Shown piece after piece: positions 1 to 64,000 of a stretch of DNA of 64,000 nucleotides. How positions within the stretch are numbered: the stretch's first letter is position 1; each line of letters starts with the position of its first letter. Location of the stretch: assembly GCF_026016445.1 (NCBI RefSeq), contig NZ_CP096147.1, positions 1,090,501 to 1,154,500 of the forward strand, read 5' to 3'. A program made the translations under genes and the position numbers. This stretch comes from Cognatishimia activa (GTDB lineage: Bacteria > Pseudomonadota > Alphaproteobacteria > Rhodobacterales > Rhodobacteraceae). The notes below the pieces were generated by a model that worked only from the letters and a program-made list of their open reading frames with translations, did no database searches and was not told the DNA's origin.

Positions 1-2645
1 CCACCTGCAGAGCGGCTGCGGAAGGAGATGCCATCAACTGGCACGCGGATGGACTGACCTTTGGAGGTCGCCAACATGATCTGATCGCCTAATTCGACTG
101 GGAAGGAAGCCACAAGGTCACCGCCGCGCATCGCCTTATCCATCGCGGCGACACCCATGCCGCCCCGGCCACGTACCGGATAATCATGAGAGCTGGAGAG
201 TTTGCCCGCGCCGCCAGATGTGATGGTTAGGATCAAGTTCTCTGACGCGGACATTTCTGCATAGCGTTCCTGAGAAATCGTCGCGTTTTCATTGGCTTCT
301 TCGTCAGTTGCACCTTCGTCATCTGCCCCTGCCACAGCACGGCGCATTTTCAGGTAAGCAGCACGCTCATCGGTTGTGGCGTCGAAGTGGCGGATGATCG
401 ACATGGAGACAACTTTGTCTTTCGCGCCCAGTTTCACACCGCGCACACCGGTAGAAGCGCGAGAGTTAAACACCCGCACATCGGTCGCCGGGAAACGGAT
501 CGCGCGGCCAGAGTTTGTGACCAGCATCACGTCATCCTCATTGGAGGCGATGCGCGCGTTGATCATCTTCCAATCTGCGCTATCGCCTTCAAATTTCATC
601 GCAATTTTGCCGTTGGACTTCACGTTGGTGAAATCGCTGAGCTTGTTGCGACGCACTGTGCCGTGGTCGGTACAGAAGACAACTTGCAGGTCATCCCACT
701 CTTTTTCATCACGATCGACAGGCATGATCGCCGCAATCGAAACGCCCTGTGGGATTGGCAGAATGTTCACAATCGCTTTGCCCTTAGACGTCCGGCCACC
801 CAGCGGCAGACGCCAGGTTTTCAGTTTGTAGACCATACCGTCGGTGGTGAAGAACAAGAGCTGCGTGTGGGTGTTGGCCACAAAGAGAGTGGTGACCACG
901 TCCTCTTCTTTGGTTTGCATCCCAGACAGGCCTTTACCGCCGCGTTTCTGCGCGCGGAAGTCCGCCAGAGCTGTGCGTTTGATGTAGCCGCCAGAGGTGA
1001 CGGTCACCACCATGTCCTCACGCTCGATCAGGTCTTCGTCGTCCATGTCGCCGGACCAGTCTACGATCTCGGTACGGCGTGGAACGGCGAATTTTTCTTT
1101 GACTTCAGTCAGTTCGTCCGAAATCAGACCCATGATGCGCTCGCGAGAGGATAGGATCTCAAGGTATTCCTTGATCTTGCCCGCCAGTTCTTCGAGCTCA
1201 TCGGTGACTTCTTTCACACCAATCTGTGTCAGACGCTGCAGCCGCAGTTCGAGGATCGCACGAGCCTGGGTTTCAGACAGGTTATAGGTGCCATCATCAT
1301 TCATTTTATGGGTCGGATCGTCGATCAGCTGGATGTAGCCAGCAATATCAGACGCCGGCCAGCGGCGGGTCATCAGCTTTTCGCGCGCTTCCGCCGCATC
1401 GGCAGAAGAGCGGATCGTCGCGACGATTTCATCGACGTTGGATACTGCAACCGCCAAACCACACAAGATGTGGCTCCGCTCGCGCGCTTTGCGCAGCTCG
1501 TAAGCTGTGCGACGCGCCACAACTTCTTCGCGGAAGTCCACGAAGGACGTCAGGAAGGCACGCAGGGTCAGCTGTTCAGGGCGGCCACCGTTCAGCGCCA
1601 GCATGTTGCAGCCAAAAGATGTCTGCATCGGCGTAAAGCGGAAGAGTTGGTTCAGAACAACCTCAGCGGTTGCGTCGCGCTTCAGTTCAACAACAACACG
1701 CACGCCGTTACGGTCTGATTCATCCTGAACGTGGGCGACGCCCTCGACCTTCTTCTCGCGAACCTGCTCGGCGATCTTCTCGATCATGGACGCCTTGTTT
1801 ACTTGATAAGGAATCTCATCAATAACAATGGCATAGCGATCTTTTCTAATCTCTTCCACGCGGGTTTTTGCGCGGACAATCACAGAACCACGGCCTTCGA
1901 GATAGGCTTTGCGTGCTCCAGATCGGCCCAGCATAATACCGCCGGTCGGGAAGTCTGGGCCTGGGATATATTCAATCAGTTCTTCGCTAGACAGATCGGG
2001 ATTTTCGATCAGAGCCAGTGTAGCTTCACAAACTTCACCAAGGTTGTGTGGCGGGATGTTGGTCGCCATACCAACGGCAATACCTCCAGCACCGTTGACC
2101 AGCATATTCGGGAAGCGAGAAGGCAGAACGGTCGGCTCACGGTCCTTGCCATCGTAGTTGTCTTGGAAATCGACTGTATCTTTTTCGATATCCGCGAGCA
2201 CGAAAGCTGCCGGCTTGTCCATGCGCACTTCGGTATAGCGCATCGCCGCCGGGTTATCGCCGTCCATCGAGCCGAAGTTACCCTGACCATCCAAAAGCGG
2301 CAGGGACATCGAGAAATCCTGCGCCATACGCACCAGGGCGTCATAGATCGCGCTGTCACCATGCGGGTGGTATTTACCCATAACATCGCCAACAGGGCGC
2401 GCTGACTTACGATAGGATTTGTCGTGGGTGTTTCCGGTCTCATGCATCGCATAGAGGATGCGGCGGTGCACCGGCTTAAGGCCGTCCCGCAGGTCCGGAA
2501 TTGCGCGGCTCACGATCACGCTCATTGCATAATCGAGGTATGAATTGCGCATTTCCTCTTCGATAGTGATCGAAGGGCCCTCATGTTCCATGCGAACTAC
2601 AGGGGTTTCGTCTTCATTCTCAGGCGTTTCTGGCGTGTCGTTCAC
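1..2645 (-). CDS. gyrA: DNA gyrase subunit A (3' end outside window)
   Basis: GyrA is the DNA-cleaving and wrapping subunit of gyrase, a cytoplasmic A2B2 type II topoisomerase that introduces negative supercoils. About 881 residues are visible and the frame is still open at base 1, so roughly the last 30 residues are missing. The N-terminal stretch contains [10 protein letters not shown] and a quinolone-resistance region reading [13 protein letters not shown], so the Ser83 and Asp87 equivalents are wild type. RYTEVRM carries the catalytic tyrosine (about residue 137). The C-terminal wrapping domain has the GyrA box QKRGGKG. I chose GTG at 2643-2645 as start: no ATG lies in frame upstream, and a good promoter sits about 45 bases before it. 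A later in-frame ATG (MEHEGPS) is a less likely start. Confidence 0.97.
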
Positions 2646-2689
2646 GTACCGTGCTCGCTTCTTTTTTACATCAATATTTTGTTGCTATT

Positions 2690-2719
2690 TTTATAACAGA
2701 CCCCGGATATGGGGTGCAA
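2690..2719 (-). promoter_or_regulatory. Predicted sigma70 promoter of gyrA
   Basis: On the minus strand there is TTGCAC (2714-2719) and TATAAA (2690-2695) separated by 18 bases. This predicts a transcript start near 2683 and a leader of about 38 bases before the GTG start of gyrA. It is inferred from sequence only. Confidence 0.55.
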
Positions 2720-2727
2720 TGGCAGAG

Positions 2728-2754
2728 CCGCCGAAAGCACGCTGCTTTCGGCGG
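2728..2754. terminator. Strong 12-bp hairpin between the radical SAM gene and gyrA
   Basis: CCGCCGAAAGCA pairs perfectly with TGCTTTCGGCGG across a three-base loop. The T-run (TTTT) lies on the plus-strand side, while on the minus strand, the direction of both neighbours, it is followed only by CTCT. It may end the radical SAM transcript inefficiently, or insulate the gyrA promoter just downstream. Confidence 0.6.
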
Positions 2755-2810
2755 TTTTGCTGTAACACGTTGTTTTATATTGATGAAAATCCGCTGATTT
2801 TCGCTGGAAA

Positions 2811-3752
2811 TTACGCAGAGCAGCTGGCCCCGCCAAGGACGCAGAATTTTGCGCAATGGGGATGGTTCAGTTGAACAGGTTTTTCGGCCTCTTCAAGGCT
2901 ATATCCGAGATCAAATTCCGCCTCATAAGGCAAAAGCGTACAAGCAATCACAGAAGTCTTCTCTGCGCCCTTGTGCTTTACCACCATGCGCGAGTTTGAA
3001 CACATGACCTGAGTAGGTGATTTGTCCAATATTCCCCAGCAGGCGGTCGTTATTTCTGGTACCTCAACTTTCTCGTCCATTTCTGGAAAAAGAACAGTGA
3101 TTCCAGGGTTTTGAGCATCAATGTCAAAGTGATGCTTTGCGTATAAATCAGCATAGCCCTGTCGGGAATCTGTGTCAGTTTCCCCCCAAACAGTGCGTCC
3201 GGCGACAGCCATGGCGAATCCATTGTCGCGCAGCCATTCCATGCCAGTGATGGTTTTATCAAAACTGCCTTTGCCACGTTCCTTGTCGTGCAGGTCAGCG
3301 GACCAATGATCCACCGAAATGCGTAGGGTCAGTTTGCCAGGAAAGTCTTTCTGCAGCTCAAGAAGTCCCGCTTTGACCTTCTTGCGCTGCATCGGCAGCA
3401 TCGCATTGGTCAAAATGAGCACCTCATAGCCGCGATCAAGCGACCTGCGAGCCATTTCGACCATATCCGGGTTCATGAAGGGCTCACCGCCGGTGAATGC
3501 GATCTCACGCACGCCCCATTTCCGGTCTTCTAGTTGATCCAGATAGTCGGAAACTTCATCCGCAGTCAGGTAAACCAAGGCATCATTGGTTGGGGAGCTC
3601 AAAATGTAGCAATTTTCGCATTCGATATTGCAGAGCGTGCCGGTGTTGAACCAAAGCGTTTGCGGATCTTTAAGCGCGACATGCGCACGTTCTTCACCCT
3701 TTGCTGTGACAAAGGGATCCTGAAACTTCGCGATATTTGCGTTATCTTTCAT
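2811..3752 (-). CDS. Radical SAM protein of unassigned function
   Basis: 313 residues. The radical SAM [4Fe-4S] motif CNIECENC gives C41-x3-C45-x2-C48, followed by the SAM-binding stretch FTGGEPFMNPD. The C-terminus has a further cysteine group (CAKFC, then GGASC near the end), which suggests an auxiliary cluster or metal site. The protein is therefore expected to cleave S-adenosylmethionine to a deoxyadenosyl radical in the cytoplasm. Substrate and product cannot be read from the sequence, and no precursor peptide or partner gene is adjacent. I start at the ATG at 3750-3752 (MKDNANIAKF) instead of an upstream ATG 18 codons earlier, because the family motif spacing fits. It lies between gyrA (same strand) and the divergent zwf operon. 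Confidence 0.85.
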   Translation of the reverse strand: MKDNANIAKFQDPFVTAKGEERAHVALKDPQTLWFNTGTLCNIECENCYILSSPTNDALVYLTADEVSDYLDQLEDRKWGVREIAFTGGEPFMNPDMVEMARRSLDRGYEVLILTNAMLPMQRKKVKAGLLELQKDFPGKLTLRISVDHWSADLHDKERGKGSFDKTITGMEWLRDNGFAMAVAGRTVWGETDTDSRQGYADLYAKHHFDIDAQNPGITVLFPEMDEKVEVPEITTACWGILDKSPTQVMCSNSRMVVKHKGAEKTSVIACTLLPYEAEFDLGYSLEEAEKPVQLNHPHCAKFCVLGGASCSA

Positions 3753-3876
3753 AAGCCTGTCATTCCCGTGTTTCTTTTGTGCTATCGAAGAATAGGACGT
3801 CTGCAAACCCGTTTGAGTCGCTATGACACAGTTGTGAAGCCGGGCTTGTTTGAAATGTCGGAGCCTGCTAAAGCGT

Positions 3877-3890
3877 CGTTAGCGCTAACG
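3877..3890. promoter_or_regulatory. Perfect 14-bp palindrome upstream of zwf (LacI-type operator candidate)
   Basis: CGTTAGCGCTAACG is its own reverse complement. It lies 33 bases before the zwf start and in the divergent interval shared with the radical SAM gene. A central CG with AT-rich arms is the usual shape of LacI/GalR-family operators, and alphaproteobacterial sugar and central-carbon regulators of that family (for example CceR/PckR) control Entner-Doudoroff genes. Assignment to a particular regulator is inference. Confidence 0.55.
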
Positions 3891-3922
3891 TAGATGCCCA
3901 TAGAGGTACCAGGAGGGGTTTC

Positions 3923-5371
3923 ATGGTTTCACGTATCATCCCGGTCGAGCGGTTTGATTTGATTATTTTCGGTGGTACCGGAGATCTGGCTCGGCGGAAA
4001 ATTCTGCCGGGGCTTTTCAGGCGGTTTGCTGATGGCCAAATGCCGGAAGGTTCGCGGATCATTGGTGCAGCACGATCAGAAATGGATCAAGCCGCGTTCC
4101 AGGAGTTTGCGGAAGAAGCGATCAGTTCCTTTGCTGGGTCTGCTCCAGAAGATACTGTTTTAAAGGCGTTTTTGGATACGCTTGACTATGTGACCATTGA
4201 CGCTCTTGGCGAGGATGGCTGGGCTGAACTCTCTGCCAAAATGCGTGATACAGCTGTTCGGGCTTTCTACTTTTCTGTTGGTCCGAGTCTGTTTGATGAT
4301 CTCGCAATGCGTCTGCACAAGCATAATCTGGTCGATCCAGAGACGCGAATTGTGGTTGAGAAGCCATTTGGACACGATCTTGAGACGGCGCGGGCCTTGA
4401 ACAAGGTTCTGTCTGCGCATTTTGATGAAAGCCAGATTTATCGGATCGACCATTATTTAGGTAAAGAAACCGTGCAAAACCTGATGGCGGTGCGGTTTGG
4501 AAATATGCTGTTTGAGCCGCTTTGGAACAGCCAATACATCGACCATGTGCAGATCACTGTAGCTGAAGAAGTGGGCGTCGGCGGACGTGGGGGCTACTAT
4601 GACAAGTCTGGTGCCATGCGCGACATGGTGCAAAACCACCTGATGCAGCTCCTATGCCTTACGGCCATGGAACCCCCTGCAAAGTTTGATCCCGATGCTG
4701 TTCGAGACGAAAAGTTGAAAGTTATCAGAGCATTGGAGCCTGTTGAGCCGCATCACATCGTGCGGGGTCAGTATAGCGAAACCGGTGATGAACAGGGGTT
4801 CCGCGATGATGTGGAAAACCCAAAATCCTGGACCGAGAGCTTTATCGCCCTGAAGTGCCATGTTCAGAACTGGCGTTGGGCCGGAACACCGTTTTATCTG
4901 CGGACCGGGAAGCGACTGCAGGCGCGGGATTCCGAGATCATTGTGGTTTTCAAGGAAACTCCGCACTCGATCTTTGGCATGGAAGCAGGTGGTGGTCGCA
5001 ATGAGTTGCGCATTCAGCTGCAGCCCGATGAAGGCATCACTTTGAAAGTGACCATCAAAGAGCCGGGGCCGGGTGGTATGCGCTTGATGGATGTGCCGCT
5101 GGACATGTCCTTTGCTGAAACTCTGGGTGATCATGCGGACACGCCGGATGCCTATGAACGGCTCATTATGGATGTGATCCGGGGCAACCAGACGCTCTTT
5201 ATGCGCGACGATGAAGTTGAGGCAGCCTGGGCCTGGACCGATCCCATTATTCAGGGCTGGGAAAGTGTCAATGACGTGCCAAAGCCCTATGACAGCTACA
5301 GCCAAGGGCCGACGGACGCTGCGCTTCTGATGCAGCGCGATGGCCGAGAGTGGAGAGAGATTGGCGCATGA
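3923..5371 (+). CDS. zwf: Glucose-6-phosphate 1-dehydrogenase
   Basis: Oxidises glucose 6-phosphate to 6-phosphogluconolactone with NADP+ (or NAD+), the entry step to the Entner-Doudoroff and oxidative pentose phosphate pathways. 482 residues, the normal family size. The dinucleotide-binding motif GGTGDLA is at residues 17-23, EKPFGHD follows around 146-152, and the active-site signature RIDHYLGKE is at 174-182. The start is preceded by an excellent AGGAGG. It is first gene of zwf-pgl-pgi, and its TGA overlaps the ATG of pgl (ATGA), so the two are translationally coupled. A palindromic operator candidate sits just upstream. Confidence 0.97.
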   Translation: MVSRIIPVERFDLIIFGGTGDLARRKILPGLFRRFADGQMPEGSRIIGAARSEMDQAAFQEFAEEAISSFAGSAPEDTVLKAFLDTLDYVTIDALGEDGWAELSAKMRDTAVRAFYFSVGPSLFDDLAMRLHKHNLVDPETRIVVEKPFGHDLETARALNKVLSAHFDESQIYRIDHYLGKETVQNLMAVRFGNMLFEPLWNSQYIDHVQITVAEEVGVGGRGGYYDKSGAMRDMVQNHLMQLLCLTAMEPPAKFDPDAVRDEKLKVIRALEPVEPHHIVRGQYSETGDEQGFRDDVENPKSWTESFIALKCHVQNWRWAGTPFYLRTGKRLQARDSEIIVVFKETPHSIFGMEAGGGRNELRIQLQPDEGITLKVTIKEPGPGGMRLMDVPLDMSFAETLGDHADTPDAYERLIMDVIRGNQTLFMRDDEVEAAWAWTDPIIQGWESVNDVPKPYDSYSQGPTDAALLMQRDGREWREIGA

Positions 5372-6042
5372 AAATAGAGACTTACGCAGATTTCGAAATG
5401 ATGACAATCAATGTTGCGCAACAGATCGCAGGAGATTTGAACGCATCATTGATCAATCGAGATCGTGCTTTGCTGGCCGTGCCGGGCGGGACGACCCCGG
5501 GGCCGATCTTTGATGATCTTTGCGCCGCAGATCTGGATTGGTCGCGGGTTGATATCATTCTAACGGATGAACGCTGGGTGCCCGGCGATCATCCACGAAG
5601 CAATACGAAACTGTTGAAAGAACGCCTACTGGTTAATCGCGCCGCAGAGGCAACGCTGCTGCCGCTCTATGCTCCGACAGAGGAACCCGAAGAAGGCCTC
5701 CCTGAGCTTATCCCGGGCATCGAAGCACGCCTGCCGATTGCGGTCGCGGTTATGGGCATGGGGGCAGATATGCACACAGCCTCATTGTTTCCTGATTCTG
5801 CAGAGCTGCAAACCGCGCTGGGGCCTGACGCGGCAGCACTCATCCCTGTTCGCCCAGCGAGCCAGCCAGAGGCGCGGATCACATTGGCCGCGCATGTTCT
5901 AAATGGTGCCTTGCACAAACATATTGTTTTCAGAGGAAAAGATAAGCGTGAGGCATTGGAAAATGCGCGTAATCTGCCTGCGGAACAGGCTCCAATTCGC
6001 GCTGTGATGAATGGCGCGACAGTTCATTACTCGGAGAGTTAA
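5368..6042 (+). CDS. pgl: 6-phosphogluconolactonase
   Basis: Hydrolyses 6-phosphogluconolactone, the product of the preceding zwf gene, to 6-phosphogluconate. 224 residues, belonging to the DevB/SOL type (sugar-phosphate isomerase-like fold), with LLAVPGGTTPGPIF near the N-terminus, LTDERWVP in the middle and MGMGADMHTASLFP as the conserved phosphate/active-site region. The start ATG overlaps the zwf stop by four bases. The stop codon is three bases before pgi. The arrangement places lactone formation and hydrolysis in a single translationally coupled unit. Confidence 0.95.
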   Translation: MKIETYADFEMMTINVAQQIAGDLNASLINRDRALLAVPGGTTPGPIFDDLCAADLDWSRVDIILTDERWVPGDHPRSNTKLLKERLLVNRAAEATLLPLYAPTEEPEEGLPELIPGIEARLPIAVAVMGMGADMHTASLFPDSAELQTALGPDAAALIPVRPASQPEARITLAAHVLNGALHKHIVFRGKDKREALENARNLPAEQAPIRAVMNGATVHYSES

Positions 6043-6045
6043 CCT

Positions 6046-7650
6046 ATGTGGGATCGCTTGAAGGACCGCCACGAAGCAGCAAAAGATCGGAAAATCACCG
6101 ATCTATTTGATGAAGATCGAACAGAAGCTTTTGGCATCGAGACAGATGGACTGTTTTTTGATTTCAGCAAAACAAACATTGATCCAGATACATTCGCTGA
6201 TCTGATAGCGCTGGCCGAAGGGCAGGGTGTGCCTGCCAAACGCGATGCGATGTTTGCGGGTGAAAAAATCAACGAAACGGAAGAACGAGCGGTCCTCCAC
6301 ACTGCGCTGCGTAACCTTGATGGGGATGCCGTCTATGTTGATGGCGAAGATGTTATGCCGGGTGTCAAAGCGACCCTGGCCAAAATGGCTGCTTTCGCTA
6401 ACGCTGTGCGGTCGGGCGCGTTTCAGGGCCAAGGTGGCAGGATCACTGATGTTGTGAATATCGGTATCGGAGGGTCTGATCTGGGCCCAGCCATGGCCTA
6501 TCCAGCTTTGAGACCCTTTGCTGATGGCCCAAAGTGTCACTTTATCAGCAATGTCGATGGTGCTGATTTGGCTGACAAATTGGCCGAACTTAATCCAGAA
6601 ACGACTCTGGTACTTGTTGCGTCTAAGACATTCACCACTATGGAAACCATGATGAATGCGCAGAGCGCTTTGGATTGGATGTCTGCGAGGGTCAAGGAAC
6701 CCGCAAGCCAGTTTGCAGCGATCTCAACCGCAGAAGAAGAGACCGCTGCATTTGGCATCCCTGCTGAACGGGTCTTTGGTTTCGAGGACTGGGTGGGCGG
6801 TCGATATTCCATGTGGGGACCAATTGGCCTGTCAATCATGCTGGCAGTTGGACCGGAGCATTTCACCGAATTCCTGCGTGGTGGGCAGGCGATGGATGTG
6901 CATTTCCGTGAGGCGCCACTTGAGAAGAATATGCCGTTTGCACTGGCGCTGACCGGTATTTGGCATCATCAGATTTGTGGCTATGGCACGCGCGCTGTGC
7001 TGCCCTACGAAAACCGCCTGTTGCGACTTGCGGCCTACTTGCAGCAGCTTGAGATGGAATCAAACGGCAAAAGCGTAAGCCTCGCAGGCGAAGCGCTTGA
7101 CCAAACGGTTGGGCCGATCGTCTGGGGCGAACCGGGAACCAATGGTCAGCACGCGTTCTATCAATTGATTCACCAAGGCCGTCAGGTCGTGCCGTGTGAG
7201 TTCATTGTTGGCGCAGTAGGGCACGAACCAGAGCTGGCGCATCACCACAAGGCGCTCTTGTCCAATTGTCTTGCGCAATCTGAGGCGCTGCTTTTGGGAC
7301 GCGACTATGAAACCGCTGAAGGTCTGATGGCTGCAAAGGGCTATACCGGCGACGCGTTGAAAGCTCACGCCATGCAGCGTGTATTCCCAGGCAACCGGCC
7401 TTCGACCACACTGATGTACAAAACGCTGACGCCATTCGTGCTGGGGCAGATCATTGCGCTTTATGAGCACCGGGTGTTTGTGGAAGGGGCCATTCTGGGC
7501 ATCAATTCCTACGATCAATGGGGCGTGGAATTGGGCAAGGAGCTTGCGAAGAAGCTTGCGCCTGCTGTGGAAGATGATGGGTCTACTGAGGGGCTTCATG
7601 CTGGAACCGCAGCGCTTGTGACACGAGCCAAAGCCCTTCGAGTTTCCTGA
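6046..7650 (+). CDS. pgi: Glucose-6-phosphate isomerase
   Basis: Interconverts glucose 6-phosphate and fructose 6-phosphate. 534 residues, within the usual range. Recognisable stretches are NIGIGGSDLGP, FISNVDGAD, SKTFTTMETM, the region GGRYSMWGPIGLS, EMESNGKS and GTNGQHAFYQLIHQG. It is the last gene of zwf-pgl-pgi, with its ATG three bases after the pgl stop and an AG-rich ribosome site inside the end of pgl. In an organism using Entner-Doudoroff sugar breakdown, this enzyme probably recycles fructose 6-phosphate into zwf. A bidirectional terminator follows. Confidence 0.97.
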   Translation: MWDRLKDRHEAAKDRKITDLFDEDRTEAFGIETDGLFFDFSKTNIDPDTFADLIALAEGQGVPAKRDAMFAGEKINETEERAVLHTALRNLDGDAVYVDGEDVMPGVKATLAKMAAFANAVRSGAFQGQGGRITDVVNIGIGGSDLGPAMAYPALRPFADGPKCHFISNVDGADLADKLAELNPETTLVLVASKTFTTMETMMNAQSALDWMSARVKEPASQFAAISTAEEETAAFGIPAERVFGFEDWVGGRYSMWGPIGLSIMLAVGPEHFTEFLRGGQAMDVHFREAPLEKNMPFALALTGIWHHQICGYGTRAVLPYENRLLRLAAYLQQLEMESNGKSVSLAGEALDQTVGPIVWGEPGTNGQHAFYQLIHQGRQVVPCEFIVGAVGHEPELAHHHKALLSNCLAQSEALLLGRDYETAEGLMAAKGYTGDALKAHAMQRVFPGNRPSTTLMYKTLTPFVLGQIIALYEHRVFVEGAILGINSYDQWGVELGKELAKKLAPAVEDDGSTEGLHAGTAALVTRAKALRVS

Positions 7651-7672
7651 AGTATCACATCAACTCAAACAA

Positions 7673-7708
7673 AAAGCGGCTCGCAATCTGAAGACTGCGA
7701 GCCGCTTT
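7673..7708. terminator. Bidirectional intrinsic terminator between pgi and the methyltransferase gene
   Basis: AAAGCGGCTCGCA pairs with TGCGAGCCGCTTT (13 bp) across a 10-base loop. It is followed by AATTTT on the plus strand and by TTTTTGTTT on the minus strand, so it can end both convergent transcripts. Confidence 0.9.
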
Positions 7709-7726
7709 AATTTTGTGGGTTAAGTC

Positions 7727-8800
7727 TTATGCGCGACGACGACGGCCACCGCCGCGACGACCACGACCACCGCCTGCAGCATCATCAGACGCGTTGAACT
7801 TGATCCATTCTGCGCCGCCTTCGTCGTTGTTGGTCAAGAAGTTCGCCGCACGGATCGCTTCCATCTCTTTACCTGCGCGTGGCTTAGTGGAACCCATTCC
7901 GAAGAGTTTAACGAAAGCCTCATCATCCATATCCGCTGGCAGGATAATGCCAGTGGCTTCAATCTCTGCTTTCTTCTCAGCGATCTTTTTAGGACCAACC
8001 GGCAGGGCAACTGGGTTCATGATTGCAGAGGTCATGCCTGCGCCCATGGCCATTGGAAGGAAGGCGTTGTTGATACCGTGACGGTTTGGCAGGCCAAAAG
8101 AGATGTTGGACGCGCCACATGTGGTGTTCACACCCAGTTCTTCACGCAGGCGACGTACCAGGGCGAAAACCTGCAAGCCGGCTGTGCCCATCGCGCCAAT
8201 TGGCATCACCAGAGGGTCTACCACGATGTCATGTGCAGGGATACCGAAGTCAGCTGCACGCTCTACGATCTTTTTCGCAACCGCGAAACGCACGTCAGGA
8301 TCTTCGGAAATACCGGTGTCATCGTTGGAAATCGCCACAACTGGCACGTTGTATTTCTTAACCAGCGGCAGAACCATCTCCAGACGCTCTTCTTCGCCGG
8401 TCACAGAGTTCAGGAGCGGGCGGCCATTCGCTGCCTCAAGGCCAGCCTCCAATGCGCCAGGCACAGAGCTGTCGATGCAAAGAGGGGTGTCGGTGACTTC
8501 CTGCACCTTTTCGACCAACTCTTTCATCAACGCAGGCTCAACAAAGTTGTTGTCTGCATAGCGCACATCTTCTGCCATCTTGTTGGAGAAGACCGCGCCG
8601 GAGTTGATGTCGAGCACGGTTGCGCCGGCTTCAACTTGGGCAATCGCATCAGATTGCACGCGGGAGAAGTCGCCTTGCTCAAGCTCTGCGTTCAGGATCT
8701 TGCGGCCTGTTGGGTTGATGCGTTCGCCAATTACGCAGAATGGCTGATCAAACCCAATGATCGCAGTTTTTGTATTAGATTCAACGACGGTACGGGTCAT
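7727..8800 (-). CDS. Methyltetrahydrofolate:corrinoid methyltransferase (pterin-binding domain)
   Basis: 357 residues with the pterin-binding (dihydropteroate synthase-like) barrel found in the middle of cobalamin-dependent methionine synthase and in MtrH/AcsE-type enzymes: VIGERINPTGR at the N-terminus, ATVLDINSGA, PLCIDSS, LLNSVTGEEER, VVDPLVMPIG and TTCGASNISFGLPNR. It should move the methyl group between methyl-tetrahydrofolate and a corrinoid protein. The last approximately 15 residues are almost only Gly and Arg, an odd basic tail. A ribosome site AAGGATC precedes the ATG. It lies nine bases downstream of metF. Split methionine synthases are known in Rhodobacterales, so this is probably one module of that system, but a role in methylamine or betaine demethylation is also possible. 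Confidence 0.85.
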   Translation of the reverse strand: MTRTVVESNTKTAIIGFDQPFCVIGERINPTGRKILNAELEQGDFSRVQSDAIAQVEAGATVLDINSGAVFSNKMAEDVRYADNNFVEPALMKELVEKVQEVTDTPLCIDSSVPGALEAGLEAANGRPLLNSVTGEEERLEMVLPLVKKYNVPVVAISNDDTGISEDPDVRFAVAKKIVERAADFGIPAHDIVVDPLVMPIGAMGTAGLQVFALVRRLREELGVNTTCGASNISFGLPNRHGINNAFLPMAMGAGMTSAIMNPVALPVGPKKIAEKKAEIEATGIILPADMDDEAFVKLFGMGSTKPRAGKEMEAIRAANFLTNNDEGGAEWIKFNASDDAAGGGRGRRGGGRRRRA

Positions 8801-8809
8801 AGTAGATCC

Positions 8810-9733
8810 TTAGCTTGAATGTGATGCCGGTGCTTGAGCACCATTGTCTTGCGCCCATTGGGCGTTGGTTTTGATGCCGCCAAGCGGGAAGAAGTGGACG
8901 GACTCAATGTTGAAATCCGGATTGGCTGCTTTGTGTTCAGCAAGCTCGGTCACAACCTCGGTTGGCTCGTAAGGCAGCATCAGTTTGGTCACATCCATCG
9001 CGCGTTTCTGCAGAACTTTCAGAGACGGTCCTACGCCGCAGGCGATGGCGAATTTGATCATTGTCTGTAGCTTGGCAGGACCCGCGATACCGATATGAAC
9101 CGGGATATCAATGCCAGACGCTTTCAGTCCGTCAGCCCATTCGATGATCGGCTTTGCTTCGAAGCAGAATTGAGTGGCCAGCGCCATTTTGGCGTCGGTG
9201 CGCTTGGAAAACTCTTGCTTCCAGCTCAGGGCCTCATCGACGTTTTTGGTAGAGCCGTCAGGATCAATGTCTTTGTTGCCCTCAGGGTGACCAGCGACGT
9301 GCAAGCGGCTAAAGCCCGCTTTGTCAAAAAGACCTGTTTCCAGAAGCTGCATGGAGCTGTCAAAGTCACCTTTCGGCGCGTTCAGACCGCCGGCCAGCAA
9401 AAGCGCTTGCTTAACACCAGCTTCGCCCTGGTACATGGAAATCCAGTTTTCCAGCGTCGCTTTGTTTTCAATGATACGTGCCGGGAAATGCGGCATGACA
9501 TCAAAGCCTTCTTCGGAAAGCCGTTTTGCGGTGGCAACCATGTCTTCGATTGGCGTGCCATCGATATGCGCGATATAAACGCGGGTCTCGGCAGGAAGGA
9601 TATCCTGGAACCGATCGACTTTCGCAGCCGTGCGCGGCATCACTTCGATAGAGAAGTCACGCAGGAAATCGGACACAACAGGGTTCACCGGTTTCCCGGC
9701 TTGCGCCTTGCGTGAAAAGTTCAAAAGCGCCAT
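8810..9733 (-). CDS. metF: Methylenetetrahydrofolate reductase-family protein
   Basis: 307 residues of the MetF-type barrel, which reduces 5,10-methylene- to 5-methyl-tetrahydrofolate (FAD enzyme) or runs the reverse oxidation. Visible family segments are SIEVMPRTAAKVD near the N-terminus (position of the catalytic Glu), YIAHIDGT, VMPHFPARII, LLLAGGLNAPKGDF, LHVAGHPEGN and MALATQFCFEA. I start at the ATG with AAGGAAG six bases upstream (MALLNFSRK) and not at an ATG nine codons earlier. It is the middle gene of a three-gene minus-strand unit, whose downstream partner uses the methyl-folate it would make or consume. Sequence divergence from the classical enzyme means the direction of catalysis is uncertain. 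Confidence 0.85.
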   Translation of the reverse strand: MALLNFSRKAQAGKPVNPVVSDFLRDFSIEVMPRTAAKVDRFQDILPAETRVYIAHIDGTPIEDMVATAKRLSEEGFDVMPHFPARIIENKATLENWISMYQGEAGVKQALLLAGGLNAPKGDFDSSMQLLETGLFDKAGFSRLHVAGHPEGNKDIDPDGSTKNVDEALSWKQEFSKRTDAKMALATQFCFEAKPIIEWADGLKASGIDIPVHIGIAGPAKLQTMIKFAIACGVGPSLKVLQKRAMDVTKLMLPYEPTEVVTELAEHKAANPDFNIESVHFFPLGGIKTNAQWAQDNGAQAPASHSS

Positions 9734-9772
9734 CAGCGTCTTCCTTATGCCACCGGCCATATTGAGTTGGGC

Positions 9773-10069
9773 CTATGCCCGGCCATCGTTGTCTATGAGC
9801 GCCATCAATCGCGCTTTGTCGTATTCTGCCTCAAGTTTCGCTGCTGCCTCAGCAACGATATCAGCAGGGTCTCCGTCCACAACATAAGGGTCCGCTTTGC
9901 GCCATTCCGCCAGATAATCATCTGTGTCTGCCGCGCCAGATTTCATCGCTGCGCGATCGATGGCTTGTTCAAACCGTTCAGATAATTGCTTTTTCGCACC
10001 GCGACGACCTTTGCCGACAATCACCTGAGCAGGAATATCTCGCCAGTAAACTATTGTGACGTCCGGCAT
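9773..10069 (-). CDS. Small conserved protein of the 'virulence factor' domain family
   Basis: 98 residues beginning MPDVTIVYWRDIPAQVIVGK, rich in charged residues, with no signal peptide or membrane segment. From memory it matches the small domain family that databases call 'virulence factor' (PF13769), which in Rhodobacterales travels with metF and the pterin methyltransferase. The name carries no functional information. It is the first gene of the three-gene unit, with AAGGAA upstream of the chosen ATG at 10067-10069. Position suggests a role in one-carbon metabolism, but this is only from context. Confidence 0.7.
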   Translation of the reverse strand: MPDVTIVYWRDIPAQVIVGKGRRGAKKQLSERFEQAIDRAAMKSGAADTDDYLAEWRKADPYVVDGDPADIVAEAAAKLEAEYDKARLMALIDNDGRA

Positions 10070-10296
10070 GACGTGATTCCTTATATGTTGCCTGAGCATT
10101 CCTAGCTCAAGGGTTGGCAGATGCGTTGCGCGTTTTCGACTTAATGGTCGCTTTCAGCGACGTCAGCCCTTGTAACGCCCAATGCTCAAAGGGGCGAGAG
10201 GGAAGGGGCTGAAAAATCCTAATGATGATCTTGAAGGAAGCCGATGCGAGGGATTGCGCGGGCGAAGACAACTCACTAGGTTGGAGGTAACTCGAA

Positions 10297-11424
10297 ATGG
10301 AGGGCGTGACTATGGCGCCCAAGCGTCCCAAAGGTGCGGGCGCATTCCCGAAAGCGGTAGAGAGCCCCGCGCCGAAAAAGCCTGATTCTAGTGAGCTTTA
10401 CGCCGCTTTGGATCTGGGCACCAACAGTTGTCGCATGCTGATTGCTCAACCGAAGGGCAGCCAGTTTCATGTGGTTGATAGTTTTTCCAAGTCGGTGCAA
10501 TTGGGCGCCGGTCTTGAAAAAACTGGTCGCCTGTCGCGCAGCTCCATGCGGCGCACGATACAGGCGATGCGCATCTGTCAGCAAAAACTCAAGCGCCATC
10601 GCGTAAAACATATGCGTCTTGTGGCGACAGAAGCCTGTCGCCGTGCGCGCAATTCCAAAGACTTCGTCAAGCAAGTGCGCCGGGAAACTGGGCTGCAGTT
10701 GGAGATCATTCCACCAGAGGAAGAGGCACGTCTTGCAGTGATCAGCTGCGCGCCTCTGGTGTCCACCAAGACCGAACAGCTGCTGGTGGTGGATATTGGC
10801 GGCGGTTCCACGGAGTTGGTGTGGATCGACCTTTCTAAGGTGGATCATCGGGATCGACCTAAAGCCATCATGCGCATGCACCATGGGCTTCAGAACGTTG
10901 AAACCCTGTTCCCAACCGCGCGTGTTGTGGATTGGATTTCTGTCCCGCTTGGCGTGGCGACACTGCGCGATCAGTTCAACGATGTCGAAGACGATGCCGC
11001 ACGCTTTGCCTTGATGAGCTGGTTCTTTGAAGAAAATCTCTCAGAGTTTGCGCCCTACAAAGATGAGCAACCCCGCGAAGGTTTCCAGATTGTCGGCACT
11101 TCCGGCACGGTGACCACAGTGGCTGCAAGTCATTTGGGGTTGCGGCGCTATGATCGCACCAAGGTAGATGGCCTGCGCATGACGTCAGAGCAGATCGATG
11201 CTGTGATCAGTGATTACTTGCGCCTTGGTCCTGCAGGTCGTCGCAAAGACCCTCGGATCGGGCAGGATCGCCATGCGCTGATCATGTCAGGCTCCGCGAT
11301 CTTACAGGCGCTTTTACGCTGCTGGCCAACGGACCGGCTCTCTGTCGCGGATCGTGGCCTGAGGGAGGGTCTGCTTTATGCGCAGATGTCGGCAGATGGT
11401 GTCTTGGAAGACGGGCCGTTCTAA
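10297..11424 (+). CDS. Ppx/GppA family phosphatase (exopolyphosphatase type)
   Basis: 375 residues of the ASKHA fold, hydrolysing polyphosphate or pppGpp. Phosphate-binding loops are visible: LDLGTNSCRMLI around residues 38-49, DIGGGSTELVWI in the middle and GTSGTVTTVAASHLGL further on. The first approximately 30 residues form a basic, Pro/Ala/Lys-rich tail before the domain. Two starts are nearly equal: ATG 10297 with GGAGG nine bases upstream, and ATG 10312 with GGAGG eight bases upstream. I give the first. rlmE follows 45 bases later on the same strand, a common pairing in alphaproteobacteria. Whether it acts on polyphosphate, pppGpp or both cannot be read from the sequence. Confidence 0.92.
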   Translation: MEGVTMAPKRPKGAGAFPKAVESPAPKKPDSSELYAALDLGTNSCRMLIAQPKGSQFHVVDSFSKSVQLGAGLEKTGRLSRSSMRRTIQAMRICQQKLKRHRVKHMRLVATEACRRARNSKDFVKQVRRETGLQLEIIPPEEEARLAVISCAPLVSTKTEQLLVVDIGGGSTELVWIDLSKVDHRDRPKAIMRMHHGLQNVETLFPTARVVDWISVPLGVATLRDQFNDVEDDAARFALMSWFFEENLSEFAPYKDEQPREGFQIVGTSGTVTTVAASHLGLRRYDRTKVDGLRMTSEQIDAVISDYLRLGPAGRRKDPRIGQDRHALIMSGSAILQALLRCWPTDRLSVADRGLREGLLYAQMSADGVLEDGPF

Positions 11425-11469
11425 GGCATAAGCAGCGCCCAGCCCGTATCGGCCAGATTGGATTGAACG

Positions 11470-12177
11470 ATGCCCAAGAGTAAGAACACATCAGGACGCG
11501 GTCAGCGAGACCTTAAGGTGAAGGTGAAAACCGCACGCGGTCGGAGCCTCAGCTCGACCCGTTGGCTGCAGCGTCAGTTGAACGATCCTTATGTGAAACG
11601 CGCACAGACAGAAGGCTATCGCGGACGGGCAGCGTTTAAGATTTTGGAACTCGATGAGAAGTACCGCTTTCTTGTGCCAGGCGCACGTGTCGTTGACCTT
11701 GGCTGTGCTCCTGGCGGCTGGTTGCAGGTCGCTGTGAAGCGGGTGAACGCTTTGGGTGAAAAGCCCGGCAAGAAGATCGGCACAGTTTTGGGTGTGGACT
11801 TGCAGGAGGTCGAACCTCTGGCAGGCGCAGAAGTGCATCAGCTGGACTTCATGGAAGATGACGCGGACTTGAAAGTCAAAGAATGGTTGGGTGGGAACGC
11901 CGACGTTGTTATGTCTGATATGGCAGCGGCTTCATCAGGACATAAACAAACGGATCACCTGCGCATTATCGCACTTTGCGAGGCGGCGGCTTATCTGGCT
12001 TTTGATGTCTTGGATGAGGGGGGGACCTTTGTGGCCAAGGTTCTGGCCGGTGGTGCTGAGGGCGATTTGCAAAAGCTGCTCAAGAACAAGTTCACCAAAG
12101 TGGTGAACGTGAAACCGCCGTCTTCTCGAGCAGATTCATCAGAGAAGTTTGTGGTTGCTACTGGCTTTCGAGGCTAA
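11470..12177 (+). CDS. rlmE: 23S rRNA (uridine-2'-O)-methyltransferase
   Basis: RlmE (FtsJ/RrmJ) methylates the ribose of U2552 in 23S rRNA late in large-subunit assembly. 235 residues. The SAM-binding motif is [14 protein letters not shown]. The K-D-K-E catalytic set is visible as the Lys in [13 protein letters not shown], the Asp in [13 protein letters not shown], the Lys in [14 protein letters not shown], and a Glu near the C-terminus ([11 protein letters not shown]). The N-terminal 25 residues are basic and probably bind rRNA. It follows ppx/gppA, and a small ORF on the other strand ends three bases after its stop. Confidence 0.95.
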
Positions 12178-12180
12178 GAC

Positions 12181-12357
12181 TTACCGCTTCAGAGACGCGC
12201 AAGCCATATTACGGAACGCTTCCATTTCATCGGAGCTCGCAGCAGAAGCGATGCGGTTTTGGCCCGCAAAGGCGTTCCCTTGGCGCATCAGTTCAAACAG
12301 GCGCGCGTGGCGTGGCATTGTGGGTGCATTGCGAAAATCGTCTTGACGCATAAACAT
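12181..12357 (-). CDS. Small hypothetical protein, 58 residues
   Basis: An ORF starting MFMRQDDFRNAPTM and ending NMACASLKR, with GAGG six bases before the ATG. It has no membrane segment or signal and is Met/Arg-rich. I do not recognise a family. Its TAA is three bases from the convergent rlmE stop, so the gap is fully used. Support is the ribosome site and tidy packing only. Confidence 0.5.
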   Translation of the reverse strand: MFMRQDDFRNAPTMPRHARLFELMRQGNAFAGQNRIASAASSDEMEAFRNMACASLKR

Positions 12358-12475
12358 GTGAAACCTCGTGAAGGTGTAAAGTTCACCTTGGTTTCACCAA
12401 AGAATTCAGGCTTTTGAGGCCCCGAATTTGGGCTGAAGTAAGAAACTTTCGGGGCTTGAAGGCCGCTCGAGGGAT

Positions 12476-12991
12476 CTATCCACGTTCAATGTGAATGGTT
12501 TTTAGGGGATCTGAGTTGACTTCATCAACCATACTGCCGGTTGTCAGAATAGGGGCCGCATCGATGTCTTCTGCATCCAAAAGCGCGGAGATTCTTTCGA
12601 CAGAGGCAAGCAGCATGCCCTGTTCCCAGCTTTCGAGCTGTTCAAACCGTTCAGCAAAGCGGCGCTGCATAGGGTCAGGTGCATTCTGAAGCGCCTTATG
12701 GCCCCGGGCTGTCAGTGAGATTATCTTCTGCCGTCGGTCCGCGGGGGACACTTCGCGTTGGACCAATTCGCGACATTCGAGTTTGTCTAATAGGGTTGTC
12801 ACCGTCGCCTGAGAAACCCGCATTTCGCGGGCCAAGGACTTCGCATTGGCGCAAGAAGTGTCGCAAATGAACTTAAGTAGTCGCAATTGGACAGGAGTCA
12901 GGCCAACAGATCGCGCAACCTCACGGCCATGCAGTTCTGTCACTCTGAGAATGCGCCGCAGCGCCGTAAGGGTTGCGTGGGTTCGATCCAT
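12476..12991 (-). CDS. MarR-family transcriptional regulator
   Basis: 171 residues with a winged helix typical of MarR: VGLTPVQLRLLKFI, then the recognition region AREMRVSQATVTTLLDKLE and the wing VSPADRRQKIISLTARG. It should act as a dimer on a palindromic site. It is transcribed divergently from the betaine-type ABC importer, and an imperfect 17-bp palindrome lies 40 bases upstream of its start. Autoregulation plus control of the importer is the simplest reading, but is inferred from position. The C-terminal 30 residues after the dimer helix are not a recognised domain. Confidence 0.9.
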   Translation of the reverse strand: MDRTHATLTALRRILRVTELHGREVARSVGLTPVQLRLLKFICDTSCANAKSLAREMRVSQATVTTLLDKLECRELVQREVSPADRRQKIISLTARGHKALQNAPDPMQRRFAERFEQLESWEQGMLLASVERISALLDAEDIDAAPILTTGSMVDEVNSDPLKTIHIERG

Positions 12992-13030
12992 ACTCTGGTC
13001 GCCTGAGTGAATTGATGCGGGTTTTCTTTA

Positions 13031-13047
13031 CTGACACTAAGTATCAG
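13031..13047. promoter_or_regulatory. Imperfect 17-bp palindrome, candidate MarR operator
   Basis: CTGACACTAAGTATCAG has seven of eight symmetric pairs around a central A. It lies in the divergent interval between marR (start 12991) and the importer (start 13221), and the size fits MarR dimers. No direct evidence of binding. Confidence 0.45.
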
Positions 13048-13220
13048 CAGGATACCCAAATTCTACACATAATCGTTACTTCTCATAGCTCTAATGCGCA
13101 AAGGGATACTTTACGCCACGGAAACCTGGGTTATGGTTGGACAGTGAGGGCTGCAAATGATTAGCCTTACTAAGCAAATTGGCTCCAACAAAAAACAAGG
13201 GGCCTCAAGGGGAGATATCT

Positions 13221-14189
13221 ATGTCTAAGAAACTACTCGGCGCTGCCGCCTTTGGTGTTATGATGATGCCGGGCGTTGCCTCTGCAAGTGAATGCGGAGA
13301 GGTGACCATCACCGAAATGAACTGGGCGTCTTCTGCAGTCATTACGGAAGTTGCGAAATTCATCATGGAAAATGGCTATGGCTGTACGGTTCAAAAAGTA
13401 CCGTCTTCCACAACGCCATCTTTGGTGTCTGTTGCTGAAACCGGCAAGCCAGACATCGTAACCGAACTCTGGATCAATGGTGCGCCGGCCTACAATGAGC
13501 TGCAAGACGCTGGCAAAATCACCACTTCCGCGGACGTTCTGTCTGACGGCGGCCTCGAAGGCTGGTGGGTGCCACGTTACATGGTTGATGCAAATCCAGA
13601 GCTGGCAACGCTGCAAGGCCTTCTGGACAATGTTGACCTGCTCGGTGGCCGTTTCCACAACTGTCCTGACGGTTGGGCATGTAAAAACACCAACGCGGAC
13701 TTGGCACGCAACTTCGGTCTGGAAGAAGCAGGCTTTGAAATCTTTGTGCACGGTTCCGGTGAAACGCTCGCGACATCCATCGGCGCGGCCTATGAAAATC
13801 AAGAACCATGGCTGGGTTACTACTGGTCCCCAGATCCACTGATGGCGAAATATGACATGGTCGAAGTTGACCTTGGTGTGCCTTACAATGAAGAGGTCTT
13901 CCTCTGCGCGGCAAATGCGGAATGTACAGCAGAAGGCGTGTCCTCTTGGCCAGTTGGTCCGGTAAAAACAGTTGTGACAACCGACTTCGAAAGCCGCGAG
14001 CCAGCGATTGCTGAGTTTATGTCCAACATGAGCTACGACAACGCGACCGTTCTTGATTACCTGGCTTGGATGGACAGCAACAAAGCCACCTACGAAGAGG
14101 CAGCTGTTTACTTCCTGCTAAACAACAAAGAGCTGTGGCAGAGTTGGGTCAGCGAAGAAGCAAACGCTAAGCTGGCGGAATTCTTCTAA
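13221..14189 (+). CDS. Substrate-binding protein of a glycine betaine/choline-type ABC importer
   Basis: 322 residues. The first 23 form a signal peptide (MSKKLLGAAAFGVMMMPGVASA), so the mature periplasmic protein begins at or near SECGEVTI. It has the OpuAC/ProX fold (NWASSAVITEVAKFIMENGYGC, then EPWLGYYWSPDP), a family that cages quaternary amines with aromatic residues; the ligand could be glycine betaine, proline betaine or choline. The start is the ATG preceded by GGGGAGAT; an upstream ATG 14 codons earlier lacks a ribosome site. It is the first gene of the importer, followed by a strong terminator before the permease, so it is probably made in excess. Confidence 0.92.
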   Translation: MSKKLLGAAAFGVMMMPGVASASECGEVTITEMNWASSAVITEVAKFIMENGYGCTVQKVPSSTTPSLVSVAETGKPDIVTELWINGAPAYNELQDAGKITTSADVLSDGGLEGWWVPRYMVDANPELATLQGLLDNVDLLGGRFHNCPDGWACKNTNADLARNFGLEEAGFEIFVHGSGETLATSIGAAYENQEPWLGYYWSPDPLMAKYDMVEVDLGVPYNEEVFLCAANAECTAEGVSSWPVGPVKTVVTTDFESREPAIAEFMSNMSYDNATVLDYLAWMDSNKATYEEAAVYFLLNNKELWQSWVSEEANAKLAEFF

Positions 14190-14206
14190 AAAATAGCAAA
14201 AAATAA

Positions 14207-14239
14207 TGAGCCTGCACTCGGTGCAGGCTCAATTTTTTT
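14207..14239 (+). terminator. Intrinsic terminator inside the importer operon
   Basis: TGAGCCTGCAC pairs with GTGCAGGCTCA (11 bp, loop TCG) and is followed by ATTTTTTT. It lies between the binding-protein and permease genes, so partial read-through would set their expression ratio. Confidence 0.9.
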
Positions 14240-14267
14240 ATGCGCCAGAAGCGCAGGGGGACAATTT

Positions 14268-15299
14268 ATGGCGACCTATGATTTTCTTTTTGAAAACCTT
14301 GGTATGAAGGAGTGGTGCGACGACGGGGGGGGATCGGGCCCTGTCTCCATGGCCGATCTTCTAGCGCGGAAAAAAGGCGGTGAGGTAGAGACGTCGGTTT
14401 GGGACCTGCCGTTTCCTTCAATGGACGCCTTTAACGAATCCTGTTCGAATTTTCCAAAATCTCGTGAACTGACCTCCGGTTTGGAAGATGGCTTTTTGGC
14501 GATCAAGGATGTTCTTAAGTTTATTTTGGACCCCGTAACAGAGCCGCTCAGCTGGATGCTGGATGGGGCCATGTGGTTGGCAGAAAGCACACCGTGGTGG
14601 ATTGTGATTCCATTCCTTCTGCTAGTCACTTACTGGGTTTCTCGTTCCTGGAGTATTGTGATTTCTGTTGGGGCCTCCATTCTGGGGCTGGCCTTTATTG
14701 ATCACTACCTTCCGGCAGTTCAGACACTGTCGATTGTTTTTGTTTGTGCGGCCATATGTGTCTTGCTCGGTGTGCCCATAGGCATTGCTATGTCGCGATC
14801 AAACCGATTGCAGCGCGGTGTTCTACCAGTGCTCGACATGCTGCAAACCCTGCCGACCTTTGTTTACCTGATCCCATTGATCTTCCTGTTTTCTGTCACA
14901 GAATCCAAACTCTATGGCATTGCGATCATCCTCTACGCGATTGTGCCAGTGATCCGTCTGACGGACCTTGGTATTCGTATGGTTGACAAGGATGTGCTTG
15001 AAGCTGCGCAGGCTTTTGGCATGACGCCACGCCAGAAACTTTACCAAGTCCAGATCCCTCTGGCGCTGCCTAACATTATGGCCGGTGTAAACCAGACCAT
15101 TATGATGAGCCTTGCGATGGTGGTGATTGCCTCTCTGGTGTCCGCACCGGGTCTGGGTGTTCTCGTTTTGCGCGGCATCCGCAACCTAGAACTTGGTGTT
15201 GGCCTCGTGGCTGGCCTCGGCATCGTCATCCTTGCGATCATTCTGGATCGTGTCACCAAATCAGCTCTCGCGCGTGTCAACGCAGCGCAGCATCACTAA
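14268..15299 (+). CDS. Permease subunit of the betaine-type ABC importer
   Basis: 343 residues. A hydrophilic N-terminal stretch of about 105 residues precedes the membrane part, as in ProW. About six to seven hydrophobic helices follow, including WWIVIPFLLLVTYWV, LSIVFVCAAICVLLGVPIGIA and LGVGLVAGLGIVILAIIL. The EAA loop that contacts the ATPase is visible as LEAAQAFGMTPRQKLYQVQ. It lies between the binding protein and ATPase genes on the same strand. Ribosome site is weak (an AG-rich GGGGGAC seven bases upstream). Confidence 0.92.
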   Translation: MATYDFLFENLGMKEWCDDGGGSGPVSMADLLARKKGGEVETSVWDLPFPSMDAFNESCSNFPKSRELTSGLEDGFLAIKDVLKFILDPVTEPLSWMLDGAMWLAESTPWWIVIPFLLLVTYWVSRSWSIVISVGASILGLAFIDHYLPAVQTLSIVFVCAAICVLLGVPIGIAMSRSNRLQRGVLPVLDMLQTLPTFVYLIPLIFLFSVTESKLYGIAIILYAIVPVIRLTDLGIRMVDKDVLEAAQAFGMTPRQKLYQVQIPLALPNIMAGVNQTIMMSLAMVVIASLVSAPGLGVLVLRGIRNLELGVGLVAGLGIVILAIILDRVTKSALARVNAAQHH

Positions 15300-15311
15300 G
15301 AGGCGCATGAC

Positions 15312-16346
15312 ATGAGTGAACCTATGATTTCAATCCGCAATCTCTACAAAGTCTTTGGTGGGAACCCTCAGGGCGCTATGGAGCTTGTGCGGCAGGGCAT
15401 GGGCAAAGAAGAGTTGCAGGCCACAAATGGCCATGTGCTGGGTCTGAAGAATATCAACGTTGATCTCATGGAAGGTGAGATCACGGTGATCATGGGCCTG
15501 TCCGGGTCAGGTAAATCGACCCTCGTGCGCCATATCAATCGTCTGATTGATCCAACAGACGGGCAGCTCTTGGTGCAGGGACAAAACGTGATGGATTACG
15601 ATGAGGACCAGCTGCGCGATGTTCGTCGCAAAGTTATGTCCATGGTGTTCCAGCACTTCGCTCTTTTGCCGCACCGCACCGTGCTGCAGAATACAGCCCT
15701 TGCTCCGGTTGTCCGTGGTGAAGACAAATCTGCCTATGAACCTGAAGCCAAGAAATGGCTCGAACGGGTAGGGCTCGCGGGTTACGAGGAAAGTTATCCG
15801 CATCAGCTCTCTGGTGGCATGAAGCAGCGCGTAGGTATTGCCCGTGCGCTGACGTCGAACGCACCTATCATGTTAATGGACGAAGCGTTTTCCGCCCTCG
15901 ATCCGCTAATTCGAACTGATATGCAGGACTTGCTGCTTGAACTTCAAGTAGAGCTGAACAAGACCATCGTCTTCATCAGCCATGATTTGGATGAGGCGTT
16001 GAAACTCGCTGATCACCTTGTCATTCTGAAGGATGGCGAAGTTGTGCAGCAGGGTGAACCACAGCATATTTTGCTAAACCCCGAAGATGATTACATCGTG
16101 GACTTCATCTCTGACATCAACCGCGCGCGCGTGTTGCGAGTGCGCTCCATCATGGAGCCTCTGAGTGGTGAGTCAGGCCATGCAGGCGAAATTCAACGTG
16201 AGGACACGCTGGAGCAGGTCATTGCACAAACTGGCGGGGAATCTAGTGGCACCTATCTGGTGAAACATGAAGGTGAGCCTGTAGGGGAGTTGAAAATGAG
16301 CACCCTTGTGCGGTCATTGGTGCCGCAGAAGCGCAGTGGGCAATAA
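15312..16346 (+). CDS. ATPase subunit of the betaine-type ABC importer
   Basis: 344 residues, ProV/OpuAA type. Walker A is GLSGSGKST, the signature is LSGGMKQRVGIARAL, Walker B is IMLMDEAFSALDP, and the switch histidine is in FISHDLDEALKLAD. The C-terminal region (from about residue 275) is a short CBS-like tail, which in relatives senses ionic strength or a nucleotide; it is shorter than the two full CBS repeats of OpuA. The gene starts 12 bases after the permease stop and is followed by a terminator. Together the three genes supply osmoprotectants or methylated amines as nutrients. Confidence 0.93.
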   Translation: MSEPMISIRNLYKVFGGNPQGAMELVRQGMGKEELQATNGHVLGLKNINVDLMEGEITVIMGLSGSGKSTLVRHINRLIDPTDGQLLVQGQNVMDYDEDQLRDVRRKVMSMVFQHFALLPHRTVLQNTALAPVVRGEDKSAYEPEAKKWLERVGLAGYEESYPHQLSGGMKQRVGIARALTSNAPIMLMDEAFSALDPLIRTDMQDLLLELQVELNKTIVFISHDLDEALKLADHLVILKDGEVVQQGEPQHILLNPEDDYIVDFISDINRARVLRVRSIMEPLSGESGHAGEIQREDTLEQVIAQTGGESSGTYLVKHEGEPVGELKMSTLVRSLVPQKRSGQ

Positions 16347-16378
16347 CCTGTTTTAAAGAACTGACGCTGGATGACATG

Positions 16379-16413
16379 AGCCCGACCATGGAAGTGGTCG
16401 GGCTTTACTTTTT
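16379..16413 (+). terminator. Intrinsic terminator after the importer operon
   Basis: AGCCCGACC pairs with GGTCGGGCT (9 bp) with an eight-base loop, followed by TTACTTTTT. Confidence 0.85.
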
Positions 16414-16524
16414 GGGAACCTTTCAACGCATTTGGCGCAATTCCAGTCGCTATCAAAACTTTGGACATTGAACTGTGAAATCGATTACATGGCTGTGTGA
16501 TCTAGATTTGAATTGAGTGAACAA

Positions 16525-17334
16525 ATGCAAAAAATGCCAAACATCGGCTACGGCACTTGGAATCGGCCAGAGCAAGCGGCTTATGACGGGACGCTGGCTG
16601 CTTTGGAAGTTGGTTACCGTCATATCGATGGGGCGGAAGGTTATGAGAATGAGGAGTTCGTTGGGCGGGCGATTTCTGATTTCGGAATAGCGCGCGATGA
16701 TCTTTGGGTGACAACCAAAGTGGCGCCCGAAAGCTTCGGCCCAGGCCAGATCCGCCCACATGTTGAGGCCTCATTAGATAAACTCGGTGTTGGACCTGTG
16801 GATCTGCTGTTGCTTCATTATCCATCCATCAAGGATGAGTATGAGATCGAGGACTATATGGCGCAATTTGCCGAGGTCTATGATGCAGGGCTTTGCCGCA
16901 ATATCGGTGTATCAAACTTCACCAAAAGCTATATCGACAAGGCCGTTTCGCTGCTTGGGGATCGTCCTCTCATGACCAACCAGGTGGAATTGCATCCGTT
17001 CTTGCACAACCGACTGATTGTTGATCACTGCGCTGCACTTGGCATTCCCATGACAGCCTATTCACCGCTGGCGCGTGGTGCGGTAGTCGATGATCCGCTT
17101 CTATGTTCGATTGGCAGAGATATTGGGGCGACCGCCTCGCAGATTGCCCTCTCTTGGCTAATATCCCAAGGGTACACGGTTATTCCATCTGCCAGTACAA
17201 AGATGCGGATTGCAGAAAACTTCGAAGCAAAAGATATCACGCTGTCAAAAGAGCAAATCTCGAAAATCGGAACTCTCAATAAAAACATGCGTTTGGTAGA
17301 TGGCCCTTGGTGCCCAGAATGGGATGTTGATTAG
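16525..17334 (+). CDS. Aldo/keto reductase
   Basis: 269 residues, an NADPH-dependent carbonyl reductase of the AKR barrel family, closest in look to 2,5-diketo-gluconate reductases. The catalytic tetrad is visible: Asp35 and Tyr40 in RHIDGAEGYENE, Lys65 in VTTKVAPES, and His in LLLLHYPSI. GVSNFTKSYID and the C-terminal cofactor part IPSASTKMRIAENF also fit. The start is uncertain: ATG 16525, ATG 16534 or TTG 16513 are all in frame and none has a strong ribosome site. It stands alone between the importer and the tRNA cluster. The substrate is unknown. Confidence 0.88.
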   Translation: MQKMPNIGYGTWNRPEQAAYDGTLAALEVGYRHIDGAEGYENEEFVGRAISDFGIARDDLWVTTKVAPESFGPGQIRPHVEASLDKLGVGPVDLLLLHYPSIKDEYEIEDYMAQFAEVYDAGLCRNIGVSNFTKSYIDKAVSLLGDRPLMTNQVELHPFLHNRLIVDHCAALGIPMTAYSPLARGAVVDDPLLCSIGRDIGATASQIALSWLISQGYTVIPSASTKMRIAENFEAKDITLSKEQISKIGTLNKNMRLVDGPWCPEWDVD

Positions 17335-17415
17335 ATCTGTATGAAACATCAGAGCGCGCTGCATTTGTTAGCAAGTGCTTCGTCGGGGTTGGTATGGAGT
17401 GATGTTTGCGGAAAA

Positions 17416-17491
<76 letters not shown>

Positions 17492-17547
17492 ATAAGCCAT
17501 GTCCGCATCACCCTTTGGTAGTGACCGCCAAGTGAAAGCGGGGGTGA

Positions 17548-17623
<76 letters not shown>

Positions 17624-17956
17624 GGTGAGGCAGCTTTTAATCTTTTAGTCAGGGGAAGGGCAAGGGCTAATAAATACTTTTTTTGAAATTTTTTTGAAGC
17701 CCTCGATCATCCGTATTTTTCTCATATTAACAACGGCTTCTCACACGCAGGATAGTCGCTTTGGGGTAAGGGTACCAACCCAGTTTCGCGAAATCCCCTT
17801 TGTTTCATTGTGTTTTTAAGCCGCGAGAAAGGCGGTTTTTCTCAAGTGTGAAAAAAATGCAAAATAGTCTTCGCAAATCGCTTGACGATATCTTCGGCTA
17901 AGCATAAACCCCTCTCACCGCAGCGACGGAGACGCCGCAGCGGGACACTTCAGAGA
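17624..17956. other. Gene-free divergent promoter region between tRNA-Val and tRNA-Asp pairs
   Basis: 333 bases without a coding region. AT-rich (runs of T at 17677-17693) and expected to hold promoters for both tRNA pairs. For the Asp pair TTGACG at 17882-17887 and CATAAA at 17903-17908 (15-base spacer) are a plausible promoter about 45 bases before the first tRNA. Nothing else recognisable was seen. Confidence 0.5.
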
Positions 17957-18033
17957 GCGGTTGTAGCTCAGTTGGTTAGAGTACCGGCCTGTCACGCCGG
18001 GGGTCGCGGGTTCGAGCCCCGTCAACCGCGCCA
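17957..18033 (+). tRNA. tRNA-Asp (anticodon GTC)
   Basis: Starts GCGGTTGTAGCTCAG, anticodon loop CTGTCAC, T-arm GTTCGAG, acceptor CAACCGC-G-CCA with CCA encoded. 77 bases. Identical to the next copy. Confidence 0.97.
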
Positions 18034-18082
18034 CTCTGAAGCCTCGCCTAGGGAAGGCACCATAGATCGAGAGGTCAAGCGC

Positions 18083-18159
18083 GCGGTTGTAGCTCAGTTG
18101 GTTAGAGTACCGGCCTGTCACGCCGGGGGTCGCGGGTTCGAGCCCCGTCAACCGCGCCA
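18083..18159 (+). tRNA. tRNA-Asp (anticodon GTC), second copy
   Basis: Identical 77-base copy, 49 bases after the first. It is followed by a strong terminator, so the pair forms one unit. Confidence 0.97.
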
Positions 18160-18174
18160 CTTTCGACCTAAAAC

Positions 18175-18205
18175 AAAGCACCCCTCGGGGTGCTTTTTGT
18201 TTTTC
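18175..18205 (+). terminator. Intrinsic terminator after the tRNA-Asp pair
   Basis: AAAGCACCCC pairs with GGGGTGCTTT (10 bp, tiny loop), followed by TTGTTTTT. It may also serve the convergent LysR gene. Confidence 0.9.
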
Positions 18206-18227
18206 TGATTGCGATGTTATCTACCGA

Positions 18228-19124
18228 TTAATCGTCAAAATGCGCTTTGTATCTTGGGGCAAAGAAAGATGTGAAGGCTTTCACCTCTGGCCGTCGGTAG
18301 GCTGATTGGCTCACCAAGAGCCAGCAGGTGTTGTAGACTTCTGGTGGCAAATCAAAGCAGTGGACAAACGCGTCGTTTGTTTTGAGGTAGGTGCAAGGCA
18401 TTGGGCCAATTCCAGCGCCCATTTTTACTGCAGAAATGAGCGTTTCAATATCCGAACAGGTCATCGCGATCTGACTAGGATCAATGCGATCCAGCACCCA
18501 GTTATTGATGAGCCTTGGGATATTCTTGCCGCGATAGACGACGAATTTGTGTCCGCTTAGGTCATTCTCAGACGTCGGATGCCCGTGTTTGGCGACATAG
18601 CTGTCTGAGGCGACCAGCGCGCCTTTGATGTCGGTTATTTTACGACAAATCAAAGTTTCATCGTCAATCTTCCTGTCAAAGCGGATCGCAACATCGGCTT
18701 CGCCAGCGGAAAGATCGACAAAATCATAGCGGCGAATAAATTCAAACTGGACTTTGCCTTGGTTCTCTATGAATTCTTCTAAGATTGCAGAAAACTGACT
18801 GGTAAAAACTGAATCTGGCGCTGTGAGCCTGATAATGCCTGTTGTGGTTGCATGCAGCGTCGCGGCTTTTTCATAAAGAGCCGTCGTCGCTGCTTCGATG
18901 CCTTCTGCATGCCAGATCAGTTCTTCGGCATCGGCTGTTGGTCGGAAGCCACGCGTGTTGCGCTCAAACAGCGTAAGTTGCAGCGCGTGTTCCAGCGCTT
19001 CGATCCGGCGCGCTACGGTCGGCTGCGCGATCCCAAGCTCTTTGGAGGCAGCCAGGGTAGAGCCTGTACGAAGTACCGACAAGAAGATGCGAACGTCTGA
19101 CCAATTATGAAAAGCGTTCTTCAT
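18228..19124 (-). CDS. LysR-family transcriptional regulator
   Basis: 298 residues. The N-terminal winged helix reads WSDVRIFLSVLRTGSTLAASKELGIAQPTVARRIEALE, followed by the helix ALQLTLFERNTRGFRPT. The C-terminal effector domain has IIRLTAPDSVFTSQF, VDLSAGEADVAIRFD and LISAVKMGAGIGPMP, as usual. I start at MKNAFHNWSDV (CAT at 19122-19124), because the longer form adds 18 residues that do not resemble a LysR N-terminus. It is divergent from a 73-residue ORF 88 bases away. LysR proteins normally control a divergent gene, but the target here is not obvious. Confidence 0.9.
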   Translation of the reverse strand: MKNAFHNWSDVRIFLSVLRTGSTLAASKELGIAQPTVARRIEALEHALQLTLFERNTRGFRPTADAEELIWHAEGIEAATTALYEKAATLHATTTGIIRLTAPDSVFTSQFSAILEEFIENQGKVQFEFIRRYDFVDLSAGEADVAIRFDRKIDDETLICRKITDIKGALVASDSYVAKHGHPTSENDLSGHKFVVYRGKNIPRLINNWVLDRIDPSQIAMTCSDIETLISAVKMGAGIGPMPCTYLKTNDAFVHCFDLPPEVYNTCWLLVSQSAYRRPEVKAFTSFFAPRYKAHFDD

Positions 19125-19212
19125 TTTTGTAGAACAGCATAACGCTGGAGCGGATACCAGAGATTTTCTGCACCTCATAAACTGGTCCCGGTTCTACTTG
19201 GAGGTATAGCCA

Positions 19213-19434
19213 ATGACATTTACACTGCCGTTTTTTGGAATTCTGGATTGGAAGTCCATTCTGCGCCCCTCGAATAAAGGTAATCAGTCTCCTGTTCAGG
19301 AAAACGCCTCAGAAGATGAAAGCAGTGAGGCTGAGCGTGCGTTCTTACGCGAAATCATGCGTGAGAATCCTGAAGCTTTGCAAAGTGAGATTGGGGTCAT
19401 GGCGCTGATGAGCCAATATCCTCGGAATTTTTGA
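19213..19434 (+). CDS. Small hypothetical protein, 73 residues
   Basis: Starts MTFTLPFFGILDWKSIL and continues with an acidic, charged C-terminal half (SEAERAFLREIMRENPEAL). GGAGG lies nine bases upstream of the ATG. I do not recognise a family. The amphipathic first 18 residues could contact the membrane, and the rest looks helical. It is divergent from the LysR gene and may be its target. It ends 62 bases before tRNA-Ser on the other strand. Confidence 0.6.
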   Translation: MTFTLPFFGILDWKSILRPSNKGNQSPVQENASEDESSEAERAFLREIMRENPEALQSEIGVMALMSQYPRNF

Positions 19435-19496
19435 AATCTGATGAGAGCGCTCGCTGGCAAACAATCCGATGTTCAGAATATTCGTCTGTGGGGTAA

Positions 19497-19586
19497 TGGC
19501 GGAGAGACAGGGATTCGAACCCTGGGTCCCCGTGAAGGGACAACGGTTTTCGAGACCGCCCCGTTCGACCACTCCGGCACCTCTCC
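19497..19586 (-). tRNA. tRNA-Ser (anticodon CGA)
   Basis: Minus strand: GGAGAGGTGCCGGAGTGG at the 5' end, anticodon loop with CGA flanked by T and AAAA, a long variable arm, T-arm GTTCGAATC, and CTCTCC-G-CCA at the 3' end. 90 bases, the usual length for serine tRNA. Confidence 0.97.
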
Positions 19587-19730
19587 GCTGAGGGCGGCAC
19601 TTCTGCCTTACCTTGGTCTGAGCTTCGCGGATGTATAGCGGAAAATTGACTGGTGCAAGCGGGATTCACATTGTCTGAACCAAGTTCCGTATTAAGTTGG
19701 AGGTAAGCCATTCATCCCGGAGGACCCTTC

Positions 19731-20549
19731 TTGCTTAAGTCTGTCATTTCCTTTGCTTTTGCAACTGTCGTCGCGGCCAGCAGCGCCCTTGCAGCCAACC
19801 GAGAGGATGTGAAGTCCTTCCTGGAAACCACAGGGTTTGATGTTGCCATTGAATCCATTGCTGTTGGGGCGGGGGGCGCACCTTCGATGCTGGGCCTTGA
19901 GGGCAATGAATTTGGGAAGGTTTGGACGGAGCTGACAGAGCAGACCTTTGTGCCAGCTGACATGGTGGATCAGGCATTGGATCTGCTGGAAGAGCGCCTT
20001 GATCAGGACTTGCTGGTTCACGCGTCAGATTTCTACGGCAGCGATCTGGGGCAGCGCTTGGTCCACGCAGAAAACCTGTCGCATCTGGATGATGATGATC
20101 TCAAGCAGATCGCCGGGCGCCAGATCGTGGCAGGCATGGTGGAAGCAGGGGATCCAAAAATCGAGTATTTTCAGCGGATGCATGTCGCGATTGATCCCGA
20201 AGGTCTGGGGCTTAAGGCTGTGCAGGTCATCCAGGTACGGTTCCTTCTGGCGGCCTCACGCGCTGGCGTAATCCGGCAGGATCTGGATGAAGAGATGCTT
20301 TGGGCGCAAATCGAAGAAAATGAAGCGTCAACACGACGCGCCATTCTGGAAAGCTCGATTGCGGGCGGAGCCTATACTTACCAAGGTTTCACCGCCGATG
20401 AGCTTGAGGCTTATACGCTGGCACTGGAAGATGAGCGCATGCAGAAGGTTTATCAGATCATGAATGCGGTCCATTATCAGATCATGAGCGACCGAATGGA
20501 CGCGCTGGCATTACATCTGGACAAACTCATGCCCAGTGAGGAGCTGTAA
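19731..20549 (+). CDS. Periplasmic DUF2059-type protein
   Basis: 272 residues with an N-terminal signal peptide (cleavage probably after SSALAA). The mature part is a helical DUF2059-like protein (residues about 160-215 hold the most typical stretch, with VIQVRFLLAASR). The function of the family is unknown. The start is TTG: GGAGG lies seven bases upstream and no ATG fits. The gene stands alone between tRNA-Ser and rplU and is followed by the imperfect hairpin GCGAAGCC/GGCTTCGC. Confidence 0.75.
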   Translation: MLKSVISFAFATVVAASSALAANREDVKSFLETTGFDVAIESIAVGAGGAPSMLGLEGNEFGKVWTELTEQTFVPADMVDQALDLLEERLDQDLLVHASDFYGSDLGQRLVHAENLSHLDDDDLKQIAGRQIVAGMVEAGDPKIEYFQRMHVAIDPEGLGLKAVQVIQVRFLLAASRAGVIRQDLDEEMLWAQIEENEASTRRAILESSIAGGAYTYQGFTADELEAYTLALEDERMQKVYQIMNAVHYQIMSDRMDALALHLDKLMPSEEL

Positions 20550-20604
20550 TTCGCGCGAAGCCTAATTTTTCATAGAAAAAACACGGCTTCGCAGCATTGC
20601 CTGC

Positions 20605-20633
20605 TTGACTTGTTATCCACATGGGAACATAAG
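20605..20633 (+). promoter_or_regulatory. Predicted promoter of rplU-rpmA
   Basis: TTGACT (20605-20610) and CATAAG (20628-20633) with an optimal 17-base spacer. A start near 20640 would give a leader of about 145 bases before rplU. Confidence 0.65.
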
Positions 20634-20640
20634 CGCGCAT

Positions 20641-20709
20641 CGGCGTAAGGATTCCTTGCGCCGTATCTTATTGTAACAACGCCTCGTGAGGGGCGCGCAG
20701 TTCGAGGCG
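20641..20709 (+). promoter_or_regulatory. Structured 5' leader of rplU-rpmA
   Basis: Two stems lie in the predicted leader. CGGCGTAAGG (20641-20650) pairs with CCTTGCGCCG (20654-20663), 10 bp with one G-U pair and a three-base loop. CGCCTCG (20680-20686) pairs with CGAGGCG (20703-20709). Ribosomal protein operons are often autoregulated through such leaders; binding by L21 or L27 is inference. Confidence 0.45.
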
Positions 20710-20783
20710 GTGCTTCTGTTAGGAAGGACCGAAACACCTAGAAATAGGGGCCATAGAACGCGGTCATATGAAGGAAAAGGGAC

Positions 20784-21428
20784 ATGTTCGCAGTCCTGAA
20801 AACCGGTGGCAAACAGTATAAAGTACAGGCAGGCGATGTTCTGCGTGTCGAAAAACTGGCTGCTGACGCGGGTGAAAAAATTCAATTCAACGAGATCCTG
20901 ATGCTCGGCGGTGACAAAACCGTTGTGGGCGCACCTCTTGTTGAAGGCGCAGCTGTACAAGCTGACGTGATCGACCAGATCAAAGGCGAAAAGCTGATCA
21001 AGTTCGTGAAACGTCGTCGTAAGCACAGCTCTAAGCGTACTGTTGGCCACCGTCAGAAACTGACGCTGGTTCGCGTAACAGACATCCTGGCATCAGGTGC
21101 CGACAAATCCGGTGTTAAAGCCGCGATCGGTTCTGGTTCCGTTTCCGGCGCAGCTGTGGAAGCAGCGGCTCCAGCGAAAAAGGCAGCTCCTAAGAAAGCC
21201 GCTCCTAAAAAAGCAGCACCTGCTGCTGAAGGCGCAGACGATCTGAAGAAACTGTCCGGCGTTGGTCCAGCTCTGGAAAAGAAACTGCTGGAAGCTGGCG
21301 TTACCACATTCGCGCAGATCGCGGCATGGGGTGAAGCAGAGATCGCAGAATTCGACGAGAAGCTGTCTTTCAAAGGCCGCATCGAGCGCGAAGGCTGGGT
21401 TGAACAAGCCAAAGAACTGGCGAAGTAA
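20784..21428 (+). CDS. rplU: 50S ribosomal protein L21 with C-terminal helix-hairpin-helix extension
   Basis: Residues 1-102 are a normal L21, with the N-terminal [14 protein letters not shown] and the rRNA-binding [17 protein letters not shown]. An Ala/Lys/Pro-rich linker (about 128-150, repeated AAPKK) then leads to a domain of some 60 residues with [16 protein letters not shown], the helix-hairpin-helix seen in nucleic-acid-binding proteins. Classical L21 is about 103 residues, so half this protein is extra. Such extensions occur in related alphaproteobacteria. The start has a strong AAGGAAAAGG site. rpmA follows 23 bases later. The extension could contact rRNA or recruit another factor. 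Confidence 0.96.
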
Positions 21429-21451
21429 GCGAAGTATAGGAGACTAACGAT

Positions 21452-21721
21452 ATGGCACATAAAAAAGCTGGTGGTAGTTCCCGTAACGGTCGCGACTCCG
21501 CGGGTCGTCGTCTGGGCGTCAAAAAATACGGTGGCGAAGCGGTTCTCGCAGGCAACATCATCATGCGTCAGCGTGGTACAAAGATGTGGCCAGGTGAAAA
21601 CGTGGGCATGGGCAAAGATCACACCATCTTTGCAACCACCGACGGTAACGTGAAGTTCCACAAAGGCCTGAAAGGCCGCACCTTTATTTCGGTTCTCCCG
21701 GTGGCGGAGGCCGCTGAGTAA
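21452..21721 (+). CDS. rpmA: 50S ribosomal protein L27
   Basis: 89 residues beginning [20 protein letters not shown], the glycine- and basic-rich tail that reaches the peptidyl transferase centre. There is no cleavable N-terminal peptide of the Firmicutes type. [20 protein letters not shown] is the conserved core. AGGAGA precedes the ATG. It is the second gene of rplU-rpmA. Confidence 0.97.
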
Positions 21722-21744
21722 GCCGACCTTAAGGTTATGAATCA

Positions 21745-21777
21745 AAAGGGGGATCGGCTTTAGGGCCGGTCCCCTTT
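21745..21777 (+). terminator. Likely terminator after rpmA
   Basis: AAAGGGG (21745-21751) pairs with CCCCTTT (21771-21777) and an inner TCGGC/GCCGG stem follows with a bulge. There is no clear T-run afterwards, so efficiency is uncertain. Confidence 0.55.
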
Positions 21778-22049
21778 GCGTTGCGAGGTTTTCAAAAATC
21801 TCCTGAAGTTGTGATGCCGAAATTCGGTCAGATTTTCAGGATAGCGTGATGTTAACCTTGTAACGCAACCGGGCTGCATCCACCTTGGATGCGCACGACT
21901 TCGGAACAAATGTGGGGCCAGAAATTGGTTTGGGAGGACCGGTTTTCAAGCTTAACCCGCAGATGAGCCTGATCGTGTGAGGCCCGGATAGAGAGCCAGA
22001 GTACAAACCCCGTTTGTAGTCTGATTGGGTATGTTTGGAGGATGTGCAG
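21778..22049 (+). other. Gene-free interval between rpmA and the GNAT gene
   Basis: About 270 bases with no credible coding region. A small stem GCATCC/GGATGC lies at 21876-21892 and ACAAA/TTTGT near 22003-22017. I see no recognisable promoter consensus; it probably carries the promoter of the GNAT gene. Confidence 0.4.
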
Positions 22050-24800
<2,751 letters not shown>

Positions 24801-24844
24801 TTTTCTTTTTGGCATAAATACCTCCGCCGGAGGCATCCTCCGGC
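24801..24844. repeat. Recurrent intergenic element (T-rich arm, AAATACCTC, GC hairpin)
   Basis: TTTTCTTTTTGGC, two variable bases and AAATACCTC are followed by a hairpin GCCGGAGG/CCTCCGGC with a three-base loop. 22 of the first 24 bases match the copy at 48873. It fills the gap between proB and proA. From memory such sequences are common next to gene ends in Rhodobacterales genomes. Confidence 0.6.
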
Positions 24845-24869
24845 TCAACCAACGCAAAGGATAGATCTG

Positions 24870-26135
24870 ATGAAAGACATCACAGATATCGCCGCCCTGA
24901 TGAGTGACATTGGCCAACGCGCCAAAGCCGCAAGCGCAGAGCTGGCCTTTGCCCCGCCGGAACAGAAAGAACAGGCTCTGACCGCTGCTGCGGATGCGGT
25001 TTGGGAACGCCGTGATGAGATCATTGCCGCCAATGCCAGAGACCTGGACTATGGCCGCGACAAAGGTCTGAGCCCAGCCATGATGGATCGTCTGATGCTC
25101 GATGAATCTCGTATTCAGGGCATCTGTGACGGGTTGCGTGCCGTGGCAGGCCAGGATGACCCTGTTGGCGAAGTCCTTGCTGAATGGGACCGCCCAACGG
25201 GTCTCAACATCAAACGCGTGCGCACACCTTTGGGCGTTATTGGCGTCATTTATGAAAGTCGTCCAAATGTGACTGCTGACGCTGGTGCGCTCTGTTTGAA
25301 GTCCGGGAATGCGGTCATCCTGCGCGGTGGCTCTGAAAGCTTCCATTCATCTGGTGCGATCCATGCTTGCCTTGTGGATGGCCTGAAAATGGCCGGTCTA
25401 CCTGAAGACGCAGTACAACTGGTCCCAACGCGTGATCGCGCAGCAGTACAAGAACTGCTGACCATGGTTGATACGGTTGACGTGATCGTTCCACGCGGCG
25501 GTAAAGGTCTTGTTGGCCTCGTGCAGCGCGAAGCGCGCGTTCCAGTTTTTGCTCACCTTGAAGGCATTGTTCATATCTACATCGACAAAGACGCCGATGC
25601 TCAGAAAGCCATGGATGTGATCCTGAATGCAAAGACTCGTCGCACCGGGATTTGTGGCGCAGCGGAATGTCTGCTGATCCACGAGGACGTCAAAGACACG
25701 CTTGGCAAAGACGTTTTGGCGATGCTTTCTGAAGCAGGTGTTACGATCCACGCTGGTGAAGCGTTCCTGTCTGTTGAAGGTGCTGTCGCGGCAACCGATG
25801 AAGATTGGGGCAAGGAATATCTCGACATGGATATTGCTGCAAAATCAGTCGCTTCCGTGGATGATGCTATCGCGCATATTCGTCAGTTTGGCTCCAACCA
25901 CACCGATTGCATCATTACAGAAAATGACGCCACCGCGGCGCGGTTCTTTGAACGTCTGGACAGCGCGATCCTGATGCGGAACGCATCCACGCAGTTTGCG
26001 GACGGCGGTGAGTTTGGCATGGGGGCAGAGATCGGCATCGCAACCGGCAAAATGCATGCGCGTGGTCCGGTGGGTGCCGCTCAGTTGACCAGCTTCAAAT
26101 ACCTGGTCGAAGGCAACGGCACCACCCGCGCCTAA
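24870..26135 (+). CDS. proA: Glutamate-5-semialdehyde dehydrogenase (gamma-glutamyl phosphate reductase)
   Basis: Reduces the gamma-glutamyl phosphate made by ProB to glutamate semialdehyde with NADPH. 421 residues of the aldehyde dehydrogenase fold. The catalytic cysteine is in [14 protein letters not shown]; other family stretches are [22 protein letters not shown] (in parts), [21 protein letters not shown] and [13 protein letters not shown] good AAGGAT site precedes the ATG. It completes the obgE-proB-proA run. Confidence 0.97.
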
Positions 26136-26716
26136 AACTGCATCAGTATCCGCGTCTCCGTCATGTTGATACTGATATGACGGCTCAGGTGCCCCAGAGC
26201 CTCTGGGAGTAGTGCAAAGGAGACGGTTGCCGGGATGATCTCATCCGGCGACCGACTTTGTGAGAGCGGCGTCCAGAGGGCTTCGGTGATCAAGAGATTG
26301 CTGCTTTCCGCCGAGAGACTCCATTTGTCATCGATCTTTTTGATGATGACCGCTCCGCCACGCGGCATCGCGCGTTCTAGGCAGAGAACCGCTAAAAACA
26401 CCGCCTGCGTCTCTTTGCGTGAGACATCTCCATCGATTTGCCAATCAAACAAAAGCCGATCAGAAGCAATGGCCTGTAAGGCGTCTTTCACTTCCTGCTT
26501 TGGAACGGAATTGCTGGCGCTGCTCTGACCAAAAGCGATGCGAAAGAACCTCACACGTCCGCTGGCATTGGCGGCACTATCGCTGATCAGGGCTGCCTCT
26601 TCTTCACCACCTCCCATGCTTAGAAGTTCCGCCCCATTGGCGCAGGCCCCAATCGGGCTGATGAGATCGTGGCAAATACGCGATGCGACAAGTTCGTGAA
26701 GATGGGGGTTAATCAT
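26132..26716 (-). CDS. chpT: Histidine phosphotransferase ChpT
   Basis: 194 residues. The dimerisation/phosphotransfer helix reads [14 protein letters not shown] with the phospho-histidine at residue 16, followed by a degenerate ATPase-like domain (DLF-type core with [13 protein letters not shown]). In alphaproteobacteria ChpT relays phosphate from the kinase CckA to CtrA and CpdR, controlling cell cycle, motility and gene transfer agents. I start at [10 protein letters not shown] (CAT 26714-26716); there is no clear ribosome site and a longer start is open in frame, but would overlap the divergent gene. The 3' end overlaps proA by four bases, convergently. Other phosphorelay proteins are not in the window. 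Confidence 0.9.
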
Positions 26717-26743
26717 GATGGGAATTACCGATAGAGAAGGCTT

Positions 26744-26926
26744 ATGGAAGATTTGAATGCATTTTTGGAACCGGGCATGATCGTGCGCCATCCTGACCAA
26801 CCCGATTGGGGGCTGGGACAGGTCCAATCCAACATCGCTGGAAAAATTACGGTGAACTTCCAGGAGGTTGGAAAAGTCGTATTGGACAGTCGTCGCGTGG
26901 GTCTGTTGCCGGCCATGACAGAATAG
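26744..26926 (+). CDS. DUF3553 protein
   Basis: 60 residues (MEDLNAFLEPGMIVRHPDQPDWGLGQVQ), a small beta-rich protein matching the DUF3553 family, whose fold resembles the CarD/RapA-type Tudor modules that contact RNA polymerase or nucleic acid. AGAAGG lies upstream. It is divergent from chpT with only 27 bases between start codons, so the two share a promoter region. The function is unknown. Confidence 0.85.
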   Translation: MEDLNAFLEPGMIVRHPDQPDWGLGQVQSNIAGKITVNFQEVGKVVLDSRRVGLLPAMTE

Positions 26927-26986
26927 AAGCCATAAAGTGTTAATGAAGAAATAATTCTACTTTAAATTGAATTCTTCAAGCTGTTT

Positions 26987-27835
26987 ATGCCAGCGATCGG
27001 CATAGAGTTGCCAAGCCTCTCCGGGCCGCATAAAACCGCAGAAAAGAGCACTCTACCTGTCATGCGCGCATCCACCGATCATTTTGAATTAAAACTCGCC
27101 TGCACCGAGGAAGACATCCTCGCGGCTCAACATCTGCGGTATCAAGTCTTCGTGCAGGAATTGGGCGGGCAGGGCGATCTTGTGGACCACGAGGCGCAGT
27201 TAGAGAAAGACGAATACGATCCGCATTTTGATCATCTGATGCTGCTCGACACCACGCGCGGTGAAACTGTGAAGGAACAGGTCATCGGCGTCTATCGTCT
27301 GTTGCGCGATGACATGATGCCCAAGATCGGGCGCTATTACACCGAGGGTGAATATGATCTGACCGTGTTGAAAGAAAGCGGTCGCAAACTCATGGAACTG
27401 GGCCGCTCCTGCCTGCATGCCGACTACCGGGGCGGGGCGGCGATGTATCTCTTGTGGAACGGACTTGCGGATTACGTCAACAAACACGGTGTTGAGATCC
27501 TGTTTGGTACCGCGAGTTTTCATGGCACCAATATTGAGGAGCTGAAAGAGTCCCTTTCCATGCTCTACCATCGTCATCTGGCGCCAGATGACCTGCGCGT
27601 TAGGGCCGTTGATAAACACTATCAAAACATGAACTTATGCGCCGAAGCTGACATAAATCGCGTGAAGGCGATGCGCGATGTGCCTGCACTGATCAAAGGC
27701 TATCTGCGTCTTGGTGGAAATATTGGTGATGGTGCCTATGTTGATCATGAATTCAACACAACAGATGTTTGTTTGGTGATGGACACTGAAAAACTAAACG
27801 CCACCCAGCGCAGCATCTATACGCGAGGCGCTTAA
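26987..27835 (+). CDS. olsB: Ornithine N-acyltransferase OlsB
   Basis: Adds a 3-hydroxy fatty acid from acyl-ACP to the alpha-amino group of ornithine, giving lyso-ornithine lipid. 282 residues of the GNAT/autoinducer-synthase-like fold. Typical stretches are ILAAQHLRYQVFVQELGG, ELGRSCLHADYRGGAAMYLLWNGLADY, ILFGTASFHGTN and LIKGYLRLGGNIGDGA. There is no strong ribosome site; the second ATG (27062, MRASTDHF) would remove a variable 25-residue tail and is possible. olsA starts one base after its stop, so the two are coupled and together make ornithine lipid for the membranes. Confidence 0.93.
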   Translation: MPAIGIELPSLSGPHKTAEKSTLPVMRASTDHFELKLACTEEDILAAQHLRYQVFVQELGGQGDLVDHEAQLEKDEYDPHFDHLMLLDTTRGETVKEQVIGVYRLLRDDMMPKIGRYYTEGEYDLTVLKESGRKLMELGRSCLHADYRGGAAMYLLWNGLADYVNKHGVEILFGTASFHGTNIEELKESLSMLYHRHLAPDDLRVRAVDKHYQNMNLCAEADINRVKAMRDVPALIKGYLRLGGNIGDGAYVDHEFNTTDVCLVMDTEKLNATQRSIYTRGA

Positions 27836-27836
27836 G

Positions 27837-28676
27837 ATGAGCTCTCCCACATGGACCGGGGAGGAAAGCTACCCAGAGATGAAATCCATCTCGGCATTGG
27901 GATGGCTGCGAGTGGTGCTACGCGGAAGTGTGATCGCAATGATCATGCTGTTTGGCATCGTAAGCCTCACGCTTATTCGGATATTCGAAAAACCGATCTT
28001 TGGTATACGCAGACCGGTCGGGAGCTTCGTTCCCGCTCTGGTATCGCGTCTTTGCCTCAGAGTCATGGGCATTCGTTTCCAAACCCAAGGCACGCCGATG
28101 AGAACCGGTGGCGCTGTGGTGGCGAACCATTCGTCCTGGCTGGATATATTCACACTGAACGCAAAGAACCCGGTGTTCTTTGTTTCAAAGGCCGAAGTTG
28201 CCCGATGGCCCGGCATTGGATTCATCGCAAAAATTGCGGGCACCGTTTTCATCGCGCGGGATCGCAAAGAAGCGGCTGCTCAGAAGCAGCTTTTTGAAGA
28301 TTGCCTGGCTGCCGGGCAAAAACTGCTCTTCTTCCCTGAAGGCACATCCACGGATGCACTTCGAGTTTTGCCATTCAAATCAACGCTCTTCGCGGCCTTT
28401 TTTGCAGATGGCCTTAAAGAACACATGCAAATCCAACCTGTGACGGTAAACTACCACGCACCAGAGGGCGAAGACTCCCGCTTTTATGGCTGGTGGGGGG
28501 ATATGGATTTCGGAGCACATATGCTTCAGATGCTGGCGGCGGCGCGCCATGGGCACGTTGAGGTCATCTTTCACAATCCAGTCGCTGTTGCGGATTTTGC
28601 CAACCGAAAGGCTCTTGCCGCTGATACCGAAACCAGTGTCAGATCCGGGCACTTTCGCACAGCGATCGGCCAATAA
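27837..28676 (+). CDS. olsA: Lyso-ornithine lipid O-acyltransferase OlsA
   Basis: 279 residues of the PlsC (1-acyl-glycerol-3-phosphate acyltransferase) type. The catalytic HX4D box is NHSSWLD (His98, Asp103), and the substrate box is FFPEGTSTDALR. A membrane helix lies near residues 28-48. It adds the second acyl chain to lyso-ornithine lipid. Coupled to olsB by a TAAGATG junction with GAGG upstream. An inverted repeat that probably ends the transcript begins 14 bases after its stop. Confidence 0.92.
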   Translation: MSSPTWTGEESYPEMKSISALGWLRVVLRGSVIAMIMLFGIVSLTLIRIFEKPIFGIRRPVGSFVPALVSRLCLRVMGIRFQTQGTPMRTGGAVVANHSSWLDIFTLNAKNPVFFVSKAEVARWPGIGFIAKIAGTVFIARDRKEAAAQKQLFEDCLAAGQKLLFFPEGTSTDALRVLPFKSTLFAAFFADGLKEHMQIQPVTVNYHAPEGEDSRFYGWWGDMDFGAHMLQMLAAARHGHVEVIFHNPVAVADFANRKALAADTETSVRSGHFRTAIGQ

Positions 28677-28689
28677 AACAAGGTCTCTG

Positions 28690-28740
28690 CTTCTTCTTTG
28701 CAAAAATACTCAAAAAACACCGTATTTCGCGAAAAAGAAG
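28690..28740. repeat. Inverted-repeat form of the recurrent intergenic element
   Basis: CTTCTTCTTTGCAAAAATAC (28690-28709) is mirrored by GTATTTCGCGAAAAAGAAG (28722-28740) across a 12-base AC-rich loop. Each arm resembles the T-rich half of the element at 24801 and 48873. It may act as a terminator for olsBA. Confidence 0.6.
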
Positions 28741-28905
28741 ACCTCTCGGCTCTTGTCAGCCCTCTAAAACCCATGTAAAGCGCGCCCATTCAATCCCGCA
28801 GGTGGGGGTTGGTCCATTTGGGGGAGACATCCTCAAAGGCCCGCCGGTTGGAGCATCCGCTCTCACTTTCCCCCACTCAGGCGTAAACCGGAAAAGGAAG
28901 AAAGC

Positions 28906-29682
28906 ATGGCTCACGTTGAGTTCACCATGCGCCAGCTGCTTGAAGCAGGCGTACACTTTGGTCACCAGACACAGCGCTGGAACCCACGCATGGCCGAGTA
29001 TATCTACGGCGCGCGTAACGGCATCCACATCATGGACCTCACACAGACCGTTCCAATGCTGGACGCGGCTCTGAACGCAATTCAAGACACTGTTGCTAAA
29101 GGCGGTCGCGTACTGTTCGTTGGCACCAAGCGTCAGGCATCTGCACCAATCGCAGACGCAGCTGAGAAATCCGCTCAGTACTTCATGAACCACCGCTGGC
29201 TCGGCGGCACGCTGACAAACTGGAAAACAGTTTCTCAGTCCATCAACCGTCTGAACGCGATCGATGAACAAATCGCATCCGGCGGCGAAGGCCTCACCAA
29301 AAAAGAGCGCCTGGGCATGGAACGTGACCAGCAGAAACTTCAGGCATCCCTCGGCGGTATCCGCGAAATGGGTGGCGTTCCTGACCTGCTGTTCGTCATC
29401 GACGTGAAAAAAGAAGCACTGGCCATCGCAGAAGCTAACAAACTGGGTATCCCAGTGGTTGCTGTTGTTGACACAAACTGCTCCCCAGCAGGCGTTGACT
29501 ACGTGATCCCAGGCAACGATGACGCATCCCGCGCGATCGCTCTGTACTGTGATCTGGCAGCACGTGCCGCTCTGGAAGGCATGTCCGCACAGCTGGGCGC
29601 TGCAGGCGTTGATCTGGGCGAATTCGAAGAAGCACCAGTTGAAGAAGCTGTTGCTGAAGAAGCCGCCGCAGCAGACGCGTAA
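28906..29682 (+). CDS. rpsB: 30S ribosomal protein S2
   Basis: 258 residues with the classical [20 protein letters not shown] near the N-terminus, [38 protein letters not shown] and [12 protein letters not shown]. The C-terminal 25 residues are an acidic Glu/Ala tail. AAGGAAG precedes the ATG. The 229 bases upstream contain the olsA-proximal repeat and presumably the rpsB promoter and leader. It is followed by tsf. Codons are strongly biased to those typical of highly expressed genes. Confidence 0.98.
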
Positions 29683-29698
29683 GCGTTACAAATTTGAC

Positions 29699-29725
29699 AT
29701 GAGGGCAGGGTAGGCCCGCCCTCAT
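29699..29725 (+). terminator. Hairpin between rpsB and tsf (possible attenuator)
   Basis: ATGAGGGC pairs with GCCCTCAT (8 bp) with an 11-base loop; no T-run follows. Partial termination or processing between rpsB and tsf is known in other bacteria. Confidence 0.5.
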
Positions 29726-29756
29726 TAAGATTTCTCAAATTCTCAGGAGAACCAAG

Positions 29757-30632
29757 ATGGCTGTTACTGCCAAGATGGTGAAAGAACTGCGCGAGATGAC
29801 CGGCGCAGGCATGATGGACGCTAAAAAAGCCCTGACAGAAACTGATGGTGATCAAGAAGCGGCAATCGATTGGCTGCGCACCAAAGGTCTGGCGAAAGCG
29901 GCAAAGAAATCCGGCCGTACAGCGGCTGAAGGTCTGGTTGCGGTTAAAGTAGAAGGCGGCAAAGGTGTTGCTGTTGAAGTTAACTCTGAAACCGACTTCG
30001 TTGGTAAGAACGCTGACTTCCAGAACATGGTTGCAGGCATCGCAGGCGCAGCAGTTAACGTTGCAAACGTTGAAGAGCTGGCAAACGCAGAACTGAACGG
30101 CAAACCAGTATCCGAAGTGATCACTGACGCAATCGCGACAATCGGTGAAAACATGTCCCTGCGCCGCATGGCATCTGTGGAAGGCGACGTTGTTGCGTCC
30201 TATATCCACAACCCAGCAGCAGACGGCATGGGCAACATCGGTGTTCTCGTAGCCCTGAAAGGTGGCGACGAAGCGTTTGGTAAGCAGGTTGCAATGCACA
30301 TCGCAGCGGCAGCGCCTCAGTCCCTGTCCGAAGCAGACCTGGACCCAGCGGTTGTTGAAAAAGAGAAAAACGTTCAGATCGAGATCGCACGTGAATCTGG
30401 CAAGCCAGAGCAAGTGATCGAAAAAATGATCGTTGGCCGTATGAAGAAGTTCCTCGCAGAAGTCACTCTGCTTGGCCAGAACTTCGTCATCAACCCTGAC
30501 CTGACTGTTGAAGCAGCTGCAAAAGAAGCAGGCGCAGAAATCGTTGGCTACGTGCGTATGCAGGTTGGTGAAGGCATCGAGAAGAAAGAAGAAGATTTCG
30601 CAGCAGAAGTTGCGAAGGCAGCTCAAGGCTAA
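29757..30632 (+). CDS. tsf: Elongation factor Ts
   Basis: 291 residues. Guanine-nucleotide exchange factor for EF-Tu. The N-terminal UBA-like module reads [19 protein letters not shown], followed by [13 protein letters not shown], and the exchange motif [15 protein letters not shown] precedes the ATG. It forms an operon with rpsB and is followed by a strong terminator. Confidence 0.98.
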
Positions 30633-30657
30633 TCTTTCCTTCACTTATGTTAAGAAG

Positions 30658-30690
30658 CGCCGCCCAATTTTTGGGCGGCGTTTTCGTTTT
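30658..30690 (+). terminator. Intrinsic terminator after tsf
   Basis: CGCCGCCCAA pairs with TTGGGCGGCG (10 bp, loop TTT) and is followed by TTTTCGTTTT. Confidence 0.93.
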
Positions 30691-30997
30691 TTGGTTGTGA
30701 ATAATAATGAACGGCGCCGAAGATGGGGATCTTCAGCGCCGATCTGTTTTCGGACCCTGTCATGGGGATGGAGGTCCGGAACAGCTGCAAAGGCCTTTAT
30801 TATTGGGCCTTTGACTTTGTATGCCATGTGCTTGTCATGACAAAGAGCGCAGAGCCCAGTAATCGCTGGGGGTGCGCCCTTCATGTCCCAGGCCTTAGGC
30901 CACACTCACGGGAACGGTTAATCCTTACAACGTATCCGGGTGAGGTGAAGGTAAGGAATTCCTTACCTTTTGCACATTCCTTTACCCAGAGTTGTTC
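30691..30997. other. Gene-poor interval between tsf and the LuxR-type gene
   Basis: About 300 bases between convergent genes. A minus-strand ORF (30645-30884, starting MKGAPPAITGLCALCHDKH) is open but has no ribosome site and runs into the tsf terminator, so I do not call it. The interval contains a perfect 22-bp palindrome (30948-30969), and the stem AGAGTTG/CAACTCT (30988-31005) overlaps the luxR stop. Confidence 0.4.
30948..30969. repeat. Perfect 22-bp palindrome near the 3' end of the LuxR-type gene
   Basis: AAGGTAAGGAA is followed directly by its reverse complement TTCCTTACCTT with no loop. This is a dyad for a dimeric protein more than a hairpin terminator. It lies 29 bases beyond the stop of the LuxR-type gene. 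Confidence 0.6.
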
Positions 30998-31759
30998 TCA
31001 ACTCTCCACGATAAATATTTGGTTGAGAAATGTAGCTTTGAGTACCGCTTGAGCGGTGGTTTCAACCCCAAGTGACTCTCGTGCAAGCCGCAGATGTTTC
31101 TCGACCGTGGCTGTTGTTCGTCCCATCAGCGTGGATATATCCTGAATGGTTTTTCCATCTGAAACCCATTCCAGCACTTCGCGTTGTCTCTTCGTTAAAG
31201 CACGCTGCGGATTGCTGTAAGGAAGGTTCAAAAGCTTCAGATGAAGCACATTGTTCATCAGAACTAATGTATCGCCGTGTTCAGACCAGATATCATCCAG
31301 CACGCTTTGCGGAACTCCGGGTGGTCCGATCAAGCTGATCGCCCCCTTGGCCCGCATGGACACTGACTTAAAACTTACAGTGTAACCCGCTGTAACTCCG
31401 TAGCTTTTGTTGAACTCAAAGACCTCTTGCTCTTCCCGGGTCATAGGGCGTTTCAGCATCACCGCGGCTATATGTTCCCAACTTTGAGCACCCACATGAT
31501 CAAGTGCCCACCTGATCATAGGACCATGCAGAAACATCCGTTCGCCAAAGAAACGCGTGAGATACGCGCGGTCGAGATTGGACAGCACAACGAAATCCTC
31601 AGGATCACCGAGGTTATAGTCCACCCGAAAGTTCGTGTAGCCGTACAGAAGTCGATCAAAGCCATAACTGGCCATTTTTTCCAGGTGCATGCTCCACAGA
31701 GCTTCCTGGGTCGTCGCACTTGTAATCTCGGCAATATAACGCAGCGTTGCGTCGTCCAT
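30998..31759 (-). CDS. LuxR-type regulator with autoinducer-binding domain (solo)
   Basis: 253 residues: an N-terminal autoinducer-binding domain (about 15-165) and a C-terminal LuxR helix-turn-helix (LTKRQREVLEWVSDGKTIQDISTLMGRTTATVEKHL in parts, about 188-235). No luxI-type synthase is in the window. By hand alignment, the Asp-Pro that contacts the acyl-homoserine lactone amide in TraR (D70) is Gly-Pro here, in HGPMIRWALDH, while the downstream Trp is kept. So the ligand may differ or be absent. Its ATG is three bases after the aroQ stop, so it is co-transcribed with aroQ. Sequence past its 3' end carries a perfect palindrome. Confidence 0.9.
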   Translation of the reverse strand: MDDATLRYIAEITSATTQEALWSMHLEKMASYGFDRLLYGYTNFRVDYNLGDPEDFVVLSNLDRAYLTRFFGERMFLHGPMIRWALDHVGAQSWEHIAAVMLKRPMTREEQEVFEFNKSYGVTAGYTVSFKSVSMRAKGAISLIGPPGVPQSVLDDIWSEHGDTLVLMNNVLHLKLLNLPYSNPQRALTKRQREVLEWVSDGKTIQDISTLMGRTTATVEKHLRLARESLGVETTAQAVLKATFLNQIFIVES

Positions 31760-31762
31760 TTG

Positions 31763-32197
31763 TTACCTGACGTGGTCGATCAGCGCCTCAATTGCCAAAC
31801 GATATCCGGTGGCACCAAAGCCGCAGATCTGACCAACTGCAACCGGGGCGATGAATGATTTGTGCCGGAATTCTTCACGGGCATGAATATTTGAAAGATG
31901 GAGTTCAATAACGGGCAGGGCGACCGATGAGATCGCGTCCATCAATGCAATAGATGTATGAGTGTAAGCGCCCGCGTTCAAAACAATCCCATCGTGATCG
32001 CCTTTGGCATCATGAATGGCATCGATTAATTCGCCTTCATGATTGGACTGCTTACAGACAATTTCAACGCCCAGGGCTTTGCCGTGGGCTTCGCAAATAT
32101 CTTCGATATCTTGCAAGGTGGTGCTGCCATAGACCTCTGGCTGGCGTGTGCCCAGCAGGTTCAGATTTGGTCCGTTCAAAATAAGAATGGATGTCAT
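31763..32197 (-). CDS. aroQ: 3-dehydroquinate dehydratase, type II
   Basis: 144 residues, the normal size for the dodecameric type II enzyme of the shikimate pathway. It begins [24 protein letters not shown] with the catalytic Tyr near residue 23. [26 protein letters not shown] and [17 protein letters not shown] contain the other active-site residues (Asn, His, Arg). GGGGAC precedes the ATG. It is divergent from the queuosine-type transporter and directly upstream of the LuxR-type gene. Confidence 0.96.
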
Positions 32198-32335
32198 GAC
32201 AGTGTCCCCAGTGTTTAAAACTGTTTAGCGCGAAGGGTTTGGCAAAGTCCACCTTCAGAATGAGATCACAAAGAAGCGCTGCAAAATTGCGTCAAAGGGC
32301 AGGGGTGCCACTCCGGTTTGAGGGCCAAGAAAGGC

Positions 32336-32362
32336 TTGCAACAAAGGGTTTCGCGCTATAAG
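32336..32362 (+). promoter_or_regulatory. Predicted promoter of the VUT-family transporter gene
   Basis: TTGCAA (32336-32341) and TATAAG (32357-32362), spacer 15 bases, which is short. A transcript start near 32369 gives a leader of about 54 bases. Confidence 0.4.
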
Positions 32363-32422
32363 ACGCCCTGTCCGCCTCGGCTGGATCAAGTTCCCCGCAA
32401 CCTTGCAAAAACGGGTCATATC

Positions 32423-33064
32423 ATGACACGCATTCATATTCCCGGCATTCTTGCCATGGCGGCCATCGTGGTCGCGTCAAACATTCTTGTGCAATTCCTC
32501 TTCGGCAATTGGCTGACTTGGGGCGCATTTACATATCCGCTGGCCTTTCTGGTCACAGACCTGATGAACCGCATCTATGGCGTTCAAGCCGCGCGCAAAG
32601 TGGTTTTTGCAGGTTTCATCGTTGGCGTGATCTGTTCCATGATTGGCACTCAGATCATGATCCAGGGCGACGGGTTTGAATATCCAGCCGTCACATTGCG
32701 CATCGCGATTGGTTCCGGTCTGGCGTTCCTGACAGCACAGCTTCTTGATGTTGCGATCTTTGATCGCCTGAGAGACGGCGCCTGGTGGCGCGCACCGCTG
32801 GCATCCACGCTGATCGGCTCGACCATCGACACGGCGCTGTTTTTTACAATCGCATTTTCTGCGGGCCTGACATTTGTCGAGCCAGCGAACGATGTGTCCT
32901 GGGCGAACGAAGCGCTACCAATCCTCGGCGCTGGCCCAGTTGCGCCGCTGTGGGTGTCACTGGCAATTGCCGACTGGTCTGTGAAGCTCAGCCTCGCGCT
33001 GATCGCTCTGGTGCCGTTCAGAGTAATTGTTGCTCGTATTACCGCTAAGCAAAGCGCTGCATAA
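32423..33064 (+). CDS. Queuosine precursor transporter (YhhQ/VUT family)
   Basis: 213 residues with about six membrane helices (IPGILAMAAIVVASNILVQF, VVFAGFIVGVICSMIG and others). The family hallmark YPLAFLVTDLMNRIYG is present (residues about 36-51). Relatives import queuine, preQ0 or preQ1 for tRNA modification. I start at MTRIHIPGIL; the longer reading frame upstream is not protein-like. No queuosine biosynthesis gene is adjacent. A set of inverted repeats lies downstream, between it and the convergent dehydrogenase. Confidence 0.85.
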   Translation: MTRIHIPGILAMAAIVVASNILVQFLFGNWLTWGAFTYPLAFLVTDLMNRIYGVQAARKVVFAGFIVGVICSMIGTQIMIQGDGFEYPAVTLRIAIGSGLAFLTAQLLDVAIFDRLRDGAWWRAPLASTLIGSTIDTALFFTIAFSAGLTFVEPANDVSWANEALPILGAGPVAPLWVSLAIADWSVKLSLALIALVPFRVIVARITAKQSAA

Positions 33065-33087
33065 GCCTGTGCCTTTAAGCTTTTGAA

Positions 33088-33123
33088 GAGAAACGCGTTT
33101 CTTTAAGTTGAAGCGCGTTTCTC
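33088..33123. terminator. Hairpin after the VUT-family gene
   Basis: GAGAAACGCG pairs with CGCGTTTCTC (10 bp) with a 16-base loop. It lies between convergent genes and could end the plus-strand transcript, though no T-run follows. Confidence 0.55.
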
Positions 33124-33127
33124 GTCA

Positions 33128-33169
33128 CATCATTAATTTACATAATTACCATTATACGTATTAATGATG
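33128..33169. repeat. AT-rich inverted repeat
   Basis: CATCATTAAT (33128-33137) is repeated in inverse as ATTAATGATG (33160-33169) around a 22-base AT-rich centre. It is one of the most AT-rich spots of the window and lies between two convergent genes. Confidence 0.6.
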
Positions 33170-33207
33170 CGCTGATTTTGATACGCGGCATCACAGCCCC
33201 CTTCGGA

Positions 33208-35643
33208 TCAATTGCGTAGCAAATCGAACTCTGGATCGTATTGGGCCTTCGCGACAACTTCCGCATCCACCAGATCCCCGCAAAGATCAATCTTCAACGC
33301 CTGACCAACTCGCGAGAGATCTGGCTCAACAAATCCATAGGCCAAATTCAATCCCGTCCTGTGGCCCCATTCACCGGATGTCACGGTACCAACAACCGAG
33401 CCGTCGACCATAACCGATGCGCCGCCATGTGCCGGTTGCGTTGTGCTGTTCACACTCAACGTCACCAGTTTACGCTGTGGCCCAGCTTTCTGACGCTCAA
33501 GCAGCGCTGCTTTACCGATGAAGTCTGACTTCTCCAAATTCACAAATCTGGAGAGCCCAGTTTCAAACGGATCAAATTCAGTGAGCAAGTCAGCTTTCCA
33601 ATGCAGGAACCCTTTTTCCATGCGCATTGAATCCACGGCACGCGCGCCAAAGAGAGATAAGCCATGTGCCTTGCCTGCATCTCTCAACGCCAGATATGCC
33701 GCATAGAGCGATGCATTTGGGACGTGGATTTCATAAGCCAGCTCGCCAGAAAAACTCACAGCCATAACAGTGGCTGGTGCAATCCCAATGAAGCATTCGC
33801 GCACAGAGAGCCAAGGAAAGGCTTCCTTGCTCCAATCTGCACGGGAACAAGCTGACAGCACCTGACGGGCTTTGGGACCAGCGAGAACCAAGATGGTTTG
33901 ATCTTTTGTCAGGCTTTTGATCTGAACATCTTCTTCAGCTTTCAGATGTGATGTGAGCCAATCCATGTCATGATATTCGCTGGCGGCAGCTGAGCCGTAC
34001 CAAATCCGATCCGGGCCGCGATCAGTGGCAGGGATATTGGCAATCGTTGCTTCGCATTTGATCATACCCTGATGGTTCAGAAGGTAACCGAGACCCACAC
34101 GCCCTGCCCGTTTTGGGACGTTTCCGCAGATCAAGCGATCCATAAACTGGTGCCGATCAGCACCTGTGATCTCTAAGCGATTGAAACCATTGACTTCACA
34201 GAGACCGACATTGGTTTGAATGTTCTTAACTTCGGACGCAACTACGTCAAAAGTCTCGTCAAAACCAAAGCTCAAACTTGGATGAAAATCCGGTTTTGGC
34301 TTGATGTAATCAACGCGTTCCCAGCCGTTCACAACCGTGAACTCAGCCCCTTCCGCAGCGAAGATCGGCGTCAAAGGCGTTGTCTTTGCAGGCCGCCCAG
34401 CTGGGCGATGTTCATGTGGGAAATGAAAGCGAAACTCATTCTGATAGTCTTCAATGGCCTTCAACGCGGTCAATTCGACGTTGGCATGCCCAGTGAACCG
34501 GCGCGGGTCGATGCACCAGGTGTCATAACAGGCCTCGCCATGCACGATCTGCTGTGACAGCAGCCAGCCATGGCCCCCGCCCTCACCCAACCCTGCACGC
34601 AAGCCTATGATACAAAATGCATTTTTCTTTCCGGGAATTGGGCCGACAAGCGGGGTACCATCGATTGTGTAGGTGATCGGACCATTCACAATGCGCTTGA
34701 TACCCACCTCAGCCAACACAGGCATCCGCTCAAACGCGCCCTCCAGCACCTCCATGACACGATCCAGATCATCCGGGCAAAGATCATTGGCAAAGCTTGG
34801 ACTGATGCCGTCCATGCCCCAAGTTTTGCAGTCCTGTTCATAGAACCCAACAAGCAAGCCGTTCTTTTCCTGACGGGAATAATAGTCTGAGATCGGACAG
34901 CGTAAGAGCGGCATGCGATGGCCAGCGTCGATGATGGCTGGAATGTCTTCGGTAACGAAATACTGGTGCTCCATAGAAGCCACCGGATGATGCACCCCCA
35001 TCATTGCACCCACTTCATTGACACGGTAGCCACAGGCGTTGACCACGATATCCGCATCAATCGTCCCGTTTGTGGTTTCCACGGTCCAGGTGTCATCACT
35101 TTTCTGCGTCAAAGCGGTCACAGCCGTATGCCGGTAGACCTCGGCCCCTGCCCTGCGCGCGTGAACCGCCAGCGCCTGACAGAGCTGCGCCGGGTCAATG
35201 TCGCCGTCCTCACCATCCCAGAGCCCACCAAGCAGATTGTCGGTGGAAATCAAAGGATGTCGCCGCGCACATTCTTCTGCATCTAAAATCTCATACTCCA
35301 CGCCCATACCGCGGGCCATGGATGCGAAATGCCGGTAGCCCTGCATCTGTGCTTCGGTATTGGCGAGGCGTATGCCGCCGTCGCCATGATGATAGCCCAC
35401 CGGGTAGTCTGCATCATCGCGCAACGTCTTATAAAGCGCGATCGAGTAGGATTTCAGGCCGACCATCGTCTGGTTCATGCCAAAATTCGTCACCTGCGCC
35501 GCAGAGTGCCATGTTGTCCCTGACGTCAGCTCGTCTCTCTCGATCAAGACAACATCGGTCCAACCCTCCTGCACCAGATGATACAGTGTTGAACACCCAG
35601 CGATCCCGCCACCAATGACGGCAACTTTCGTGCGAGACTTCAT
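33208..35643 (-). CDS. FAD-dependent dehydrogenase with GcvT domain (dimethylglycine/sarcosine dehydrogenase-like)
   Basis: 811 residues. The N-terminal FAD fold has GGGIAGCSTLYHL (residues 11-23) and SGTTWHSAAQV, whose His46 is where flavin is covalently attached in dimethylglycine dehydrogenase. A central FAO_M-type segment leads into a C-terminal GcvT-like folate domain (from about 420), which receives the formaldehyde as methylene-tetrahydrofolate. It should oxidatively demethylate an N-methylated amine such as dimethylglycine or sarcosine. GGAGG lies five bases before the chosen ATG (MKSRTKVAV). It is alone in its operon, but the window also has a betaine-type importer and C1 genes. The exact substrate is not readable. 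Confidence 0.87.
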   Translation of the reverse strand: MKSRTKVAVIGGGIAGCSTLYHLVQEGWTDVVLIERDELTSGTTWHSAAQVTNFGMNQTMVGLKSYSIALYKTLRDDADYPVGYHHGDGGIRLANTEAQMQGYRHFASMARGMGVEYEILDAEECARRHPLISTDNLLGGLWDGEDGDIDPAQLCQALAVHARRAGAEVYRHTAVTALTQKSDDTWTVETTNGTIDADIVVNACGYRVNEVGAMMGVHHPVASMEHQYFVTEDIPAIIDAGHRMPLLRCPISDYYSRQEKNGLLVGFYEQDCKTWGMDGISPSFANDLCPDDLDRVMEVLEGAFERMPVLAEVGIKRIVNGPITYTIDGTPLVGPIPGKKNAFCIIGLRAGLGEGGGHGWLLSQQIVHGEACYDTWCIDPRRFTGHANVELTALKAIEDYQNEFRFHFPHEHRPAGRPAKTTPLTPIFAAEGAEFTVVNGWERVDYIKPKPDFHPSLSFGFDETFDVVASEVKNIQTNVGLCEVNGFNRLEITGADRHQFMDRLICGNVPKRAGRVGLGYLLNHQGMIKCEATIANIPATDRGPDRIWYGSAAASEYHDMDWLTSHLKAEEDVQIKSLTKDQTILVLAGPKARQVLSACSRADWSKEAFPWLSVRECFIGIAPATVMAVSFSGELAYEIHVPNASLYAAYLALRDAGKAHGLSLFGARAVDSMRMEKGFLHWKADLLTEFDPFETGLSRFVNLEKSDFIGKAALLERQKAGPQRKLVTLSVNSTTQPAHGGASVMVDGSVVGTVTSGEWGHRTGLNLAYGFVEPDLSRVGQALKIDLCGDLVDAEVVAKAQYDPEFDLLRN

Positions 35644-35973
35644 ATGACCTCCGATTTCAGGGAAAGCAGCGCCCTGCTCTTCTCCCGGTTCTAGGCGTAG
35701 ATTTTGAAGCTGTCCGGCGGGAATTTCCCGATTAACTGACAGCAAATTGGCGATTTCATGATTTGAAAACTGATAATTTCTGGCATTTTATTCGATGCAG
35801 TGAGCAAAATCGTTAAGAAACCTCACGCCTCATAGGTCCTAATTATTTGATAAGTATATGTATTTCAAAATAATGTAAAAAACATTCACATGAACCCTTG
35901 TTTCACGCCGCCGTGATACCAAATTGATTGATGTGAAAGGCATTCACATTAACACTCAACCACGGAGACGAAA
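35644..35973. promoter_or_regulatory. Divergent regulatory region with TTCAC-type dyads (dehydrogenase / DUF2852)
   Basis: 330 bases without a gene. TTGATT (35924-35929) and CATTAA (35947-35952) with a 17-base spacer form a likely promoter for the DUF2852 gene. The dyad ATGTGAA-N5-TTCACAT (35931-35949) lies between them. Further copies are TTCACAT at 35885-35891 and TCACG-N4-CGTGA at 35903-35916. This is a cluster of operator-like sites. Confidence 0.55.
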
Positions 35974-36402
35974 ATGACATCTGTTGCCACCGCCACCCCA
36001 AACACCACTCATATGGGATGGTTTTCTCGGAGCGAGGCATGGCTGGACAGTAAGGGTAAAGGTGCCTGGATTGCCGCTATGGTTCTTGGCTTCGTCTTCT
36101 TCTGGCCGGTTGGCCTGGCCCTACTCTTCTATATGATCTGGAGCAAAAAAGGTATGTTCGGAAAATCCTGCCGCAAATCGAAGTCCCGCCATCGCATGCA
36201 TATGATGCATTCTTCTGGCAACACAGCGTTTGACGCTTATCGCGACGAAACCATTTCGCGTCTGGAAGAAGAACAAGCAAACTTCGAAGCTTTCCTTGAG
36301 CGTCTGCGCGAAGCAAAGGACAAGTCTGAGTTTGACCAGTTCATGGATGAGCGTGCAAAAAAGGCTGCGAAAGAGCGCGAAGAGCAGTCTGAAGACGCAT
36401 AA
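35974..36402 (+). CDS. DUF2852 membrane protein
   Basis: 142 residues. One hydrophobic segment (about 31-55, with AAMVLGFVFFWPVGLALLFYMIW), then a basic His/Met/Lys-rich stretch (SCRKSKSRHRMHMMHSS) and a charged coiled-coil-like C-terminus (SRLEEEQANFEAFLERLRE in parts). It matches the DUF2852 family, whose function is unknown. A heptad-like Glu/Lys pattern suggests oligomerisation. The RDD gene follows 91 bases later with a stem GGCTCCCGAA/TTCGGGGGCC between them. Expression is probably controlled by the dyads upstream. Confidence 0.8.
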   Translation: MTSVATATPNTTHMGWFSRSEAWLDSKGKGAWIAAMVLGFVFFWPVGLALLFYMIWSKKGMFGKSCRKSKSRHRMHMMHSSGNTAFDAYRDETISRLEEEQANFEAFLERLREAKDKSEFDQFMDERAKKAAKEREEQSEDA

Positions 36403-36493
36403 GCGTTCACGACCCAAGACGCCTAAAACAAACAGGCTCCCGAATTTCGGGGGCCCAACTTTAGAAAAAGCCATAGACGGCAAAGAGAGAGAC

Positions 36494-36943
36494 ATGAACA
36501 CCCGCGCTTACGCACTTCCTGACCCGCAAACTCAGCCAGAGTTTTATGCAGACGTTCCAGTGAAACGTTTGATTGCCTGGGTCATTGATATGGTCCTGAT
36601 CGGCATTCTCAGCGCGCTGGTGCTGCCGCTGACACTATTTACAGGCATCTTCTTTTTTGGCGTGATCTTTATGATCATGAGCTTTGTCTACCGTGTCGTC
36701 ACAATCGCCAATGGGTCTGCCACACTTGGCATGCGTTTTGTCGGCATCGAACTACGCACCCAAAATGGCGAGCGCTTTGAGCTTGGGCATGCCTTCCTGC
36801 ACACGCTGGCCTATCATATTTCATGGGGCTTTTTCATCCTGCAGATCATTTCCATGGTTCTTATGATGACCACATCGCGCGCCCAAGGTCTGACCGACCA
36901 CTTTATGGGCTCGGTCGCGATCAACAAGGCCGCGCGTTACTAA
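36494..36943 (+). CDS. RDD-family membrane protein
   Basis: 149 residues with the RDD signature: PVKRLIAWVIDMVLIG near the N-terminus (R, then the conserved D), a second helix FFGVIFMIMSFVYRVV, and GSATLGMRFVGIELRT in the loop. Three to four membrane helices. The family is transport-related in some cases, but function is mostly unknown. GAGAGAGAC precedes the ATG. The composite hairpin before bpt begins 18 bases after its stop. Pairing with the DUF2852 gene suggests a joint envelope role. Confidence 0.85.
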   Translation: MNTRAYALPDPQTQPEFYADVPVKRLIAWVIDMVLIGILSALVLPLTLFTGIFFFGVIFMIMSFVYRVVTIANGSATLGMRFVGIELRTQNGERFELGHAFLHTLAYHISWGFFILQIISMVLMMTTSRAQGLTDHFMGSVAINKAARY

Positions 36944-36960
36944 ACGTTTTCAACGCTTGG

Positions 36961-37016
36961 CGAGGCCGCAAACCGTTGTTACAGTCGGACTGATCTGTAA
37001 CAATATCGCGGCCTCG
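36961..37016. promoter_or_regulatory. Composite 18-pair dyad ending at the bpt start codon
   Basis: Outer arms CGAGGCCGC (36961-36969) and GCGGCCTCG (37008-37016) enclose inner arms TTGTTACAG (36976-36984) and CTGTAACAA (36995-37003). TTGTTA and CAATAT could also be -35/-10 sequences placing transcription at or near the ATG at 37018. No ribosome site is visible. Confidence 0.6.
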
Positions 37017-37017
37017 T

Positions 37018-37836
37018 ATGCGTCATTCGCTCCCACTTGCCCCTCAGTTTTATGTCACGGCACCGCAGCCGTGCCCGTATCTACCGGGGCGCATGGAGCG
37101 TAAGCTCTTTACCGCACTTCAGGGCGATAACGCGCAGGAACTCAACGATGCTTTGTCGCATCAAGGCTTTCGTCGTTCACAGAATGTGCTTTACCGGCCA
37201 ACCTGCAGTGATTGCGGCGCCTGCCTGTCAGCCCGCATCAATGTTGCAGATTTCAATATCACCAAAAGCCAAAGACGCATCCTGAAACGCAATCAGGGAC
37301 TAAACCGAAAGGCAACTTCTCCCTGGGCCACAGAAGAGCAGTATGAGCTTTTCCGCACCTATCTAGAGGCACGCCATGCCGATGGCGGTATGGCCGATAT
37401 GGATGTCTTTGAGTTCGCGGCGATGATTGAAGAAACACCGATCCGCTCTCGAGTTGTTGAATATGTCGATGAGGATTCAGACGATCTGGTGGCCGTCTGT
37501 CTGACCGATGTCTTCGAAGATGGCGTTAGCATGGTCTACAGCTTCTTTAGCCCGAATTATCAGCGCAACTCACTTGGAACCTTCCTGATATTGGATCACA
37601 TCCGCATCGCATTAGAAGCCAACCTGCCCTACGTCTATTTGGGCTATTGGGTGCCGGGCAGCGACAAGATGGGCTATCAGGCCAAGTTTTCTGGCCTTGA
37701 GGTCTTTGCACAGGGCAGCTGGCAAAAGATTGAAGATCCTGAAGACTTTGATGTCGAAGCAATGACCCAACCGAGAGAGAAAATCTCGGATCAAGTGGCC
37801 AATATTGGCTTGCCTGATACAGTTTTTAAGGGCTGA
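37018..37836 (+). CDS. bpt: Aspartate/glutamate leucyltransferase (N-end rule)
   Basis: Transfers leucine from Leu-tRNA to proteins with N-terminal Asp or Glu, marking them for ClpAP degradation. 272 residues. The N-terminal [27 protein letters not shown] region, with its conserved Cys, and the [16 protein letters not shown] cysteine cluster belong to the ATE/Bpt family. [19 protein letters not shown] and [18 protein letters not shown] segments form the transferase fold. The start is at 37018: the family N-terminus begins [11 protein letters not shown]. There is no Shine-Dalgarno site; the ATG is two bases after a large dyad, so translation may be leaderless or controlled by structure. Confidence 0.94.
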
Positions 37837-37886
37837 ACGGGTCTTCTAATTCTTCTTATAAAGCGCGAGACAGGAAGATCTTTAGA

Positions 37887-38342
37887 TCAGCCGAGAATTC
37901 CAGGCCAATTTTTCAAGCCAGCCGCGATGTTACCGGGAATGTCCTGCCGCCATAGTTCTTGCGCGCGAAGGTTTGCGTTGAGGTAGAGCTTCCCTTCGTG
38001 GATTGTCCAGGCTTCCGGGATCGTTGGGGCGAGATAGCCACGTGATGCGGCAAAAGCGCAGTAGCCGCCAAAGACTGGCGCATAGGTTTCAGGGTCAGAT
38101 TCAAACTTGGATGCATTGCTGCGGCTCGCAAAATGCCACTCTGCGCCATTCCAAACCACTGTATGATCTGCCGATCCCGGCACCGGTTTTGACTCTTCAA
38201 AATAGGCAATCGGATCAATGGCATTGATCGCTACCGGATTCTGAAAAACCTTAGGTTTTTGCGCTATTGCCATGTTCGGAAACATCGTAAGCGCAGCAGG
38301 TGTCGCAGTCAGAAGAGCAAGCGTTTGTCGGCGTGTCAGCAT
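37887..38342 (-). CDS. Tat-exported YHS domain protein
   Basis: 151 residues. The N-terminus (MLTRRQTLALLTATPAALTM and then FPNMAIA) is a twin-arginine signal. The mature part is a YHS-type small domain (NPVAINAIDPIAYFEESKPVPGSA, HFASRSNASKFESDPETYAPVFGGYCAFA). YHS proteins bind metals such as copper or iron in some cases. The start has GGAGAC upstream. It stands alone, minus strand, between bpt and the TRAP operon. Function is unknown. Confidence 0.85.
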   Translation of the reverse strand: MLTRRQTLALLTATPAALTMFPNMAIAQKPKVFQNPVAINAIDPIAYFEESKPVPGSADHTVVWNGAEWHFASRSNASKFESDPETYAPVFGGYCAFAASRGYLAPTIPEAWTIHEGKLYLNANLRAQELWRQDIPGNIAAGLKNWPGILG

Positions 38343-38479
38343 GATTAGTCTCCATAAATTCTGTTCAATAATAGGCGCAATGAGACCGCATTGGAGCCAG
38401 GCTAAACGGAACGTGATATTGATGTGACCACCGATACTGTTCCGTCCTTGGACGTTGCCTGTGCTTGAGGTCAACAAAA

Positions 38480-38499
38480 AGGGCCCCGCAGGGCCCTTC
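38480..38499 (-). terminator. Intrinsic terminator after the TRAP operon
   Basis: AAGGGCCC pairs with GGGCCCTT (8 bp, four-base loop). On the minus strand it is followed by TTTGTTG. Confidence 0.85.
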
Positions 38500-38523
38500 T
38501 CTATATCTCCACCGATACTCTGA

Positions 38524-40878
38524 TCAGTTGCCGATTAGGTTTGGCAGGATCGTCACAATCGATGGGAAGAACCACAGGATTGCCAGCCCCAGGACCTGGA
38601 TCAGAACAAATGGCGCCACACCGCGGTAGATATGTGTGGTCGTTACGCTCTTCGGTGCCACCCCGCGCAGATAGAACAGCGCGAAACCAAACGGTGGTGT
38701 CAGGAAGGATGTCTGCAGGTTTACAGCCACCATGATCGTGACCCACTTCGGATCAAAAGTACCACCGTAAATGACCGGCCCGACGATTGGGATCACGATG
38801 TAGATGATCTCAAGGAAGTCGAGGACGAAGCCCAGCACAAACAAGACAAGCATCACGATCAGGAAGACCGTCAGCTCGCTGTCAAAGGAGCGCAGGAACT
38901 GCTGGATGTAATGCTCTCCACCGAAGGAAATCACCACGAGGTTCAGGATCTGTGACCCGATCAGGATGGTAAAGACCATGGAGGTCACCTTGGCCGTTTC
39001 GCGCACTACAGGTGACAGAACCGAGTATTTAAACAGGGTCCAGCAGCTGTAGAGAATCCCAAACATCGCAAAGAGATAGGCGCCATACGCAACCAGGAAG
39101 GCGAGCCATGTTTCCAAGGATGCATCAGACTGACCAATCCGCAGATCAAAGTTCACACCCACAAGCAACATGATGACAATCGCGAAGGCGCCTTGGATGA
39201 TGACTTTTCCGGACTGATCGTTTTCACGCAGTTTGCGGTACGCCGCCAAGAGGATCGCGCCCCCTGCCCCCAAAGCCGCAGCTGGGGTTGGGTTGGTGAT
39301 ACCACCTAAGATGGAGCCGAGAACTGCAACAATCAATACGAGTGGTGGGAAGACCACACGCAGCAGCTCGTTTCGTCCCAGCAAAGCAACCGCGTATTTC
39401 GCACCATAAAGAGCTGCGAGAATCGGTAAGATCATCATCACCAAAGCTGTGCCCGGTGATGTGGTCGGTGTGACCCAGATCGCGTTGACCAGAAGGGTCA
39501 AAACAACTCCGGCCGCACCGATCAGCAGTGGACGAGTATCAGCGCTTGGAGCAACGCCGCGCGCTGTTGTCATCATCAGAGCAAGGAACATCATTGCGAT
39601 GGCCAGACCGGACCCAATCGGGGCGGCATTGGCAACGCGCTCTGCAAAGATTTCTGCACGTTCCTCTTCTGTCAGCTGACGGCTGTCCTGGACACCACCT
39701 GCTTCATCGATGGCTGCCTGTTCTGCAACGGCTATATCCCAAGCTTCTTGACCATGAAGATCAATCATCGAAGCCTGACATTGCTCACTTACAGAGGTCC
39801 GCAGGCTGGCCGTTTTACCGCTGTCAGTGAAACTGTCGACGATAATGTTCTGACCGCCCACGACATTGACGGAAGACAGCAGGATTAAACCGCCGATCAA
39901 AACAACTGGAGCAGCAACAAACCAAGTCAGACGCTCATTGCGTGTCACCACCTCAGCGCTGGAGTCCGCGAACTCAACTGCTGGTGCCTTGGATGGGTTC
40001 AGCATCGCGTAACCAAAGGCATAGAAACCATAGAGGAAGGCCAGCATGATACCGGGCAGAAGTGCCGCTTGGAACAACGTCCCAACCGAAACAACCGCAG
40101 GCTCGCCCAGATAGGTCAAGGCGTCCGTACAGCCGGCAAGCTGTGCACGGGTCTCCTGTGCTGTAGAATAAAGATCACCCGCCAAAGTGCCCAAAAGAAC
40201 GATCACGATGGACGGCGGAATGATCTGACCTAGCGTACCAGAGGCTGCAATCACACCTGTTGCCAATTCAGGCGAGTAGTTATTGCGCAGCATGGTTGGC
40301 AGAGACAACAGACCCATGGTGACAACTGTCGCGCCCACGATACCTGTTGAGGCCGCCAGGAAGGCACCCACAACCACAACCGATACAGCCAGACCGCCCG
40401 GCAGCGGGCCGAAGACACGCGCCATAGTGGTCAAGAGATCGTTTGCAATCTTGGAGCGCTCAAGCGTGATGCCCATCAGAACAAACATTAGAACCGCAAG
40501 TAGTGTCTCGATGGATTGTCCCGCCAGAACACGCTCGTTAATCCGGTTCACAACAAAGGAAAGGTTGCGATCAAGCGCGGTTTCCCAGCCTGAAACAAAA
40601 ACCGGTTCAGCAATTGTGGGCAATTCAGGATACCTGAAGACCGAAATCTTATCAGGATTTACCCCGTCTGAAATCAAAGCATTATAGGCGTTTGATCCGG
40701 TGTCGATCGCCTGGTGAATAAGCAATCCCGCGCTGTCCAATGCCGCGATAATGCCAAAGGCAATAATGCCTGCACCACCGATGGCAAAGGCCACTGGGAA
40801 GCCCGATAGAATGCCCCCGAAGAGGCAAAGGAAGACGATAATCAGGCCGATTTCGACCCCATCAAGTCCGAATAACAT
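38524..40878 (-). CDS. TRAP transporter large membrane subunit (oversized DctM)
   Basis: 784 residues, against about 425-450 for most DctM proteins. The first part shows the DctM pattern (LLAVLMFVLMGITLERSKIA, GGLAVSVVVVGAFLAASTGIVGATV in parts, and NNYSPELATGVIAASGTLGQIIPPSI). A central extra region (about 340-620) carries soluble Glu-rich sequence (EEERAEIFAERVA) and several additional helices before the last DctM-like helices (LEIIYIVIPIVGPVIYGG, LQTSFLTPPFGFALFYLRG). It belongs to the FcbT3-type large subunits. It imports carboxylates using an ion gradient, with DctQ and DctP encoded upstream. 17 bases follow dctQ. Confidence 0.9.
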   Translation of the reverse strand: MLFGLDGVEIGLIIVFLCLFGGILSGFPVAFAIGGAGIIAFGIIAALDSAGLLIHQAIDTGSNAYNALISDGVNPDKISVFRYPELPTIAEPVFVSGWETALDRNLSFVVNRINERVLAGQSIETLLAVLMFVLMGITLERSKIANDLLTTMARVFGPLPGGLAVSVVVVGAFLAASTGIVGATVVTMGLLSLPTMLRNNYSPELATGVIAASGTLGQIIPPSIVIVLLGTLAGDLYSTAQETRAQLAGCTDALTYLGEPAVVSVGTLFQAALLPGIMLAFLYGFYAFGYAMLNPSKAPAVEFADSSAEVVTRNERLTWFVAAPVVLIGGLILLSSVNVVGGQNIIVDSFTDSGKTASLRTSVSEQCQASMIDLHGQEAWDIAVAEQAAIDEAGGVQDSRQLTEEERAEIFAERVANAAPIGSGLAIAMMFLALMMTTARGVAPSADTRPLLIGAAGVVLTLLVNAIWVTPTTSPGTALVMMILPILAALYGAKYAVALLGRNELLRVVFPPLVLIVAVLGSILGGITNPTPAAALGAGGAILLAAYRKLRENDQSGKVIIQGAFAIVIMLLVGVNFDLRIGQSDASLETWLAFLVAYGAYLFAMFGILYSCWTLFKYSVLSPVVRETAKVTSMVFTILIGSQILNLVVISFGGEHYIQQFLRSFDSELTVFLIVMLVLFVLGFVLDFLEIIYIVIPIVGPVIYGGTFDPKWVTIMVAVNLQTSFLTPPFGFALFYLRGVAPKSVTTTHIYRGVAPFVLIQVLGLAILWFFPSIVTILPNLIGN

Positions 40879-40895
40879 AGTCTCTGTCCCTTACC

Positions 40896-41831
40896 TCAGT
40901 GTGTGCCTTCGTAGGCTTCTTCACCTTCGCCGAGCGTGTCTCGATCCAGGTATTTTCCTTCGCTTTCAGCGCCTTCCACCATCTCAAGGTAAGAGCGGTA
41001 GAAAAAGGCAACGGCTTGCAAGAAAACCATGCCCGCAAAGGCGACCAGGAGAATTTTGAATAGGAAGTAAGCGCTAAAGCCGTTTGGTGAGAAACCGATG
41101 GTTTCAATGTTCCAGCGCAGCGCGCGCGATTTAAGAAGCAGACGATCCAGCTGATCAGATGCTGACGGTTTCGGCACGATCAGGTGGCGCCACAGGAAGA
41201 ACCAGCCATACATCCATGTCAGAACAGCCACTGGCATCATGAAGAGCAGAGACCCCAGCATGTCGATGATCTTTTTGGTCTTTCGTGAGACACCGGAATA
41301 GATCAAGTCCACCCGCACGTGACTGCCTTGCACAAAGGTGTAAGTCGCGCAAAGAGCAACGATCATCGCGTTGTAAAGCTTTAGTTCTTCGGACCACCAG
41401 CTGATGTCGAATTGCACCGGAATACCAAAGCCGAATACCAGATCAGGCCGCGTGAAAATCCTTTGCATAAAGACGATGATAATCTGCTGCAGAACCATCA
41501 GAAGGCCTGCCCAAGCAAAGAAACGCCCGATTGTGTTTGCAAAGCCTTCTAGGCCGCGAACAACTGTCCAAAGCACCTGACGTTTCCAGATGCCCACAAA
41601 CGTTGTCACCAGAATGACGCTGAAGACGGCAAAGAAGAACTCAACCGATCCACCGTAGTAGATGAAGCGCATAATGGCTTCTTTGTTGCTCCAGTCGAGC
41701 CACAGCGACGGATGAGTGATTGCGTATCCGATATTATAGAAGGCCATCGCGATGTTCTGGACAAACCAGAGTACACCTTCCCCGATGGCAGACAGAACCT
41801 GCCCAAAGCTGGCCGTGCCAGAGTCTTGCAT
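40896..41831 (-). CDS. TRAP transporter small membrane subunit (oversized DctQ)
   Basis: 311 residues, against about 160-200 for typical DctQ. It has an extended N-terminus of about 100 residues with two additional helices, then the DctQ-like four-helix portion (IGRFFAWAGLLMVLQQIIIVFMQ, AMIVALCATYTFVQGSHVRVDLIY). GVSRKTKKIIDMLGSLLF and the C-terminal helix follow. A good GGGGGAAAT site precedes the ATG. It lies between dctP and the large subunit, with which it forms the membrane complex. Confidence 0.88.
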   Translation of the reverse strand: MQDSGTASFGQVLSAIGEGVLWFVQNIAMAFYNIGYAITHPSLWLDWSNKEAIMRFIYYGGSVEFFFAVFSVILVTTFVGIWKRQVLWTVVRGLEGFANTIGRFFAWAGLLMVLQQIIIVFMQRIFTRPDLVFGFGIPVQFDISWWSEELKLYNAMIVALCATYTFVQGSHVRVDLIYSGVSRKTKKIIDMLGSLLFMMPVAVLTWMYGWFFLWRHLIVPKPSASDQLDRLLLKSRALRWNIETIGFSPNGFSAYFLFKILLVAFAGMVFLQAVAFFYRSYLEMVEGAESEGKYLDRDTLGEGEEAYEGTH

Positions 41832-41893
41832 GATTTCCCCCTGAAATCTTCAACGATCTATCTGCTCCCTTTATACAGCTAGATCGAAAAATT

Positions 41894-41910
41894 GCCCCGA
41901 ATTTCGGGGC
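41894..41910 (-). terminator. Hairpin between dctP and dctQ
   Basis: GCCCCGA pairs with TCGGGGC (7 bp) and on the minus strand is followed by AATTTTTCG. It can partially terminate after the binding-protein gene. Confidence 0.75.
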
Positions 41911-41932
41911 CATTGTGTTGCATAGGGTGTGC

Positions 41933-43012
41933 TTAGCCGCCGAGTACGCGGTCGCGCTGTGCGACAAATACGGATTCAGACTGGCTGATCCAGCCAGATG
42001 TAGAACCACGAGATGCTTCTGCGGAGTTACGGATCTTCGCGAAGAGCTCATCATCCATATAGCTGTCCATGACTTCGATGGACGCACGACCAAACGCGTC
42101 CCAGATTTCATCGTTGAACTGCAGAACTTTTACGCCCGCGGACTTCAGACGCTGCAGCGCTGGACCGTGGTTCGCAATGAACAGAGCAAGGTTGTTTTGG
42201 TTTGTAACTGCCGCTGCGGTTTCGATTGCTGTCTGCTGTGCAGGTGTCAAATCTTCGAAAACGTCGCGGTTTGTTGCGAGTGCAAGACCAACGCCTGGCT
42301 CATGGAAACCGGAAGCATAGTAGAACTTGGTGATTTCCTGGAAACCAGCCTTCTCATCCGCCCATGGGCCGATCCATTCGGTTGCGTCCAGAGCACCGGA
42401 AGCCAGTGCTTGATACACTTCGCCGCCTGGGATCGCTTGAACGGATGCACCAAGTTTACCCATCGCCTGGCCACCAAGACCCGGCATACGCAGCTTCAGA
42501 CCTTGGAAGTCATCTGGGCTGTTGATCTCTTTGCGATACCAACCGCCAGCCTGTGTACCTGTGTTACCTGCCAGGAATGTTTTCAGACCAAAGATCTGAC
42601 CCAGCTCGTCATGCAGCTCTTTACCACCACCTTGGTAGTACCAGATGTTTGTTTCAGTCGATGTCAGACCAAATGGAACACCTGTGAAATACGCATAAGC
42701 TGGATGCTGGTTCAGGAAGTAGTATTCCGCAGCGTGGTACATATCGGCCTGACCGGAAGATACCGCGTCAAACACTTCAAACGCGCCAACCAGTTCGCCA
42801 GCTGCTTTGATGTCGACAGTCAGCTGACCGTCTGTCAGTGCGCTGATCATGTCTGCGCTTTGCTGTGCCGCGTCAAACACACCTGCCAGACCGCGACCCC
42901 AAGAGGTCACCATAGTCAGTGTGCGTTTGCCTTGTGCATAAGCTGGTGCTGCAAGTGTTGCAGCGCCTGTGCCGGCAAGTGCAGAAGTTTTTAGAAAAGA
43001 ACGACGATCCAT
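41933..43012 (-). CDS. dctP: TRAP transporter substrate-binding protein (DctP/TakP-like)
   Basis: 359 residues. A Tat signal (MDRRSFLKTSALAGTGAATL followed by AAPAYA) exports the folded protein. The mature protein has the TRAP binding-protein pattern: SWGRGLAGVFDAAQQSADMI, AAGELVGAFEVFDAV, FLAGNTGTQAGGWYRKEI, LKLRMPGLGGQAMGKLGA and GALDATEWIGPWADEKAGF. It resembles TakP of Rhodobacter, which binds 2-oxo acids, more than succinate-type DctP, so a keto acid ligand is likely. GGAGG precedes the ATG (MDRRSF). It is first of the operon and divergent from the kinase gene. Confidence 0.92.
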   Translation of the reverse strand: MDRRSFLKTSALAGTGAATLAAPAYAQGKRTLTMVTSWGRGLAGVFDAAQQSADMISALTDGQLTVDIKAAGELVGAFEVFDAVSSGQADMYHAAEYYFLNQHPAYAYFTGVPFGLTSTETNIWYYQGGGKELHDELGQIFGLKTFLAGNTGTQAGGWYRKEINSPDDFQGLKLRMPGLGGQAMGKLGASVQAIPGGEVYQALASGALDATEWIGPWADEKAGFQEITKFYYASGFHEPGVGLALATNRDVFEDLTPAQQTAIETAAAVTNQNNLALFIANHGPALQRLKSAGVKVLQFNDEIWDAFGRASIEVMDSYMDDELFAKIRNSAEASRGSTSGWISQSESVFVAQRDRVLGG

Positions 43013-43123
43013 AAGGTTCCTCCCAATTATTAAAGCGCATCTGCCCCCCTTAGTGGCAAATGTGCGGACCGTTTCGAGTGTCATGAGCCTAGCTTTGGGG
43101 TGCTGATGTTAAAATACCGACTA

Positions 43124-43131
43124 CTACGTAC
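43124..43131. promoter_or_regulatory. FixJ/NarL-type box between dctP and the kinase gene
   Basis: GTACGTAG on the minus strand matches the FixJ-type consensus GTAMGTAG. It is 112 bases upstream of dctP and 128 bases before the kinase start. The adjacent response regulator has the same class of DNA-binding domain, so this is a candidate site. Confidence 0.4.
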
Positions 43132-43259
43132 TGAGGGCAGGTTTCCCTGACTTTCACCTGATAATCGGGCATTTTCTTTGGCCAATTTTGCCAAGTCGCG
43201 TCGCTAACAGTCAAAAAGGCGCTATGATTTGAGGCAAAGAGGCCCTATTCGAATCGATT

Positions 43260-44687
43260 ATGGGAGCATTTTTGAAAAACTTGCGGCTGTCTTACGGGCA
43301 AAAACTGTTTTTGCTTGCCACTTTGCCATTGATCTTGGCAGTGGCCGCGATCTCAATCTTGGTGGCCAATCAATCCCGACAAATGGCGGAACGTGAGATC
43401 AAAGAGCTCGAAGTCCAGTTGATTGAAGCAAAGAAAGACGAGCTGAAGAACTATCTGGCGCTCGCTCGTAACGCCTTCATCAATATCTACGGACGCGCCG
43501 GACCCGATGACGAAGAGGCTCAACTGCTTGTCAGCCAGATCCTCGCATCAATGGTTTACGGCAATGAAGGGTACTTCTTTGTCTATGATTACGAAGGCAA
43601 TAATCTCGTCAGCCCGCGCCAGACCTTTCTGATCAATCGGAATTGGAGTGGTATGAATGACCGTGAAGGCGTGCCTATCACGGATGAGCTCATTCGCATC
43701 GCGCGCTCTGGCGGTGGCTATCACACCTATGATTGGCCAAAACCCAGTACAAATCAGCCCGCTCGCATGATTGCTTATGTCAATGGCTTGCAGGATTGGC
43801 AGTGGGTCATCGGCACCGGTGTCTTCATTGATGATATTCTGGTTTCTGTTGCCGCCGCCCGTGCGCAGGTTGAAGCCCGTGTTCAACGCACCTTCCTTTA
43901 TATCGGCGCGATCACCCTCGCGGCTGTGCTGCTGGTATTTGTCACAGGACTGATAATTAACATTCGTGAACGCCGCCTAGCAGATGCAAAGCTGAAGAAG
44001 CTGACCCAGCGAGTCTTTGATGCCCAAGAAGAAGAGCGCGGGCGCGTTGCCCGGGAACTTCATGATGGGATTTCTCAGATACTGGTCGGTGTGCGTTATG
44101 CGCTGGATTCTGCGCGTCGACGCGTAAAAGTCGGCGACAATCGCGCAGAAGATACACTGGAACGCGGTATGGATCACCTCAATACAGCGATTCACGAAGT
44201 TCGACGTATTTCTCGTGACCTGCGCCCCGGTGTCTTGGATGACCTGGGCTTGGGCCCTGCCCTGCGTGCTTTGACAGAAGAATTCAGCGAACGCACGGGG
44301 ATTGAAACCGAATTCCAGACCGTTGTGTTCCGAAACAGGCTCAACCCAGATGCAAAGTTTTCGCTCTATCGCATTGCTCAAGAAGCTTTAACTAATATTG
44401 AGCGTCACGCAGCAGCCACAAAGATTTCGATTGATCTCAGAGGCCATAAACGCGGCGCCACCATGCGCATCAGCGATAATGGCAAAGGCTTCCCGCAGCC
44501 GCGCAAACGCGGCGAGAGCGTTGGCGGCCTGGGCTTAAGAAATATGCAAGAACGCGTAGAGCAGCTGAATGGTACGCTCCGTGTCTTTTCCAGTAAAAGT
44601 GGCACAGTGGTGGTCGCTGAGGTTCCCCTCAGCCACATCCTGCCCCCAGAACAAGACGGCGATACGAAGATGGAGGCCAAAGCATGA
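43260..44687 (+). CDS. Sensor histidine kinase with Cache domain
   Basis: 475 residues. Membrane helices at about 16-37 and 212-234 frame a periplasmic single Cache (sCache_2-like) domain (SMVYGNEGYFFVYDYEGNNL, GGGYHTYDWPKP, QDWQWVIGTGVFIDDI), which binds small carboxylates in relatives. The cytoplasmic part is HisKA_3-type: EEERGRVARELHDGISQ with phospho-His268, then the ATPase with TNIERHAAATKISI and GLGLRNMQERV. Its last codons overlap the regulator gene by four bases. It is divergent from a TRAP transporter that probably imports the ligand it senses. Confidence 0.92.
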   Translation: MGAFLKNLRLSYGQKLFLLATLPLILAVAAISILVANQSRQMAEREIKELEVQLIEAKKDELKNYLALARNAFINIYGRAGPDDEEAQLLVSQILASMVYGNEGYFFVYDYEGNNLVSPRQTFLINRNWSGMNDREGVPITDELIRIARSGGGYHTYDWPKPSTNQPARMIAYVNGLQDWQWVIGTGVFIDDILVSVAAARAQVEARVQRTFLYIGAITLAAVLLVFVTGLIINIRERRLADAKLKKLTQRVFDAQEEERGRVARELHDGISQILVGVRYALDSARRRVKVGDNRAEDTLERGMDHLNTAIHEVRRISRDLRPGVLDDLGLGPALRALTEEFSERTGIETEFQTVVFRNRLNPDAKFSLYRIAQEALTNIERHAAATKISIDLRGHKRGATMRISDNGKGFPQPRKRGESVGGLGLRNMQERVEQLNGTLRVFSSKSGTVVVAEVPLSHILPPEQDGDTKMEAKA

Positions 44688-45328
44688 CCGATAAGATTTC
44701 TGTGGTGATCGTAGACGATCACCCTATGGTCGCGGAAGGCATTCAATCGATTTTGGAAAGCTACGATGACTTGGATGTGCGCGCGACATTGACCAATGGC
44801 GCTGAAGCTGTGGCCTATCTGAAATCCAATACCATCGACGTGGTGCTGATGGATCTGAACATGCCTGGGATCGGCGGTTTAACTGCCACTGAGATGGTGC
44901 TGGAAAGCAAGCCCGACATGCGCATTCTAATTCTGTCGATGCATGACAGTCCGGAATATATCTCAACCGCACTGAGCCATGGCGCGCGTGGCTATGTCCT
45001 CAAGGATGTGCCCACTGAAGAGATCAAAACCGCCATCGATACCGTGATGCGCGGAGAGCGTTATCTCTGCACAGGAGCAAAAGGATCATTGGAACCTGTT
45101 GAGGACGGCGACCGCGAAACCCTGACCAGTCGAGAGCAGACTGTCCTGCTGCAGCTTGCCCAGGGTAAATCCAACAAAGAAGTCGCCATAGAACTGAACA
45201 TTTCGGTGCGTACAGTCGAGACCCATCGTAAAAATATCAAACGCAAACTGGGCATTAGTTCCACTGCCGGACTGACTCGTTATGCGATCGAACACGGCGT
45301 TTTGCAGCAAACTGGGGTGCAAACCTAA
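44684..45328 (+). CDS. LuxR/NarL-type response regulator
   Basis: 214 residues. The receiver domain has Asp11-Asp12, the phospho-acceptor Asp57 in VVLMDLNMPG and Lys107 in YVLKDV. The C-terminal helix-turn-helix reads LTSREQTVLLQLAQGKSNKEVAIELNISVRTVETH (in parts, about 145-185). It is the partner of the kinase upstream (ATGA overlap), and probably activates the divergent TRAP operon. A FixJ-type box lies in the shared interval. Confidence 0.93.
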   Translation: MTDKISVVIVDDHPMVAEGIQSILESYDDLDVRATLTNGAEAVAYLKSNTIDVVLMDLNMPGIGGLTATEMVLESKPDMRILILSMHDSPEYISTALSHGARGYVLKDVPTEEIKTAIDTVMRGERYLCTGAKGSLEPVEDGDRETLTSREQTVLLQLAQGKSNKEVAIELNISVRTVETHRKNIKRKLGISSTAGLTRYAIEHGVLQQTGVQT

Positions 45329-45433
45329 AAATTTGCCGGTGCTATTTACGAAAAAATCACGTCACACCCCCAGATGCGCAACTTTCGAAAAGATTTTTTA
45401 TTGTCTTAGGTCATAAAATTCTACTTTTGCCTG

Positions 45434-45460
45434 TTGACGCCCCCATTCTGGCCTCATAAT
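45434..45460 (+). promoter_or_regulatory. Predicted ilvBN promoter
   Basis: TTGACG (45434-45439) with CATAAT (45455-45460) 15 bases on, or TAATGT at 45457-45462 with a 17-base spacer. A start near 45468 precedes the leader peptide. Confidence 0.6.
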
Positions 45461-45490
45461 GTCCCCCGCAACGCAAGAAGGACCTGACGC

Positions 45491-45538
45491 ATGTTAGAGC
45501 TAGTCGTCATCGTAGAATTTAGGCGCATGGGCCGGTAA
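45491..45538 (+). CDS. ilvB leader peptide (15 residues)
   Basis: The ORF reads MLELVVIVEFRRMGR, and six of its fifteen residues are Leu, Val or Ile. AAGGA lies eight bases upstream of the ATG. It is the control ORF of the attenuator. When Leu, Val or Ile tRNAs are short, the ribosome stalls in codons 2-8, leaving the downstream GGCGCATGGG free; when translation finishes, the ribosome at the TAA covers it. Confidence 0.9.
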   Translation: MLELVVIVEFRRMGR

Positions 45539-45566
45539 CGGTAATCCAGAATGAACCCCATGCGCC
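45522..45566 (+). promoter_or_regulatory. Antiterminator pairing of the ilvB attenuator
   Basis: GGCGCATGGG (45522-45531, inside the leader ORF) is perfectly complementary over 10 bases to CCCATGCGCC (45557-45566). This structure overlaps the first three bases of the terminator stem, so the two exclude each other. Confidence 0.85.
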
Positions 45567-45590
45567 CTCGAAATTCTCGGGGGCTTTTTT
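45564..45590 (+). terminator. Attenuator terminator before ilvB
   Basis: GCCCTCGA (45564-45571) pairs with TCGGGGGC (45577-45584), five-base loop, followed by six T residues. Confidence 0.92.
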
Positions 45591-45620
45591 GTAGGCATAA
45601 CGTTGCAAGTGGAGAAAAAG

Positions 45621-47375
45621 ATGACACGCAACATGACCGGCGCGAAAATGGTAGTCCAGGCTCTGAAGGATCAGGGTGTGGACACAGTCTTTGGCTATCC
45701 CGGCGGTGCGGTGCTACCGATTTACGACGAGATTTTTCAGCAAAATGACATTCGCCACATTCTGGTGCGTCACGAGCAAGGCGCGGTACACGCAGCCGAG
45801 GGTTATGCGCGTTCCACTGGTAAGGTCGGCGTTGCGCTGGTGACATCCGGTCCAGGCGCAACCAATGCGGTGACCGGTCTGACCGATGCTTTGCTCGACT
45901 CAATCCCAATTGTTGTCATCTCAGGTCAGGTTCCAACCTTCATGATCGGCTCTGACGCTTTCCAGGAAGCGGACACTGTTGGCATCACGCGCCCATGCAC
46001 AAAGCACAACTGGCTCGCGAAGGATACAGAGACGCTTGCTGAAACTCTGCATCAGGCTTTCCATGTTGCGCGTTCTGGCCGTCCGGGTCCGGTTCTGATC
46101 GACATTCCGAAGGACACCCAATTCGCCAGCGCTGAGTACACCGAAGCCCGCGCGGCAAAGGTTGATCACTATCAGCCACAGCTCAAGGGTGACATCACCG
46201 AGATCACAGAACTCGTTGAATTGATGGAGAAAGCTGAACGCCCAGTTTTCTACACTGGCGGCGGCGTTATCAATTCCGGCGATGCGGCAAGCCAATTGCT
46301 GCGTGAGCTTGTCGACACCACAAACTTCCCGATCACATCCACATTGATGGGTCTGGGCTGTTATCCTGCATCTGGCAAAAACTGGCTGGGCATGCTTGGC
46401 ATGCATGGTCTTTACGAAGCCAATATGGCGATGCATGACTGTGATCTGATGATCAATGTTGGCGCGCGCTTTGATGACCGGATCACCGGTCTGATTTCCG
46501 CCTTCTCGCCGAACTCCAAGAAAGCGCATATCGATATCGATCCAAGCTCGATCAACAAGGTGATCCGCGTGGATGTCCCGATTGTTGGTGACGTGGCGCA
46601 TGTTCTGGAGGACCTGTTGAAAGTCTGGAAGGCCCGCGGCCGCAAGACCAACAAAGAAGCGGTGCAAAAGTGGCACGCGCAGATTGCAGAGTGGAAAGCG
46701 GTACGTTGTTTGGACTTTAAACAGGAAGGCAGCACCATCAAGCCGCAATACGCCCTGTCCCGTCTTGAGGCCCTGACCAAAGACATGGACCGCTATGTCA
46801 CCACTGAGGTTGGCCAGCACCAGATGTGGGCTGCTCAATATCTTGGTTTCGAAGATCCAAACCGCTGGATGACCTCCGGTGGTCTGGGCACCATGGGCTA
46901 TGGTTTCCCAGCCTCCATCGGCGTTCAGATGGCGCATCCAGACAGTCTCGTGATCAACGTGGCCGGCGAAGCGTCCTGGTTGATGAACATGCAGGAAATG
47001 GGCACCGCGGTTCAGTTCCGCCTGCCAGTCAAACAGTTCATTCTAAACAACGAACGTCTGGGCATGGTGCGCCAGTGGCAGGAGCTGCTGCATGGCGAAC
47101 GCTATAGCCACTCCTGGTCCGAAGCCCTGCCCGACTTTGTGAAACTGGCCGAAGCCTTTGGCGCCAAAGGAATTATCTGTTCCGATCCTAAAGATCTGGA
47201 TGATGCGATCATGGAAATGGTCAATCACGACGGACCAGTGATTTTCGATTGTCTGGTAGAGAAACATGAAAACTGCTTCCCGATGATCCCGTCAGGTAAG
47301 CCACACAACGAAATGCTTCTGGGCGAAGCCTCCACCCAAGGCGCCATCGAAGCTGGCGGCGCGGTACTGGTGTAA
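45621..47375 (+). CDS. ilvB: Acetolactate synthase large subunit
   Basis: Condenses two pyruvates, or pyruvate with 2-oxobutyrate, in the common pathway to valine, leucine and isoleucine. 584 residues with ThDP, FAD and Mg2+. Catalytic Glu52 is in VRHEQGAVHAAEGYAR; ALVTSGPGATNAVTG and GARFDDRITG follow. The ThDP motif reads VAGEASWLMNMQEM, where many homologues have GDG or GDA. I start at the ATG of MTRNMTGAKM with GGAG upstream, and not an earlier non-ATG codon. It is controlled by the attenuator and followed by ilvN. Confidence 0.97.
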   Translation: MTRNMTGAKMVVQALKDQGVDTVFGYPGGAVLPIYDEIFQQNDIRHILVRHEQGAVHAAEGYARSTGKVGVALVTSGPGATNAVTGLTDALLDSIPIVVISGQVPTFMIGSDAFQEADTVGITRPCTKHNWLAKDTETLAETLHQAFHVARSGRPGPVLIDIPKDTQFASAEYTEARAAKVDHYQPQLKGDITEITELVELMEKAERPVFYTGGGVINSGDAASQLLRELVDTTNFPITSTLMGLGCYPASGKNWLGMLGMHGLYEANMAMHDCDLMINVGARFDDRITGLISAFSPNSKKAHIDIDPSSINKVIRVDVPIVGDVAHVLEDLLKVWKARGRKTNKEAVQKWHAQIAEWKAVRCLDFKQEGSTIKPQYALSRLEALTKDMDRYVTTEVGQHQMWAAQYLGFEDPNRWMTSGGLGTMGYGFPASIGVQMAHPDSLVINVAGEASWLMNMQEMGTAVQFRLPVKQFILNNERLGMVRQWQELLHGERYSHSWSEALPDFVKLAEAFGAKGIICSDPKDLDDAIMEMVNHDGPVIFDCLVEKHENCFPMIPSGKPHNEMLLGEASTQGAIEAGGAVLV

Positions 47376-47386
47376 GGAGAAAGATC

Positions 47387-47950
47387 ATGGCTGCTTTGAA
47401 AATTAAAAAAGGCTCCACGAGTCATTCCGCCTACAACCTGCGCCCGGATTTCTCCAATGTGGAAGAAACCCACACGCTGGCAGTGGTTGTTGATAACGAA
47501 CCGGGTGTTTTGGCGCGCGTTGTTGGCCTCTTCTCTGGCCGCGGCTACAATATCGAAAGCCTGACAGTGGCTGAGGTGGATCACACTGGCCACCAGTCTC
47601 GTATCACCATCGTGACCACCGGGACACCGCAAGTGATCGAGCAGATCAAAGCTCAGCTTGGTCGTATCGTTCCGGTCCATGAAGTTCATGACCTGACCGT
47701 TGAAGGCCCATCTGTTGAGCGTGAACTTGGGCTCTTTAAGGTGGCTGGCGAAGGCGAGAAACGCGTTGAAGCCATGCGTCTTGCTGACATCTTCCGCGCC
47801 AATGTGGTGGATTCTACACTGAACAGCTTTGTGTTTGAAATCACCGGAACGCCGGAAAAAATCGACGCATTCGCCGAATTGATGCGTCCACTCGGCCTGC
47901 AGGAAGTGGCCCGTACAGGTGTTGCAGCCCTGTCTCGTGGTGCACTTTAA
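47387..47950 (+). CDS. ilvN: Acetolactate synthase small (regulatory) subunit
   Basis: 187 residues. Confers valine feedback and raises activity of IlvB. The ACT domain reads HTLAVVVDNEPGVLARVVGLFSGRGYNIESL (in parts), then the C-terminal regulatory domain with SFVFEITGTPEKIDAFAELM. GGAGAAAG precedes the ATG. It starts 12 bases after ilvB and ends before a strong terminator. Confidence 0.96.
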   Translation: MAALKIKKGSTSHSAYNLRPDFSNVEETHTLAVVVDNEPGVLARVVGLFSGRGYNIESLTVAEVDHTGHQSRITIVTTGTPQVIEQIKAQLGRIVPVHEVHDLTVEGPSVERELGLFKVAGEGEKRVEAMRLADIFRANVVDSTLNSFVFEITGTPEKIDAFAELMRPLGLQEVARTGVAALSRGAL

Positions 47951-47976
47951 GAGTTTGAATATATCGTTGTATTGAG

Positions 47977-47997
47977 GGGGGCTTATGCCCCCTTTTT
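47977..47997 (+). terminator. Intrinsic terminator after ilvBN
   Basis: GGGGGC pairs with GCCCCC across TTAT and is followed by five T residues. It lies 26 bases after ilvN, just before the convergent DUF2189 gene. Confidence 0.9.
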
Positions 47998-48794
47998 CAT
48001 GTCTTGATTAAAGCATACAAATGCCAGCTCGCATGGCCTAAAACGGGCAGCACGACGAAGAGCCCCAGAAACCCCGGCAACATCGCCAGGAACAGTAATA
48101 CCGAAATTACGAGGCCCCAGGCCACCATAGGAATGAAGTTCGAAGCGACGGTTTGAAAACTCGTGATCATAGCGGTGACAAAGTCGACTTCACGATCCAA
48201 TAACAATGGGATCGAGATCACAACCAACATGTAGAGCAGCAGAGCAAATGCTCCGCCTACCGCTGAACCAAACGCTAGCATCATCAACCCGTTCGCAGTG
48301 AAGTAGACCTCTAGACTGGTTGAGACATTGGTCATCGTCGAAAGCCCCAGAAAGAGCGCGAAGATCATATGTGCCAGAAAGAACCAAAACAGAAAAACAA
48401 TGATAATGACGGCACAGAGCGAGGGCAGTTGCCGCCGCCCCTGATCGAGCACCACGCCAAAGATGCGCCGCGGAGACGGCAATCGACCCAATTGCCTCTG
48501 ATGTGAGGCCTCATAAAGTCCTGTGGCCGCAAATGGTCCCAGCAATGGAAAGCCAATCGCAGCAAAGACCAGCCAATAGGTCTGCCCGGTCGCAAGCGTG
48601 ATCCAGGTGATCAGCCAGCCCCCCACAAAATACACCGCGGCGAAAATCAGCCCGTAAATTGGCAGTGCGCGAAAGTCATGCAACCCAAGTCTAAGCGCTT
48701 CTTTTAAGGTGGAAAATTCCACGGCGCCCAACTCGGGCACCCCCATCGGTTTACCACCCTCTGAAATGGACGGCGTCCCAGGTGCCTCGTTCAT
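47997..48794 (-). CDS. DUF2189 membrane protein
   Basis: 265 residues with about six membrane helices (LPIYGLIFAAVYFVGGWLITWIT and AVIIIVFLFWFFLAHMIFALFLG among them). It matches DUF2189, a family of unknown function common in alphaproteobacteria. GGAGGAGTTGT lies upstream of the ATG. It is downstream of prfB on the same strand with the recurrent element between. No partner gene is visible. Confidence 0.85.
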   Translation of the reverse strand: MNEAPGTPSISEGGKPMGVPELGAVEFSTLKEALRLGLHDFRALPIYGLIFAAVYFVGGWLITWITLATGQTYWLVFAAIGFPLLGPFAATGLYEASHQRQLGRLPSPRRIFGVVLDQGRRQLPSLCAVIIIVFLFWFFLAHMIFALFLGLSTMTNVSTSLEVYFTANGLMMLAFGSAVGGAFALLLYMLVVISIPLLLDREVDFVTAMITSFQTVASNFIPMVAWGLVISVLLFLAMLPGFLGLFVVLPVLGHASWHLYALIKT

Positions 48795-48872
48795 ACAACT
48801 CCTCCAGTGTATGTTCGCGCACCACCATCAAACGAAAAAGCGCCCCGCATTGCAAGCGAAGCGCCACTCTTG

Positions 48873-48918
48873 TTTTCTTTTTGGCCAAAATACCTCGGGG
48901 GTTTGGGGGCTGCGCCCC
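48873..48918. repeat. Recurrent intergenic element, second copy
   Basis: TTTTCTTTTTGGCC, AAAATACCTC, then a GC hairpin with GGGGC/GCCCC (48906-48918). Same design as the copy at 24801. On the strand of prfB it reads as a GC-rich stem followed by GTATTTTGGCCAAAAAG, just after the prfB stop (48923). Confidence 0.65.
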
Positions 48919-48922
48919 AGCT

Positions 48923-50047
48923 TCACTCGCCTTGCGCGTCAGCCCGGCTTTTGCCCGCCACATCCATGGCCAAAGTCGCCGCCATAAAGCCATCAAGATC
49001 GCCATCCAGCACGCCTTTGGTGTCCGAGGTCTCATGGTTCGTGCGCAGGTCTTTCACCATTTGGTAGGGTTGCAGAACGTATGACCGGATCTGGTTGCCC
49101 CAGCCGGCATCACCTTTGCTCTCATGCGCCTCGTTGATGGCTGCATTCCGGCGATCCAACTCCTGTTGATAAAGGCGAGATTTCAAAGCCTTCATCGCAA
49201 TATCGCGGTTCTGGTGCTGCGACTTCTCAGAAGAAGTCACCACAATACCCGTTGGAATGTGCGTGATCCGAACAGCCGAGTCCGTGGTGTTCACGTGCTG
49301 ACCACCAGCCCCTGAAGAGCGATAGGTATCGATGCGAATTTCAGACGGGTTCACCTCGATCTCGATATTGTCGTCAACCACCGGGTACACCCAAACAGAG
49401 CTGAACGACGTATGACGCTTTGCGGCGCTGTCATAAGGTGAGATGCGCACAAGACGGTGCACGCCGCTTTCGGACTTGAGCCAGCCATATGCGTTGTGCC
49501 CTGAAATCTTATAGGCCGCAGACTTGATACCCGCTTCTTCGCCCGCGGTTTGCGATTGCAATTCAACGGTATAGCCGCGCTTTTCTGCCCAACGCACATA
49601 CATCCGCGCTAGCATAGAGGCCCAGTCGCAGCTCTCCGTACCGCCCGCGCCAGAGTTGATTTCCAGGAAAGTGTCGTTGCTATCTGCTTCGCCATCTAGC
49701 AGCGCTTCAAGCTCTTTCTCTGCAGCGGTTTCCTTCAGTGCAAAGATCGCCTGTTCTGCGTCTTTTACGACCTCTTCATCTTCTTCCATCTCACCGAGTT
49801 CGATCATCTCGATGTTGTCAGAAAGTTCGGTCGCCAGAGCTTTGACGCCATCGATGGCATCCACCAGCAACTGACGCTCGCGCATCAGTTTTTGCGCGGC
49901 TTCCGCATCATCCCAGAGGTTAGGGTCTTCCACACGCGCATTGAATTCTTCCAGACGGAATTCAGCGGTTTCCCAGTTCAGACGTTGCTTCAAGAGGTCA
50001 ATGGACTTCTCGATCTCTGTCACTGTGTTTTGAACTTCTGCGCGCAT
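48923..50047 (-). CDS. prfB: Peptide chain release factor 2
   Basis: 374 residues. Recognises UGA and UAA and hydrolyses peptidyl-tRNA. The GGQ motif ([12 protein letters not shown]) is at residues 248-250. The stop-codon tripeptide reads SPY (203-205), where E. coli RF2 has SPF. The frame is continuous with no programmed +1 shift signal near codon 25, as is usual in alphaproteobacteria. ATG start at 50047. It is downstream of the PBP1A gene on the same strand. Confidence 0.96.
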
Positions 50048-50145
50048 CTGAGGCCCCGTTATTCGTTATGAATTAGGGTGATAAACCACAGCGAAAGGAC
50101 GGGCAAGGTCACCCGGCCCTGCCCTTTGCAAATAAAGCTGCCGTG

Positions 50146-52695
50146 TCAGTAAAGCCCGCCGGAACTCAATGTGCCGAAGGAAGCGTCAGGCCCCACTATC
50201 GTGGTCTCACCGGTGGATGTGGTCACGGTTTGACCAGAAGAAGCCACATCATCAAAGAGCGGCAAGTTCGACCCCATGGCGAAACCACCATCAAATGCCA
50301 CGCCAAAGATCGGCTCTTCGCCCAGACGGAAGTATTCCGCCACAACGCTTTCACCACTTGCTTCATTTGAAAGCCGCGCGCCTGTGAAGCGGTCGATCTT
50401 GATAAACTGCCCGCCCGGTGGTACGCGGAACTTACCCGCGCCGTATTTTTCAATCGCTTCGCTCATAAACTCCTGGAACACCGGACCACAGGTATTGCCG
50501 CCAAAGGTGCCACGGCCTAATGGACGCGGCTGGTCATGGCCAATGTAACAGCCAGCCACCATTGTGTTGGTGAAACCTACAAACCAAACGTCTCGCGCTT
50601 CGTTGGTTGTGCCGGTCTTGCCAGCAACTGGCACTGGCAGGTTGATCGCGCTTGCCGCCGTTCCGCGATCAACAACGCCACGCATCATAGAAGTCAGCTG
50701 ATAGGCGGTGATCGCGTCCATGACGCGTTCGCGGTTGGTTGAGATTTTCGGGGCACGATCTACTGCAATGCGTGGATCAAGACACTCCTCACAGTCCCGC
50801 TGATCATGGCGGTAGATGGTCTTGCCATATCGGTCCTGCACGCGGTCAACCAGTGTTGGCTCTACGCGTTCACCACCGTTCGCGAACATCGCATAGGCCG
50901 ATACCATGTTGAAAAGCGTGGTTTCTTCCGAACCAAGTGAGTTCGCAAGATAAAGTCCCATATCGTCATAAACACCGAAGCGACGCGCGTAGTCGCCGAC
51001 AACATCCATGCCAACCTCTTGCGCCAGACGGATTGTCATCAAGTTCCGAGATTGCTCGATCCCGGTGCGTAAAGGCGTTGGACCGTAGAACTTGTTGGAT
51101 GAGTTGCGCGGACGCCAGAGGCCCTGCGGTGTGTTGATCTCAATCGGGGCATCAATAACGATTGTCGCTGGGGAATACCCACTGTCCAATGCCGAAGCAT
51201 AGACAAACGGTTTAAAACTAGAGCCCGGCTGACGACGGGCTTGGGTTGCGCGGTTGAAAACTGAGTCCTGATAGGAGAAGCCGCCCTGCATGGCAATCAC
51301 GCGACCGTTGTTCACGTCCATCGCCATAAAGCCGCCCTGCACTTCTGGTACCTGACGTAATGTCCAGCGCACGAAGCTGCCATCACTGTCTTTGGTCATC
51401 GCGCGAACCAGCACCACATCGCCAGTCTCCAGCAAATCGCCTGCAACCTTGGCTTTTCGCCCTAATTCGCCATCATCGTTAAGCAGTTTACGTGCCCAAG
51501 TGACGTCTTTGGCTGTTATGAAGTGGCCATCTTCATCGTCTTCGACATTCTCGATGCCAATCCGGGCGTCATTATTGCCTACGCTCAAGACAACAGCTGG
51601 ATACCATTGACCGTCGGCCTGCACATCGCGAGGCACTTCGACCTTTGCGAGCTCTGCACGCCACGTCGCTTCATCCGCCAGAACCTCTACTGGAAGTGTC
51701 TTTCCGGTCCCACGCCAAACGCCTTGCGCGCGGTCGTATTTTTCAAGCGCGTGCTGAAGAGCGACTGCAGCAACTTCTTGAAGTTCTGGATCAAATGTCG
51801 CCCGTACGGCCATGCCACCTGTGAAGAATTCCTCTTCACCAAAATCGCGGCTTAGCTGGCGGCGGATCTCGTCTGTGAAGTAATCCCTTGGAGGCAAAGC
51901 AGATTTGAAGCTTTCATAATCCCCTGCCTGAACTGAAAGCAAAGGTTTAGCAATCGCGGTTTCATAAGCTTCTTCAGGTAGATATCCGTTTTCCTTCATT
52001 TCTTTCAAAACGAAGTTACGCCGATCGATCGCCGCCTCTTTATGGCGAACCGGATGCAGGTTCGACGGCTTCTTTGGCAGGGTCGCGAGGTAAGCTGCCT
52101 CTTCAGGGGCAAGCTCTGACAGCGTTTTGTTGAAATAAGTTTGCGCAGCCGCGGCCACTCCGTAGGAGTTCTGACCAAGGAAGATTTCGTTCAGATAAAG
52201 TTCCAGGATTTTGTCTTTATCCAGAACACCTTCAACGCGGTTTGATAGGATCAACTCTTTGATCTTGCGCTCAGCAGAGCGATCTCCCGACAGAAGGAAG
52301 TTCTTCATCACCTGCTGGGTGATCGTTGATGCGCCCCGCAGACGGCCACCGCGTGCGGCCTCTACCGCTGCAGCCAGCATGCCGCGCGGATCATAGCCCT
52401 TGTGTTGATAAAAGTTCTTATCTTCCGCAGAAATAAAGGCCTGTTTCACCAGATCCGGGATTTCCTCTGCTGGAACAAACAGACGGCGCTCACGCGCGAA
52501 TTCATCGATAATCTTGCCTTCACCCGAATATATCCGGCTGATCGTCGGCGGGCTGTACTTCGCCAAAGCTTCCGTGCTCGGCAAATCCTGGCCATAGACG
52601 TAAAAGACTGCGCCAATTGAGATCGCAACAACAGCCGCGCCCATAGTTATGAGCGTGAAAATGCTACCAAAAAAGGACAAGATAAAGCGTATCAC
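50146..52695 (-). CDS. mrcA: Penicillin-binding protein 1A
   Basis: 849 residues, a bifunctional peptidoglycan synthase. An N-terminal membrane anchor (about 8-33) precedes the glycosyltransferase domain with catalytic Glu91 in ISAEDKNFYQHKG, and GASTITQQVMKNFLL. An OB-like insert follows, then the transpeptidase domain with Ser492 in the SxxK motif SSFK, SRN in EQSRNLMTIR, and KTGTT. It is in a minus-strand run amiC, mrcA, prfB. The spacing to amiC is about 97 bases. Confidence 0.97.
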   Translation of the reverse strand: MIRFILSFFGSIFTLITMGAAVVAISIGAVFYVYGQDLPSTEALAKYSPPTISRIYSGEGKIIDEFARERRLFVPAEEIPDLVKQAFISAEDKNFYQHKGYDPRGMLAAAVEAARGGRLRGASTITQQVMKNFLLSGDRSAERKIKELILSNRVEGVLDKDKILELYLNEIFLGQNSYGVAAAAQTYFNKTLSELAPEEAAYLATLPKKPSNLHPVRHKEAAIDRRNFVLKEMKENGYLPEEAYETAIAKPLLSVQAGDYESFKSALPPRDYFTDEIRRQLSRDFGEEEFFTGGMAVRATFDPELQEVAAVALQHALEKYDRAQGVWRGTGKTLPVEVLADEATWRAELAKVEVPRDVQADGQWYPAVVLSVGNNDARIGIENVEDDEDGHFITAKDVTWARKLLNDDGELGRKAKVAGDLLETGDVVLVRAMTKDSDGSFVRWTLRQVPEVQGGFMAMDVNNGRVIAMQGGFSYQDSVFNRATQARRQPGSSFKPFVYASALDSGYSPATIVIDAPIEINTPQGLWRPRNSSNKFYGPTPLRTGIEQSRNLMTIRLAQEVGMDVVGDYARRFGVYDDMGLYLANSLGSEETTLFNMVSAYAMFANGGERVEPTLVDRVQDRYGKTIYRHDQRDCEECLDPRIAVDRAPKISTNRERVMDAITAYQLTSMMRGVVDRGTAASAINLPVPVAGKTGTTNEARDVWFVGFTNTMVAGCYIGHDQPRPLGRGTFGGNTCGPVFQEFMSEAIEKYGAGKFRVPPGGQFIKIDRFTGARLSNEASGESVVAEYFRLGEEPIFGVAFDGGFAMGSNLPLFDDVASSGQTVTTSTGETTIVGPDASFGTLSSGGLY

Positions 52696-52792
52696 CGGAG
52701 CCCCCGCGTCGTGTACATGACTCTATACTGCGTCGCATCAGAACGGTCAAAACACTAGGTGGTGAAATGCGGGCGAAATTTCGCCTTTTGCC

Positions 52793-54022
52793 TCACTGGC
52801 GCACCAAATTCCGCGCCGCCTTGTCGGCAATGACCCAAGCCTGAAGCCCATCGCGAATGCCCTCTGCGGCACGGGCACGCCATTCCGCATCTGTCAGGTT
52901 TTCCAGATCGCGCGCTGAAGACATAAAACCCACCTCGATCAACACCGATGGAATATCTGCAGCCTTCAACACCGAAAACCCTGCCTGCCGGTATGGTTTT
53001 CGGTTGAGTTCACCAATTGTGCCCTGAAGCCCAAGCACCATGGCCTTGGCGAGGCGTTCTGAACGTGGCTCTGTTTCCCGCCGTACGAGATCAAGGAGCA
53101 CGTTTGCAATCAAGTCATCAGTGCCTGTCAGATCGATTCCAGCCAAAACATCAGAGCGATCATGACGTTCCGCCAAATATTGCGAGGCAGCATCGCTGGC
53201 TTTTTCTGACAGCGTATAGACCGTCGCCCCATGGGCCTGCCCTTGCTGCACGGTATCTGCATGTAAAGACACAAAAATATCTGCGCTGACTTCATGAGCA
53301 ATGGCCACCCGACGCTCTAGCGAAACAAAGACGTCTTCGTTTCGTGTTAGCACCACCTCAAAGCCACCTGCCCGTCGTAGAGTGTCACGCAATTCGCGGG
53401 CAAAGGTTAGCATCAGTGCTTTTTCTTGCACTCCTCCACGTTCAGCTCCTGGATCAACACCACCGTGGCCTGGATCGAGCACAACGACGGTTGCTGCCCA
53501 ATCTGATTTTTCTGGGCGCTCCACGTCTTCAACAACGGGTTTCGGCAAATCCCAACGCGGATCATATGGCGCGCCAGAACGTGAGGCGAAACTTTCCGCA
53601 TCCGTAGCGAACATTTTCACCCTTAATTGTGCTTCGCTCGTGGACGGGTCGATTTTCATCTCGGCGGTTTCCACCAGCATCGGGGATGCGAGGTCAGCAA
53701 CTAAGCGACTCCAGCCCGGACGGAAACCGCCCACGCGTACTTCAGAGATATTATCGCCTTTCAAGAGATCGCTTCCGGTAACCCCTGTCCAATCCACCTC
53801 ACGGAAGTCGATCACCAACCGGCGAGGCGCATCCAACGTAAAGACACGCCAAGGCACGCCTTGAGATAAGGCAAGATCAATGCTTGCCCGCCGTTTACCC
53901 TGATCTACAATCTGGCTTTCAGAAACATCCAAACGCGCCAGACCACTAAAGTCTTGGGCAAAGACGCTTGTCCCAAGAATTGCCGCACCGGCGAAGGCCA
54001 GGATTTTCAGAAATCTGCTCAT
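52793..54022 (-). CDS. N-acetylmuramoyl-L-alanine amidase (AmiC type)
   Basis: 409 residues. A Sec signal peptide (MSRFLKILAFAGAAILGTSV-FA, cleavage near AQD) exports it to the periplasm. An AMIN domain (about 28-130) targets the septum, and the amidase_3 domain follows, with the zinc ligands in DPGHGG, QE, LHAD and VLIEVGF. It cuts the peptide stems off glycan strands for cell separation. It is upstream of PBP1A on the same strand and divergent from the M48 protease gene. Confidence 0.93.
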   Translation of the reverse strand: MSRFLKILAFAGAAILGTSVFAQDFSGLARLDVSESQIVDQGKRRASIDLALSQGVPWRVFTLDAPRRLVIDFREVDWTGVTGSDLLKGDNISEVRVGGFRPGWSRLVADLASPMLVETAEMKIDPSTSEAQLRVKMFATDAESFASRSGAPYDPRWDLPKPVVEDVERPEKSDWAATVVVLDPGHGGVDPGAERGGVQEKALMLTFARELRDTLRRAGGFEVVLTRNEDVFVSLERRVAIAHEVSADIFVSLHADTVQQGQAHGATVYTLSEKASDAASQYLAERHDRSDVLAGIDLTGTDDLIANVLLDLVRRETEPRSERLAKAMVLGLQGTIGELNRKPYRQAGFSVLKAADIPSVLIEVGFMSSARDLENLTDAEWRARAAEGIRDGLQAWVIADKAARNLVRQ

Positions 54023-54186
54023 ATCACATGCTCTTTGGCTGTTTCACAGCAGTGTACCCTGTTCCGATCCAGCGCGGAACCGAGATAATTGAGGTCATGC
54101 GCGAAGATGTGCCGCTGCCCTTCACAATTCGGGGAAGTCATCAACAAGCGGTTGAGTTTCAGAGGATTTTCCGTCCTAGTGTGCGC

Positions 54187-55551
54187 ATGTTTTTACGTCG
54201 CCTTTGTCAGAGCGTATTTAACGCTCCATTCCCTACCTGGACGGCATTGGCCTTCGCTCTGTTGCTAATGATCTCTGCTTTGCCCGCAAAGGCAGTCTCT
54301 CTATTGAGAGATCCAGATATTGAGTATTCTTTACAGCAAGTTGCAAAGCCGATCTTAAACGTCGCAGGGCTTGGAAATTCCATCAAAATTCTTGTGGTGA
54401 ATGACAGCTCTCTGAATGCATTTGTGCTTGATAACAAACACATATTCATCCACGCGGGTCTGCTGATGCGCATGGATAATGCTGACATGCTACGCGCTGT
54501 AATTGCTCATGAAGCGGCACATATCGCCAATGGGCACCTTGCGCGACGCCATCAGAATATCGGCAATGCGCGTACAGTTGCAGGACTTGGAGTTGCACTC
54601 TCGGCGCTTGCGGCCGCAGCCACTGGAAATAGCGAACTAGCAGCGGGTGTTGCCGCAGGTGTCACAAGCTCAGCGAGCCGTGTTTTCCTCTCGCATACGC
54701 GGGCAGAAGAAGCGTCAGCAGACAAATCAGCAATTCAGTACCTTGTGCGTTCAGGTACAGATACCCAAGGCATGGTACAGGTCTTTGATCTCTTTAGCGG
54801 ACAGGAACTGCTAAGGCCGGAACGCCAAGACCCCTACACACGGACCCACCCACTGACACGCGATCGTCTGCGGAATGCGAAGGCGGCGGCCACAGCCTAT
54901 GCAGGCAAAGCCAAAGACGATACCTCAGCCGATTATTGGTTCCATAGGGCCAAAGGTAAACTCACAGCCTTTATGCGCAGCCCCAAATGGACAAAGCGCA
55001 CTCTGAAAGAAAGCCCCAGTGAAGACATTCGGCTGATGCGTGAGGCGGTGATGCATCATCGTCAGTCCAACTCTTCCAAGGCGATAGCAACGTTAAACCG
55101 CGCAATCGCCAAACGCCCCAATGACCCATATTTTTATGAGCTACGCGGGCAGTTTCAGATCGAAAGCCGTCAGGTTGGTGCTGCGGTGTCATCCTACAAA
55201 GCCTGCGTCGATCGTGCTCGGAACAATGCCCTTTGCCAGGGCGGATATGGCCGCGCCCTTCTGGCGGCAGGCCAAACCAAGTCCGCGCTGAGGGCACTTG
55301 AAAAGGCGCGCAACTTGGATTTCCGCGATGGACGCATTCTCAGAGACCTTGCTTCAGCCTATGCTAAAAATGGCAATGCTGGCATGGCCTCCGTGGCCTC
55401 CGCAGAAAGATACGCCTTGCAGGGGCGTTTGAAAGATGCAGGAATTCAAGCCAAACGGGCCGCGGGATTGCTGCCAGAAGGATCAAGCGGCTGGCGCCGC
55501 GCACAGGATATCATCTTAGCCGCAAAACGGGCTGAGAAGAAAAAGAGATGA
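54187..55551 (+). CDS. M48 metallopeptidase with TPR repeats (BepA-like)
   Basis: 454 residues. A signal peptide (MFLRRLCQSVFNAPFPTWTA and a hydrophobic core ending LPAKA) is followed by the zinc site HEAAH and the third ligand in AEEASADKSA. The C-terminus has tetratricopeptide repeats (SKAIATLNRAIAKRPNDPYF, YKACVDRARNN, ALRALEKARNLDF). BepA-like proteases maintain outer-membrane assembly. A much longer in-frame ORF reaches back into amiC, but the ATG at 54187 gives a proper signal peptide. dsbA follows 14 bases later. Confidence 0.88.
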   Translation: MFLRRLCQSVFNAPFPTWTALAFALLLMISALPAKAVSLLRDPDIEYSLQQVAKPILNVAGLGNSIKILVVNDSSLNAFVLDNKHIFIHAGLLMRMDNADMLRAVIAHEAAHIANGHLARRHQNIGNARTVAGLGVALSALAAAATGNSELAAGVAAGVTSSASRVFLSHTRAEEASADKSAIQYLVRSGTDTQGMVQVFDLFSGQELLRPERQDPYTRTHPLTRDRLRNAKAAATAYAGKAKDDTSADYWFHRAKGKLTAFMRSPKWTKRTLKESPSEDIRLMREAVMHHRQSNSSKAIATLNRAIAKRPNDPYFYELRGQFQIESRQVGAAVSSYKACVDRARNNALCQGGYGRALLAAGQTKSALRALEKARNLDFRDGRILRDLASAYAKNGNAGMASVASAERYALQGRLKDAGIQAKRAAGLLPEGSSGWRRAQDIILAAKRAEKKKR

Positions 55552-55564
55552 CAGGAGAAAGAGC

Positions 55565-56305
55565 ATGAAAACCCCAATTCTGGCTGCGGCCTTCGCCGCC
55601 TTGGCCTTACCGGGACAGGCGATGGATATCGGCCAGATGAGCGATGAAGAACGCGCTATCTTCCGCGAAGAAGTCCGCGCCTACCTGTTGGATAATCCCG
55701 AAGTGATTATGGAGGCCGTCGCGGTTCTTGAAGAACGTCAGGCTGCGGGGCAGGCAGCGCAGGATATGACGCTTGTGCAAGTCAACGCCGATGACATCTT
55801 TAACGATGGCTACAGCTGGGTTGGTGGCAATCCCGAAGGTGATATCACCTTAGTGGAGTTCGTGGATTACCGCTGTGGTTACTGCCGTCGTGCGCATGAC
55901 GAAGTGAAAGAGCTTGTGGAGAGCGATGGAAATATCCGCCTCATCGTGAAGGAATTCCCGATCTTGGGTGAAGCCTCGACGCAAAGCTCGCGTTTCGCCA
56001 TTGCTGTAAAACAACTATCGGGCGCCGACGCCTATCACGCTGCCAATGATGCACTCATTCGTCTGCGTTCTGACGCCAATGCGCGTAGCCTGCGCAAGCT
56101 GGCGACCTCACTGGGATTGGACGCGGATGCGATCCTGGCGCATATGGACAGCGCTGACGTGACTAATGAAATCCAGAAGACACGAGAGCTGGCGCAGCGG
56201 TTGCAGATCACCGGCACACCGACATTTGTGATGCAAGATGATATGCTGCGCGGCTATCTTCCGCTTGAACAAATGCGTGAGCTTGTCGCCTCAAAGCGCG
56301 GATAA
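55565..56305 (+). CDS. DsbA-family thiol oxidoreductase (ScsC-like)
   Basis: 246 residues. A signal peptide (MKTPILAAAFAALALPGQA) exports it to the periplasm. An N-terminal helical stalk (SDEERAIFREEVRAYLLDN in parts, to about residue 70) matches the ScsC_N trimerisation module. The thioredoxin domain has CGYC at residues 104-107, FPILGEAS and cis-Pro in TGTPTFVM. It forms or shuffles disulfides in exported proteins. GGAGA precedes the ATG. It is in an operon with the M48 protease, another envelope quality-control factor. Confidence 0.9.
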   Translation: MKTPILAAAFAALALPGQAMDIGQMSDEERAIFREEVRAYLLDNPEVIMEAVAVLEERQAAGQAAQDMTLVQVNADDIFNDGYSWVGGNPEGDITLVEFVDYRCGYCRRAHDEVKELVESDGNIRLIVKEFPILGEASTQSSRFAIAVKQLSGADAYHAANDALIRLRSDANARSLRKLATSLGLDADAILAHMDSADVTNEIQKTRELAQRLQITGTPTFVMQDDMLRGYLPLEQMRELVASKRG

Positions 56306-56323
56306 CACAGCAGATTATACGAC

Positions 56324-56348
56324 AAAAGCCGCCTCATGGGCGGCTTTT
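56324..56348. terminator. Bidirectional terminator between dsbA-like and rodZ-like genes
   Basis: AAAAGCCGCC pairs with GGCGGCTTTT (10 bp, loop TCATG), followed by ATATTT on the plus strand and by GTCGTATAATC on the minus strand. Confidence 0.85.
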
Positions 56349-56372
56349 ATATTTGATGAATTTGTGAGTATT

Positions 56373-57551
56373 TTATTGATCCGTCGCTACTGATTGCGCT
56401 GCCGCAACGGCGACAAAATCAGCCAAGGCCTGATCGTCAGAGAGATCGGCAACGGCGAAATTGTCTTGCACCGCGTCAATACCGATTGGCACATTGCGAA
56501 CGACGCTAGAACCCGCACCTGCTGGTCCGCGAATTTCGCCATTGAGCTTGAAATAAATAGAACCAGACATGCCGGCCTGCAGAGTTGGTTCAAGTTCTGT
56601 CTTTGGTACCTTGAACTCTTCACCCGCATTCAGAGTCTTTTCAAACAAGATCGATCCGTTGGCAGAACGTACCCGCACCCAAGCTGGGCGCACTGCAAAC
56701 ATTACAACTTCAGGATCTGCCTCTTCCAAAACCTGTGGAACCACTGGTGCAGCTGGCGCTACGTATTCGGCAACCTCAACTGTTGAAGGCTCCGGTGTGA
56801 AAGTGCCAACGGACTGTGGATTTAGCGTCGAAATTGGCGCATCACGCGCAACGAGTACAGGCACATCCAAAGCTTGCGGACGGTACAGGCGATCAAGGCT
56901 TGTGTCAGGTGGTGTAAAGACACCGGCATCTGTTGTTTCCGTCGTAGATGTCGCCTCGTTCAAAGGGTCAAGATCAGAAAGAACGACTGGGGTTTGCTCA
57001 ACAGGAGCGAGGCTTACGCGTTGAACTTCATTCAGAACGCTCCAGCCGCCGTAACCAATGCCTGCAATCAAGGCCAGAAGAACCAGAGAAGATCCGATCG
57101 CACGTGGCTCGATACGTGCCAGAATGGATTCTTGCGCTGGAATGAACGGTGCCGCAGGCGCAGCAAATGGATCACGGTCTACAGGTTTTGCGATCACCGT
57201 GGTATCAGCACGTTTCCCAGAGGCTTCTGACGACATCCCATGCGCCGTTTGGAAACCGCTTTCTGTGCAGAATTTCGAAAACGTCTCATCTGGGTCCATC
57301 CCCAGATAGCGCGCATAAGACCGCACATAGCCCGCAATGAAACCCGGCGTTTCAAAGGCCGATGGATCGGAATTTTCGATGGCAGCGATGTAGGAGGCTT
57401 TGATGCGCAGTTCCCGTTGAACGTCGAGGAGCGATTTACCCATCGTGGCCCTTTCGCCACGCATTTCGTCCCCTAGCCGGAAATCATAGTCGTCAAACCC
57501 TTTTGGCCCCTCTTCGACAGCCTCAGATTTGCGCCATTTGCGCCTGATCAT
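56373..57551 (-). CDS. RodZ-like helix-turn-helix membrane protein (DUF4115)
   Basis: 392 residues. The cytoplasmic N-terminus has a Cro-type helix-turn-helix (GDEMRGERATMGKSLLDVQRELRIKASYIAAIE in parts, about 27-100), and a single membrane helix follows at about 152-172 (SSLVLLALIAGIGYGGWSVL). A Pro/Thr-rich linker and a periplasmic DUF4115 domain (AVRPAWVRVRSANGSILFEK, then LNAGEEFKVP) end the protein. RodZ links MreB to the elongation machinery. No other shape gene is adjacent. Confidence 0.88.
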   Translation of the reverse strand: MIRRKWRKSEAVEEGPKGFDDYDFRLGDEMRGERATMGKSLLDVQRELRIKASYIAAIENSDPSAFETPGFIAGYVRSYARYLGMDPDETFSKFCTESGFQTAHGMSSEASGKRADTTVIAKPVDRDPFAAPAAPFIPAQESILARIEPRAIGSSLVLLALIAGIGYGGWSVLNEVQRVSLAPVEQTPVVLSDLDPLNEATSTTETTDAGVFTPPDTSLDRLYRPQALDVPVLVARDAPISTLNPQSVGTFTPEPSTVEVAEYVAPAAPVVPQVLEEADPEVVMFAVRPAWVRVRSANGSILFEKTLNAGEEFKVPKTELEPTLQAGMSGSIYFKLNGEIRGPAGAGSSVVRNVPIGIDAVQDNFAVADLSDDQALADFVAVAAAQSVATDQ

Positions 57552-57661
57552 ACTCTAAGCCTCACTGTAAAACGGCCCGAGAATTTTCCCCGATTCGAAC
57601 CGCCCCTACTCTATTGCGACTAGAATAACACAGAGCAAGTTAATTTGCACCTTTCAGGTAT

Positions 57662-58885
57662 TTAACCCGCAAGCTCGGCACGATTCAGCGCACAGTGAGA
57701 CCACAGTTCATCCATCGCGCGAACAAGTGCATCGATCTCTTTTGGACCATGAACTGGCGAAGGTGTGAAACGCAGGCGCTCTGTACCACGTGGCACTGTT
57801 GGGAAGTTGATCGGCTGTACGTAAATACCGTGATCTTCCAATAGCATATCGCTGAGTTTCTTAGTGTGAACTGGGTTGCCGACAATCACAGGAACAATGT
57901 GGGTTCCGTGATCGATGATCGGCAGACCTAGACCTTTCAGACGCATTTTCAGAATTTTAGCCTGCAGCTGATGCTGATCACGAATGGTCTGATCCTGTTT
58001 CAGATGCGCAATGGAAGCTGCAGCACCCGCCGCCACAACCGGTGGCAAAGACGTCGTAAAGATGAACCCCGGCGCGTAAGAGCGGATCGCGTCACACATC
58101 TTTTCGCTGGCAGCGATATAGCCGCCGTGAACGCCAAATGCCTTACCAAGTGTACCGTTGATGATGTCCAGACGATCGGTCAGACCATCACGCTCTGACA
58201 CACCGCCGCCACGCGGGCCATACATGCCAACCGCATGTACCTCATCAAGGTAAGTCAGCGCACCGAATTCCTCTGCCAGATCGCAGATCTCGGCAATCGG
58301 ACCAATATCACCATCCATGGAATAGACAGATTCAAAGGCAATCAGTTTTGGTGCGGTTGGATCATCCGCAGACAGCAACTCACGCAGATGGGCCACGTCG
58401 TTGTGACGGAAGACACGTTTGGCACCACCGTTGCGGCGAATGCCTTCAATCATCGACGCGTGGTTCAGCTCATCAGAATAGATGATCAGACCAGGAAAGA
58501 GCTTTGGCAGTGTCGACAGCGTTGCATCGTTTGCGATGTAAGCGCTGGTAAACAGAAGCGATGCTTCTTTCTGGTGCAGATCAGCAAGCTCGGCTTCCAG
58601 ACGTTTGTGATAAACCGTGGTGCCAGAGATATTGCGTGTACCACCAGAGCCCGCGCCAGTTGCGTCCAGTGCCTCGTGCATCGCTTCCAGAACAACCGGG
58701 TGTTGACCCATGCCCAGATAGTCGTTGCCACACCAGACAGTGATCGGCTGCTGCGTACCATCTGGCTTATTCCAGACTGCATGCGGGAACTGACCCTTCT
58801 TACGTTCGATATCAATAAACGTACGGTAACGGCCTTCTTCGTGAAGGCTGTTCAATGCGGCATCGAGTTTGGCGGAATAGTCCAT
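57662..58885 (-). CDS. hemA: 5-aminolevulinate synthase
   Basis: 407 residues. Condenses glycine and succinyl-CoA to 5-aminolevulinate with pyridoxal phosphate, the first step of tetrapyrrole synthesis in alphaproteobacteria (Shemin pathway). The catalytic lysine is Lys248 in [38 protein letters not shown], [13 protein letters not shown] and [13 protein letters not shown] also fit. An FNR-type box lies 143-156 bases upstream, so expression probably rises at low oxygen. It is divergent from the M20 peptidase gene. Confidence 0.97.
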
Positions 58886-59027
58886 TCCGATCCTCCGGTT
58901 TGCTGGCGCGCAGCTTGCGACCCGTTGTCAACCGACAGATTCGTGCCAGTGACGAGGTTTGATTAGATGCTGGATATAATGCGCGATTTCCTTTGTGACC
59001 AGAATACATTTCACCTCTCGCGACACT

Positions 59028-59041
59028 TTGATCCATATCAA
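59028..59041 (-). promoter_or_regulatory. FNR/FnrL-type box upstream of hemA
   Basis: TTGAT-CCAT-ATCAA is a perfect match to the FNR consensus. On the minus strand a TATTCT lies at 59001-59006, which as a -10 would give a start near 58994 and put the box centre at about -41.5, the class II position. Confidence 0.8.
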
Positions 59042-59111
59042 GGGTTCTGGACAGTGCGGATAAGGCTGATAGGTTTCCGAAAATCATCATGATCCTCCTG
59101 AAAGAAACGAC

Positions 59112-60488
59112 ATGACTCTGGAAAACGTACTGTCTCGTATCGACGCCGAGATGCCCGCCGCCACCGATCGCCTGCTTGATATTCTGCGAATCCAGTCGAT
59201 CTCTACCGACCCGGCTTACAAGGCCGAATGTGAAAAGGCTGCGGACTGGCTGGTTGCTGATCTGAAATCCATCGGAATCGATGCAGAGAAACGCGCGACC
59301 CCTGGCCACCCGATGGTCGTTGGTCACGTCGAAGGCGATGGTCCGCATGTTCTGTTTTATGGCCACTACGATGTGCAGCCGGTTGATCCTTTGGAACTCT
59401 GGGATAATGACCCATTCGCCCCTGCCATTGAAGACACCGCAAACGGCCCGGTTATCCGTGGTCGCGGTTCCTCTGACGACAAAGGCCAGCTGATGACCTT
59501 TGTTGAAGCCTGCCGCGCCTGGAAAGCGGAACATGGCTCCCTGCCCTGCAAGATCACCTTCTTCTTTGAAGGCGAAGAGGAAAGCGGCTCACCATCATTG
59601 GTGCCTTTCATGAAAGACAATGCGGAAGAGCTGAAATCAGACATCGCTTTGATCTGTGACACCGGCCTCTTTCAATCCAAAACCCCAGCGATCATCACAT
59701 CGCTTCGCGGATTGCTCGGCGAAGAGCTGACAATCAAAGCGGCCAATAAAGACCTTCACTCTGGCATGTTCGGTGGCGTCGCGATGAACCCAATCCGCGT
59801 TCTCACCAAAATCATCGCAGGTCTTCACGATGAGACGGGTCGCGTTACGGTTCCGGATTTCTACGACGGTGTTCCTGAGATGCCAGCGGATCTCGCGGCT
59901 CAATGGAAAGCGCTGAACTTTGACCACAAAGCCTTCTTGGGTGACGTCGATCTTTCCGAACCTGCGGGTGAAAAAGGTTTCACTCCGCTGGAAATGATCT
60001 GGTCTCGTCCAACCTGCGAAGTGAATGGCATCACCGGTGGTTATACAGGTGAGGGCTTCAAAACGGTTCTTCCAGCAGAGGCATCCGCCAAGATCAGCTT
60101 CCGCCTCGTCGGCGATCAGGATCCGCATACAATCCGCGAAAGCTTCCGCGCCTATGTTAAAAGCTGCCTGCCAGCAGATTGCACCGTGGAATACAAAGGC
60201 CACGGCAATTCCAAAGGCTCTGTCATGGCGACCGATCATCCGGCGTTTGAACAGGCCCGGTCAGCTCTCTCAGATGAATGGCCAGAGGCTGCTGCTTTCG
60301 CTGGCTGTGGTGGATCGATTCCAATCGCCGGTCACTTCAAAAACATTCTGGGCACGGACGCGATGCTCATTGGGTTTGCGAAGGACGATGATCAAATCCA
60401 TTCACCAAACGAGAAATATGACGTCGAAAGCTTCCACAAAGGCATTCGCAGCTGGGCGCGCATCTTAGATGCCATGACCCGCGGCTAA
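59112..60488 (+). CDS. M20-family metallopeptidase (dipeptidase/deacylase)
   Basis: 458 residues of the M20/M25/M40 family. Zinc-binding segments are FYGHYDVQPVDPLELW, RGSSDDKGQLMT, FEGEEESGSPSL and ICDTGLF, and a dimerisation domain lies between about 215 and 330. It hydrolyses dipeptides or acyl-amino acids; the substrate is unknown. There is a GATCCTCCTGAAAG-type region upstream, where AGAAACGAC precedes the ATG. It is divergent from hemA and shares the intergenic region with the FNR box. Confidence 0.93.
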   Translation: MTLENVLSRIDAEMPAATDRLLDILRIQSISTDPAYKAECEKAADWLVADLKSIGIDAEKRATPGHPMVVGHVEGDGPHVLFYGHYDVQPVDPLELWDNDPFAPAIEDTANGPVIRGRGSSDDKGQLMTFVEACRAWKAEHGSLPCKITFFFEGEEESGSPSLVPFMKDNAEELKSDIALICDTGLFQSKTPAIITSLRGLLGEELTIKAANKDLHSGMFGGVAMNPIRVLTKIIAGLHDETGRVTVPDFYDGVPEMPADLAAQWKALNFDHKAFLGDVDLSEPAGEKGFTPLEMIWSRPTCEVNGITGGYTGEGFKTVLPAEASAKISFRLVGDQDPHTIRESFRAYVKSCLPADCTVEYKGHGNSKGSVMATDHPAFEQARSALSDEWPEAAAFAGCGGSIPIAGHFKNILGTDAMLIGFAKDDDQIHSPNEKYDVESFHKGIRSWARILDAMTRG

Positions 60489-60494
60489 ATACCT

Positions 60495-60523
60495 GTGCGT
60501 CCAACCGATCTGGTTGGGCGCAC
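60495..60523 (+). terminator. Hairpin after the M20 gene
   Basis: GTGCGTCCAACC pairs with GGTTGGGCGCAC (12 pairs with one G-U). No T-run follows, only ATCCCTTTG. Confidence 0.6.
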
Positions 60524-60639
60524 ATCCCTTTGATATTGCGGTTGAAATCTCGAAATTTGGCAAGATGAAAAATTCTTTTCAAGAATATGACATTTGCCCC
60601 TTGCACCTCCCCCGGCCTTTTGAGTAAACACCGCCTCAC

Positions 60640-60729
60640 GGAGAGGTGGCCGAGTGGTCGAAGGCGCACGCCTGGAAAGTGTGTAGGCGGGAAACCGTCT
60701 CCAGGGTTCGAATCCCTGTCTCTCCGCCA
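60640..60729 (+). tRNA. tRNA-Ser (anticodon GGA)
   Basis: Begins GGAGAGGTGGCCGAGTGG, has anticodon loop CTGGAAA, a long variable arm, T-arm GTTCGAATC and ends CTCTCC-G-CCA. 90 bases. Confidence 0.97.
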
Positions 60730-60809
60730 TTATCCCAAAAATCCACATCATGCCCTTCCGCTTGTGTTTTGCGCGCGCTCAGTTGACTCTGACGCAAAAG
60801 GAACTGTCC

Positions 60810-61193
60810 GTGATTGATCATTTTGGAATTAACGTCAGCGACTTCGAAAGATCGAAGGCGTTCTACGAACACTGTCTGAAACCCTTGGGTCATTCATTTG
60901 TATTTCGAGTACCCCTAGAGCAAACAGGCGGTGTCAAAGTTGGTGGTTTTGGCAAAGACCGCGCAGGGTTTTGGATCAATGAATGCAATGTAAAACCGCA
61001 GCCGCTGCACTTTGCGTTTTCAGCTGAAAACAGGGCGCAAGTTGATGCTTTTTATGAAGCGGCGTTGGTTGCAGGTGGCAGCGATAATGGCGGCCCCGGT
61101 CTCAGAACGCACTATCATGCGCATTATTATGGGGCTTTTGTATTAGACCCGGACGGCAACAACATCGAAGCCGTTTGCCATAAGGCGCCTTAA
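60810..61193 (+). CDS. VOC-family (glyoxalase/bleomycin-resistance fold) protein
   Basis: 127 residues of the vicinal-oxygen-chelate fold. It begins [20 protein letters not shown], and the second half has [24 protein letters not shown]. Family members bind a metal with His and Glu residues. The start is a GTG with AAGGA seven bases upstream; an upstream ATG overlaps the tRNA-Ser flank and lacks a ribosome site. Substrate unknown. Confidence 0.85.
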
Positions 61194-61216
61194 ATACGGG
61201 AAACGAAAATCTGACG

Positions 61217-61936
61217 TCAATCGTTCAGGAAGATATTCACCCGTCTGTTCTGACGCCCTTTCTTCTCAATCTTGCCAATCCGTATCGAACCAATCTCACT
61301 TGTGCGTGCAACATGGGTGCCACCGCAGGGTTGGAGATCAATCTGATCGTCACCCTGCCCGATCCGAACCAATCTGACGCGACCTGCGCCACTGGGTGGG
61401 CGCACCGACATGGTTTTCACAAGACCTGGGTTGGCATCCAGTTCCGCATCAGTGATCCAATCCTCAGCCACTGTATAGTCCTGTGAGATCAGCTCATTGA
61501 GTTGGGACTGCAGCAGTTCTTTGTCTTCCGGCGCTTCGGGCATATCGAAATCCAACCGACCTTTCTCAGCGCTGATCGAGCCACCAGTGACCGGCAATGG
61601 GATGACCACCGACAGCAGGTGCAGAGCTGTGTGAACGCGCATATGGCGATGGCGGCGCTCCCAGTCGAGTTGTTGGATGACCTTAGCGCCAACCGGTGGC
61701 AAGGCGGCCGGTTCCGCAGGCACAAGCGCAATTTTGTCGCCATCTGCTTTGACGGCCGTGGCTATCGCTAAGGTTCCTGTATCCCAGATCAGGTTGCCGC
61801 TATCGCCAGGTTGACCGCCGCCTGTTGGATAGAAAATGCTGGCATCCAGAATGATGCCGCCTTCTGGCGTGTGGGCTTCGACATAGCCAGTGGTTTCTCG
61901 CAGATATGGGTCTTCGCGAAACAGCGGGTCGGTCAT
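61217..61936 (-). CDS. Alanyl-tRNA editing protein (AlaX type)
   Basis: 239 residues. Trans-editing enzyme that hydrolyses mischarged Ser-tRNA-Ala or Gly-tRNA-Ala. The zinc-binding motifs are HTALH in MRVHTALHLLSV and C-x3-H in QPCGGTHVA. FYPTGGGQPGDSG is the typical N-terminal stretch. The start overlaps the stop of the mechanosensitive channel gene by four bases, so the two are coupled. Confidence 0.9.
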   Translation of the reverse strand: MTDPLFREDPYLRETTGYVEAHTPEGGIILDASIFYPTGGGQPGDSGNLIWDTGTLAIATAVKADGDKIALVPAEPAALPPVGAKVIQQLDWERRHRHMRVHTALHLLSVVIPLPVTGGSISAEKGRLDFDMPEAPEDKELLQSQLNELISQDYTVAEDWITDAELDANPGLVKTMSVRPPSGAGRVRLVRIGQGDDQIDLQPCGGTHVARTSEIGSIRIGKIEKKGRQNRRVNIFLND

Positions 61937-64000
61937 TCAACGCTCTCCTGATCCTTGTCTTTTGGCTTCTGGCCATGGCCCGGCAGAGCCTCCGGGTTGC
62001 GCAGCCAGATATCTGTCTGCGGGAATGGAATCTCGATGCCTTCCGCCATGAAACGTTCTGCGATGGCGAAGTTCAACTCTGACTTCACGCTCAGGACCCA
62101 GTTCACATCGCGTAAGATGGCACGAATTTCAAAATCTAAAGAACTCGCACCGAACCCTTGGAAAATAACACTGGGTTCCGGATGTTGGACCACCATTGGG
62201 TGATTGTTGGCGACCTCCAGCAGAATTTTCTCGACCTTGCGTGGATCGGTCCCATAAGCGACTCCAACGGGTACAATCACGCGACCAATCGTGTTGCCGC
62301 GCGTGTAGTTCGTCACAGTACCGCTGACGAGATCCGCGTTAGGCACAATCACATCGGTGCGGTCGAAAGTTTCGATGCGGGTGGAGCGCACCGAGATATT
62401 ACGCACGTAGCCCATATTGCCGCCAACCTCGATCCAATCGCCTTCTGAGACTGGGCGCTCAATCAGCAGGATGATGCCACTGACGAAGTTAGAGACCACA
62501 TTCTGCAAACCAAAACCGATGCCGACAGAGAGCGCACCAGCAACAAGCGCGATGGAGCTAAGATCAAGTCCTGTCGCGTTGATCGCTATAAGGGCCGCAA
62601 GGAAGATACCGACGTAACCAAGCCCAGAGACCACAGCATTCTGACCACCACGATCCATTTTCGTTTTGGGTAGAATAGAATTTTTCATCGCGCCCTGCAG
62701 CAGGCGCGTCAGTGTGAAGCCAGCAAAGAAAATCAACAGGAAGGTAAAGAAATCAGTTGGCGAATATTGCGTGTCGCCGATTTGAACACCCTGCGTGAGC
62801 CGAAGCCACACTTCTGCGAGATCAGAGCTGCGGGCGCCCCAGACCATGGCCAGAACCGGCATCGCCGCAACAACCAGAGCGACGCCTATGAGAACGGGAA
62901 TGAGGCTGTCTTTGGCCCCTTCACCATCCCCCGTCGCCAGAGAGAAAACCGCCATCACCACACGTTGCAGAACAAGCACCACTGCCAGAACCTGCAGTGT
63001 AGTGATCGTTGGGATCATGAGTTTGAGGCTGCCATTAAAGTAGCCAATCGCGGACATGCTGATACCAAAGATGGCAATACCAAAGAGCACGCTCCCCATC
63101 AGGGCAATCAAGCGGTCTCCATAGTTGATATCGCCTCCTTCAGTCCGGTGCTGACGCAGCAGAACTGCAAGGCGCCAGAAAACTACGCCTGTGAGAACAA
63201 AAATTGGGAAATAGATCACTGCCTTGGAGGCATCTGACCAAGTATCATAGCGCGCGAGTTCGCTAAGCAGCACCTCAAAGCCTAGCAATGCTCCCAATAT
63301 GCTCGCATAGAGTCGGCCAGCAATACGTTGTTCAAGCGGCAGGCGAATAAATGGATCGACCTGCATGGACTTCGGGAAGACTTGCGCGCCAAGCCAAATC
63401 GACCCCAAAAAGAGAAAACCCGCCCACATCAGGTTTGACAGGATCAACTCCCCGCGAAGCCCTGGCATACCGGTTGCATAGACCGCTGAGATAAGTGCCC
63501 AGAGGCCTGCCAAAGGCAGGATGATCTGGCCCAAAGAGACTGCCGATGCTGCAAGCCACCGACCGAGCGTGGCGGATTGAACCTGAATTGATTGCGCCAG
63601 ACGCACAAACCAGCGGCGGCCTCGCGACAACAGCAGGAATGCCAGGGCCAGCAGGAAGATGACTTCTGGAGCGTTCTTTTTGAGTTCGGCGAATTGGATT
63701 GGGTTCTTCCAAGCCGAGTTGATCTCATTCCAGGTGCCGATAAGAGAGCCAAGCGCTTCTTCGGCGGCATCCGGCCAATAGACCGGGTTCAGTGGAATCG
63801 GACCACGCTGCAGAAGCGCATCCGACTGGCGTTCGCGCAGAATGTCATCCACGCCTCCGATCAATCCGTCCGCTTCGGTATAGGCAACCTCTGCGGTTTG
63901 AACCGGTGCACGTAGAACCGAAAGGCTAGCTGTTAAGGACTGTCGCTGAGTGGAAATTTCAGCTGGTTCACCGCCTTCGGGTTCTGGGCCTAGCGCATCA
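61933..64000 (-). CDS. Mechanosensitive ion channel (MscS/DUF3772 type), 5' end outside window
   Basis: About 689 residues visible; the frame stays open to base 64000, so the N-terminus is missing. An N-terminal DUF3772-like soluble part precedes many membrane helices (about ten), then the MscS core: GLGYVGIFLAALIAINATGL, SVGIGFGLQNVVSNFVSGIILLIERPVSEGDWIEV (in parts) and VIVPNADLVSGTVTNYTRG. It should open under membrane tension to release solutes. Four bases of overlap link it to the AlaX gene. Shorter starts near 63864 are possible but the upstream sequence is protein-like. Confidence 0.92.
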   Translation of the reverse strand, partial: DALGPEPEGGEPAEISTQRQSLTASLSVLRAPVQTAEVAYTEADGLIGGVDDILRERQSDALLQRGPIPLNPVYWPDAAEEALGSLIGTWNEINSAWKNPIQFAELKKNAPEVIFLLALAFLLLSRGRRWFVRLAQSIQVQSATLGRWLAASAVSLGQIILPLAGLWALISAVYATGMPGLRGELILSNLMWAGFLFLGSIWLGAQVFPKSMQVDPFIRLPLEQRIAGRLYASILGALLGFEVLLSELARYDTWSDASKAVIYFPIFVLTGVVFWRLAVLLRQHRTEGGDINYGDRLIALMGSVLFGIAIFGISMSAIGYFNGSLKLMIPTITTLQVLAVVLVLQRVVMAVFSLATGDGEGAKDSLIPVLIGVALVVAAMPVLAMVWGARSSDLAEVWLRLTQGVQIGDTQYSPTDFFTFLLIFFAGFTLTRLLQGAMKNSILPKTKMDRGGQNAVVSGLGYVGIFLAALIAINATGLDLSSIALVAGALSVGIGFGLQNVVSNFVSGIILLIERPVSEGDWIEVGGNMGYVRNISVRSTRIETFDRTDVIVPNADLVSGTVTNYTRGNTIGRVIVPVGVAYGTDPRKVEKILLEVANNHPMVVQHPEPSVIFQGFGASSLDFEIRAILRDVNWVLSVKSELNFAIAERFMAEGIEIPFPQTDIWLRNPEALPGHGQKPKDKDQESVE

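Follow-up and report, generated by a model that had tools for sequence, protein, structure and literature searches.

The window analysed here, a stretch of 64,000 nucleotides from Cognatishimia activa, holds an ORF that we take, from its sequence, to be ilvB, followed by one that by eye is presumably ilvN. This ilvB is 83-91% identical to its best 80 relatives. Upstream of the leader, an ORF at 44684-45328 reads by eye as what we assume to be a response regulator. The features of the ilvB leader are collected in Table 1. A preliminary description of this DNA had claimed a 15-residue leader ORF with six Leu/Val/Ile codons, an antiterminator paired at 10 of 10 positions with its first arm in the last leader codons, and a terminator followed by six T residues and sharing three bases with the antiterminator. 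All of this anatomy is present: the six codons are Leu, Leu, Val, Val, Ile and Val, the bases common to the proposed antiterminator (helix P1) and the terminator in the window are 45564-45566, and a terminator scan agrees on the terminator. The candidate promoter at TTGACG 45434 was absent from the promoter-scan output for the window; its TTGAC lines up, by alignment, in the two copies of the element in genome G192, one before ilvB and one before an MFS gene. The fold of the whole leader was a modest gain over shuffled sequences (z -1.84, with 6 of 200 shuffles equally good). A riboswitch or T-box identity was ruled out, since Rfam gave no match at or above its gathering score at the leader site, and the window's six gathering matches are tRNAs.

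Table 1. Features of the ilvB leader and adjoining genes in the window.
Feature	Position	Strand	Basis or remark
Likely ilvB promoter: TTGACG 45434-45439 with CATAAT 45455-45460 or TAATGT 45457-45462	45434-45462	+	
Shine-Dalgarno-like AGAAGGA of leader ORF	45476-45482	+	Sequence reading
Leader ORF, 15 codons, MLELVVIVEFRRMGR, stop TAA 45536-45538	45491-45538	+	ATG at 45491
Leu-Val-Val-Ile-Val run in leader ORF	45500-45514	+	Extra Leu at 45494
Helix P1, 5' arm GGCGCATGGG, proposed antiterminator, within final leader codons	45522-45531	+	10/10 complementary to 3' arm
Small hairpin CCG-GTAA-CGG, leader stop codon in loop	45532-45541	+	Both-sided changes; variants in other loci
Helix P1, 3' arm CCCATGCGCC	45557-45566	+	10/10 complementary to 5' arm
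Intrinsic terminator 45564-45584, then T6 45585-45590	45564-45590	+	Sequence and terminator scan; isolated dG -14.4 kcal/mol
ilvB, acetolactate synthase large subunit, the regulated gene if the element is an attenuator	45621-47375	+	ORF list
Probable ilvN, acetolactate synthase small subunit	47387-47950	+	ORF list

The element recurs throughout the order. An exact pattern of the P1 arms occurred in 201 of 292 genomes, spread over 87 of 112 genera, and the reversed-pattern control gave none among the matches listed; a covariance model of the element, R2, run with the stricter filters that were used above 40 genomes, matched 180 of 196 genomes (83 of 87 genera). All 10 genomes of genus g7, in the window's family, lacked an R2 match under these filters, and they make up 10 of the 16 misses. 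The sole other genome of the window's genus in the set, G138, contains the element by R2 and lacks the exact arms; the exact-pattern counts are therefore lower bounds. When 30 pattern loci were fetched, the window included, ilvB lay downstream in 28, and the other two had neither ilvB nor an MFS gene downstream and failed the terminator pattern. A chance inverted repeat was ruled out by this conservation, by pattern, by R2 and in gene context. In the window's own genome, a model search gave the ilvB copy plus a single weak match (E 0.7). A homologue search with ilvB in named genomes, from which the best 80 loci were kept, gave exact arms in 70 and a shorter core in 6; among the remaining four, L055 and L078 are variants, L058 is cut off and L059 is without the element. 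The ilvB loci with the element, together with the window, form a set of 79 that includes many close relatives, and alignment A1 comprises 69 of these, ten near duplicates having been excluded.

The leader ORF bears a coding signature across this set. The frame ending in RMGR is open and has a start in 78 of 79 loci, compared with 2 of 79 for each of the two other frames, and a purine-rich site precedes the start in 78 of 79 by a permissive pattern; one alternative frame is open for at least 12 codons in 68 of 79 loci, but without a start. The peptide is 15 residues long in 67 of 78 leaders, usually of the form MxxLVVIVGxxRMGR, and ends with TAA in 65 and TGA in 13. The preliminary description had named conservation of the Leu/Val/Ile run as support, and it was borne out: ilvB leaders contain a mean of 5.2 such codons, and 65 of 78 have a run of at least five, a length reached in 0.5% of random 14-codon draws from the window's codon usage. 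Rare codons are favoured within the run's residues, CTA making up 57 of 104 Leu codons in leaders versus 69 of 1559 in the window's ORFs, and GTA 109 of 221 Val codons versus 111 of 1217, in a comparison of related, non-independent leaders with the ORFs of the window and not with each genome's own genes; ATC showed no bias in leaders relative to the window's ORFs. From this conservation we infer that the leader ORF is probably a translated frame. The window also contains tandem duplicate tRNA-Val(UAC) genes (17416-17623, minus strand), adjoining tandem duplicate tRNA-Asp(GUC) genes (17957-18159, plus strand), and tRNA-Val(UAC) would decode GTA, the Val codon enriched in leaders. Two ilvB leaders, L027 and L152, have an in-frame TAG just ahead of P1 and would end beside its 5' arm, not within the stop hairpin.

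The alignment tells different things about the three helices. Of the compensatory changes that the preliminary description had asked for in both stems, those in the terminator were found, if thinly: 5 cells, spread over 4 of the 5 pairs counted, differ on both sides, and 99.7% of the stem's cells are paired. Those in the antiterminator were not found, P1 in A1 being paired in 99.0% of cells with 5 of 9 pairs invariant and none of the 9 changed on both sides. Covariation as proof of P1 thus failed in the ilvB set. The hairpin around the stop codon changed on both sides in 2 of 3 pairs (3 cells), so that all 8 both-sided cells in A1 fall in the terminator and the stop-codon hairpin. All five pair measures in A1 exceeded 500 of 500 shuffles, which ignore relatedness, and sliding the partners by one column gave a covariation score of 0.067 versus the observed 0.064.

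How far P1 and the terminator exclude each other was evaluated by folding. In isolation, the window's P1 is predicted at -21.6 kcal/mol and its terminator at -14.4 kcal/mol, and in every one of the 79 loci the isolated terminator stem takes in two bases of the nine-base arm CCCATGCGC. When a ribosome was placed in the model at each Leu/Val/Ile codon in turn, with an assumed downstream footprint of 14 nt, the minimum-energy fold of the window contained both helices at every stall position tried, with P1 shortened. Partition estimates over the 79 loci, made for nine starts of the free RNA from 0 to 24 nt before P1, gave a mean probability of 0.90-0.98 for the terminator core and 0.70-0.83 for its two bottom pairs when P1 was free to form, and the core dropped under 0.5 in no more than 6 of 79 loci, one of them the window, and only at the earliest stall positions tried. 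The claim that the two structures exclude each other was therefore overstated: P1 has two bases in common with the terminator, and the core is predicted to survive for the most part next to P1 at equilibrium, which leaves strict exclusion unsupported and, on these models, not a trait of the family. The window is an exception with low core probability (0.97, 0.69, 0.29 and 0.00 with 9, 12, 15 and 18 free nt), because AGAATTT at 45514-45520 can pair, in the window fold, with AAATTCT at 45571-45577 in the terminator and lengthen P1; under the assumed 14-nt footprint this stretch is free only if the ribosome stalls at or before the first Leu codon. When the arm was held wholly in P1, the terminator averaged -9.8 kcal/mol, less stable than the -16.3 kcal/mol it has otherwise, and what was left of its stem stopped 1-2 nt before the T-run; P1 plausibly destabilises the foot of the terminator in this modelled way. 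An upstream protector helix, which in four-segment attenuators of the trp/ilv type favours termination when there is no translation, was probed in the window alone: removal of the 3' arm gave unpaired probabilities of 0.54-0.94 for six of the nine 5'-arm bases and 0.05-0.14 for the other three.

ATGCG or ATG-rich letters often stand just past the T-run, in ilvB loci such as L007, L024 and L034, and by eye, uncounted, the letters past the T-run repeat part of a P1 arm. In read-through RNA, such letters could form pairs with the 5' arm.

On the observed anatomy, conservation, leader coding pattern, rare-codon bias and gene association, we consider it highly probable that the element is a ribosome-mediated transcription attenuator of ilvB(N), and it is from these that we infer its stalling, read-through and signal. 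A ribosome would translate the leader while RNA polymerase makes it. If the tRNAs for Val, Leu and Ile are charged, the ribosome would reach the stop codon at 45536 and mask the 5' arm of P1; the terminator region would then stay open, and transcription would end at the full terminator (about -14 kcal/mol). With uncharged tRNAs, above all the readers of GUA and CUA, the ribosome would stall within 45494-45514, P1 would fold ahead of it and take the terminator's foot pairs beside the U-tract, and with the terminator so weakened ilvB would be transcribed. Multivalent control by Leu, Val and Ile is a plausible prediction from the leader codons. The classical form of attenuation proposed for this site thus stood in part: the codon run, the frame and their place before the terminator are kept and the codons are rare ones, but exclusion is weak, and the coexistence of P1 and terminator at predicted equilibrium counts against an attenuator.

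The same element was also found before a second kind of gene. A model built from ilvB leaders alone, R1, gave matches in 15 of the 385 genomes searched across the class. Ten lay outside the window's family, and near these there was no ilvB; the gene downstream was an MFS transporter. R2 matched 16 of 385 genomes, including 11 outside the family, in 10 families, with an MFS gene downstream in 11 of 11. Three of the MFS proteins (L119, L120 and L128) were tested, and they pass the cutoff of NCBIfam TIGR00710 (Bcr/CflA efflux). Among 36 elements examined, the gene directly downstream was ilvB in 14 and an MFS gene in 22, in a comparison that queried these two proteins only and used a set picked in part for its second copies and low scores. 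Two copies were present in 8 of 196 genomes of the order, and in 8 of 8 one copy preceded ilvB and the other an MFS gene; GCGCATGGGCCGGTAA is common to both copies of genome G192 and the window. The MFS relatives L166 (genome G001) and L169 (genome G091) share 59% and 54% identity with the G192 copy. A loose P1 pattern found nothing in the 260 bases upstream of these two or of L174, a 44% relative in the window's own genome, and the same pattern flagged L177, a second paralogue in G192, which lacks a T-run.

The 22 MFS leaders are rich in valine (71 of 326 codons), and their 18 Leu codons include no CTA. A Leu/Val/Ile run of at least five occurs in 3 of 22, and four leaders have no run longer than one. 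What the MFS switch senses may be valine, or slowed translation generally. In 21 MFS-type elements, P1 was paired in 84% of cells, with both-sided change in 3 of 9 pairs, in an alignment that was fitted to the structure and for which the controls are weak: 109 of 500 shuffles reached the observed share of paired cells, and sliding the partners by two columns gave an equal number of changed pairs and more changed cells. The 3' arm in this set mostly stays CCATGCGC, and the 5' arm drifts, partly into mismatches. Pairing alone does not explain the near-invariance of P1.

These MFS leaders bear on whether the element responds to translation more broadly. It would then be a general translation-stress sensor, in which anything that slows ribosomes across the Val-rich stretch, such as an inhibitor, switches on the gene behind it, and which would have arisen before an efflux-type gene and later been borrowed by ilvB. 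The MFS association in 10 other families (11 genomes), with the ilvB association seen in model searches only in the window's family, points in this direction, as do MFS leaders that share the layout with no CTA and few long runs, and the three proteins that passed the efflux cutoff. We nevertheless regard such a sensor as unlikely, the strict Leu/Val/Ile run and rare codons of most ilvB leaders being needless for it.

A relative of the leader is already filed in Rfam as a small RNA. RF02502 (Atu_C8), a Rhizobiales sRNA, aligned at full length over the window leader with 23.3 bits, below its gathering score of 50, so that the leader is not a member by score and, judging by the alignment, is likely a relative. 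Read in frame, the RF02502 consensus gives MIILVVGPRMGRAV, which resembles the window leader, although the inner hairpins differ. RF02502 scored above cutoff in 1 of 289 genomes (L128, 98.8 bits) and in none of 14 control genomes, and it was rejected as a probe for the class on that count. The L128 element has the leader MQVSVVVGRRMGKAA, the same P1 arms and a Bcr/CflA-type MFS gene downstream; unlike in the window, its terminator lies about 8 nt past P1 and shares no base with it. R2 gave L128 20.0 bits (E 0.0016, filters off) and missed it in the whole-genome search, and because of this weak score it is P1, the peptide and the gene downstream that speak for kinship with Atu_C8. Of five sub-threshold places for RF02502, L130 is an ilvB element and L129 a different ilvB leader. 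L129 (genome G478) has another Leu/Ile/Val leader, beginning MSLLIVPCAPNEG, and another GC-rich inverted repeat before ilvB; this ilvB leader of another family is, unlike the window's, without P1 arms.

This filing is one reason to weigh a trans-acting product. The element could be mainly an sRNA or small-peptide gene, whose terminated transcript of about 120 nt and peptide act in trans, with cis control secondary and P1 kept for its sequence; the almost invariant P1 arms of the ilvB set, and the kept 3' and drifting 5' arm of the MFS set, would suit it. A trans role has also been described for the S. meliloti trp attenuator RNA, rnTrpL, with the peptide reported as functional, in the available portions of PMC10117765 and PMC7143759. 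We think this quite improbable for the present element, given that 36 of 36 elements lie directly before ilvB or an MFS gene, that ilvB follows at nearly all the pattern loci fetched (28 of 30), and that the codon run of ilvB leaders fits the pathway. That the element is a plain conserved terminator with an unrelated small ORF and no regulation is scarcely credible: although equilibrium predictions have the core forming in most loci whether P1 is there or not, a strong constitutive terminator between promoter and ilvB would presumably do harm, and 78 of 79 loci retain the frame and codon run at a fixed position relative to P1 and terminator.

We return to attenuation before ilvB as the preferred reading, and on balance it is probable that one homologous module serves in the Alphaproteobacteria as a shared input for acetolactate synthase genes and Bcr/CflA-type transporter genes. 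Its parts would be a valine-rich peptide with an RMGR-like end, a P1 conserved in sequence, and a stop codon in a hairpin loop. If so, the transporter may serve branched-chain physiology, for example by moving a branched-chain compound or a pathway inhibitor; alternatively, a drug-stress sensor would have been recruited to a biosynthetic operon. The Rfam sRNA Atu_C8 would then be a transporter attenuator, which offers a cis-regulatory reading of an RNA now filed as a small RNA. A branched-chain codon switch before an efflux-type gene would also be a testable clue to the role of such transporters.

On its own, the ilvB attenuator is ordinary, though widespread in the order, and belongs to a known kind, ribosome-mediated attenuation. 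What is new here, as far as sequence comparison tells, is the position of the element before a Bcr/CflA-type MFS gene, a link for which the open-licence literature searched, judged by title, gave no report. The first description of an alphaproteobacterial 'ilvB leader peptide' is reportedly that of Vitreschak et al. 2004. Enterobacterial ilv, leu and trp attenuators combine a regulatory codon run, a leader peptide and an intrinsic terminator, as here; unlike in those systems, P1 overlaps the terminator by 2-3 bases only, and this small overlap raises the question of how little base sharing a natural attenuator needs. The trp leader of B. subtilis provides a precedent for small overlaps. In the accessible part of PMC3913778, the B. 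subtilis trp structures are termed mutually exclusive, with no overlap length given.

Closest to the window's arrangement, in the portions of the sources at hand, are Caulobacter ilvBN, described as attenuated via tandem Ile and Val codons in the leader (PMC4117421), and the alphaproteobacterial ilvB leader peptide, called previously described in a 2005 survey (PMC1273637); like the window, these have acetolactate synthase genes preceded by a leader that contains Ile/Val codons and by a rho-independent terminator. For an S. meliloti ilvIH cis element, PMC2573895 (partial text) gives the same source as for the ilvB leader peptide, and no mention of ilv was found in the available part of PMC2881028. 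The Salmonella leu leader also uses CUA codons, according to the section of PMC1183508 available. In the Rhodobacterales, the cysS uORF motif uORFC-8-2 is a candidate for ribosome-mediated attenuation and, like the ilvB leader, has conserved regulatory codons and belongs to the same order; unlike the ilvB leader, its codons are for cysteine and it stands before cysS (PMC8632094, partial text). In that same partial text no mention of a Rhodobacterales ilvB element was found, its ilvB motif being from Leptospira. For the transporter genes, a counterpart likened by description alone is mef(E)/mel, in which an efflux gene is under drug-inducible attenuation (PMC4335068, available in part). Attenuation of an efflux gene would be alike in both, in other hosts; unlike mef(E)/mel, the leaders described here carry Val-rich runs, and the leader is common to a biosynthetic gene.
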